A program made the position numbers and the translations under genes. From positions 1 through 34,600 of the forward strand of contig JAGPEO010000002.1 in assembly GCA_018056925.1 (NCBI GenBank): 34,600 nt of DNA, written 5' to 3'. Origin of the DNA: Phycisphaerae bacterium (lineage in GTDB: Bacteria; Planctomycetota; Phycisphaerae; UBA1845; Fen-1342). Positions within the stretch are counted from its first letter, which is position 1; the number at the start of each line of letters is the position of its first letter. Positions 1-34,600 of the stretch are shown piece by piece. The notes under the pieces were generated by a model. It made no database searches. It was not told where the DNA came from and saw only the letters and a list, made by a program, of their open reading frames with translations.

Positions 1-57
1 GGTTGGGTGCCATGCCCAAGGTTGGGTGCCATGCCCAAGGTTGGGTGCCATGCCCAA
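1..57. repeat. Three tandem 19-bp repeats
   Basis: Three identical head-to-tail copies of GGTTGGGTGCCATGCCCAA lie at 1-19, 20-38 and 39-57. The unit equals the 5' half of the REP-like hairpin that follows, so this looks like local amplification of a half-element. The array may continue beyond the window edge. Confidence 0.9.
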
Positions 58-138
58 GCTCTAAGCGCGGGCATGCCTTCGGCGTGTGCCTGGGTGCCAT
101 GTCCAAGCTCTAAGCGCGGGCATGCCCTCGGCGTGTGC
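42..138 (+). repeat. Two tandem REP-like hairpin elements
   Basis: Two copies about 49 bp apart begin TGGGTGCCATG at 42 and 91 and end near GGCGTGTGC. Each holds an inverted repeat: CATGCCC (49-55) with GGGCATG (69-75), and CATGTCC (98-104) with GGGCATG (118-124), around a 13-nt loop. Further copies sit at 7107-7147, 18711-18750 and, reversed, 25034-25070. They look like mobile-type REP/MITE-like hairpins; no transposase is linked to them here. Confidence 0.8.
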
Positions 139-247
139 GAACCGAAAGTTTGCACCCCCCGCACGGTTCATCGTATTGGTTCATGAGGCGCAAAATCGGG
201 CAACGCGCTAAATAGCAGCAAGGTGTTCGGCTCACGAGGATAAGAGC

Positions 248-2452
248 ATGCGTGAAGTCAAAGTACTGCCGCTGGAGGAGTTCGGGCGCGAGTTTGTTCC
301 GCCGCAGTACCGGCCCGCAGGCCAGGACGAGTACTACTTACGAAACCAGCAAGTCGGGCGCCCCAAGGACTATTGGCGGCACCTGCGGGCCGACGAAATC
401 GAGACGCTGGTCAAGAACAACAACACCTGCGCTGACTGGGACCACATGCTCGTGGCCGACCCCTTCGATCCGCGCCTGATCAAGAACAGCGAGTTTTACG
501 GCCTGGTGCGGATCGGGCGGATGGAGCGCGTGATTCTGGAACACCATGATTTGCAGAAGCCCGTGGGCATTTCCGGCAGCTTGATCATCAATTGCGACAT
601 CGGCGATAACTGCGCCATCAACAACGTCCGCCACTTGGCGCATTTCATCCTGGGCGCGAATGTGATGCTGCTGAACATTGACGAAATGCATACCACCAAC
701 TACGCCAAGTTCGGCAACGGCATCGTCAAGGACGGCGAAGACGAAAAAGTGCGCGTCTGGCTGGACCTGGTGAACGAGGCGTCCGGGCGGGCGGTGATCC
801 CCTTTGACGGGATGACGACCGCCGACGCCTATCTCTGGGCCCGCTACCGTGAAGATGCCGAGCTTCAGGCCCGCCTGCGGCAAATAACGGAAAACCAGTT
901 CGATTCGCGCCGCGGCTTCTATGGCACCGTGGGCGACGCCTGTGTCATCAAGAACTGCCGCATCATCAAGGACGTCAAGATCGGACCGTGCTGTTACATC
1001 AAAGGCGCCAACAAGCTTAAGAACCTGACCATCAACTCCAGCGCCGAAGAGCCCACGCAGATCGGCGAAGGCGTGGAACTGGTCAACGGCATCATCGGCC
1101 TGGGCTGCCACGTCTTCTATGGTTGCAAGGCGGTACGTTTCGTGCTGTGCGACAACTCCAACCTCAAGTACGGCGCCCGCCTGATTCACTCTGTATTGGG
1201 CAGCAACTCTACTGTTTCCTGCTGCGAAATCCTGCACAATCTGGTGTTCCCGGCACACGAACAACACCACAACAACTCGTTTCTGACGGCCGCGCTGGTC
1301 AAAGGCCAGAGTAACGTGGCGGCCGGGGCCACGCTGGGCTCAAACCACAACAGCCGCGCCAACGACGGCGAGATTGAGGCGGGGCGCGGCTTTTGGCCGG
1401 GGCTGTGCGTGACGCTGAAGCACTCCAGCCGCTTTGCCAGCTTCACCTTGCTGAGCAAGGGCAATTACCAGGCCGAGTTGAACATCCCGCTGCCATTTGC
1501 ACTGGTGAACGACAATCAGGCCGCGCAGCGTCTGGAGGTGATGCCGGCGTTCTGGTGGCGCTACAACATGTATGCTCTGGCCCGGACTACTTGGAAAGTA
1601 CGGGTTCGCGACACGCGCAAAACCAAGACCCAGAACATTGAGTTTGATTCGCTGGCGCCGGATACCATCGAGGAAATCTTCGACGCCCTGCGCCTGCTGG
1701 AAATCTGGACCGCGCGGGCGCGACTGCGGGCCGATGGAAAGGACGCGGCCGAACACAGCCTTGAAGATCTGGCGGCGCTCGGGCGGGAACTGCTGCTAAG
1801 CAGCCCGCAGCGCACGGCAGGTCTGGAAGTGCTCGGCGAGAACATGGAGAAGAGCGACCGCAAGGTGGTCATTATGAAGCCGCGCGAGGGCTATCTCGCC
1901 TATCGCGAAATGCTTCACTACTACGCGGTCAAAAACCTGGTGGCCTACTTGTCCGCCCATCCGCAGGCCACCTTGGACACCATGGGCAAGGACCTGGCCG
2001 GACCGCGGCAGCGCGAGTGGGTCAACCTGGGCGGACAACTCATGCGCGGCCCGGACAGCGCCCGGCTCATTAGCGAGATCAAGGCCGGCAAATACCGTAA
2101 CTGGTTTGAGATTCACGCGGCATACGACAAGCTGTGGGCGGAGTATCCAAAGCACAAACAGCAACACGCGCTGGCGACGCTACTCGAGCTGCTTGGGGTG
2201 ACCAAATTGACCCCGGAGATCTGGGACGCGGCGCTAACCGAGGCGGTGCGAATCCAGGAATTCGTCTGCCAGCAGGTCTACATCAGCCGCAAGAAGGATT
2301 ACGACAATCCCTTCCGCCAAGCTACGTTCCGCAATGCGGAGGAGATGCGGGCGGTCCTCGGCACGCCGGAGGAGAACAGCTTCGTCCGGCAGACGAAGAA
2401 GGAGACGGAGGCTTTCAAGGCGCTGGCGGAGGAGATGCGCAAGCGAGTGTAG
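248..2452 (+). CDS. DUF4954 family left-handed beta-helix protein
   Basis: A 734-aa protein resembling the DUF4954 family, large proteins built around a hexapeptide (left-handed beta-helix) core like that of UDP-GlcNAc acyltransferases. The family role is not established. Near the N-terminus is the typical NNNTCADWDHMLV stretch. Helix turns such as GDNCAINNVRHL, KIGPCCYIKGANKLKN and ALVKGQSNVAAGATLGSNHNSR fill roughly residues 100-400, and the GRGFWPGLCVTLKHSSRFASF segment is also family-like. The C-terminal 300 residues are mostly helical and charged. The ATG at 248 has GAGGA at 236-240, 7 nt upstream. It stands alone behind the repeat cluster and converges on purB with a 27-bp gap. Substrate unknown; the family call is from memory of related proteins. 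Confidence 0.85.
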   Translation: MREVKVLPLEEFGREFVPPQYRPAGQDEYYLRNQQVGRPKDYWRHLRADEIETLVKNNNTCADWDHMLVADPFDPRLIKNSEFYGLVRIGRMERVILEHHDLQKPVGISGSLIINCDIGDNCAINNVRHLAHFILGANVMLLNIDEMHTTNYAKFGNGIVKDGEDEKVRVWLDLVNEASGRAVIPFDGMTTADAYLWARYREDAELQARLRQITENQFDSRRGFYGTVGDACVIKNCRIIKDVKIGPCCYIKGANKLKNLTINSSAEEPTQIGEGVELVNGIIGLGCHVFYGCKAVRFVLCDNSNLKYGARLIHSVLGSNSTVSCCEILHNLVFPAHEQHHNNSFLTAALVKGQSNVAAGATLGSNHNSRANDGEIEAGRGFWPGLCVTLKHSSRFASFTLLSKGNYQAELNIPLPFALVNDNQAAQRLEVMPAFWWRYNMYALARTTWKVRVRDTRKTKTQNIEFDSLAPDTIEEIFDALRLLEIWTARARLRADGKDAAEHSLEDLAALGRELLLSSPQRTAGLEVLGENMEKSDRKVVIMKPREGYLAYREMLHYYAVKNLVAYLSAHPQATLDTMGKDLAGPRQREWVNLGGQLMRGPDSARLISEIKAGKYRNWFEIHAAYDKLWAEYPKHKQQHALATLLELLGVTKLTPEIWDAALTEAVRIQEFVCQQVYISRKKDYDNPFRQATFRNAEEMRAVLGTPEENSFVRQTKKETEAFKALAEEMRKRV

Positions 2453-2479
2453 AACAAAAGCACTCAGCCGCGCCGCTGA

Positions 2480-4000
2480 TCAAACATGCAGTTCAGCGCT
2501 GGGCGCCGGCCCGAGGTCCAGCCCCTTCAGCGCCGGACCAAGAATGCGCTTCAAGTACTCGCGCGTCTGTTGCGGGGCCAGGCCGACGTAGCGCTGTGGG
2601 TTCAGCAGGCCGGACCATTTCACGTGGACAAACGCCGGATCGGCCTTCAGACGCTCCAGCAGGTCGTTCGGACGGCCAAGTTGTTTCACGCCCTCGCCGG
2701 CGGCCTGACTGTGTTCGCGCAAACGCTCGTGTAGTTGCTGGCGATCGCCGCCGCCTGCGACGGCGGCCATCAGAATCTCTTCGCTGGCGATGAACGGCAG
2801 TTCGGCCGCCAGGTGTGCCTCGATCATGGCCGGGTAGACGACCAGGCCGTCAAAAATGTTGTTCAACAGGATGGCCAGCGCGTCGGCGGTCAAGAAGGCC
2901 TCGGGGACGACGAGGCGCTTGTTGGCGGAATCGTCCAGCGTGCGTTCGAGCATCTGCGCCGCATGCGTGTGATAGGCCGAGCTGATCAGGCTGATTAGGT
3001 AGCGGGCCAGGCTGGTGGCGCGCTCGCAGCGCATCGGGTTGCGCTTGTACGGCATGGCGGAACTGCCGACCTGCCGGCGCTCGAAGGGTTCTTCAATTTC
3101 CTTCAGCATGGCTAGAATGCGGATGTCGTTGCACAGCTTGTGCGTCGCGCCGGCCAGCAGCCCGAGGGCGGCCAGAATCTCGGCGTCGATCTGGCGCGAG
3201 TACGTTTGTCCTACGACCGGATAGCAGTGCTCGAACCCCAGGCGGCGAACGAAAGACTGCTCCAGCCGGCGAACCTTCGCCCGGTCGCCCAGGAGCTGGA
3301 GGAAGGAAGCCTGCGTGCCGGTCGCACCGCGTAAGCCGCGGCAGGCGAGGTTGCGGCGGACGCGATCGATGGCCTGCGTCGCGCGCAGCAGATCGTCGAG
3401 CCACAGGGTGGCGCGCTTGCCCACGGTCGTGAGCTGGGCCGGCTGAAGGTGCGTGAAGCCCAGCGTCGGCAAATCGGCGTTACTCTCGCAAAATGGGGCC
3501 AACACGCGCATTGCCGCCACCAGCCGCCGCTGGAGCAAATCGAGCGCGGCGCGCATCAGGAGCAGGTCCGCATTGTCGACCACGTCCATGCTCGTGAGCC
3601 CCAGATGGATGATTCCGCGGGCGGCGGGGGCGGCGTCCCCGAAAGCGTGAATGTGGGCCATTACATCGTGCCGCGTTTGACGCTCGTACTCCGCGACGGC
3701 GTCAAAATCGATGTCATCCACCGCGGCCTGCATGGCGCGAATCTGGCCGGCGGTAATGGGCAGCCCTAACTCGCGTTCCGCTTCGGCCGCGGCCACCCAG
3801 ATGCGGCGCCAGGTGGAGTAGCGCTGCTGCGGACTCCAGATCGCGACCATCTCGCGCGAGGCGTAGCGCGCCGCGAGCGGGTGCTCAAATGTCGGCTTCG
3901 ATTTGAAAATCGAACTTCGTGGCTTCGTAACCGGCTTGCGCTGGCGCTTCGGGCTCGGGTCAGGCGGACTGGGACGGCGCGGTCTGCTCGGGCGCGGCAT
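2480..4000 (-). CDS. purB: Adenylosuccinate lyase
   Basis: A 506-aa fumarase/aspartase-superfamily enzyme. It cleaves SAICAR to AICAR and adenylosuccinate to AMP, both releasing fumarate, in cytoplasmic purine synthesis. Seen: HDVMAHIHAF (about residue 111), TSMDVVDNADL (136), THLQPAQ (183) and the superfamily signature SSAMPYKRNP (313-322). The start of the domain (PLAARYASREM...WRRIW..AEAERELGLPI) is of the eukaryote-like ADSL type rather than the short bacterial type. Residues about 1-35 are a basic, proline-rich leader (SPPDPSPKRQRKP) that matches repeat-derived sequence also found in purL. The ATG lies one base after the stop of the upstream PLP enzyme, so translation is probably coupled. 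It is last in a four-gene cluster. Confidence 0.95.
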   Translation of the reverse strand: MPRPSRPRRPSPPDPSPKRQRKPVTKPRSSIFKSKPTFEHPLAARYASREMVAIWSPQQRYSTWRRIWVAAAEAERELGLPITAGQIRAMQAAVDDIDFDAVAEYERQTRHDVMAHIHAFGDAAPAARGIIHLGLTSMDVVDNADLLLMRAALDLLQRRLVAAMRVLAPFCESNADLPTLGFTHLQPAQLTTVGKRATLWLDDLLRATQAIDRVRRNLACRGLRGATGTQASFLQLLGDRAKVRRLEQSFVRRLGFEHCYPVVGQTYSRQIDAEILAALGLLAGATHKLCNDIRILAMLKEIEEPFERRQVGSSAMPYKRNPMRCERATSLARYLISLISSAYHTHAAQMLERTLDDSANKRLVVPEAFLTADALAILLNNIFDGLVVYPAMIEAHLAAELPFIASEEILMAAVAGGGDRQQLHERLREHSQAAGEGVKQLGRPNDLLERLKADPAFVHVKWSGLLNPQRYVGLAPQQTREYLKRILGPALKGLDLGPAPSAELHV

Positions 4001-4001
4001 G

Positions 4002-5282
4002 TCACGACTCCAGCGCCTGCTTTACATCGGCGATCAGGTCTTCGGTCGCCTCCAGGCCGGTGTGCAGGCGGATGATCCAGGCGGGCTGCTGCGGGTCCTT
4101 CGAAATAAACGTCCCACCGATTACCAGGCTCTCGTAGCCGCCCCAGCTCACGCCGATCGTGAACAGGCGAGTGCGGTCCATGAAGCGGTTCGTCGCCTCG
4201 CGCGACTGGTCGTGCAGCTCAAAACTGAACAGCCCGCTGTAGCCGCGAAGCTGGCGGCGGCCGATCGCGTACTGCGGATGGCTCTCCAGGCCGGGGTGAT
4301 ACACGCGGCGGACGGCCGGGTGCTGCTCGAGAAAGCGGGCCAGCGCCAGCCCGCTGCGCTGGTGCTGTTCCATGCGCACCTTCAGCGTGCGCAGCCCGCG
4401 AATGAGCAGCCAGGCGGCGAATGGGTCGCACACGCTGCCGAGCAGCTCCAGCTCCCGGAAAACCCGGCGGCGAAGGGTGTCTTCACGCCCGGCGACCAGG
4501 CCCGCGACTACGTCGCTGTGGCCACCGATGAACTTCGTGGCGCTGTGTACGACTAGATCACAGCCCAGGTCCAGCGGGGTCTGGAAGCACGGCGTCGCCC
4601 ACGAGTTGTCGAAAACCGTGACCACTCCACGCGCGCGTGCCGCGGCCGCGATCGGCGCAACGTCCGGCATCTCGAACAGCCCACTGGTCGGGCTTTCGAG
4701 GTACATGAGCCTGGTGTTCGGCCGGATGGCCGCCTCGAAGTCGGCCGGGTCGCAGCTATCAACGAAAGTGGTCTCGACGCCGAACCGCGGCAGGTAGTCG
4801 CGCAAGTAGCGTCGGGTCGGCCAATAAATCGTGCCGCTGGCAACTACATGGGCGCCGGCGTGAACGCAGGCATTAATGGCGGCAGCGATCGCGCCCATGC
4901 CCGAACCCAGGGCCAGGGCCCAGTTGCCGTGCTCGAGGCGGGCGATTTTCGCTTCCAGCACCGCGGTGGTGGGATTGCCGACGCGGGTGTACTCGTAATA
5001 CGGACTATCGGGGGCTTCGCGCTGCTCCCAGGCGGCTGAGTCGGGGAACATGAACGTCGAAGCCTGGTATATCGGCACGGCGACCGCGCCCCGCTGGGCC
5101 ATGCGGTCTTCGCCAAAATGGGCACAAAGTGTTTCAAAGTCGGCGCCGGGCACCGGATCATGCCGCGGCGGCGGCGGCGACATTTGAAAACTATAGGGGT
5201 CGAGAGCTAGGGGATCCATGTCCACAAAATCGCCGCAGGCGCGCCGGCGGTCAAGGGGCGACCCGCGTTTGGCAGCCGCCAT
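4002..5282 (-). CDS. PLP-dependent trans-sulfuration enzyme (cystathionine beta-lyase/gamma-synthase type)
   Basis: A Cys/Met-metabolism PLP enzyme of up to 426 aa, acting in sulfur amino-acid metabolism. Seen: the PLP lysine in HSATKFIGGHSD (K250 from the first ATG), the cofactor aspartate in VFDNSWATP (D225), the active-site tyrosine in YEYTRVGNPTT (Y98) and the glycine-rich ALGSGMGAI. The NSWATP context and short C-terminus favour a cystathionine beta-lyase (MetC-like) role, but gamma-synthase, gamma-lyase and O-acetylhomoserine enzymes share these motifs. The start is uncertain: ATGs at 5282, 5219 and 5183 are all in frame, none with a strong ribosome-binding site, and homology begins only near residue 48. 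It sits 34 bp after the RNase H gene and one base before purB. Confidence 0.88.
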   Translation of the reverse strand: MAAAKRGSPLDRRRACGDFVDMDPLALDPYSFQMSPPPPRHDPVPGADFETLCAHFGEDRMAQRGAVAVPIYQASTFMFPDSAAWEQREAPDSPYYEYTRVGNPTTAVLEAKIARLEHGNWALALGSGMGAIAAAINACVHAGAHVVASGTIYWPTRRYLRDYLPRFGVETTFVDSCDPADFEAAIRPNTRLMYLESPTSGLFEMPDVAPIAAAARARGVVTVFDNSWATPCFQTPLDLGCDLVVHSATKFIGGHSDVVAGLVAGREDTLRRRVFRELELLGSVCDPFAAWLLIRGLRTLKVRMEQHQRSGLALARFLEQHPAVRRVYHPGLESHPQYAIGRRQLRGYSGLFSFELHDQSREATNRFMDRTRLFTIGVSWGGYESLVIGGTFISKDPQQPAWIIRLHTGLEATEDLIADVKQALES

Positions 5283-5316
5283 TCATCAATCCGGCGTGAT
5301 GCCCCCGCACGGCGCC

Positions 5317-6165
5317 CTATGGCTTGCCGTTCGGGGAGCGCAGCGGAGAAAGGTGGAAAACGGCCCCGCAGCCGGGGCGGTTGCAGCGCACCGTCAGCGT
5401 CGGGATGGTCGCGAATTCCTGCGGCTCGGTATTGAGCATCGCCAGAACGGTCGGCAGAATCGAATGGGCGGCGTGGATGCACAACCCGGCGGGCAGCGTG
5501 GCCGTTATGCTGAATTCCGGCGGCAGCGAGGCGGCGGCCGGGCAGATATCGATGTTTGAAGCGCGGGCCAGCACCACGCGTACGCGGTGCGCCTCGACCG
5601 CTGAGGCCGGCACATTTGGCTCGGCAGCGGATCGCGCGCCCGGATCGGCCCAGGACGGCAACTTTGCCGGATCACCTTCGGCTCGCGCTCCTGCCGCCTC
5701 TCCGGCGCCGGGATTTTGAGACGAGCCTGCGGCAGCCGTGGAATCTGCATCGAATACGATCACGTCGCTCTCGCGGTCGAGCGCCATATTCACAAGCTCG
5801 TCGGCGCGTGCGTTCTCTTCGCGTTTGATGTGCCGCAGCGTCCAGCGCGGGGCCCGCAGCAGGAAAAGTTGGGCTTGCTCGTAGAGCTGCTGAAGTTTTG
5901 GGCTCTTAACGTCGTATTCGCCCGTAACCTGCCGCACGAGCAACTCGCTGTCGGAGTAAATCGAAAGCGTCTGCGGGCCGCACTTTTCGGCGCGCATCAG
6001 CGCCCGCAACAATGCCTGATACTCGGCGGCGTTGTTCGTCTGGCGGCCGAGGAAGTAGCCCGCCTCGTGAATCGGTTGACCGTCGTCGGTGTGGATCACA
6101 ACTCCGGCCGCAGCCGGGCCGGGATTGCCGCGTGCCCCGCCATCAACGTGAATAATCAGGCCCAC
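5317..6165 (-). CDS. RNase HI-family protein with long C-terminal extension
   Basis: Residues 1-130 form an RNase H domain of the short RNase HI-like type (HVDGGARGNPGPAAAG...), predicted to cut RNA in RNA:DNA hybrids. The acidic catalytic set is visible: D8, E48, D72 and D122. Residues about 135-282 are unusual: an Ala/Pro/Gly-rich linker, then a segment containing LTVRCNRPGCGAVFHLSP, a CxxxxC motif near the C-terminus that might bind metal or nucleic acid. The family is usually 130-200 aa, so the extension is extra. The start is GTG 6165, 15 nt after the stop of the zinc-ribbon gene. Zinc-ribbon and RNase HI-like genes are often neighbours in bacteria. The domain call is firm; the role of the extension is unknown. 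Confidence 0.88.
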   Translation of the reverse strand: MGLIIHVDGGARGNPGPAAAGVVIHTDDGQPIHEAGYFLGRQTNNAAEYQALLRALMRAEKCGPQTLSIYSDSELLVRQVTGEYDVKSPKLQQLYEQAQLFLLRAPRWTLRHIKREENARADELVNMALDRESDVIVFDADSTAAAGSSQNPGAGEAAGARAEGDPAKLPSWADPGARSAAEPNVPASAVEAHRVRVVLARASNIDICPAAASLPPEFSITATLPAGLCIHAAHSILPTVLAMLNTEPQEFATIPTLTVRCNRPGCGAVFHLSPLRSPNGKP

Positions 6166-6180
6166 GCGCCGCTCACGGAA

Positions 6181-6912
6181 TCACTTCCTCTTATCTATAT
6201 ATAGGATACGGCCGCAATTCGGGCAGCTCTGCACATCGTCGCGGACCATGGCGGCGTTGAAATGTTCCGCGGAGATGCTCATGTGGCAGCCGCTGCAGAT
6301 GAATTCGTCGCGGCGCGGGTGCGTGCGTTCGATTTTCGCGAGGACTTCGCCTTCGTACCGTTCCGACAGGCGTTCGAAGAGGTTGACGGTTCTTCCTTCG
6401 AGCTGGGCGATGGATTCCTCGCGCCGCGCCTCCAACTCTTTCAGCTTGTCGGAAAAGGTCGCCATGGCTCCGCTGGCCTGGGCTTGAAAATCGCGCAGGC
6501 GGTCGGCCTCGGCCCGTTCGACCTCCTCTGCCGCGGCCACAGCCTGGCGCTGTTTGTCCATTTCGGCCATGAGTTCCAGTTCGCGGCTCTCAAGGCGGTT
6601 AGCGTCTGCTTTTTCGTTATTGAGGTCAGCCAGGACGGCCGCGTATTCCTTGTTGGTCCGGACCGTGTTGAGGTGCTCGCGCAAGCGGGATACGTGCGCC
6701 TGGCGGCCTTTCAGATCCAGATCAATCGTATCGATTTCTATCTGCGTGCGTCGCAGGCGTTCCTGTTCTGCGGCCAGCCGGTCACGCGCGGCTTGCAACT
6801 TGGCGGCTTGGCGTTCGACCAGGCGCTGTTTCTGCGCAAGCTGGCGGCGAATATCCACGAGCTGAAGTTCGATATCCTGAAGCTCGAGCAAGGCGCCGAG
6901 CGTCGTTCCCAT
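6181..6912 (-). CDS. Coiled-coil C4 zinc-ribbon protein (DUF164/CdsZ-like)
   Basis: A 243-aa protein. Residues about 8-180 are a long heptad-rich coiled coil (many E, R, Q, L) and the C-terminus is a four-cysteine zinc ribbon, C206/C209 and C230/C233 (FICSGCHMSI...SCPNCGRILY). This architecture is the DUF164 / C4-type zinc-ribbon family, which includes chlamydial CdsZ; proposed roles involve nucleic-acid or protein binding. The ATG at 6912 follows GGGAG by a good spacing. It is first in the cluster with RNase H, the PLP enzyme and purB. Confidence 0.9.
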   Translation of the reverse strand: MGTTLGALLELQDIELQLVDIRRQLAQKQRLVERQAAKLQAARDRLAAEQERLRRTQIEIDTIDLDLKGRQAHVSRLREHLNTVRTNKEYAAVLADLNNEKADANRLESRELELMAEMDKQRQAVAAAEEVERAEADRLRDFQAQASGAMATFSDKLKELEARREESIAQLEGRTVNLFERLSERYEGEVLAKIERTHPRRDEFICSGCHMSISAEHFNAAMVRDDVQSCPNCGRILYIDKRK

Positions 6913-7291
6913 TCAACTCTCCCACGGGTGTCAAGAACCCATGATTATGCCACAGATCGACGCGGGCGGCAATAGAAGCCGGAACATCAGCAGCACCCAA
7001 GCCGGCCAACCGTGGCAAAAAGGGGGCAGGGGGCAACCGGTAGCGTGCCTGGGCGTCGGGCCAGGGCGTCAACGTGTGCGGCGTGACGTCGGGTGCCATG
7101 TCCCGTCGGGTGCCATGTCCAAGCTGTAAGCGCGGACATGCCCTCGGTTAAGTGCATCTCAAGTTCCAGACGGCCAACCGCCGGCCCGTCCGGCCTCCTG
7201 GCACCGCGTCCCCACCGCCCATTTTTTGACGGCGGCAGCTTGCACGGGCCGTCCGCTGGTTGAGAATGCCGAAAAACAGTCAGGAGTAGGC
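6913..7291. other. Intergenic region between divergent operons with a REP-like copy
   Basis: This 379-bp stretch separates the leftward zinc-ribbon cluster from the rightward HtrA gene. It has no convincing gene. It contains a purine-rich run near 7018-7040, a broken repeat (GGGTGCCATGTCC, 7091-7103) and a full REP-like element. Promoters for both directions are expected here, but none has boxes good enough to call. Confidence 0.6.
7107..7147 (+). repeat. REP-like hairpin element
   Basis: Same element as at 42-138. The arms are CATGTCC (7114-7120) and GGACATG (7134-7140). The third pair from the loop is T:A here, against C:G or T-G in other copies, a compensatory change that keeps the stem. 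A truncated copy lies just upstream at 7091-7103. Confidence 0.8.
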
Positions 7292-8686
7292 ATGACACGC
7301 CTGTTCGAAAAATATGCGGGGCGCGCTACGCGCTGCATGTTAACGGGACGCTGGTGCGGAGCGTTTCTGGCCGTCGGCCTCCTGAGCGCCTGGGCCGCCA
7401 TTGCCTGGGCCGCGCCGCCGGCGGAGCATCGCCAATCCGGCGACCTGCGGCGCTCGCCGGTAGTCGACGTTTTCGAGCGCTGCCGCGAGGCGGTCGTGAA
7501 CATCAGCACCACGCGCGTGGTTCAGATGCGCTCGGTGAGTTTGTTTGAGAGCATATTTGACTTCGCCCCGCGCGTGCGGCGGCATAAGGTTCACAGCATC
7601 GGCTCGGGAGTGGTCATCCATTCAGCGGGTTACGTGGTGACCAACGCGCACGTCGTGGCCCAGGCTTCTGACGTGCAGGTCACCTTCTCTGACGGCAAGA
7701 GTGAAACCGCGGAAATTGTGGCGGTTGACCCCGAGCACGACCTGGCCGTCCTGAAGGTTTCCGGCGAGCACGCGTTCGCCAGCGTGAAACTGGGGCACAC
7801 CGGCGACATCCTGGTGGGCGAGACCGTGGTCGCGATCGGCAACCCGCTGGGGCTGCAGCACACGGTGACCGCGGGCATCGTCAGCGCGCTGGGGCGCGAC
7901 CTGGTGTTCAACGACAATGTGACCTACAAAAACCTCATCCAGACGGACGCGTCGATCAACCCGGGCAACTCGGGCGGGCCGCTCCTGAACGTAAACTGCG
8001 AATTGATCGGAATTAACACCGCTATTCGCGGCGACGCGCAGAACATCGGTTTCGCCATTCCGGTCGACCGCCTCTGGGAGACGCTGCCCGTCATGCTTGA
8101 CCTGGAGCGCCGCGAGCGCGTTCAAGTGGGGCTGCGCGTCAGCGGCCCGCGGGCGGAGGTTGAGGAGGTGCGCCCGGGCAGTCCCGCCGCCGACGCCGGC
8201 CTTAAAGTCCGGGACCAAATTCTGCGGGTAAACGGCGAGCCGGTTCGGGACGGCATCGACTACTACGTGCACCTGCTGAACGCGCACCCCGGCGACAATA
8301 TGAACCTGGCCGTCAAGCGCGGCGGAAGAACCCTGGATTTCGACGTACCCATACGGGTCACGCCGCTGCCCGACGGCGACAGCCTGGCCCGCAAGCTTTT
8401 GGGTATTAAGCTGACAACCATCCCCAGCCGCGTGCGCCGCCAATATGACCTGGCCGGGCTGACCGGCATGATGGTGGAGGAGGTCGAGCGCAACGGCCCG
8501 GCCCGCAAAGCGCTGGAGCCCGGCGACATCATTCGCCAGATCGAGAACATGCCGACCACCAGCCTCAAGCAGGTCGGCCTGGTGCTGGAGCAGGTGGTTC
8601 CCGGCGACGCGGTGGACATCGAACTGATCCGCTTCGAGCGCGACGGCGTCTACCTGATCAACATCTCCATCCCGACGCGGAAGTAG
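7292..8686 (+). CDS. HtrA/DegP-type serine protease with PDZ domains
   Basis: A 464-aa S1C protease expected to act on misfolded proteins outside the cytoplasmic membrane. The N-terminus has basic residues and a hydrophobic stretch (AFLAVGLLSAWAAIAWA) ending in a likely signal-peptidase site. The catalytic triad is H120 (VTNAHVV), D150 (EHDLAVL) and S227 (NPGNSGGPLL). Two PDZ domains follow, about residues 275-345 (PGSPAADAGLKVRDQIL) and 370-460 (GPARKALEPGDIIRQI). The start is ATG 7292 with AGGAG at 7282-7286; a longer TTG start at 7226 has no ribosome-binding site. The gene appears monocistronic. It could equally be called DegQ or MucD type. Confidence 0.93.
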   Translation: MTRLFEKYAGRATRCMLTGRWCGAFLAVGLLSAWAAIAWAAPPAEHRQSGDLRRSPVVDVFERCREAVVNISTTRVVQMRSVSLFESIFDFAPRVRRHKVHSIGSGVVIHSAGYVVTNAHVVAQASDVQVTFSDGKSETAEIVAVDPEHDLAVLKVSGEHAFASVKLGHTGDILVGETVVAIGNPLGLQHTVTAGIVSALGRDLVFNDNVTYKNLIQTDASINPGNSGGPLLNVNCELIGINTAIRGDAQNIGFAIPVDRLWETLPVMLDLERRERVQVGLRVSGPRAEVEEVRPGSPAADAGLKVRDQILRVNGEPVRDGIDYYVHLLNAHPGDNMNLAVKRGGRTLDFDVPIRVTPLPDGDSLARKLLGIKLTTIPSRVRRQYDLAGLTGMMVEEVERNGPARKALEPGDIIRQIENMPTTSLKQVGLVLEQVVPGDAVDIELIRFERDGVYLINISIPTRK

Positions 8687-8703
8687 ACCAACGCGGAAGT
8701 AGA
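8675..8703 (+). repeat. Duplicated htrA stop-codon segment
   Basis: ACGCGGAAGTAGA occurs at 8675-8687 and again at 8691-8703, a 16-bp period duplication that repeats the last codons and stop of the protease gene. It looks like a small slippage event. Confidence 0.85.
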
Positions 8704-8964
8704 ACATTCGCCGCCAGAATGCGCGGATGGCGCGTGTGTGCGCGCCCGGCGGCCATCAGCTTTGAGCTATCAGGTGTGACAAGAAGTTGCCGCGGGTGCC
8801 GGAGCACGTCCAGCGCGAGGTCAACGTCACGTGCGTTGTAAGAGGCCAGATTGAGGACACTGATACAAGGCAATTGCAATAAAGTTATAGGACATACAAA
8901 GAAGTAATACGTTCTCTAAACTGCGACCCTGTCAGTACTTATGTGCTACGTCAGCGAGGCGCGA
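8704..8964. other. Non-coding gap before the toxin-antitoxin operon
   Basis: No supported gene. A 73-codon reverse frame (8658-8879) overlaps the htrA end and shows no family motif. From about 8875 the composition turns AT-rich, unlike the flanking chromosome, which fits a horizontally acquired cassette beginning here. Confidence 0.5.
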
Positions 8965-8993
8965 TTGAATTATAACAGAAAAAATGTTATATT
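8965..8993 (+). promoter_or_regulatory. Toxin-antitoxin promoter with overlapping operator
   Basis: The boxes TTGAAT (8965-8970) and TATATT (8988-8993) are separated by exactly 17 bp. The spacer and the start of the -10 box are filled by a perfect inverted repeat, TATAACA (8971-8977) and TGTTATA (8985-8991) around seven bases. A repressor bound there would block RNA polymerase, as expected for autoregulation by the downstream HTH antitoxin. The start of transcription would be near 9000, about 33 nt before the toxin start. Confidence 0.7.
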
Positions 8994-9032
8994 TCATTGC
9001 TTGGTTTGACGATGCTTCCGCGGAGGCGCGCA

Positions 9033-9488
9033 GTGGAAGAGCTTGGACTTTATGAGGTCAGGTTTATTGGACCCGCGTTTTTTGAAGCTCGAAACCTGTG
9101 TCGCGAGACCTTCGACAGAATGGCTCTTCGGGACCACCTGAGAAAGCTCGAGCACTGGGAGCACGACGATGTGGGTGGTTTGGCGGTCGACCTTGACTGG
9201 TTTTGGATACGTGATTTCAAGGAATTGCGCTTAGCGGAGGTGCTCATCGACGATGAACTCGGCGGGCATGCCGATTTGCGAGCGGTCGTTTTCGTGCCTA
9301 CGGAGGCGTACCCCTATGCCCGCGACGGGAAGCGCGTGATATGGGTGCTGAGCGTGCTGGACAAACAGGACGATCAGTACACGCTCGCCGAAACCGCCAA
9401 CCTGTGGCTGCGGCGAAAATCAGTGCAGAGGTATTACGAACGAGAATCTGCGGGTGAGTACGAGCGTTTGAATGATTTAACCGATTGA
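9033..9488 (+). CDS. Probable RelE/HigB-superfamily toxin
   Basis: A 151-aa protein, predicted ribosome-dependent mRNA interferase. The C-terminal half has the RelE/HigB-like pattern: ELGGHADLRAVVF, then KRVIWVLSVLDKQDD, then TANLWLRRKSVQRYY. The N-terminal 60 residues, with several Trp and acidic residues, are longer than in typical HigB (about 90-120 aa) and are not recognised. The start is GTG 9033, because GGAGG (9022-9026) lies 6 nt upstream; the upstream ATG 9012 and TTG 8997 have no ribosome-binding site. It precedes an HTH gene, the toxin-first order of HigBA modules. The toxin role is inferred from fold pattern plus context. Confidence 0.65.
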   Translation: MEELGLYEVRFIGPAFFEARNLCRETFDRMALRDHLRKLEHWEHDDVGGLAVDLDWFWIRDFKELRLAEVLIDDELGGHADLRAVVFVPTEAYPYARDGKRVIWVLSVLDKQDDQYTLAETANLWLRRKSVQRYYERESAGEYERLNDLTD

Positions 9489-9518
9489 GCCGCGATTGTG
9501 CACCCGGGGAGTTATAAA

Positions 9519-10031
9519 ATGAAAGTTGATAGGAAGCCGATGCTCTCACAAGAAATACCCAAGGAGCAACTCGCCGTCGGGGCCGCATTCCTGCGCGCGT
9601 TCATGGAATGCGATGATGAAATTCAGAAGCATGTCGTCCAACTGGCCAAATTAGCTGGTTCGCCGGAAGCGACGGATAGAGAGAAGACGATGGCTCTCTA
9701 TTCGATTGCCGAAGCGCTGCGACCTGTAATGCATAACGGTCACCTGGGCATCTCGGTCGACGAGGCTGACCAGATTGCGGTCGAGGACCGGCCGGACGGT
9801 GCGGCGGCGCTGGCGCGCTTGCAGAATCAAAAGAAAGAGTTTTCCGAGCGCCTGGCAGCGCTGATGGAGCGGAAGAACATCAGCCAGGCTGAACTGGCCA
9901 AGGCGATCGGCGTCAGCCAGCCGGCCATTTCGCTGCTGCTTGCGCGCAAGTGCCGCCCGCAAAGACGCACGGTTGAGAAGTTGGCCGAAGCTCTGAACGT
10001 CGAAACTCGGGAACTCTGGCTCGAGGGATAG
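9519..10031 (+). CDS. XRE-family HTH antitoxin (HigA-like)
   Basis: A 170-aa protein. The C-terminal 60 residues form an XRE helix-turn-helix: ALMERKNISQAELAKAIGVSQPAISLLLARKCRPQRRTVEKLAEAL. The first 100 residues are an acidic, helical region that may neutralise the toxin. The start is ATG 9519, with GGGGAG at 9506-9511 and 7-nt spacing; a GTG at 9498 lacks a ribosome-binding site. The gap to the toxin stop is 30 bp. It is expected to repress the promoter at 8965-8993 through the inverted repeat there. A terminator follows at once, so the two genes form a closed cassette. A stand-alone regulator is the alternative. Confidence 0.75.
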   Translation: MKVDRKPMLSQEIPKEQLAVGAAFLRAFMECDDEIQKHVVQLAKLAGSPEATDREKTMALYSIAEALRPVMHNGHLGISVDEADQIAVEDRPDGAAALARLQNQKKEFSERLAALMERKNISQAELAKAIGVSQPAISLLLARKCRPQRRTVEKLAEALNVETRELWLEG

Positions 10032-10056
10032 TCAAACAGAAGTGAACGCATTTGCA

Positions 10057-10089
10057 GGCCCGGCTGCCGTTGGGTCGCCGGGCCTTTTT
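10057..10089 (+). terminator. Rho-independent terminator of the toxin-antitoxin operon
   Basis: GGCCCGGC (10057-10064) and GCCGGGCC (10077-10084) form an 8-bp perfect stem with a 12-nt loop, followed directly by TTTTT (10085-10089). It lies 26 bp after the antitoxin stop. Confidence 0.9.
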
Positions 10090-10156
10090 CGTAGCACAGC
10101 GTGCTGACGCAAGGGCAGGGGCTCGGAGATCAACGGAGCATCGAGAGCGCGACTAC

Positions 10157-10180
10157 TTAACGGCCAGCAAGGGCCGTTAA
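10157..10180. terminator. Hairpin between convergent genes, possible purL terminator
   Basis: TTAACGGCC (10157-10165) and GGCCGTTAA (10172-10180) form a perfect 9-bp stem with loop AGCAAG. It lies 24 bp beyond the purL stop. There is no T-run on either strand, so it may protect a 3' end rather than terminate. Confidence 0.5.
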
Positions 10181-10204
10181 CGCGGCAAACTCGAAGCTTG
10201 CGCT

Positions 10205-13200
10205 TCAGGTAGTGCCGCAGGCCGGGCTTCCCGCCCAGGCGGCGCGCAGTTCGCTGACCGGGACGCTGTGGCCGCCCACGCTCAGTAGGTCGTCGCGCCT
10301 GACCATTCCCAAATCCAGAATCCGCACTCCGCGCCGCGACATCATTGCGCCCAGCTTCCCCGCGTCCGCCGTTTCGATCACATACCCCGCGCACATTCCT
10401 GCAAAGGGCGACGTGTTCGGGTTGCCCTCACCGGCGCTTCGGGTTGTTTGGCCCTGGCTTGCGCTTCGGGCTCGGATTGCATGGCCCTCGCTGGCACCTT
10501 GCGCTCGCATTGGACTGAGCGCCTCATCGGCAATCCCAACCCCGCGCCCGCCCGCGAACGCCATCTCGGCCACCGCCGTCAGCCATCCACCATCGCTGCA
10601 GTCGTGGCACGCCGCGACCAGCCCCTCCGCAATCGCATCTGCGACAGCCACATGAATGCCGGCCGCCTCAGCCGGATCGAATCCGACCTGCGGAACTCCA
10701 CCGACCAGGAACAGCTCGTTGCCGGACGCCTTCAGATCGCTCGTGACACAGCGCGTCACGTCCGAAACGATGCTGATGGCGCTGATCAGCAGCGTGCCCG
10801 GAATGGCCAGACGCCCCGTCTGCCGAATGCGATGCTCCAACTCAGGCAAAATGCCCCTGAGCCGCACCGCGTCGCGATCATCGCCTTCCGACATCCCGCG
10901 CAACAGCGCCAACAAAGGCTCCACGTCCGCCGCATCCAGCGCAAACTCGTTGTTCAGCGAATCCTTGCCCGAAATGAACGGCACACCGTACGCGACCGCC
11001 ACGTCATAGCACGCCTGGCACGCCCGCACCAGGCCGCCAAGCTGCTGCGGATCATCCGCCCGCCCCCAGCAGAAATTGTCCAGCACCGCCGTCTGCCGCG
11101 GATCGCCTCCCACCGCCACCACGTTCCGCACCGCCTCGTCTATGCCGGCCGCGGCCATCCAGTATGGATCAACGTCGCTCAGCTCCAACGCCAACCCGCA
11201 ACCCAGCGCGATTCCCCGCCGCGAACCCGCCACCGGCCTCAGAACCGCCGCATCGCCCGGCCCCTGCCCCGGCCCCACCAGCGGCTTAATGACTGACCCG
11301 CCCTGAACCTCGTGATCGTATTGCCGAATCACCCATTCCTTGGCCGCGACGTCCGGCCGCGCCAGCTCGCGCAGCAGCATCCGGCCCAGATCATCGCAGG
11401 CGCCAGCCGAGTTTTCACCGCGCTCCGGCGCGGGCCCGGATTGGGAGGGCTCGGATTGCGACTGTGGCGGGTGCCATTCCACAACCGCGCTGCGTTTCGG
11501 CACGCCGCGGTGCAGAAACTCCATTTCCAGGTCGCCGACGATCTTTCCTTCGTAGTGGACGACCAGCCGCGGTGCCCCGCCGTAGCCTTCCGAGCCGAAA
11601 ACGCCGATGACGCTCGCCTCCACCTCCTCCTCGCGCATGATTTCGAGAAAACGCTCCAGGTGCTCCGGCGGCACCGCCAGAACCATGCGTTCCTGCGCTT
11701 CGCTGATCCAGATTTCGTCATAGCGCAGTCCCGCGTACTTCAGCGGCACCTTGTCCAGGTGAACCGTCGCCCCGACGTGCTCGGCCATCTCGCCAACAGC
11801 GCTGCTCAGCCCGCCCGCGCCGCAATCCGTAATCGCGCTGTACAAGCAGCCGCGCGCGTCATCGCGCGCTCGCAGAACCGCGTCCAGAAAGCGCTTCTCC
11901 GTGATCGCGTTTCCGATTTGCACCGCGTGCGAGAATTCGTCCGCGTGCGTGTCCGTCAGCTCGGCCGACGAGAACGTCGCACCATGAATCCCGTCGCGTC
12001 CCGTCCGCCCGCCAATCAGCACGATGTGATCGCCGGGTCGCGCGGCTTTCTCGATTTTGTCGCGCGGAATCAACCCCACGCAGCCGCAGTACACCAGCGG
12101 GTTCCCAAGGTAACGCGGATCGAAGTTGATCGCCCCATTGACCGTCGGGATGCCCATGCGGTTGCCGTAGTCGGCCACGCCTTTGACGATCCCACGCAAA
12201 ATCCGCCGCGGATGCAGAACGCCTTTCGGCAGCTTGTCGGCCGGCCAGTTGGAAGGCGCGACACAGAATACATCAGTATTAGCGATCGGGCGGGCGCCGA
12301 GCCCGCAGCCGATTACATCTCTAATCACTCCGCCGATTCCGGTGGCCGCCCCACCGTAGGGTTCGATCGCCGACGGGTGATTGTGCGTCTCGACTTTGAA
12401 CGCCACGCCATGCTGCTCGTCGAATCCAATGATCCCGGCGTTGTCCTTGAAGACGGACAGACACTCCGGACCGCGACCGGCTTCCATCAATTCTGCCGTC
12501 GCGCGCCCGATCGTGTCCTTCAATAGGTTTTCGTAGCGGCGTTCGAAGGCGACGCCGGCGCGAGACGCCCCGGCTCCGCCAGGCAGAGGCTCGCCGCGAT
12601 ACACGATCTCGCTCTTGAGCGTCTTGTGAACGCAGTGCTCCGACCACGTCTGCGCCAGCGTTTCCAACTCCAGGTCGGTCGGATCCCGCCCCAGCGGCCG
12701 GTAGTGAGCCTGAATCGCCTTCATCTCCTCGCGCGAGAGGAACAAATGTCCGCTGCGCGACAGCTCATTCAAGCCCGCGTCGTCCAACTCGCGGATCGGC
12801 ACGCGCCGCAGAACGAATTCGAAGACCGGCGGTTGCGGCGCCGGCTTCACCCCCGCCGTTCCGATAACCACCTCCTCGATGCAGTCGTTCGCCAGCACAC
12901 GCCCCGCCGCCGACCGCAGCTCGGCCTCCGTCATCTCCCCGAAAAGAACGTACCGCCACGCTGTCCGGACGGCCTGCACCCCCACTCCCTCCGCGCGCAG
13001 CTCCGCCAACGTGCTCTCGGCGACTGGATCCATCACCCCAGGCCGCCGATGAACCTCGACCGTCCGGGCCTTGGCCGGCGGCACGGCCGACTCTCCCTCG
13101 CGACGAACCGAGAATTCTTCGGTCACCGGGTCTATCAGCAGCTCGACGACCCGCTCGATATCCCGCGCTCCCAGCTCGCCGTCCAAAAAGAACAGCCGCT

Positions 13201-13318
13201 CCGCGTAGCCGCTCTCCACGGCCAACCCGGCCTCACGTAGTCTGAAGATCAGGCTTCGATCGGACGCGGGGCGACCATCAACCGGTCGCGGTCGGACTTC
13301 GATGCAATAGACAGTCAT
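10205..13318 (-). CDS. purL: Phosphoribosylformylglycinamidine synthase, PurL with N-terminal PurS-like region
   Basis: A 1037-aa FGAM synthase synthetase subunit (FGAR + ATP + ammonia/glutamine to FGAM) in purine synthesis. Residues about 87-165 look like PurS (ARTVEVHRRPGVMDPVAESTL) and residues 1-85 may be a second copy of that fold. Synthetase motifs follow: ETLAQTWSEHC, HNHPSAIEPYGG (about 311), GGSVIKPLVGPGQGPGDAA and GKDSLNNEF. There is no C-terminal glutaminase domain as in the about 1290-aa fused enzyme, so a separate PurQ is expected; none is in this window. Two low-complexity, repeat-derived insertions lie at about residues 615-637 (PPQSQSEPSQSGPAPERG) and 935-973 (QGASEGHAIRARSASQGQ), both in frame. 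The gap to tyrA upstream is 31 bp. Confidence 0.93.
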   Translation of the reverse strand: MTVYCIEVRPRPVDGRPASDRSLIFRLREAGLAVESGYAERLFFLDGELGARDIERVVELLIDPVTEEFSVRREGESAVPPAKARTVEVHRRPGVMDPVAESTLAELRAEGVGVQAVRTAWRYVLFGEMTEAELRSAAGRVLANDCIEEVVIGTAGVKPAPQPPVFEFVLRRVPIRELDDAGLNELSRSGHLFLSREEMKAIQAHYRPLGRDPTDLELETLAQTWSEHCVHKTLKSEIVYRGEPLPGGAGASRAGVAFERRYENLLKDTIGRATAELMEAGRGPECLSVFKDNAGIIGFDEQHGVAFKVETHNHPSAIEPYGGAATGIGGVIRDVIGCGLGARPIANTDVFCVAPSNWPADKLPKGVLHPRRILRGIVKGVADYGNRMGIPTVNGAINFDPRYLGNPLVYCGCVGLIPRDKIEKAARPGDHIVLIGGRTGRDGIHGATFSSAELTDTHADEFSHAVQIGNAITEKRFLDAVLRARDDARGCLYSAITDCGAGGLSSAVGEMAEHVGATVHLDKVPLKYAGLRYDEIWISEAQERMVLAVPPEHLERFLEIMREEEVEASVIGVFGSEGYGGAPRLVVHYEGKIVGDLEMEFLHRGVPKRSAVVEWHPPQSQSEPSQSGPAPERGENSAGACDDLGRMLLRELARPDVAAKEWVIRQYDHEVQGGSVIKPLVGPGQGPGDAAVLRPVAGSRRGIALGCGLALELSDVDPYWMAAAGIDEAVRNVVAVGGDPRQTAVLDNFCWGRADDPQQLGGLVRACQACYDVAVAYGVPFISGKDSLNNEFALDAADVEPLLALLRGMSEGDDRDAVRLRGILPELEHRIRQTGRLAIPGTLLISAISIVSDVTRCVTSDLKASGNELFLVGGVPQVGFDPAEAAGIHVAVADAIAEGLVAACHDCSDGGWLTAVAEMAFAGGRGVGIADEALSPMRAQGASEGHAIRARSASQGQTTRSAGEGNPNTSPFAGMCAGYVIETADAGKLGAMMSRRGVRILDLGMVRRDDLLSVGGHSVPVSELRAAWAGSPACGTT

Positions 13319-13349
13319 AAGGATGGAGATTGTCGCACAGCCGCCGGAG

Positions 13350-14186
13350 TTAGTCTATCCAGTCCGGACGCTGGAACTTCTCGGCCAGCCATTCGTTGCG
13401 GATCTGGACGGCCCGCGCCAGTAAACGATGGACGTTGCCGTCCTCGTGGCGCTCCAGCCAGGTGTCCAACTGTTTCAGGTCGTCGACGAGCTGGCTGATG
13501 GCCACGCGGACCTGTTCGCGGTTGGAGGTCAGGATGTCCTGCCACAAATCGGGATCCCGCGACGCGATATGGGTCATCTGGATCAACCCTGGCGCGGCCA
13601 CGTGCAGCCCCTCCTGCCGCGCGGCCAGGAGCAGGGTCAGGGCCGAAACCACGTGCGGCAAATGGCTTACGCGAGCTATGGTTTCGTCATGCGCCGCGGG
13701 CGACATTTCGGTCACGTGCGCCCCGGTTAGCTCCCACATTGAGCGAACGCACTGCACGGCTTCAGGCGCAGTCGCCGAAACGGGCGTCAGTATCACGGTT
13801 TTGCCGTGAAACAGGTCCGCGCGGGCGAAAGACACGCCGCGCTGGTTGAACCCGGTCATCGGATGGGCCCCGACGAAACGACAAGGGTGGCTCAGCGTGG
13901 AGCCGGCGGCGTTTACGACTGGGACCTTCACGCTGCCAACGTCAGTAACGATGGCGGCTTCGTCCAGGATCGGGGCAAGCTGCCGCAGCATACCCGGCAT
14001 GACCGAAAGCGGCGTCGCCAGGCAGAACAGCCCAACGTCTTTGGGCAGATCCGTCGGCCGGGTCGCGCCGGCGTGCACCGCGCCGGTCTCGATCGCGGCC
14101 TCCAGATCGCTGGGGTCGCGAGCCAGTGCAAGAAGCTTCCCCTCAAACCCGGCCGCCTGTAGCGCCAAGCCGAGCGATCCGCCCAT
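13350..14186 (-). CDS. tyrA: Prephenate dehydrogenase
   Basis: Oxidative decarboxylation of prephenate to 4-hydroxyphenylpyruvate in tyrosine synthesis, NAD-dependent. Seen: GGSLGLALQAAGF, LFCLATPLSVMPGML, IVTDVGSVK, FVGAHPMTGFNQRGV (substrate histidine) and the late SHLPHVVSALTLLLA helix; no chorismate mutase or ACT domain. The ATG at 14186 would cut off half of the Rossmann glycine motif. The same frame stays open upstream to a TGA at 14250-14252 and encodes RVCIVGPGLM just before this ATG, so the true protein must start earlier. No ATG, GTG or TTG exists there; only CTG (14234), ATC or ATA are available. Either a non-canonical start or a sequence error is implied. Purl follows after 31 bp. 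Confidence 0.88.
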   Translation of the reverse strand: MGGSLGLALQAAGFEGKLLALARDPSDLEAAIETGAVHAGATRPTDLPKDVGLFCLATPLSVMPGMLRQLAPILDEAAIVTDVGSVKVPVVNAAGSTLSHPCRFVGAHPMTGFNQRGVSFARADLFHGKTVILTPVSATAPEAVQCVRSMWELTGAHVTEMSPAAHDETIARVSHLPHVVSALTLLLAARQEGLHVAAPGLIQMTHIASRDPDLWQDILTSNREQVRVAISQLVDDLKQLDTWLERHEDGNVHRLLARAVQIRNEWLAEKFQRPDWID

Positions 14187-14299
14187 GAGCCCCGGGCCGA
14201 CGATGCAAACGCGTTCTATCTCTTTGATTTCCAGGAGCTTACGACCTATTCAGGACCTGAGGCAAACCATCAAATCTTTAGCAACGCCTAAAAATACGC

Positions 14300-14329
14300 T
14301 TGCATTTGGCGCTCCATAGCAGGTAGTAT
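14300..14329 (+). promoter_or_regulatory. Candidate accA promoter
   Basis: TTGCAT (14300-14305), an 18-bp spacer and TAGTAT (14324-14329) resemble a sigma-70 promoter 60 bp upstream of the accA start, in the gap between divergent tyrA and accA. Moderate match only. Confidence 0.4.
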
Positions 14330-14389
14330 TCCCGTCCAACAGGACGCAGAAGATGCGTTCGAAAAGGCGCGGTTAGCAATCAGGTAGAT

Positions 14390-15463
14390 ATGAGCACGCA
14401 GCCGAGTACCAAGAACGGGCCCCAGCCTTACCTACTCGATTTCGAACGACCCATAAACGTCATCGAACAGGAACTGCTGCGCCTCGAGGCCGCCGCAGCC
14501 GACGGGGGGAGTGATTTCTCAGCCATTGAGAAAAAACGCGCAGAACTCAACGAAGCACTTCGCCAGGTCTATGGCAAGCTGACAGCCTGGGATCACGTGC
14601 TGGTTTCGCGCCATCCGCGCCGCCCGCTGCTTCGCGATTACCTGCGCCTGATCACCGAAGACTTCTACGAGCTGCACGGCGACAAGGTCTACGGCGATGA
14701 CCGGGCCATGGTTTGCGGGTTTGCCCGAATCGCCCGGCAGCGCGTGATGATTATCGGCCATCAGAAAGGCCGCGACACACGCGAGAAGATCGAGGCCAAT
14801 TTCGGCTGTGCCCACCCGGAGGGATACCGGAAGGCTCTCAAGAAAATGCAGTTGGCGGCGAAGTTCAAGGTGCCGATCGTCTGCTTGATCGACACGCCGG
14901 GCGCCTATCCGGGCATTGGTGCTGAGGAACGGGGCATCGCGCACGCGATCGCCGTAAACCTGATGGAGCTATCACGCCTGCCGGTCCCGATGGTTGCCGC
15001 CGTAATTGGCGAGGGCGGCAGCGGCGGCGCTTTGGGCATCGCCGTAGCCGACCAGGTGGCCGTGATGGAGTACGCGTACTACTCCGTCATCAGTCCCGAG
15101 GGCTGTGCCGCAATCCTATGGAAGACCGGCGAGCAGGCGCCTCGGGCGGCCGAAGCCTTGCGGCTTACTCCCGGCCACCTGAAGGAATTGGGCTTGATCG
15201 ACGCGGTCATCCCCGAACCGCTCGGAGCGGCCCACCGCGACCCGGTCGGTGCGGCCCGCAACCTGGAGGCCTGGATCATCCAGGCCCTGCGCGAAGTACG
15301 CCGCCCCCGTATCGAAACCCTCCTCCGCAGACGCTACGAGCGACTGCGAAAGCTGGGTTCAGCTTTTACGACCAAAAGCGGTATGGAGGCCAAGACTGTG
15401 CGGTCGCGCGGCCGGCGCCTGGGTGCGTCTCGCCACGTGGCGGCTCTGGACTCGCCGTCTTAA
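14390..15463 (+). CDS. accA: Acetyl-CoA carboxylase carboxyltransferase subunit alpha
   Basis: A 357-aa AccA. With AccD it transfers the carboxyl group from carboxybiotin to acetyl-CoA, the committed step of fatty-acid synthesis. Seen: YLLDFERPINVIEQEL at the N-terminus, the linker LTAWDHVLVSRHPRRP, ELHGDKVYGDDRAMVCGFARI, HQKGRDTREKIEANFG, IDTPGAYPGIGAEERG and the oxyanion-type glycine loop IGEGGSGGALGI. The C-terminal 35 residues after the family end are basic and unconserved. The ATG at 14390 has only a weak AGG at 14382-14384. A terminator lies 53 bp after the stop. accD and the biotin subunits are not in this window. Confidence 0.96.
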   Translation: MSTQPSTKNGPQPYLLDFERPINVIEQELLRLEAAAADGGSDFSAIEKKRAELNEALRQVYGKLTAWDHVLVSRHPRRPLLRDYLRLITEDFYELHGDKVYGDDRAMVCGFARIARQRVMIIGHQKGRDTREKIEANFGCAHPEGYRKALKKMQLAAKFKVPIVCLIDTPGAYPGIGAEERGIAHAIAVNLMELSRLPVPMVAAVIGEGGSGGALGIAVADQVAVMEYAYYSVISPEGCAAILWKTGEQAPRAAEALRLTPGHLKELGLIDAVIPEPLGAAHRDPVGAARNLEAWIIQALREVRRPRIETLLRRRYERLRKLGSAFTTKSGMEAKTVRSRGRRLGASRHVAALDSPS

Positions 15464-15516
15464 CCGGGCCGAACTGGGACGGCGAACCGAATTTAGGCTC
15501 GCTCCAGATCAAAATA

Positions 15517-15539
15517 CCTGCGACACGCGGCAGGTTTTT
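15517..15539 (+). terminator. accA terminator
   Basis: CCTGC (15517-15521) pairs with GCAGG (15530-15534) and is followed by TTTTT (15535-15539). It is short but has the T-run expected of an intrinsic terminator, 53 bp after the accA stop. Its left arm and loop overlap the -35 box of the next promoter. Confidence 0.65.
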
Positions 15540-15548
15540 GTATATAAT
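15520..15548 (+). promoter_or_regulatory. Promoter of the structured RNA candidate
   Basis: A perfect -10 box TATAAT (15543-15548) has a 17-bp spacer to GCGACA (15520-15525), which matches the last four bases of TTGACA. Transcription would start near 15554-15556. No gene starts within 300 bp downstream, so it probably drives a non-coding RNA. Confidence 0.6.
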
Positions 15549-15553
15549 TTGGT

Positions 15554-15782
15554 CAAAAGGCCTTCCCAGGTGGGCGGGAAGTCGTAAAGACCATTAGGCG
15601 GAGGTAGCCGAGTTGCCCAGGTTTTTGCATCTGGGTGACTTGGGTGTTGGTAGATAGATAGTTTGAGAAACGTTTCGACGCTGTGCGGCGGTTCGAGCCG
15701 GATGTCGCTTGGGTGCATGCTGGTCGCCAATGACCGAACCCGCGGCAAACGGCTCGGATAAGACCGGCCGAATTCAACGGCC
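15554..15782 (+). ncRNA. Candidate structured non-coding RNA, family unknown
   Basis: About 230 nt with no plausible reading frame on this strand follow a good promoter. Visible pairings nest consistently. A 5' hairpin is CTTCCC (15562-15567) with GGGAAG (15576-15581). A long-range helix is CCGAGTTGCC (15608-15617) with GGCAA (15744-15748) plus CTCGG (15753-15757). Inside it GGGT-g-TTGGT (15642-15651) pairs with ACCGAACCC (15733-15741). A 3' hairpin is GGCCG (15766-15770) with CGGCC (15778-15782). I do not see the conserved motifs of RNase P RNA, tmRNA or SRP RNA; a divergent 6S-like RNA cannot be excluded. The 3' end is unclear because no T-run follows the last hairpin. Confidence 0.4.
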
Positions 15783-15803
15783 ACGGGGCGCCGCGAAAAG
15801 AGG

Positions 15804-15833
15804 TTGTGTTTTACTAGCGAATCTTGCTACAAT
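15804..15833 (+). promoter_or_regulatory. Candidate promoter of the DUF2617-like gene
   Basis: TTGTGT (15804-15809), an 18-bp spacer and TACAAT (15828-15833) fit a sigma-70 promoter starting near 15840, 26 nt before the gene. It implies the upstream RNA is a separate unit rather than a leader. Confidence 0.5.
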
Positions 15834-15865
15834 CGACTTTTTGGCTTGCTTGTGCGGAAATAAGG

Positions 15866-16444
15866 ATGGCATCTGAAGAGACTATGAATCGTTCGGGAAC
15901 GTGCGAGGCGCTGGTTCAAGCCGCCGATCTGCACGTGTTTTTGTACGATCGACCCCTGCACCCGGAGCTGTTTCGCCATTATCGCGATTTTCGGGTGGCC
16001 CAGGGCCGCTATTATGCGGACGTTTGGATCGTTGGGTTGAACCACGTCGTCACCGTCACCTCCGGTCAGCGCTCCATGACCGAGCTGCTCGCCTGCGAGA
16101 GCGACGTGCTGCCGGCCCGCGGCCTGGTGGCGCGCTTCCGCCTCAAGGGCGAACGCGACCAGGAAAAGCATCTGCCGGACGGCTGGCTGCACATGATCAG
16201 CACACAGGTTGAAACCATGGACGAGCCGCTTTACAAGTCTGTACATAACGACTTGTTGCGGCACGCCTGCAAGCGCGGCTGGTTCCATGCTTACGAGGAG
16301 TGGGCCGACGGCGACCTGGTCCCGTTCTCGTACATCGACCACGAGGAGCGCGACGCGGAGTTCCACATTCACGCGTTCCACGCTTTCCCGCACGAGCGCA
16401 CGCTGATTAAGACACAGTCGATTTTCGAGATGCCGCCGGCCTAA
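15866..16444 (+). CDS. DUF2617-like protein
   Basis: A 192-aa soluble protein resembling DUF2617 (role unknown). Typical stretches are LYDRPLHPELFRHYRDF, GRYYADVWIVGLNHVVTV, ARGLVARFRLKGERDQEK, STQVETMDEPLYKSVHNDLL, PFSYIDHEERDAEFHIHAFHAFPHERTLIKTQSIFE. The recurring His and acidic residues in the last block may bind metal or ligand, but this is inference. The start is taken as ATG 15866 after GGAAATAAGG; ATG 15884 is an alternative, and a TTG at 15824 would fall inside the promoter. The gene stands alone between the RNA candidate and uvrA. The family name is given from memory. Confidence 0.7.
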   Translation: MASEETMNRSGTCEALVQAADLHVFLYDRPLHPELFRHYRDFRVAQGRYYADVWIVGLNHVVTVTSGQRSMTELLACESDVLPARGLVARFRLKGERDQEKHLPDGWLHMISTQVETMDEPLYKSVHNDLLRHACKRGWFHAYEEWADGDLVPFSYIDHEERDAEFHIHAFHAFPHERTLIKTQSIFEMPPA

Positions 16445-16632
16445 GCCGTTACGGCGTATTCTCAGCGACCATGCCCGGAAGGCCGGCCCCGTGCGCACCG
16501 CCGGAGCCAGACGCGCGGAAAAGAGCCGCGCCGCCTGCCGGGGATGGTCGCGCTGTTTAGCCCCAGCGCGCCGCCCGCGCCAGTGTCCGCCGCACGTGGC
16601 GAGGTGGGCGACCCGCGAAGTAGACGGAATCG

Positions 16633-18657
16633 ATGAAGGCGCGAGCGACAATGCCGAGCGAGAGGGACATGGTTCACGTAATCGGGGCGCGCGAGCATAA
16701 CTTGCGCTCCGTCAGCCTCGACCTGCCCAAGAACCGGCTCATCTGTTTCACCGGCGTGTCTGGCTCGGGTAAAAGCAGTCTCGCGTTCGACACGCTCTAC
16801 GCCGAGGGACAGCGCCGCTACGTCGAATCCCTCAGCTCCTACGCCCGCCAGTTCATGGGCGAACTGCCCAAGCCGGACGTCGACCAGATTACCGGCCTGG
16901 CGCCGTCGATCTCCATCCAGCAGAAGACCAGCGGCTGGAACCCGCGCAGCACCGTCGGCACCATCACCCAGGTTCACGATTACATTCGCGTCCTCATGGC
17001 CCGCGCCGGCACCGCCCATTGCACCAACTGCGGGCGGCCGATCACTGCCCAAACCCGCGAGCAACTGCTGGCACGCATCCTGGAGCTGCCCGAGGGCACG
17101 CGCTTCATGCTGCTGGCCCCGAAAGTCCGCGCTCAAAAAGGCGAGCACAAGGACCTGTTCGCCGAGCTGATTCAGCAAGGCTTCGTGCGCGCCCGCGTCG
17201 ACGGCGAGGTGATCGACCTCTCGAATCCGCCGCCGCTCGATCGCTACCGCCGCCACGATATCGAGGTCGTCGTCGATCGCCTGGTAATGCGGCCCAACCT
17301 CCGCCCGCGCCTGGCCGAAGCGCTGGATACCGCACTCGAAGCCGGAGGCGGCATCGCGATTCTCGCCACCCTGCACGAAGACGAGGGTCAGCCCGAAGGC
17401 GTAGGGCAGCCGGCGCCGGCCGGACGCGCCCGGCTGGCGCACATGCGCTCCCGCAAGCAGACCGCCAATGACGTCCTGCTCTCCTCCGCTTACGCCTGCA
17501 CGCACTGCAACCTCGGCTTCGAGCCGCCGAACCCGCAAATGTTCAGCTTCAACAGCCCGCAGGGCATGTGCCCCCATTGCGACGGCCTCGGCACGCGCTT
17601 CGATTTCGATCCCGAGCTGCTCATCCCCGACCCCTCGCTCAGCTTTCTCGCCCCGTGCGTGGCCGCCTTCCGCCACGAGCCCGGCCGCTGGCGCCGCCAT
17701 ATTTATGAGGGCGTCGCCCGGCACCTGGGCTTCGACCTGCGCACGCCCTGGCGCGATCTGCCGCCCGCCGCCCGAAACGCACTACTCTTCGGCACCGGCA
17801 ATACGCACATCACGTACGAATGGCGCGGCCGCTACGGAACGTGGAAGCACGGCGGCCCGTTCGAAGGCGTACTGGCGGAGCTGCACGCCCGCCACAAAAA
17901 GGCGACCTCGCCGCTGGCGCGCCGCTTCTATGAACAGTTCATGCGGCAAGGCGTCTGCCCGCGCTGCCACGGGGCGCGCCTGAACCCGCAGGCCCTGGCC
18001 GTACGCTTGACGGCTCGCCCCTCCGACGCGCGCAAGCCGATCGAATTCAACATCAACGAAATCTGCCAGCTACCGATCCGCAAAGCGCTGGAATTCTTCT
18101 CCACGCTGGTTCTCGACGACGTCCGCCGCCTGATAGCGGCCGAACCGCTAAAAGAAATCTCCGCCCGCCTCCAATTTCTGCTCGACGTCGGTCTGGACTA
18201 CCTCACGCTCGACCGCGCCGCTCCGACGCTGTCCGGCGGCGAGTCGCAGCGTATCCGCCTGGCCAGCCAGATCGGCTGCGGGCTGGTCGGCGTGCTCTAC
18301 GTCCTGGACGAACCGAGCATCGGCCTGCACCCGCGCGACAACCGCCGGCTGCTGGATTCACTGAAGCGCCTGCGTGACCTCGGCAACACGGTGATCGTCG
18401 TCGAGCACGACCGTGACACCATGCTGGCGGCCGACCGCATTGTCGACTTCGGGCCCGGCCCCGGCGTCCGCGGCGGCCATGTCGTCGCCCAAGGCACGCT
18501 CGACGATCTGATGGCCGCCCCAGACTCCCTGACAGGCGCCTACCTCAGCGGCCGACAGACCATAGCGGTCCCCCAATCCCGCCGCCCCATCAAGCGTAAT
18601 CACAGCGCAAAGCAGAGCCGGCCCGGGCCGGGCCGGAAAACCACCAAACAGAAATAA
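16633..18657 (+). CDS. uvrA: Half-length UvrA (first ABC half only)
   Basis: A 674-aa protein matching the N-terminal half of excinuclease subunit A, the damage-recognition ATPase of nucleotide excision repair. Seen: Walker A GVSGSGKSS (about residue 40), QQKTSGWNPRSTVGT, CTNC (130), the CTHC...CPHC zinc module (288-315), CPRCHGARLNP (441), signature LSGGESQRIRLASQIG (532), Walker B LYVLDEPSIGLH (557) and the switch histidine VIVVEHDRDTM. Canonical UvrA is about 940 aa; here the protein ends after GAYLSGRQTIAVPQSRRP with a basic tail (KRNHSAKQSRPGPGRKTTKQK) instead of a second ABC half. No second half is found in any frame before 19336. Starts at 16633, 16651 and 16669 are possible; none has a clear ribosome-binding site. 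It may need a partner half encoded elsewhere or homodimerise. Confidence 0.9.
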   Translation: MKARATMPSERDMVHVIGAREHNLRSVSLDLPKNRLICFTGVSGSGKSSLAFDTLYAEGQRRYVESLSSYARQFMGELPKPDVDQITGLAPSISIQQKTSGWNPRSTVGTITQVHDYIRVLMARAGTAHCTNCGRPITAQTREQLLARILELPEGTRFMLLAPKVRAQKGEHKDLFAELIQQGFVRARVDGEVIDLSNPPPLDRYRRHDIEVVVDRLVMRPNLRPRLAEALDTALEAGGGIAILATLHEDEGQPEGVGQPAPAGRARLAHMRSRKQTANDVLLSSAYACTHCNLGFEPPNPQMFSFNSPQGMCPHCDGLGTRFDFDPELLIPDPSLSFLAPCVAAFRHEPGRWRRHIYEGVARHLGFDLRTPWRDLPPAARNALLFGTGNTHITYEWRGRYGTWKHGGPFEGVLAELHARHKKATSPLARRFYEQFMRQGVCPRCHGARLNPQALAVRLTARPSDARKPIEFNINEICQLPIRKALEFFSTLVLDDVRRLIAAEPLKEISARLQFLLDVGLDYLTLDRAAPTLSGGESQRIRLASQIGCGLVGVLYVLDEPSIGLHPRDNRRLLDSLKRLRDLGNTVIVVEHDRDTMLAADRIVDFGPGPGVRGGHVVAQGTLDDLMAAPDSLTGAYLSGRQTIAVPQSRRPIKRNHSAKQSRPGPGRKTTKQK

Positions 18658-18710
18658 TCCGCCGTGCAGTTCCGCCAGGCGAACGGGCACAATGAGCCGC
18701 CGCGACGGGC

Positions 18711-18750
18711 CAGGTGCCATGCCCAAGCGCCAAGCGCGGGCATGCCGCCG
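18711..18750 (+). repeat. REP-like hairpin element
   Basis: CATGCCC (18718-18724) and GGGCATG (18738-18744) enclose AAGCGCCAAGCGC. The element lies 54 bp after the half-uvrA stop and could cap its transcript. Confidence 0.8.
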
Positions 18751-18993
18751 GTCCGCGGCGTCACCGTGCTTAGAAAGTAGTGACTTTTGACTTCCGTATT
18801 CCACTTATCTAGAATGCCTAGAGATATTGCGCCACGGCGAGGCGCAAAGGAAGTGCTGGCTCAATACAAAGGTACACACTGTGCATCGCCTGATACAGAA
18901 AGCCTGCCTCTCACAAATACTTTCTCGGCGCCTCACTCTGTATCCGCGCGGCTGGACGCGGTTATCGGCACATTATCAAAACCCGGTGCAAAT

Positions 18994-19087
18994 ACACTGA
19001 TCACCTTGAGCACCTTTTTCTGGCGCCTACGCGGAGGCCGTTTTTATCGGCCAACACTGATCATCTTCTCATAACCGTGATCACCTT
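18994..19087. repeat. TGATCACCTT repeat cluster with hairpin
   Basis: Three related motifs: ACACTGATCACCTT (18994-19007), ACACTGATCATCTT (19054-19067) and CGTGATCACCTT (19076-19087). Between the first two is a hairpin, GGCCG (19036-19040) and CGGCC (19048-19052). Multiple short terminal repeats of this kind occur at ends of some insertion sequences such as the IS21 family, so this may be an IS scar; no transposase remains. Confidence 0.5.
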
Positions 19088-19335
19088 CGAACACCACCGC
19101 AACGCATTGAATCCCACCGCATCGCATTTTTTTATGAGACCGCAAGTCATCCAACGGGCGGAGCGTCAGTTGTGCCGGACGGAGTGTACGACCTACCGCC
19201 CCGCGTGTATTGGACATCGCGCCTGCCTGCACGACGCAAAACCGGGCCCGGCAGCGCCATCCTGCTGCACCGTCTATCGCCGACCCGCCAATCAGCCGAT
19301 ACCAAAACGCGCAACATGGTTTAGGCGGGTGAACT

Positions 19336-19515
19336 ATGGCAGTGACTATGATCTGCCCTAATCTGAAGTGCCAACGAACCGTCGTAGCGCCAGACTCCAC
19401 GCGCGGCAAAATTGTCCGCTGCGCCCACTGCCATCAACCTTTTATGGTCCCCGTCAAAAGTGTCGAGCCGGTGGCCGCACCGCCAGAACCGGCCGCCAAA
19501 GAGGGCAAAAAGTAA
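19336..19515 (+). CDS. Small zinc-ribbon protein (MJ0042-like)
   Basis: A 59-aa protein. It begins MAVTMICPNLKCQRTVVAPD and has C7, C12, C29 and C32 in the pattern CPNLKC...VRCAHCHQPFMVP, like the short MJ0042-type zinc finger common at planctomycete and myxobacterial protein N-termini. A Pro/Ala/Lys tail follows. Here the finger is a free-standing protein. The ATG at 19336 follows AGGCGGGTG; the internal ATG at 19348 is also possible. It is 40 bp upstream of the first TPR gene and probably shares its transcript. A role as a nucleic-acid or protein adaptor is inference. Confidence 0.7.
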   Translation: MAVTMICPNLKCQRTVVAPDSTRGKIVRCAHCHQPFMVPVKSVEPVAAPPEPAAKEGKK

Positions 19516-19555
19516 ACCCGGCCAACACCGGGAATACGCATTGGCCGGAGCCCGA

Positions 19556-20134
19556 ATGCAAACCCCAGCCGCACCAGCTTCGCGAGCCGGTTCTAAAACA
19601 CACACTCTCCCCCGAACCAGCCTGTCGCGCATCAACGGCCTCGCCGCCCAGTTCGTCTCAGAGCCGGAGATGATTCTGGCTTACCTTGAGCCGCTGCCGC
19701 CCGACTCGCCCCAGCTCCCGGTTATCTGCGCCGCGGCGGACAAGGCCGTGCAGACGCGGCCGGACTACGCGGACCTGCGCTACTTCGCCGCTTACGCCGC
19801 CTTCCGGGCCGGCGACCTGCCACACGCACGCGAGCTGGTCGATTGCGCGACTCGCTTGAATCCACAATTCAAGGCGGCCCTGATCCTGGCCGGCCGCATC
19901 TGCCTGCAACAGAACGAACATGCAGCCGCCCTGACCAACCTGCAGCAAGCCCTCGCCGCGGGCGCAGACTACCCCGATGTCTACGTCCTGCTCGGCGATG
20001 CCTGGCAAGCACGCGGCGACTTGGTTCGGGCGGCCAAGGCTTATCGCCAGGCGCTGTGTAAGAATCACAGGCTGACCGAAGCACGCCGCAAGCTGGGCGC
20101 AATATCTGCCGGGCGAAACGGGGGACCGGTATGA
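19556..20134 (+). CDS. Short tetratricopeptide-repeat protein
   Basis: A 192-aa TPR protein. Helical repeat units are seen at about residues 60-175: ADLRYFAAYAAFRAGDLPHARELVDCATRLNP, FKAALILAGRICLQQNEHAAALTNLQQAL, PDVYVLLGDAWQARGDLVRAAKAYRQAL. TPRs bind protein partners. No signal peptide or membrane segment is seen. The start is ATG 19556 with GGAG at 19547-19550, 5 nt upstream; an ORF from 19412 would overlap the zinc-ribbon gene and is not supported. Its stop overlaps the next ATG (ATGA at 20131-20134). Confidence 0.8.
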   Translation: MQTPAAPASRAGSKTHTLPRTSLSRINGLAAQFVSEPEMILAYLEPLPPDSPQLPVICAAADKAVQTRPDYADLRYFAAYAAFRAGDLPHARELVDCATRLNPQFKAALILAGRICLQQNEHAAALTNLQQALAAGADYPDVYVLLGDAWQARGDLVRAAKAYRQALCKNHRLTEARRKLGAISAGRNGGPV

Positions 20135-21843
20135 GTTACCTGCTCGAAACGCTGGGACGCGGACTGCTGGTCGAACTGCTTTCCGCGTTCGAGAACCAGT
20201 TGCCGGGCTTCAGCGAAGAACCCGAGCCGCTGCGGGACCGCCTTGCGGCCTCGCCCAACTCGGCGGACCTGGCGGTGCGCTTCGGCGTTTCTTGCCTGCG
20301 CCGGCGGCGCCTGGCCGAAGCGCGGCAGGCCTTCGAAAGCGCGCTCGAACTTCCGCCGCCCTCGGCGCAGCCTGCGCTTGGCCTGGCCTGCGTGTATGAC
20401 GAACTCGGCCAATTGGATCAGGTGCTGCGCTACCTGGCGATCGCCGCCGGTCACGACCCCAACGACCCGGCCATCGTCTTTGCCATCGCCTTCACCGAGG
20501 AGCGCCGCGGCGACACGGATGCGGCCATCGCCAATTACAAGCGCGCCCTGGAACTCTGCCCGCGCCTGCGCAACGCCTGGGAGCGCCTGGCAGCCATCGC
20601 GATTATGCGCGGCCACTGGCGCGAGGCGACCGCGTGCTACGAGAAACTGGCCAAGCTCGAACCGGGCGACCTCGACATCCTGCTTACATTGGCGACGCTC
20701 TGCCTGCAGACGGGGCGCACCGCGGATGCCACCGAGCGCTATCAGCAGGCTCTGGTCATTGAGCCGGACTTCTCGGACGAGCCGCTGGCCGAGACCGAAG
20801 ACTTGCTGGCCGAGGGCCGGCTGCAAGAGGCGATCGAGACCCTGGAGGCGCTGGTCGAGCGATACCCGCACGCAGCCCCGTTCCGCGTACACCTGGGCGA
20901 CCTCTACGCCAAGGCCGATCGCGGGGCCGACGCCATTGAACAATATCGCCTCGCGCTGGAAAACCAGCCCGGCCTGCTCGAAGCTACGGTGAAGCTGGGC
21001 ACGCAGCACCTGCGACTCGAACGCTACGTCGACGCCGCGCAGACTTTCAACCGGGCGGTCGAACTGAACGACCGGCTCATGCTGGCCTTCGTCGGCCTGG
21101 GCGTTTCGCAGCACGCCAACGGCAGCGAGCGCGAGGCGCTGGCCACCTTCGACCTGGCGGCCAGCCTCGAGCCCAGCACGACCCTGCTTTTCGCGGAAAG
21201 CGCGCGGCTGCACTTGAAGGCCGAGCGCTCGGGCGCAGCCGGTGGGCTGCCGGAATACTCCGATCTGGATGATGAAGAGGAGGCCGGCGCCGCAGACGAC
21301 GCAGACGAGCAACTACTGCAAGTGGCCTTACAACGCCACCGCCAGGCCCTGCTTCGCAATCCGCAACACGCGGATTTGCACTACCGCTACGGGCTGCTGC
21401 TGCGTCAAATGGGCGACTACGACGAAGCCATCCGCGCGTTCCGCAACGCGGTGCGCATCAACCCCAACTACGCCAAGGCCCTGGTCAAGCTGGGCATCCT
21501 GCTGAAGGAGACCGGCCAGACCGACGAAGCGGTGGAGGTCTTCCGCCGCGCTCTGGCACTGAACAAGGAATACGTAGACGTCCACTACCAGCTCGGACTG
21601 CTGTTCGCGCAGCGCAACCGTTTTGAGCTGGCGGTTGAGGAATTTGAGCAGGCCGTCGCCGGCAACGGTCAGAACATGGTATTCCAGGCCCAGCTCGCCC
21701 TGGCGCTTCAGAACATAGGCATGCTCGACCGGGCGGCGGCCACGTGGCGCTCAATTTGCGAGCTATCCACGGTAGCCGGCGAACCGGACAAGATGCTCGA
21801 ACACCGCACGCGCATCCTGCGGCAAGTCAACAACCGCGAGTAG
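20131..21843 (+). CDS. Large tetratricopeptide-repeat protein
   Basis: A 570-aa protein made almost entirely of TPR units, from about residue 45 to 545. Clear examples are VAFAIAFTEERRGDTDAAIANYKRALELCP-type repeats and, near the end, ADLHYRYGLLLRQMGDYDEAIRAFRNAVRINP, AKALVKLGILLKETGQTDEAVEVFRRALALN and VDVHYQLGLLFAQRNRFELAVEEFEQAV. An acidic linker (DLDDEEEAGAADDADEQ, about 373-392) splits it into two arrays. No signal peptide is seen, so it is probably a cytoplasmic scaffold. It is coupled to the preceding TPR gene by ATGA. Partners are unknown. Confidence 0.88.
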   Translation: MSYLLETLGRGLLVELLSAFENQLPGFSEEPEPLRDRLAASPNSADLAVRFGVSCLRRRRLAEARQAFESALELPPPSAQPALGLACVYDELGQLDQVLRYLAIAAGHDPNDPAIVFAIAFTEERRGDTDAAIANYKRALELCPRLRNAWERLAAIAIMRGHWREATACYEKLAKLEPGDLDILLTLATLCLQTGRTADATERYQQALVIEPDFSDEPLAETEDLLAEGRLQEAIETLEALVERYPHAAPFRVHLGDLYAKADRGADAIEQYRLALENQPGLLEATVKLGTQHLRLERYVDAAQTFNRAVELNDRLMLAFVGLGVSQHANGSEREALATFDLAASLEPSTTLLFAESARLHLKAERSGAAGGLPEYSDLDDEEEAGAADDADEQLLQVALQRHRQALLRNPQHADLHYRYGLLLRQMGDYDEAIRAFRNAVRINPNYAKALVKLGILLKETGQTDEAVEVFRRALALNKEYVDVHYQLGLLFAQRNRFELAVEEFEQAVAGNGQNMVFQAQLALALQNIGMLDRAAATWRSICELSTVAGEPDKMLEHRTRILRQVNNRE

Positions 21844-21880
21844 CCGGGCGGTCAGGGGTTAAGACGCTTGGGCTATTAGC

Positions 21881-23638
21881 TCAGCCGCCGGTCAGCAATT
21901 CCACGAATGCGTCGATATCAAACACATTCACCTCGCGGTCATAGTTGCAGTCCGCATTCAGGTGATAGCATTCCGGGTATGCCTCGGCATATGCCGCCGG
22001 ATCCGTCAGCGCCATTACGAACGGATCGATGTCGAAGACGTTCACCGGGCCGTCGCAGTTCAGGTCGCCCGGATTGGGCGCACGCAGCCAGGTCGCCCGT
22101 ATACCCTGGACCACCCAGTCGATAGTTTCAACTTCACACACCTGCAGCACCTCGCCCCACTGCGGCACGAGGTCGACGAAGAACGACAGGTACGTGTCGG
22201 GGATATCGATCAGGCCCGGCTGCCAACTCGTGCCATCAAACAGGAATGACACCTCTTGCCACAATCCGCCCTGCTCCCCAAGCATTACCCCCACCGCCCG
22301 CCGGCCCTGGTAGAACGCCGCCCGCACCCGCGTTTGGTATGGGTTGGCGAAAGCGTACAGCACTTCCGGCGGCTGCCAGCCCGCGCCCGCGTCATAGCGG
22401 AATGAGCAGAACCGGCTTAGCCCATCAAACCGCGAAAAAACACCGAAAACATCGCCGGCCGCGTTCACCGCCGTCCCGCCGAAATTCTCCACGTCCGTCA
22501 CGGTGTAGGGCGCCAGCCGCACCGCCGGCTGCCACACTCCGTCGACGTTCCGGCTGGCATACGCCGTGTATGGCGTGCCCCAGAAAAGTGTGACATTACC
22601 ATCATCGTCGACTACGCCCGGAAAGCGCGACGCGTTTCCGGCGACGCCATACCACGCAGACTCGCTGCCCGGCAGGAACTCGGCCGGCCCCCAAGTACAC
22701 GTGGCCGGGTCAAATTTGTGCGCGTACACGCCGACCGGCCCTACGTCTGCCACCAGGTAAACCAAGTACATCGTGTCGGTCCGCGGATTGCTCAGGATCG
22801 TCGGCAGCAAAACCTTGTAGCCCAACGTGGACACGCGCTCCGGCGTACTCCAGGCGCCCGTAGCCGCATTGCGAATCACAGTCCACGCGGCCGGCCAATT
22901 CCCGGGGGACAGGTCGAACACGACGGCCACGTTGCCGGCCTGATCGACGCCGGCCTCGATGGCCTGGAAAAAGGTGGAGGTAGAATAGAGCGTCTGCGCC
23001 GGCTCCCAGCCGCCGGCCGGCGTATAGCGCAGCACTTTGAGGTGATAGCCGCCTTCGCGGAAGGCGACGGTGATGTTCTCGTCACTGTCCATGACGGCCT
23101 CGGTGGCCAGTATGTATGAAGTTCCGCCATGGATGGTCTGCACTGGGCCCCAGTCGCCGCTGTGGCCGACCGACTTCCGCGACTGCAGGTCGCAATGCGT
23201 CCCCTCCCAGTGCGTCAGGATCAGCCACGCATTACCGGCCCTGTCGAGCAGCGGCGTATTGTGATAGTCCGCAATGTCCGGCGGCGGCGGAGGCGCGATC
23301 TCGAAAAGCGGCTCGTCCCAGGCCGGCTCCGGCCAGGCATCCGTTGCGCCAGGCGCCAACGCTTCGGCCGGTGCAAACTGCGCGTTCATGCACAGCAACC
23401 GCCCGGTCGCATCAATGAGCAAGCCGTTGCTCAATAGAGCGACCTGTCCGTCCCACCTGGCAGTTGCACCACCCCGATCGTTCGCCAGGCGAATTTTCCA
23501 GAGGGCCTTACCGTCCGGCTGCGCGGCTTGCAACTCGCCCGGACTGCAGACCAGGCGCAAATCGGGCTCCGCGGCAAAAGTCAGAACAGCCAAACATCCA
23601 GCGCAAATAGTGGTGACAATATGACTCTTCACTGACAT
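21881..23638 (-). CDS. Secreted beta-propeller-like protein with dockerin-like C-terminus
   Basis: A 585-aa protein. The N-terminus is a signal peptide (SHIVTTICAGCLAVLTFAA). Residues about 100-510 contain recurring units of the type LDRAGNAWLILTHWEG, DSDENITVAFREGG, DQAGNVAVVFDLS, DDDGNVTLFWGT and NAAGDVFGVFSRFD, each an Asp-x-Gly-Asn turn before a strand, suggesting a beta-propeller like sialidase/BNR folds. The last 65 residues have two calcium-loop-like repeats, GDLNCDGPVNVFDIDPF and ADCNYDREVNVFDIDAF, resembling dockerin type I. Such tails are common on planctomycete exported proteins; the partner is unknown. It converges on the TPR operon with a 37-bp gap. Confidence 0.8.
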   Translation of the reverse strand: MSVKSHIVTTICAGCLAVLTFAAEPDLRLVCSPGELQAAQPDGKALWKIRLANDRGGATARWDGQVALLSNGLLIDATGRLLCMNAQFAPAEALAPGATDAWPEPAWDEPLFEIAPPPPPDIADYHNTPLLDRAGNAWLILTHWEGTHCDLQSRKSVGHSGDWGPVQTIHGGTSYILATEAVMDSDENITVAFREGGYHLKVLRYTPAGGWEPAQTLYSTSTFFQAIEAGVDQAGNVAVVFDLSPGNWPAAWTVIRNAATGAWSTPERVSTLGYKVLLPTILSNPRTDTMYLVYLVADVGPVGVYAHKFDPATCTWGPAEFLPGSESAWYGVAGNASRFPGVVDDDGNVTLFWGTPYTAYASRNVDGVWQPAVRLAPYTVTDVENFGGTAVNAAGDVFGVFSRFDGLSRFCSFRYDAGAGWQPPEVLYAFANPYQTRVRAAFYQGRRAVGVMLGEQGGLWQEVSFLFDGTSWQPGLIDIPDTYLSFFVDLVPQWGEVLQVCEVETIDWVVQGIRATWLRAPNPGDLNCDGPVNVFDIDPFVMALTDPAAYAEAYPECYHLNADCNYDREVNVFDIDAFVELLTGG

Positions 23639-23770
23639 GCACGTCTCTCTTATCTGAATGTGCCACCACCGTCTGAAATGATACTGAAAAGGGGTGAAAA
23701 ATCCAAATTCCTGTCCGCAGCATTCTAAAGCACGCTGGCAAAAAGACTTACGTCTAGCCCTGGGTCCGAA

Positions 23771-24082
23771 TTGGCGGTATTCGACGACGGTAGCGGGCCG
23801 GCGCTATATGTCGGTGGAGGGTTCAGACTTGCTGGCGAAGTTCTGAGCGACGACTTCGCAATATGGCGCTGCGCGCCGAACTACCTGCCCGGCGACGCCA
23901 ATTGCGATGGGGCAGTCGACACGTTTGACATCGACCCGTTCGTCTTGGCGCTGGTTAATCCAACCGCCTACCGGGCGGAGTTCCCCGAATGCCTCATCGA
24001 GAATGCCGACGTTAATCACGACGGCACGGTGAATGTGTTCGACATCGACCCGTTCGTCGCGCTGCTGACGCAGGCGGGCTGA
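23771..24082 (+). pseudogene. 3' remnant of a secreted dockerin-like protein gene
   Basis: The 103 codons encode the end of a larger exported protein: one unit of a repeat often seen in planctomycetes (FDDGSGPALYVGGGFRLAG...IARW-like) followed by two dockerin-like loops, GDANCDGAVDTFDIDPF and ADVNHDGTVNVFDIDPF. The frame is open only back to a TAA at 23726-23728. There is no ATG or GTG, no ribosome-binding site and no signal peptide; TTG 23771 is just the first permissible codon. The 5' part appears deleted. A short expressed protein is unlikely. Confidence 0.75.
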
Positions 24083-24104
24083 CCCGGCCGGGTAACAGAC
24101 AGGG

Positions 24105-24132
24105 TTGATGCTGGCGGAATTACTTATATAAT
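24105..24132 (+). promoter_or_regulatory. Promoter of the BrnT/RHH pair
   Basis: TTGATG (24105-24110), a 16-bp spacer and TATAAT (24127-24132). The palindrome TTATATAA (24124-24131) covers the -10 box and could be an operator for the ribbon-helix-helix partner. Transcription would begin near 24139, leaving a leader of only about 9 nt before the toxin ATG at 24148. Confidence 0.65.
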
Positions 24133-24147
24133 TTAATCTGAGCCAGC

Positions 24148-24414
24148 ATGGATTTCCGATGGAACGAATGGAACCTTGAACATGCGTGCCGCCATGGCGT
24201 AAGCCCACGCGAAGCCGAGTTGGTTGTCCGGACAGCGCGCCGCCCATTCCCAAGGCGTGCGACGGATGATCGGTTTTTGGTGTGGGGGCGAGGAACAGGC
24301 GGACGCTTGGTACAGGTCGTGTTCCTTATTGATTCCGAATATTCGATTTACATCATCCACGCACGGCCACTGACTGAGCGCGAGAAACGCAGGTTCCGCC
24401 AGAGATCATCATGA
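24148..24414 (+). CDS. brnT: BrnT-family toxin
   Basis: An 88-aa BrnT-like protein; the family has a RelE-like fold and acts as a ribonuclease toxin. Seen: FRWNEWNLEHACRHGVSPREAELVV at the N-terminus (equivalent of the WDxxKxxxNxxKHGVSFEEA motif), then DDRFLVWGRGTGGRLVQVVFLID and IYIIHARPLTEREKRRF at the end. The expected lysine-rich first motif is altered. The leader is very short and offers only a weak GAG before the ATG. Its stop overlaps the start of the next gene (ATGA, 24411-24414). Confidence 0.85.
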   Translation: MDFRWNEWNLEHACRHGVSPREAELVVRTARRPFPRRATDDRFLVWGRGTGGRLVQVVFLIDSEYSIYIIHARPLTEREKRRFRQRSS

Positions 24415-24749
24415 ATCGCACCAAGAACAAGCCCGAGAAGGCGAAAGCCTCCGACGCTGCCAGGCTCCAACAACTGACGGCTGACTTGGACCAGGAGTTC
24501 GTGGCCGACAAGTTTGGCCCCTTGGATGCTGCATCCCGCCAAAAGTGGCAGCGGGCCAAGCGCAAGCGCGGCCGCCCCGTTCGCGGCGAGGGGGCGCAGG
24601 TGATCTCGATCAGCATTGAGCGCGGACTGTTGCGGGCGTGCGATGAGCTCGCCCGTCGAAAGAAGATCACCCGCGCCAATCTGGTCGCCCGCGGGCTGCG
24701 CGCTATCCTGGCGGCTGAGGGGGCGGCGGTCCTCACTGATGTCAGGTGA
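24411..24749 (+). CDS. Ribbon-helix-helix antitoxin partner of BrnT
   Basis: A 112-aa protein. The C-terminal 45 residues look like a CopG/RHH DNA-binding fold: VISISIERGLLRACDELARRKKITRANLVARGLRAILA. The middle is the conserved stretch DQEFVADKFGPLDAASRQKWQRAKRKRGRPVRGEGA; the N-terminus is lysine-rich. RHH proteins following BrnT usually neutralise the toxin and repress the operon. Translation is coupled by a 4-bp overlap. Its last codons form the left arm of a perfect hairpin. Confidence 0.82.
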   Translation: MNRTKNKPEKAKASDAARLQQLTADLDQEFVADKFGPLDAASRQKWQRAKRKRGRPVRGEGAQVISISIERGLLRACDELARRKKITRANLVARGLRAILAAEGAAVLTDVR

Positions 24750-24768
24750 ATGCACCTGACATCAGTGA
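24733..24768 (+). terminator. Perfect 16-bp hairpin overlapping the antitoxin stop
   Basis: TCACTGATGTCAGGTG (24733-24748) is exactly complementary to CACCTGACATCAGTGA (24753-24768), with loop AATG. The antitoxin stop TGA (24747-24749) is inside it. There is no T-run, so it may be a Rho-type 3' end, a protective hairpin or a protein site. Confidence 0.7.
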
Positions 24769-24810
24769 ATCACCGGCACATGAGCATTGACTCCGGCTGA
24801 ACTGCGGTCG

Positions 24811-24890
24811 AGTGATAAAGTGATAAGGTGATAGGGCGATAAAGGGCTCCGGCAAACCGTCCCTATCACCCAATCACCTTATCACCTTTT
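24811..24890. repeat. Inverted pair of GTGATAA tandem repeats
   Basis: The left arm (24811-24845) is a run of 8-bp units of type AGTGATAA/GGTGATAG. The right arm (24860-24890) is the reverse complement of a similar run (CCCTATCACC...TTATCACC). A near copy of the left arm lies at 32814-32846. Confidence 0.75.
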
Positions 24891-25015
24891 CGCGGCCCGC
24901 TCGCTGGCGCGCCTGCTGACCAGGGCGCTTCGGGCACGGCACCCTGCGAGCGTCAACTCGCACGGCGGGCGGGTTTTGCTTACGATCCACCAGGCCGACA
25001 GTGATTGGAGCATGG

Positions 25016-27298
25016 ATGCCCAGAACAAGATCCCGGGCATGCCCGCGCTTAGAGCTTGGGCATGGCACCCCGAATGGTAGTCCGCATGGCGCCGCGCGCG
25101 GGTTGAAATCGCAGGACCGGCGCGGGCGGCAGGCCGGCAGGGTCGGGCTGTTCGCCCGGCTCGACGCACTGGCCCGAAATCTCTGGTGGACTTGGAACAG
25201 CACGCCCCAACGGCTGTTCGCCGCGCTCGACCCCGTGCTGTGGGAGGCGACGAATCATAACCCGATCGCCACGCTCGCCCGCCTCTCCCCCGACCGTCGG
25301 GCCGCCCTGCTCAACGACGCGGACTTCGCAAGCCTGCTCGGACGCGCCGAGGCGGAACTGAACGAATACCTCACCGCCCGCACCTGGTTCCAGCGCACCG
25401 CAAACCGCCACGATAAGACCCTGCGCGTGGCCTACTTCTGCGCCGAATACGGGCTGCACGAAGCGCTGCCGCAGTATGCCGGCGGCCTGGGAGTTCTCGC
25501 GGGCGATCACCTGAAAGCCGCCTCGGATCTCGGCGTGCCGCTGGCCGCGGTCGGGTTGCTGTACCGCTCCGGTTATTACCGGCAATCGTTCGACTCCTCC
25601 GGCGCCACCCGCGTCGCCTACCCGGAATACGACTTCTCGCTCCTGCCCATCAGCGACACTGGCCGGCAGGTCGCCGTGCCGCTCGACAAACGGCTGGTGC
25701 ACGCCCGCATCTGGCTGGTCCGGGTCGGCCGCGTTCCCCTGTATCTGCTCGATACGGACGTGCCCGAGAATCAGCCGCGCGACCGGGCCATCACGCGCGT
25801 CCTCTACGGCGGCGACCAGGTGAAGCGCATTCAGCAGGAGATCATCCTCGGCGTCGGCGGCGTGCTGGCGCTGCGCGAACTCGGACACGACCCCAACGTC
25901 TTCCATATAAACGAAGGCCACGCCGCGTTCTGCACCCTCCAGCGCTTGCGCGAGCTGCGGCAAGCAGGCTGGCCGCTCGAAGCCGCGGAGGAGCGCGTCT
26001 GGCAATCAACCGCCTTTACCACGCACACGCCCGTGCCCGCCGGCCACGACCGCTTTCCGCCCGAAATGGTGCTCCGTTGGCTGCGCCCGGTCATCGCCGA
26101 CATCGGACTGCCGCACGACGCCTTCCTGGCCCTCGGCCGCGAGCATCCCGAGAGCCGGCGCGAGCCGTTCTGCATGACTGTACTCGCGCTCGGTCTGAGC
26201 CAGCGCACCAATGGTGTGTCGCGCATCCACGGGGCCGTGTCACGCGCGATGTGGCAGAACGTTTTTGAGGCGGCCCGGCCGGAGGACGTACCGATCGGCC
26301 ATGTCACGAACGGCGTACATGCACCGACTTGGCTTGCTCCGGAGATTGAACCGCTGTACCAGCGCTACCTGCGGCCTCGCTGGGTCGGCGCCGGTCCTGA
26401 AGACGATTGGTGGAAACACGCCGCACGCATCCCGCCCGCAGAGCTATGGCGCGTCCGCACGCTGCTGCGCCGCAAGCTCATAGCTTTCATCCGGCAGCGC
26501 TTACGGCAGCAGATCGAGGCCGGTTTCGGCTCACCGAAAGAGCTGGCCGCCGCTTACGAGAGCCTGGACGAGAACGCCCTCACGATCGGCTTCGCCCGGC
26601 GCTTCGCCACCTACAAACGGGCGACGCTCATCTTCCGCGACGTCCGCCGGCTGGCCGCCATTCTGAACGACCCACGGCACCCGGTTCAGCTCGTATTCGC
26701 CGGCAAAGCCCACCCGCGCGACGTCGCCGCTCAGGCCTTCGCCCAGACCGTGTGGCGCTATGCCCGCCGGCCCGAACTCCGCGGCCGCATCGTCCTGCTT
26801 GAAGAATACGATATGAACGTCGCGCGCGCGCTGATCGCCGGCTGCGACGTCTGGCTCAACAACCCGCTCCGTCCGCAGGAGGCCTCCGGCACCAGCGGCA
26901 TGAAACCCGCCCTGCACGGCGGGCTGAACTGCTCGGTCCTCGACGGCTGGTGGGCCGAGGCATTCAACGGACGCAACGGCTGGGCCATTTCGCCTGATAA
27001 GGACGTGGACGGCCGGGAAGCCGACGCGTGCGCCGCCGCTCTCGAACAGTGCAGTCTCAGTCGCTCGCATTCGCGGCGCACTGCCGCTCAGCTTGACCGG
27101 CGTGACGCCGAAACCCTTTATGAACTGCTCGAAACGCAAATTGTCCCGCAGTTCTATGACCGGGATCGCACCGGCATTCCACAGCAATGGGTGGCCCGCA
27201 TGCTGGAGTCCATGCGCAGCATCTGCGGCCAGTTCAGCGCAGCGCGCATGGTCGGCGAATACGTTCGTGATTATTACCTGCCGGCGCTGGAGGGCTGA
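25016..27298 (+). CDS. glgP: Alpha-glucan (glycogen) phosphorylase
   Basis: A 760-aa PLP enzyme that phosphorolyses glycogen or other alpha-1,4-glucans to glucose-1-phosphate. Seen: LDALARNLWWTWNSTPQRLF, AYFCAEYGLHEALPQYAGGLGVLAGDH, FHINEGHAAFC, TTHTPVPAGHDRF, HVTNGVHAPTWL, IGFARRFATYKRATL and the PLP lysine in GTSGMKPALHGG (K630). It is of the shorter bacterial/archaeal alpha-glucan phosphorylase subfamily. ATG 25016 is chosen because GGAG (25007-25010) is 5 nt upstream. The first 30 residues are then partly the translation of a reversed REP-like element (25034-25070); homology starts near residue 46. TTG 25103 is the only later in-frame start and lacks a ribosome-binding site. kynB follows after 39 bp. 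Confidence 0.92.
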   Translation: MPRTRSRACPRLELGHGTPNGSPHGAARGLKSQDRRGRQAGRVGLFARLDALARNLWWTWNSTPQRLFAALDPVLWEATNHNPIATLARLSPDRRAALLNDADFASLLGRAEAELNEYLTARTWFQRTANRHDKTLRVAYFCAEYGLHEALPQYAGGLGVLAGDHLKAASDLGVPLAAVGLLYRSGYYRQSFDSSGATRVAYPEYDFSLLPISDTGRQVAVPLDKRLVHARIWLVRVGRVPLYLLDTDVPENQPRDRAITRVLYGGDQVKRIQQEIILGVGGVLALRELGHDPNVFHINEGHAAFCTLQRLRELRQAGWPLEAAEERVWQSTAFTTHTPVPAGHDRFPPEMVLRWLRPVIADIGLPHDAFLALGREHPESRREPFCMTVLALGLSQRTNGVSRIHGAVSRAMWQNVFEAARPEDVPIGHVTNGVHAPTWLAPEIEPLYQRYLRPRWVGAGPEDDWWKHAARIPPAELWRVRTLLRRKLIAFIRQRLRQQIEAGFGSPKELAAAYESLDENALTIGFARRFATYKRATLIFRDVRRLAAILNDPRHPVQLVFAGKAHPRDVAAQAFAQTVWRYARRPELRGRIVLLEEYDMNVARALIAGCDVWLNNPLRPQEASGTSGMKPALHGGLNCSVLDGWWAEAFNGRNGWAISPDKDVDGREADACAAALEQCSLSRSHSRRTAAQLDRRDAETLYELLETQIVPQFYDRDRTGIPQQWVARMLESMRSICGQFSAARMVGEYVRDYYLPALEG
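25034..25070 (-). repeat. REP-like hairpin element inside the glgP reading frame
   Basis: A reversed copy of the 42-138 element, with arms CATGCCC (25038-25044) and GGGCATG (25058-25064). It lies in the extreme 5' end of the glgP frame and is read as part of RACPRLELGHGTP. Confidence 0.8.
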
Positions 27299-27337
27299 CG
27301 GGTCAGTGCAGCCTTTGGACGAACTGGGGTTCGCGCA

Positions 27338-27952
27338 ATGCTATTCGACATTTCTCCACTGGTTACCGAATCGATGGCGATCTGGCCAGGCGATGTTGTC
27401 CCGCACCGGGAGGTGCATGCGGACTTTCGGCACGGCGAGCGGGTCAGCTTGTCTGCGTGGCGCAGCAGCGTTCACGTGGGGGCGCACGTCGATGCCCCAA
27501 GTCACGTGAAAGAGAGCGGCGCCGCGATCGATCAACTGCCGCTCGATACGTTCGTCGGTCCCGCCCAGGTGATCGCGCTGCACTTGCCGCCGCAGACCGC
27601 CATTGAGCCCGAACATCTACCGGCGCGGCTGGCTGCCCCGCGCGTCCTACTGGCGACCGGCAGCTTCAATTACACAAAACCATTTGATACCCGGTTTATC
27701 GGATTATCGGCGGCGGCGGTCGATTACCTGCACGAGCGCGGTGTGCTGCTGGTGGGCATCGACACGCCGAGCGTGGACTTGTTCACGGCTACGGATCTGC
27801 CGGCACACGAGGCACTGGCGCGACATGAAATGCTCGTCCTGGAAGGCTTGGACCTGTCAGGTGTGCCGGAGGGTTTGTACGAACTTGTAGCGCTGCCTCT
27901 GCGCCTCGCGGGATTCGAAGCCAGCCCGGTGCGTGCGGTTCTACGGCGCTAA
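27338..27952 (+). CDS. kynB: Cyclase-family protein, kynurenine formamidase (KynB) type
   Basis: A 204-aa member of the metal-dependent cyclase/arylformamidase family. KynB hydrolyses N-formylkynurenine in tryptophan breakdown. Seen: DISPLVTESMAIWPGD, the metal-binding HVGAHVDAPSH (H46, H50, D52, H56), GIDTPSVD and the C-terminal PEGLYELVALPLRLAGFEASPVRAVLR, which matches KynB closely. No other kynurenine-pathway gene is nearby, so the substrate is less certain than the family. The ATG at 27338 follows a GGGG with suitable spacing. It is downstream of glgP and may be cotranscribed. Confidence 0.85.
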   Translation: MLFDISPLVTESMAIWPGDVVPHREVHADFRHGERVSLSAWRSSVHVGAHVDAPSHVKESGAAIDQLPLDTFVGPAQVIALHLPPQTAIEPEHLPARLAAPRVLLATGSFNYTKPFDTRFIGLSAAAVDYLHERGVLLVGIDTPSVDLFTATDLPAHEALARHEMLVLEGLDLSGVPEGLYELVALPLRLAGFEASPVRAVLRR

Positions 27953-28054
27953 ATTCGCAGTGAACGAACGACTAGTGGGTTGATAAGTCATTTATCGCAC
28001 CGCCTCTCGCTCACACAGGGGTTACGGTGATTGTGCCGTCAGCAGGCGATAAAA

Positions 28055-28083
28055 TTGACCCTGGCGAATTCTTGAGCTATACT
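28055..28083 (+). promoter_or_regulatory. Sigma-70-type promoter of dnaG-rpoD
   Basis: TTGACC (28055-28060), a 17-bp spacer and TATACT (28078-28083): five of six matches in each box. Transcription would start near 28090, giving a leader of about 95 nt before dnaG. Confidence 0.75.
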
Positions 28084-28183
28084 TTCCGTTATCCGGTGCT
28101 GAACAGCGTATCTCCATCGTGGGAGGGAGTGCTCTCGCGTGCCTTGGTTGTGTGTGGCGACCGGGTGCTAGTCGCAGCCGTTG

Positions 28184-29998
28184 ATGCATAACCCTCTTAG
28201 AGACAAAGTCTTAGAAGCGGTCGATCTGGTTGAGGTTGTAAGCGAGCATGTCTCGCTACAACGTCGCGGCAAGGAGTTTATCGGCCTCTGCCCGTTCCAT
28301 CCGGACCACAGCCCGTCCCTCCACGTCAGCCCGGCCAAACAGATTTTCAAGTGCTTCGCCTGCGGGGCCGGGGGAGATGCGATTAAGTTCATTCAGATGC
28401 GGGAAAAGTTAGGGTATCGGGAGGCCCTCGCTTTGCTGGCCCAGCGTGCCGGCATCAGTTTGCAGGTTTCAGAAGCCGACCGCGCCGCCGATGCCTCGCG
28501 CGAGCAGTCACGCGGAGTTCTATCCTGGGCGCGCACGCATTTTCAACGCAATTTAGCAGCCGCGCGCGGCGCCGCGGCCATGGATTACGCGCTGAAACGC
28601 GGGCTTTCGCGCGAGACGATTGAGAAATTCGGACTCGGCTTCGCCGCGGCCGCCTGGGACGACCTGCTGATGGCCGCTAGACGCGCTGGGGTGGCGGCCG
28701 AGTTGCTGAAACAAACAGGGCTGGTAACGGCCAACGAATCGGGGAAGGTTTACGACCGGTTTCGCAATCGGCTGATTTTCCCGATTTGCGATAACCTAGG
28801 TCGTCCGGTCGCGTTTGGGGGGCGAGCGCTGGACGACGACCCGGCAAAGTACCTGAATTCGCCCGAAACGGCGTTATTTAGCAAATCACGCGTTCTTTAC
28901 GGCTTGGACGTAGCCCGCCGAGCCATCGCGGAACGGCGGGAGGCGGTGGTTGTAGAAGGCTATATGGATGCGGCTTTGCTGCATCAGTTCGGTTTCGGGC
29001 ACGTGGTGGCCACTCTCGGGACCGCGATGACCGATTCCCACCTGAAGCTGCTGCGCGGAGTCGCGGATCGGATCTACCTTTGTTTCGATAGCGACCAGGC
29101 CGGCATGCGGGCGGCGGACCGCGCGGTCGAGGTTTCGCTGGTCGGCGGAGTCGAGGTTCGCGTCGTCATGCTGGAGGGGGCCAAGGACCCGGCCGACCTG
29201 GTGGTTCGGTCGGGCGGCGAAGCTTTTCGGACGGCGTTGGCGAAGGCGGTCGACGCGCTACAATTCAAGTGGTTACAGACAGTTAGGACGTTCGGAGATG
29301 GGGGCTTGGGTTCCCGGCGAGCCGCCGTGGAGTCGCTGATTGAGTTCATTGCCAGCCTTTCGCCAAACGCTGGACCGGGCCCGTTGGAGCAAGGACGGCT
29401 GGTGCGTCGACTGAGCGAACTACTCGGCCTGCCCGTCGAGGCCGTCTACGAGAAGCTGGCCGCCGGCCGCCGGCGCAAGGTTACTGGCACAGCGGATGCC
29501 GCCAGCGAGGACAGCCCGTACGCGATGGCCGTACGTGGGCTGCCGGCCGGCCTTGTCACGGCTTCCGAGGAAGCTTTGGGGCTTCTGGTGGCCGAGAGCC
29601 GATGCGTGCCCTTGATAAACGAAGACGTCGCGTATGCCTTCAGCTTGTGCCGTCCATGGGATCGGTTGTACGCAATAATCCGCGAATTGTCGGACGGCGG
29701 GGCGTACTCCCAAACGAATGTTATCGAACGGTGTCAGGAGATAGACGTATGTGATCTGGTCGGCCGTTGCAGCAGGTGCACGGCCGGCATTGAAAACCGG
29801 GAAGAAGCCTTTCTCCGCGTACGCGACCGAATCCGTTTGGAATTGGATTTGCTTCGGAGCGAGGAATTGGACCGGAAGGCAGGGGCTGAGAAGCTGTCGG
29901 CGAGCGATGAGGTTTTTGATCTGGCGCGGGGTCAGACCCGTGGCCGCGATTTCACCTTCGCAGCGTGCAAATGTTATGCCGCTCGACCGGCTTCGTGA
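28184..29998 (+). CDS. dnaG: DNA primase
   Basis: A 604-aa primase that makes RNA primers at the replication fork. The CHC2 zinc finger is C36, H39, C57, C60 (LCPFHPDHSPS...FKCFACGAGGD). The catalytic core follows: KYLNSPETALFSKSRVLYGL, the Toprim glutamate in VVEGYMDAALLHQ (E258) and FDSDQAG (D302, D304). The C-terminal helicase-binding region, about residues 430-604, is poorly conserved and contains a CxxC pair (CSRC). Start ATG 28184; the adjoining TTG 28181 is in frame. No clear ribosome-binding site is seen. rpoD follows, as in the macromolecular-synthesis operon, but rpsU is absent here. Confidence 0.95.
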   Translation: MHNPLRDKVLEAVDLVEVVSEHVSLQRRGKEFIGLCPFHPDHSPSLHVSPAKQIFKCFACGAGGDAIKFIQMREKLGYREALALLAQRAGISLQVSEADRAADASREQSRGVLSWARTHFQRNLAAARGAAAMDYALKRGLSRETIEKFGLGFAAAAWDDLLMAARRAGVAAELLKQTGLVTANESGKVYDRFRNRLIFPICDNLGRPVAFGGRALDDDPAKYLNSPETALFSKSRVLYGLDVARRAIAERREAVVVEGYMDAALLHQFGFGHVVATLGTAMTDSHLKLLRGVADRIYLCFDSDQAGMRAADRAVEVSLVGGVEVRVVMLEGAKDPADLVVRSGGEAFRTALAKAVDALQFKWLQTVRTFGDGGLGSRRAAVESLIEFIASLSPNAGPGPLEQGRLVRRLSELLGLPVEAVYEKLAAGRRRKVTGTADAASEDSPYAMAVRGLPAGLVTASEEALGLLVAESRCVPLINEDVAYAFSLCRPWDRLYAIIRELSDGGAYSQTNVIERCQEIDVCDLVGRCSRCTAGIENREEAFLRVRDRIRLELDLLRSEELDRKAGAEKLSASDEVFDLARGQTRGRDFTFAACKCYAARPAS

Positions 29999-30028
29999 TC
30001 CATCCTGCCGAAGGGCGGGTGGCAAAGC

Positions 30029-30082
30029 GTCCCGCATGCGAGCGCTGCCGGGACGGGTGCTGCGTTTGAAAAGGTCGCAGCA
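30029..30082 (+). promoter_or_regulatory. Two hairpins between dnaG and rpoD
   Basis: GTCCCG (30029-30034) pairs with CGGGAC (30049-30054), and TGCTGCG (30058-30064) pairs with CGCAGCA (30076-30082). They occupy the 125-bp space before the rpoD ribosome-binding site. No T-run follows. They may be processing or stability elements that set the primase-to-sigma ratio; this is inference. Confidence 0.45.
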
Positions 30083-30123
30083 TCCGAAACGAATCCCCTT
30101 GCGGGATGAATTGGAGAACCTTA

Positions 30124-31818
30124 ATGATCGTCGGAAAGCCCGACATTGACCCAATCGAGCAAAGCGTAAACGAGCTGATTGAGGCCAGCTTTAAGCGAAA
30201 GTACCTTACTTGGGAAGAGCTGAATGAGACTTTGCCCGATGAGGCCATCTCCCCCGAAAAGCTCGAAAGCGTCCTGAACCGCATCGAGCAGGCGGGCATC
30301 AAGCTCATAGACGAGATCGAAGCCGAGAAGATGCGCGACGCGGACCGCAAACGCGTCAGCGTGCTGGAGGGCGGCGATAGCTTGGACGAGGTGACCGAGG
30401 TCGACCTCACCGACGCCGCCGCCAAGCGCATCGACGACCCGGTCCGCATGTACCTCACCCAGATGGGTGAGATCCCGCTGCTGGCGCGCGAAGAGGAAAT
30501 CGCGCTCGCCAAGAAGATCGAACTGACGCGCATGGCTTTCCGCCGCAAGGTGCTCGAAAACGACTTCTGCATGCAGCAGGCGGTCGACACCATGCAGGCC
30601 GTGGCCGACGGGCGCATGCCCTTCGACCGCACCATGAAAATCTCCACCACCGAGAGCATGGCCAAGAGCACGATCGTCAAGCGCCTGCCGGCCAACCTGG
30701 CCACCGTGCGCAAGCTGCTCGAGTTGAATCAATCCGACTGGCAGACCGTCCGCGATAACCGCACGCCGGCCGCCGTCCGCAAGATGGCCCGCGACCGCAT
30801 CGCGCAGCGCCGCCGCCGGGCGGTCACGCTGCTCGAAGAGCTCTCGCTGCGCACCAGCCGCATTACCCCCATGATGCGCAAACTGAACGGTATGACGTGT
30901 AAAATGGAGGCCCTGCAGCACGAGCTGAAGACGCGCGGCAAAACCCTTCCGCCCGAAGAAGTCGAGGCGATGAAGGACGAATTCAACGGTCTGGTCGACC
31001 TGGTGATGGAATTTCCTGAAGACCTGCGGCAGCGCGTCAACGCCAGCCAGCGCGTCTTCGGTGAGTACGAAGAGGCCAAGCGGCGCCTGGCGGGCGGCAA
31101 CCTGCGCCTGGTCGTCTCGATCGCCAAGAAATACCGCAACCGCGGCCTGTCGTTCCTGGACATCATCCAGGAGGGGAACACGGGCCTGATGCGGGCCGTG
31201 GATAAGTACGAATATCGCCGCGGGTACAAGTTCAGCACTTATGCGACCTGGTGGATTCGCCAGGCGATCACGCGCGCCATCGCCGATCATGCCCGCACCA
31301 TCCGCATTCCGGTGCACATGATCGAGACCATGAGCAAGCTGCGCAACATCAATAAGCGCCTGCTTCAGAAGCTGGGGCGCGAACCGACGATCGAGGAGAT
31401 CGCGGCCGAGGCGAAGATGCCGGTCGGCGAGGCGCGGCGGGTGATGAAGATCAGCCGCCACCCGATCTCGCTCGACCGTCCGGTGGGCGAGAGCGAGGAT
31501 TCGTACTTCGGCGACTTCATCGAGGACGAAAAGGCCGAAAGCCCGGTCTCGACCGCCTCGAACGACATGCTGCGCGACCGGATCGAAGCGGTGCTGAAGA
31601 CGCTGACCTACCGCGAGCGCGAGATCATCAAGTTGCGCTACGGCATCGGCGACGGTTACACCTACACGCTGGAAGAGGTCGGCAAGATTTTCAAGGTGAC
31701 GCGCGAGCGCGTGCGGCAAGTGGAAGCCAAGGCCATCCGCAAACTGCAACACCCGGTCCGGGCCCGCAAGCTCCAGGGCTTCCTGGACAACGCGCGGTTT
31801 GGCACGGCAAGCACGTAG
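30124..31818 (+). CDS. rpoD: Primary RNA polymerase sigma factor
   Basis: A 564-aa sigma-70. Region 1.1-like N-terminus (IEQSVNELIEASFKRKYLTWEELNETLP), region 1.2 (DDPVRMYLTQMGEIPLL), a non-conserved region of about 200 residues, region 2 (NLRLVVSIAKKYRNRGLSFLDIIQEGNTGLMRAVDKYEYR...FSTYATWWIRQAI), region 3 (LGREPTIEEIAAEA) and region 4 (LTYREREIIKLRYGIGDGYTYTLEEVGKIFKVTRERVRQVE). It directs housekeeping promoters. The start is ATG 30124 with GGAG (30113-30116) 7 nt upstream; an ATG at 30106 lies before that site. It is downstream of dnaG. Confidence 0.97.
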   Translation: MIVGKPDIDPIEQSVNELIEASFKRKYLTWEELNETLPDEAISPEKLESVLNRIEQAGIKLIDEIEAEKMRDADRKRVSVLEGGDSLDEVTEVDLTDAAAKRIDDPVRMYLTQMGEIPLLAREEEIALAKKIELTRMAFRRKVLENDFCMQQAVDTMQAVADGRMPFDRTMKISTTESMAKSTIVKRLPANLATVRKLLELNQSDWQTVRDNRTPAAVRKMARDRIAQRRRRAVTLLEELSLRTSRITPMMRKLNGMTCKMEALQHELKTRGKTLPPEEVEAMKDEFNGLVDLVMEFPEDLRQRVNASQRVFGEYEEAKRRLAGGNLRLVVSIAKKYRNRGLSFLDIIQEGNTGLMRAVDKYEYRRGYKFSTYATWWIRQAITRAIADHARTIRIPVHMIETMSKLRNINKRLLQKLGREPTIEEIAAEAKMPVGEARRVMKISRHPISLDRPVGESEDSYFGDFIEDEKAESPVSTASNDMLRDRIEAVLKTLTYREREIIKLRYGIGDGYTYTLEEVGKIFKVTRERVRQVEAKAIRKLQHPVRARKLQGFLDNARFGTAST

Positions 31819-33007
31819 CGTGTAGGGTGATAGCGACGGATCCAGGGATCTAAGGATCGAGGGATCAAGAATGCAGGGCCGGGGCGTGGCGGCCCGGAAT
31901 GCCGCCAGCGCCCTACCACCCGCGTAGTCGTCCAGCGAAACCTTGAGGGATCGAGGGATCGAGGGTGCAAGGGGGCAAGAGGGCAAAGAATCCGAGGCCG
32001 AAGTGCCAGCGCGGGCAACCCGATCCCCCGCACCAAGCCCCCTGCGCAATCCGAGGCCGCAGCGCCAGGGTCCAAGGTAGCTACGCGAACTGCGCGAGGC
32101 GGGCATAGCCGAAACGCGGACGCGCTTAAAAACGCGGCTTTTGTTCGCGGCGGGGGAGGCGGTCTCATAATAGGCCTCGTATTTGAGTTGGATTGGCAGT
32201 TTGCCAGTTTGCCCAGTCTGGTCGGCCATGGGCGAAAAAATCGTTGGTGGCTTTGCGCCATGGGCAGGTTGCCAGATTGCCAAGGTTTGCGCGCTCGAAT
32301 TTGGCAAAGTGCCGCGCTGCGCGAGAGCAGGAGTGAGGTGAAAGGTGAACAGGAGAGGGGGAGAGAGGCGGCGCGAGATAGCAGGAAAAAGGTGACGCCG
32401 CTGCGCGAGAGCAGGAGTGAGGTGAGAGGCGAACAGGTGACAAGGGCGGCTGCGCGCGGTGCTGGCCCAGGTGATCAAGCGGTCTGATAAAAAGGCCGCT
32501 AGGATGGCGTACTGGGGGCAGGTGATCAGATACCCATGCTTTTTGTGCACTCGATTTTGATAACCTGAGGCGCCGCTGCGCGGAGAGAGTTGATAGGAGA
32601 GAGGTGAACAGGCGAGAAAGCGCGGAGACGGATGATAGTTGACAGGTGAGCAGGAAGGACGTTTCGAATGCCGCATATTGGTCGCCTTTCTGCGCGGGGG
32701 CGCGCCGGTTCTACTAGAGATTCTATAAAGCCGTCAGCTTCCAGCTATCAGCTATGAGCCGGATGGCGCGGATTGTTGGCATTTGCTGGCCAATGGCGGG
32801 GAGACGCTGCTTGAGTGATAAAGTGATAAGGTGATAGCGTGATAAGGGCGCGAGTCAAGGCAATCGCTGAGACGCCGAGAGCGCCAGGGCCGCCAAACGT
32901 CGCGAGGGATCGAGGGATCATGAGATTGAGGGATCAAGGAGCGGAGCCGGGGCGTGCCGCCCCGGATTGCCGCCGACAATCTTGCACTCGCGCAGTACCT
33001 GCTCCGA
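31819..33007. repeat. Repeat island without genes
   Basis: About 1.2 kb of purine-rich short repeats. A 39-bp direct repeat beginning CGCTGCGCGAGAGCAGGAG lies at 32315-32353 and 32399-32437, with a weaker third copy near 32572. Runs of GAGGGATCGAGGGATC occur at 31855-31870, 31944-31965 and 32902-32938. A block with GCCGGGGCGTG...CCCGGA..GCCGCC follows such runs at about 31878 and 32945. AGTGATAA units lie at 32814-32846. Long reverse frames here are shadows or repeat translations. No RNA gene is recognised. Confidence 0.7.
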
Positions 33008-33574
33008 CTATGCCGTGTCAGCAGCCGACGCACTCACCCGGCGCCGCCGCCACCGCCGCGTTAACAATCGCACCGCCGAAAACGTCAGGACCGCAACGAT
33101 CGCCACGCCCGCCACGAGCTTCTGGGCCTGCCAATAATTTGGGTCCATTTGCCTTCGCGGCTGCACCCAATTAATCCCGGCCTCCAGAGGCAGTGTGGGC
33201 AACGCCGCAATCAGCTCCTTTTCCGTCGCGAAGCGCTTGACCTCTGCGGGCGTTATCGACCGCGCCTCCGCGAGCGTCAGGCCGGACTCGCGCGCTACGC
33301 ATTCCGCGTCCCCGGGCATCACCAAAAGGTACCCCGTAGAGTCGTTTAGTGCGAGTGCGTCAGCTCTCACCAGCGCGAAGGCGTGAACATGCTCGGCAAT
33401 TCGCAACCTTTTGTACGTGGCTACGAACTCGTCCAGCCCCGACACGCTGCTCATGACGGCGTAGTCATCCGTCACCGGGATCCAGTAGTCGTTAGTATGC
33501 AGAAACAGTTCTGCGGCCGCGGCAAATAGGACCGCCATGGTAAGCCACAAAGGCCACGACATCAGACGACGCAA
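33008..33574 (-). CDS. Two-segment membrane protein of unknown function
   Basis: A 188-aa protein. A hydrophobic N-terminal segment (WPLWLTMAVLFAAAAELFL) and a C-terminal one (LVAGVAIVAVLTFSAVRLL) followed by RRWRRRR suggest two membrane spans with a domain of about 120 residues between them, probably outside the cytoplasm. That domain has no motif I know. The start is TTG 33574, because AAAGGAGG (33582-33589) is 7 nt upstream; the ATG at 33562 is too far. It starts 19 nt after the Rhs stop and is probably translated from the same mRNA. An immunity role for the Rhs tip is possible but unproven. Confidence 0.7.
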   Translation of the reverse strand: MRRLMSWPLWLTMAVLFAAAAELFLHTNDYWIPVTDDYAVMSSVSGLDEFVATYKRLRIAEHVHAFALVRADALALNDSTGYLLVMPGDAECVARESGLTLAEARSITPAEVKRFATEKELIAALPTLPLEAGINWVQPRRQMDPNYWQAQKLVAGVAIVAVLTFSAVRLLTRRWRRRRVSASAADTA

Positions 33575-33593
33575 GACGGAGCCTCCTTTCCAG

Positions 33594-34600
33594 CTAGTCG
33601 AAGCACGAGCGTTTGTGCGTGAGCGTGTCCTGCTCAACAATCGACCACCAAAACTCCCTTAAGAGCCTACGGGGCCCGCGCTGCATTACCGACCAATGAA
33701 AATGGTCATAAAAGTGGTACAGGATCCTACAGGAGTAGAAACACGCGGTGCAGCAATGGGTGCGACGACACTCAGCGTAATACGTGAGATGAAGATTGCC
33801 GATGTTGCCAAACGCCCATATCTTCCAGGGGTCGCGCCCGGGTAATTGGAAATCGGCAGGTATATCAAAGGGCCCGCCGGACTCGCTGAATTCCGTGGAC
33901 GTGAACGAATCCGGTCCACAGCACTTGCATGCGCGACCGTCCAGTTTGCGTTTGAGGTTGCCGTTGGCGTCGCTCCTCAAAATCTGCGCCGCCGGCAACG
34001 CTCGGACGAAAGCACCGAAGTTCGAGTTCGGGTCTATGACCACCGACCTGCCCCCGGAGTACAGCCACAAAACCCACGGTGTGTCGACTGACTTCCCCTG
34101 CGGCTCGGAGAATGGCTCCGGTGGATCCGGATACGTGCATGTTGGCGATTCCCCCAATGGGTCTACTGCACTCACGGGTCTATTCAATGCATAAGCGTAC
34201 AGGTGTAAACCGCCCTCCTCCCCAATCAAATCCCGACCAATCCATCGCCCCAGCCGCGAACTGTAGTACCGATAGCCCCAGTAGCCCAGCCCGGTCTCGT
34301 CATCCCAGTACTTCGTACTGAACCGGAAGGGGTTGCGCTCGGCGTAGGCGCCGGCCTGGGCGACCACGTTGCCGTACGGGTCGTACTCGTACTTCGCGAC
34401 GATGGCCGCCGTCGCGGACGAAGCGCTCCAATCGAGCACCTGCACCACGTTGCCGTTGCCATCATACGCGTAGACGTACTGCAGATCGTCGCCGGTCTGT
34501 TCGGCGCCCGGCGTGTCGTTCAGATCGTACACCGCCAGCAAGCCGCCGATGCCGCCCGCGCCTTCGAGGCTGTTCACCTGGCCGTTCTGCCCGGCCAGAT
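33594..34600 (-). CDS. Rhs-repeat protein, C-terminal part with variable tip
   Basis: A partial gene, cut by the window edge; the frame is open to the last base. Residues upstream of about 34190 are YD/Rhs repeats (YAYDGNGNVVQVLDW, YEYDPYGNVVAQAG) followed by the core hallmark FRFSTKYWDDETGLGYWGYRYYSSRLGRWIGRD...LYAYALNRPVSAVDPLGE. After the DPLG motif comes a tip of about 195 residues, with several cysteines (CKCCG, CRRTHCCTACFYSC) and a His/Phe/Tyr-rich stretch (ILYHFYDHFHW). In polymorphic toxins this region is the toxin. I do not recognise the tip. It could also be a surface protein without toxin activity. A membrane protein gene follows at 19 nt. Confidence 0.85.
   Translation of the reverse strand, partial: LAGQNGQVNSLEGAGGIGGLLAVYDLNDTPGAEQTGDDLQYVYAYDGNGNVVQVLDWSASSATAAIVAKYEYDPYGNVVAQAGAYAERNPFRFSTKYWDDETGLGYWGYRYYSSRLGRWIGRDLIGEEGGLHLYAYALNRPVSAVDPLGESPTCTYPDPPEPFSEPQGKSVDTPWVLWLYSGGRSVVIDPNSNFGAFVRALPAAQILRSDANGNLKRKLDGRACKCCGPDSFTSTEFSESGGPFDIPADFQLPGRDPWKIWAFGNIGNLHLTYYAECRRTHCCTACFYSCRILYHFYDHFHWSVMQRGPRRLLREFWWSIVEQDTLTHKRSCFD

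Follow-up and report, generated by a model that had tools for sequence, protein, structure and literature searches.

Rhs polymorphic toxins pair a replaceable C-terminal tip with an immunity protein, RhsI (PMC3150448, PMC3482391). Like the locus analyzed here, they have a core that ends in DPxG, a tip that can be exchanged on that core, and a small downstream gene. Extra C-terminal modules within one genome are a further feature that they share with the genome from which this locus comes. The RHS toxins described in PMC3482391 include Sec-route proteins, planctomycete members, and PLA2 tips, and their immunity proteins include two-helix and lipobox types. Immunity genes also lie directly downstream of YD-shell toxins, and a disulfide is reported to involve the C-terminal domain of bacterial teneurin-like proteins (PMC13018210).

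The end of the Rhs gene and its downstream neighbor

The stretch of DNA analyzed (the window) is the whole of contig C99, 34600 bp long, from a Phycisphaerae genome assembly of 429 contigs that is 84% complete. Its right end holds, on the minus strand, an Rhs (YD-repeat) gene of which the 3' part is present (33594..34600; TIGR03696 and, at E 2e-05, RHS_repeat). The contig end cuts this gene, leaving the reading frame open and the last 334 residues present, and the stop codon is at 33594-33596 on the minus strand. A profile search placed the Rhs-associated core (TIGR03696, E 3.7e-23) at ORF residues 72-149 (34152..34385, minus strand). The first motif of the core is RDLIG and the second, at its end, is VDPLG, which is followed by E rather than L. 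Release of the tip by the usual Rhs self-cleavage appears doubtful because DLIG stands in place of the first DPxG motif and DPLG lacks a following L.

The variable tip, a candidate toxin domain, follows DPLG (33597..34151, minus strand). A first-pass annotation of this DNA had reported an unrecognized tip of about 195 aa after DPLG; the position holds, and the length is 185 aa. Both Cys clusters that it named, CKCCG (33915..33929, minus strand) and CRRTHCCTACFYSC (33729..33770, minus strand), are present. The tip has 10 Cys, or 5.4% of its residues, a level found in 1/205 control genes of the class. No catalytic motif or known fold was recognized in the tip, and its AF2 model (pLDDT 35.8) was useless. 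The tip frame is the best of six and free of stops, and its coding score is near zero. The GC content is 57% in the tip versus 63.5% in the core. A near-zero codon score and a lower GC content are expected for a foreign or fast-changing module.

The neighbor gene (33008..33574, minus strand) encodes a 188-aa membrane protein that is the candidate immunity protein. A gap of 19 nt (33575..33593, minus strand) separates the Rhs stop from the TTG start at 33574, and the ribosome-binding site AAAGGAGG (33582..33589, minus strand) is 7 nt upstream of the TTG. These coordinates bear out the earlier description of a membrane-protein gene with a TTG start and a strong AAAGGAGG site beginning 19 nt past the stop. 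AAAGGAGG occurs once in the window, against ∼0.7 copies expected by chance, and the weight of the site therefore comes from its position and not from its mere occurrence. The neighbor's own frame is the best of six (0.12 per codon) and has no stop, whereas the other frames score negative. An early codon model, built from Rhs repeats, gave wrong scores for small membrane genes and later served only as a minor term. Promoter-like or terminator-like sites were not found in 32700-34600, which fits, without proving, a single message for the Rhs gene and its neighbor.

The neighbor had been described as a two-span protein. The second membrane span (TM2, residues 153-171; 33062..33118, minus strand) is clear with a KD of 2.33. 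The first hydrophobic segment (residues 7-25; 33500..33556, minus strand) is borderline at 1.69 and could be either a signal anchor or a signal peptide. AF2 run without an alignment gave helices at residues 7-30 and 145-187, with a pLDDT of about 74-86 in the helices and about 30 in the loop. Both termini are basic, with MRR at the amino terminus and RRWRRRR after TM2. The middle domain (residues 26-152; 33119..33499, minus strand) is the candidate toxin-binding part, and its ∼125 aa should face the periplasm because of the basic ends (positive-inside rule), the two predicted spans, and the modeled helices.

A non-coding gap (31819-33007) lies between the neighbor gene and an rpoD-like gene, and it contains 8-nt phased words. 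Runs of GAGGGATC are found at 31825-31987 and 32894-32946 (6 copies versus 1.1 expected), GTGATAAG is at 32815-32846, and the gap also holds two copies of a 56-nt repeat that lie 1068 nt from each other.

Profiles from Pfam, NCBIfam, and PHROGs gave no family for the tip or the neighbor, and the PADLOC profiles gave none for the tip. The neighbor matched no known immunity family in Pfam or NCBIfam, and its only hit there was DUF3394 (E 0.035), which is below the cut-off. Searches of 200 close genomes and of 347 from across the class turned up no credible relative of either protein, and the neighbor was not found in plasmid records. Peptides from the core and tip were searched against 84,980 species genomes, and the matches were to the core only. 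The match of one locus (L012) extends into the tip region, and its tip differs. Four sets of weak matches were rejected. The tip match at G083:C301 (E 0.001) is a chance match that crosses stops in a non-coding frame. A neighbor match in G204 (E 5e-4) has one internal stop and was taken as chance, the match to the neighbor on contig C373 of the source genome (E 0.0016) was ascribed to hydrophobic composition, and PDB sequence matches to the neighbor are at chance level (best E 0.018). The first-pass view that neither domain is familiar and that the pair could be undescribed agrees with these searches, which returned no family or relative of either protein.

Variation of tips and neighbors among Phycisphaerae Rhs loci

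A search for alternative tips on related Rhs cores had been suggested, and such tips are present in the same genome with different neighbors on contigs C357 and C373. The C357 core is 77% identical to the window core in protein and 84% in DNA, and it bears an unrelated tip of 222 aa with 15 Cys. Twenty nt after this tip gene comes the gene for a single-span protein of 166 aa, different from the window neighbor, and then a second copy of the Rhs core that is cut by the contig end. The core ends of the three copies (window, C357 upstream, and C357 downstream) are clearly different. A 30-nt indel sets the window copy apart from those on C357, and identity between the window and C357 cores drops ∼25 codons before DPLG. 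Two further Rhs genes lie on contig C373. The gene between them encodes a multi-span protein, and its start and the stop of the first Rhs gene overlap by 4 nt. The neighbors differ between the window, C357, and C373. These data show that tip and neighbor change together on a shared core.

TIGR03696 matches were found in 104/120 related genomes, and 121 unique tips of at least 60 aa were collected from loci of related Phycisphaerae for comparison. Pfam identifies toxin domains in a minority of these tips, and most are without a recognized toxin domain. The assigned tips include PLA2G12 (L049:5579-6199, E 5e-12), Tlde1 (L104:4854-5474, 6.6e-07), M91 (L058, 2.4e-10), two Ntox24 (one at L125), three DUF6973 (L053, L057, and L101), one GIY-YIG (L104:3039-3713), one PT-HINT (L127), one GH-E, and, with weak matches, two PPPDE. 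A PLA2-looking motif at L064 has no Pfam support and was discarded. The many sibling tips without a recognized toxin domain, together with a window tip that lacks a catalytic motif, could mean that the tip is no toxin and instead forms a Cys-rich end of the Rhs shell with a surface or adhesion role, with the neighbor as its partner or anchor. YD-shell proteins can indeed act in adhesion, as teneurins do (PMC13018210). We consider this explanation improbable given that toxin domains are recognized at the same position in sibling proteins and that the tip varies together with the neighbor.

The genes behind Rhs tips were selected by one fixed rule and compared with neighbors of ordinary genes from the same genome group. 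By a crude hydropathy rule for export, used equally on both sets, 77/113 (68%) of the Rhs neighbors are exported-like compared to 29/117 (25%) of the controls (Fisher P 4e-11). None of the 117 controls is predicted to have exactly two spans, compared with 13/113 Rhs neighbors. In 6/9 pairs of homologous tips (E<1e-15) the neighbors are homologous as well, and the other 3/9 pairs have no adjacent neighbor in common. Similar neighbors accompany non-homologous tips in 81/6762 pairs, all of which share a zinc-ribbon motif. This ribbon, CxxCGYxLxG...CPEC, is present in 17/113 neighbors and occurs 18 times in 398 kb of Rhs loci versus 4 times in 400 kb of control DNA. Membrane neighbors with the ribbon stand beside unrelated tips at L052, L061, L064, L070, L073, L086, L093, L102, L108, and L121, and the zinc-ribbon membrane protein may be a reusable immunity chassis. 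The motif is absent from the window neighbor, which has one Cys.

Two other features of the class Rhs genes were recorded. In 15/49 class Rhs ORFs (loci L017, L018, L029, L035, L049, L050, L051, and L065), a dockerin-like EF-hand motif (D.N.DG.V...D) lies within the Rhs region, ahead of the tip. At L049, L050, and L161 (G016:C1:2089000-2121500), about nine C-terminal-only Rhs modules come after a long Rhs gene with a Sec-type signal, and every module has its own neighbor and a different, mostly Cys-rich tip. Such arrays are probably silent cassettes.

These arrays bear on the idea that the window pair is itself a dead or silent cassette, or that the neighbor is an unrelated membrane gene there by chance. 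The near-zero codon signal of the tip and the altered first cleavage motif are in line with this idea, as is the presence of an exported neighbor beside a quarter of the control genes. Against it, the tip and neighbor frames are both intact, the neighbor has a strong ribosome site after a short gap, and exported neighbors are far more frequent behind Rhs tips than behind controls. We judge it very unlikely.

The window tip and its neighbor are instead probably an Rhs toxin-immunity cassette, as the first-pass annotation proposed. The comparative data rather than the window pair itself support this reading: the tip and neighbor variants within one genome, the toxin domains of sibling tips, the excess of exported neighbors, and the linkage of homologous tips to homologous neighbors.

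Cysteine content, export, and proposed site of action

Cys makes up 4.2% of the tips, 0.4% of the cores, and 1.4% of the control genes in the class survey. Between homologous tips, Cys is also conserved more than any other residue, being identical in 81% of occurrences, and G is next at 59%. A Sec-type signal, read by eye, is found at the start of at least 10/12 full-length Rhs proteins of relatives. Four open frames in the source genome have both VKOR and thioredoxin-like (DsbA-type) domains. The VKOR-DsbA fusions are cataloged as L151-L156, with G000 contigs C421, C93, C68, and C74. The Sec signals in relatives, the VKOR-DsbA fusions, and the Cys conservation together suggest that Rhs tips undergo oxidative folding once exported. 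Neither "cysteine-rich" nor "disulfide" appears in the text of PMC3482391, and judged from that paper alone, the Cys pattern of Rhs tips may be unreported so far.

The next gene after the Tlde1-type (cell wall) sibling tip is lipoprotein-like, and the one after the PLA2-type sibling tip has a hydrophobic amino terminus. Both cassettes fit the logic of a toxin that acts in the envelope. Exported neighbors are found beside 44/57 Cys-rich and 21/35 Cys-poor tips, which is not a significant difference (P 0.10), and a specific pairing of exported neighbors with Cys-rich tips was dropped. This loose tie between neighbor export and Cys content would suit a toxin-immunity pair whose tip is active in the target cytoplasm and whose membrane neighbor prevents entry or acts by binding at the membrane. 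The cytoplasm-acting nuclease types GH-E and GIY-YIG among the sibling tips and the two-membrane-helix proteins Imm-CdiI and Imm17 listed in PMC3482391 are also in its favor. However, ten clustered Cys suit an oxidizing compartment, and the sole large soluble part of the neighbor is predicted to be periplasmic. We regard cytoplasmic action as unlikely.

The predicted oxidative folding of the tip after export and the periplasmic domain predicted for the neighbor favor an Rhs toxin that acts in the envelope and is countered by an immunity protein of the inner membrane. The earlier suggestion that the pair perhaps acts at the membrane is better cast as action outside the cytoplasm, and we hold the full envelope-acting version to be evenly balanced between right and wrong. 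The export, disulfides, topology, binding, toxicity, and target that we infer for the window pair would be connected as follows. The Rhs shell, bearing its replaceable C-terminal tip, would cross the inner membrane together with that tip via Sec, and VKOR-DsbA would make the disulfides that stabilize the tip. The tip would then be delivered to neighboring cells, where damage to the envelope, whether to the membrane, the wall, or periplasmic proteins, is its most likely effect. The immunity protein encoded 19 nt downstream would be held in the inner membrane, and its ∼125-aa periplasmic domain would bind the cognate tip and protect the producer and its kin.

For the class, we tentatively propose, with confidence a little short of even, that Phycisphaerae maintain a large venom-like arsenal of disulfide-rich extracytoplasmic Rhs tips. 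Among the tips would be PLA2, cell-wall, and metallopeptidase types along with many folds not known so far, and each tip would be paired with an immunity protein that is exported or anchored in the inner membrane. Part of the immunity set would reuse a single membrane zinc-ribbon chassis next to tips that are unrelated to one another. In this arsenal the window pair would be an orphan whose fold and target are both new. For a group that has hardly been cultured, and whose Rhs tips are mostly unknown domains, it provides a concrete example of an orphan pair. The pattern seen across the class is of greater interest than the window pair: Cys-rich tips, exported neighbors, Sec signals, and VKOR-DsbA fusions make envelope action a testable claim, and the class offers new domains, both toxin and immunity, that could be screened.

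Comparison with described Rhs systems

Unlike the described Rhs systems, the window tip and neighbor are outside all described toxin and immunity families, and the tips of Phycisphaerae are unusually Cys-rich. Tox-PLA2 and Tlde1 effectors are both sibling Rhs tips in the class, but the window tip has neither domain. The Sec-route RHS toxins (PMC3482391 Table 1; lipobox or membrane immunity proteins Imm65, Imm17, and Imm-CdiI) have in common with the relatives of the window a signal peptide and exported or membrane neighbors, and their Imm proteins are a precedent for two-span immunity of the kind predicted for the window neighbor. The window differs from these Sec-route systems in that its neighbor matches no Pfam family above the cut-off and the amino terminus of its Rhs protein is beyond the contig. 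The bacterial teneurin-like proteins (PMC13018210) resemble the window in their YD shell, variable C-terminal toxin (a candidate here), and gene immediately downstream, a comparison drawn from the last 334 residues of the window Rhs protein. The locus is most likely a new pair in a known weapon system: neither window protein has a known relative, and the sibling genes share the same plan.
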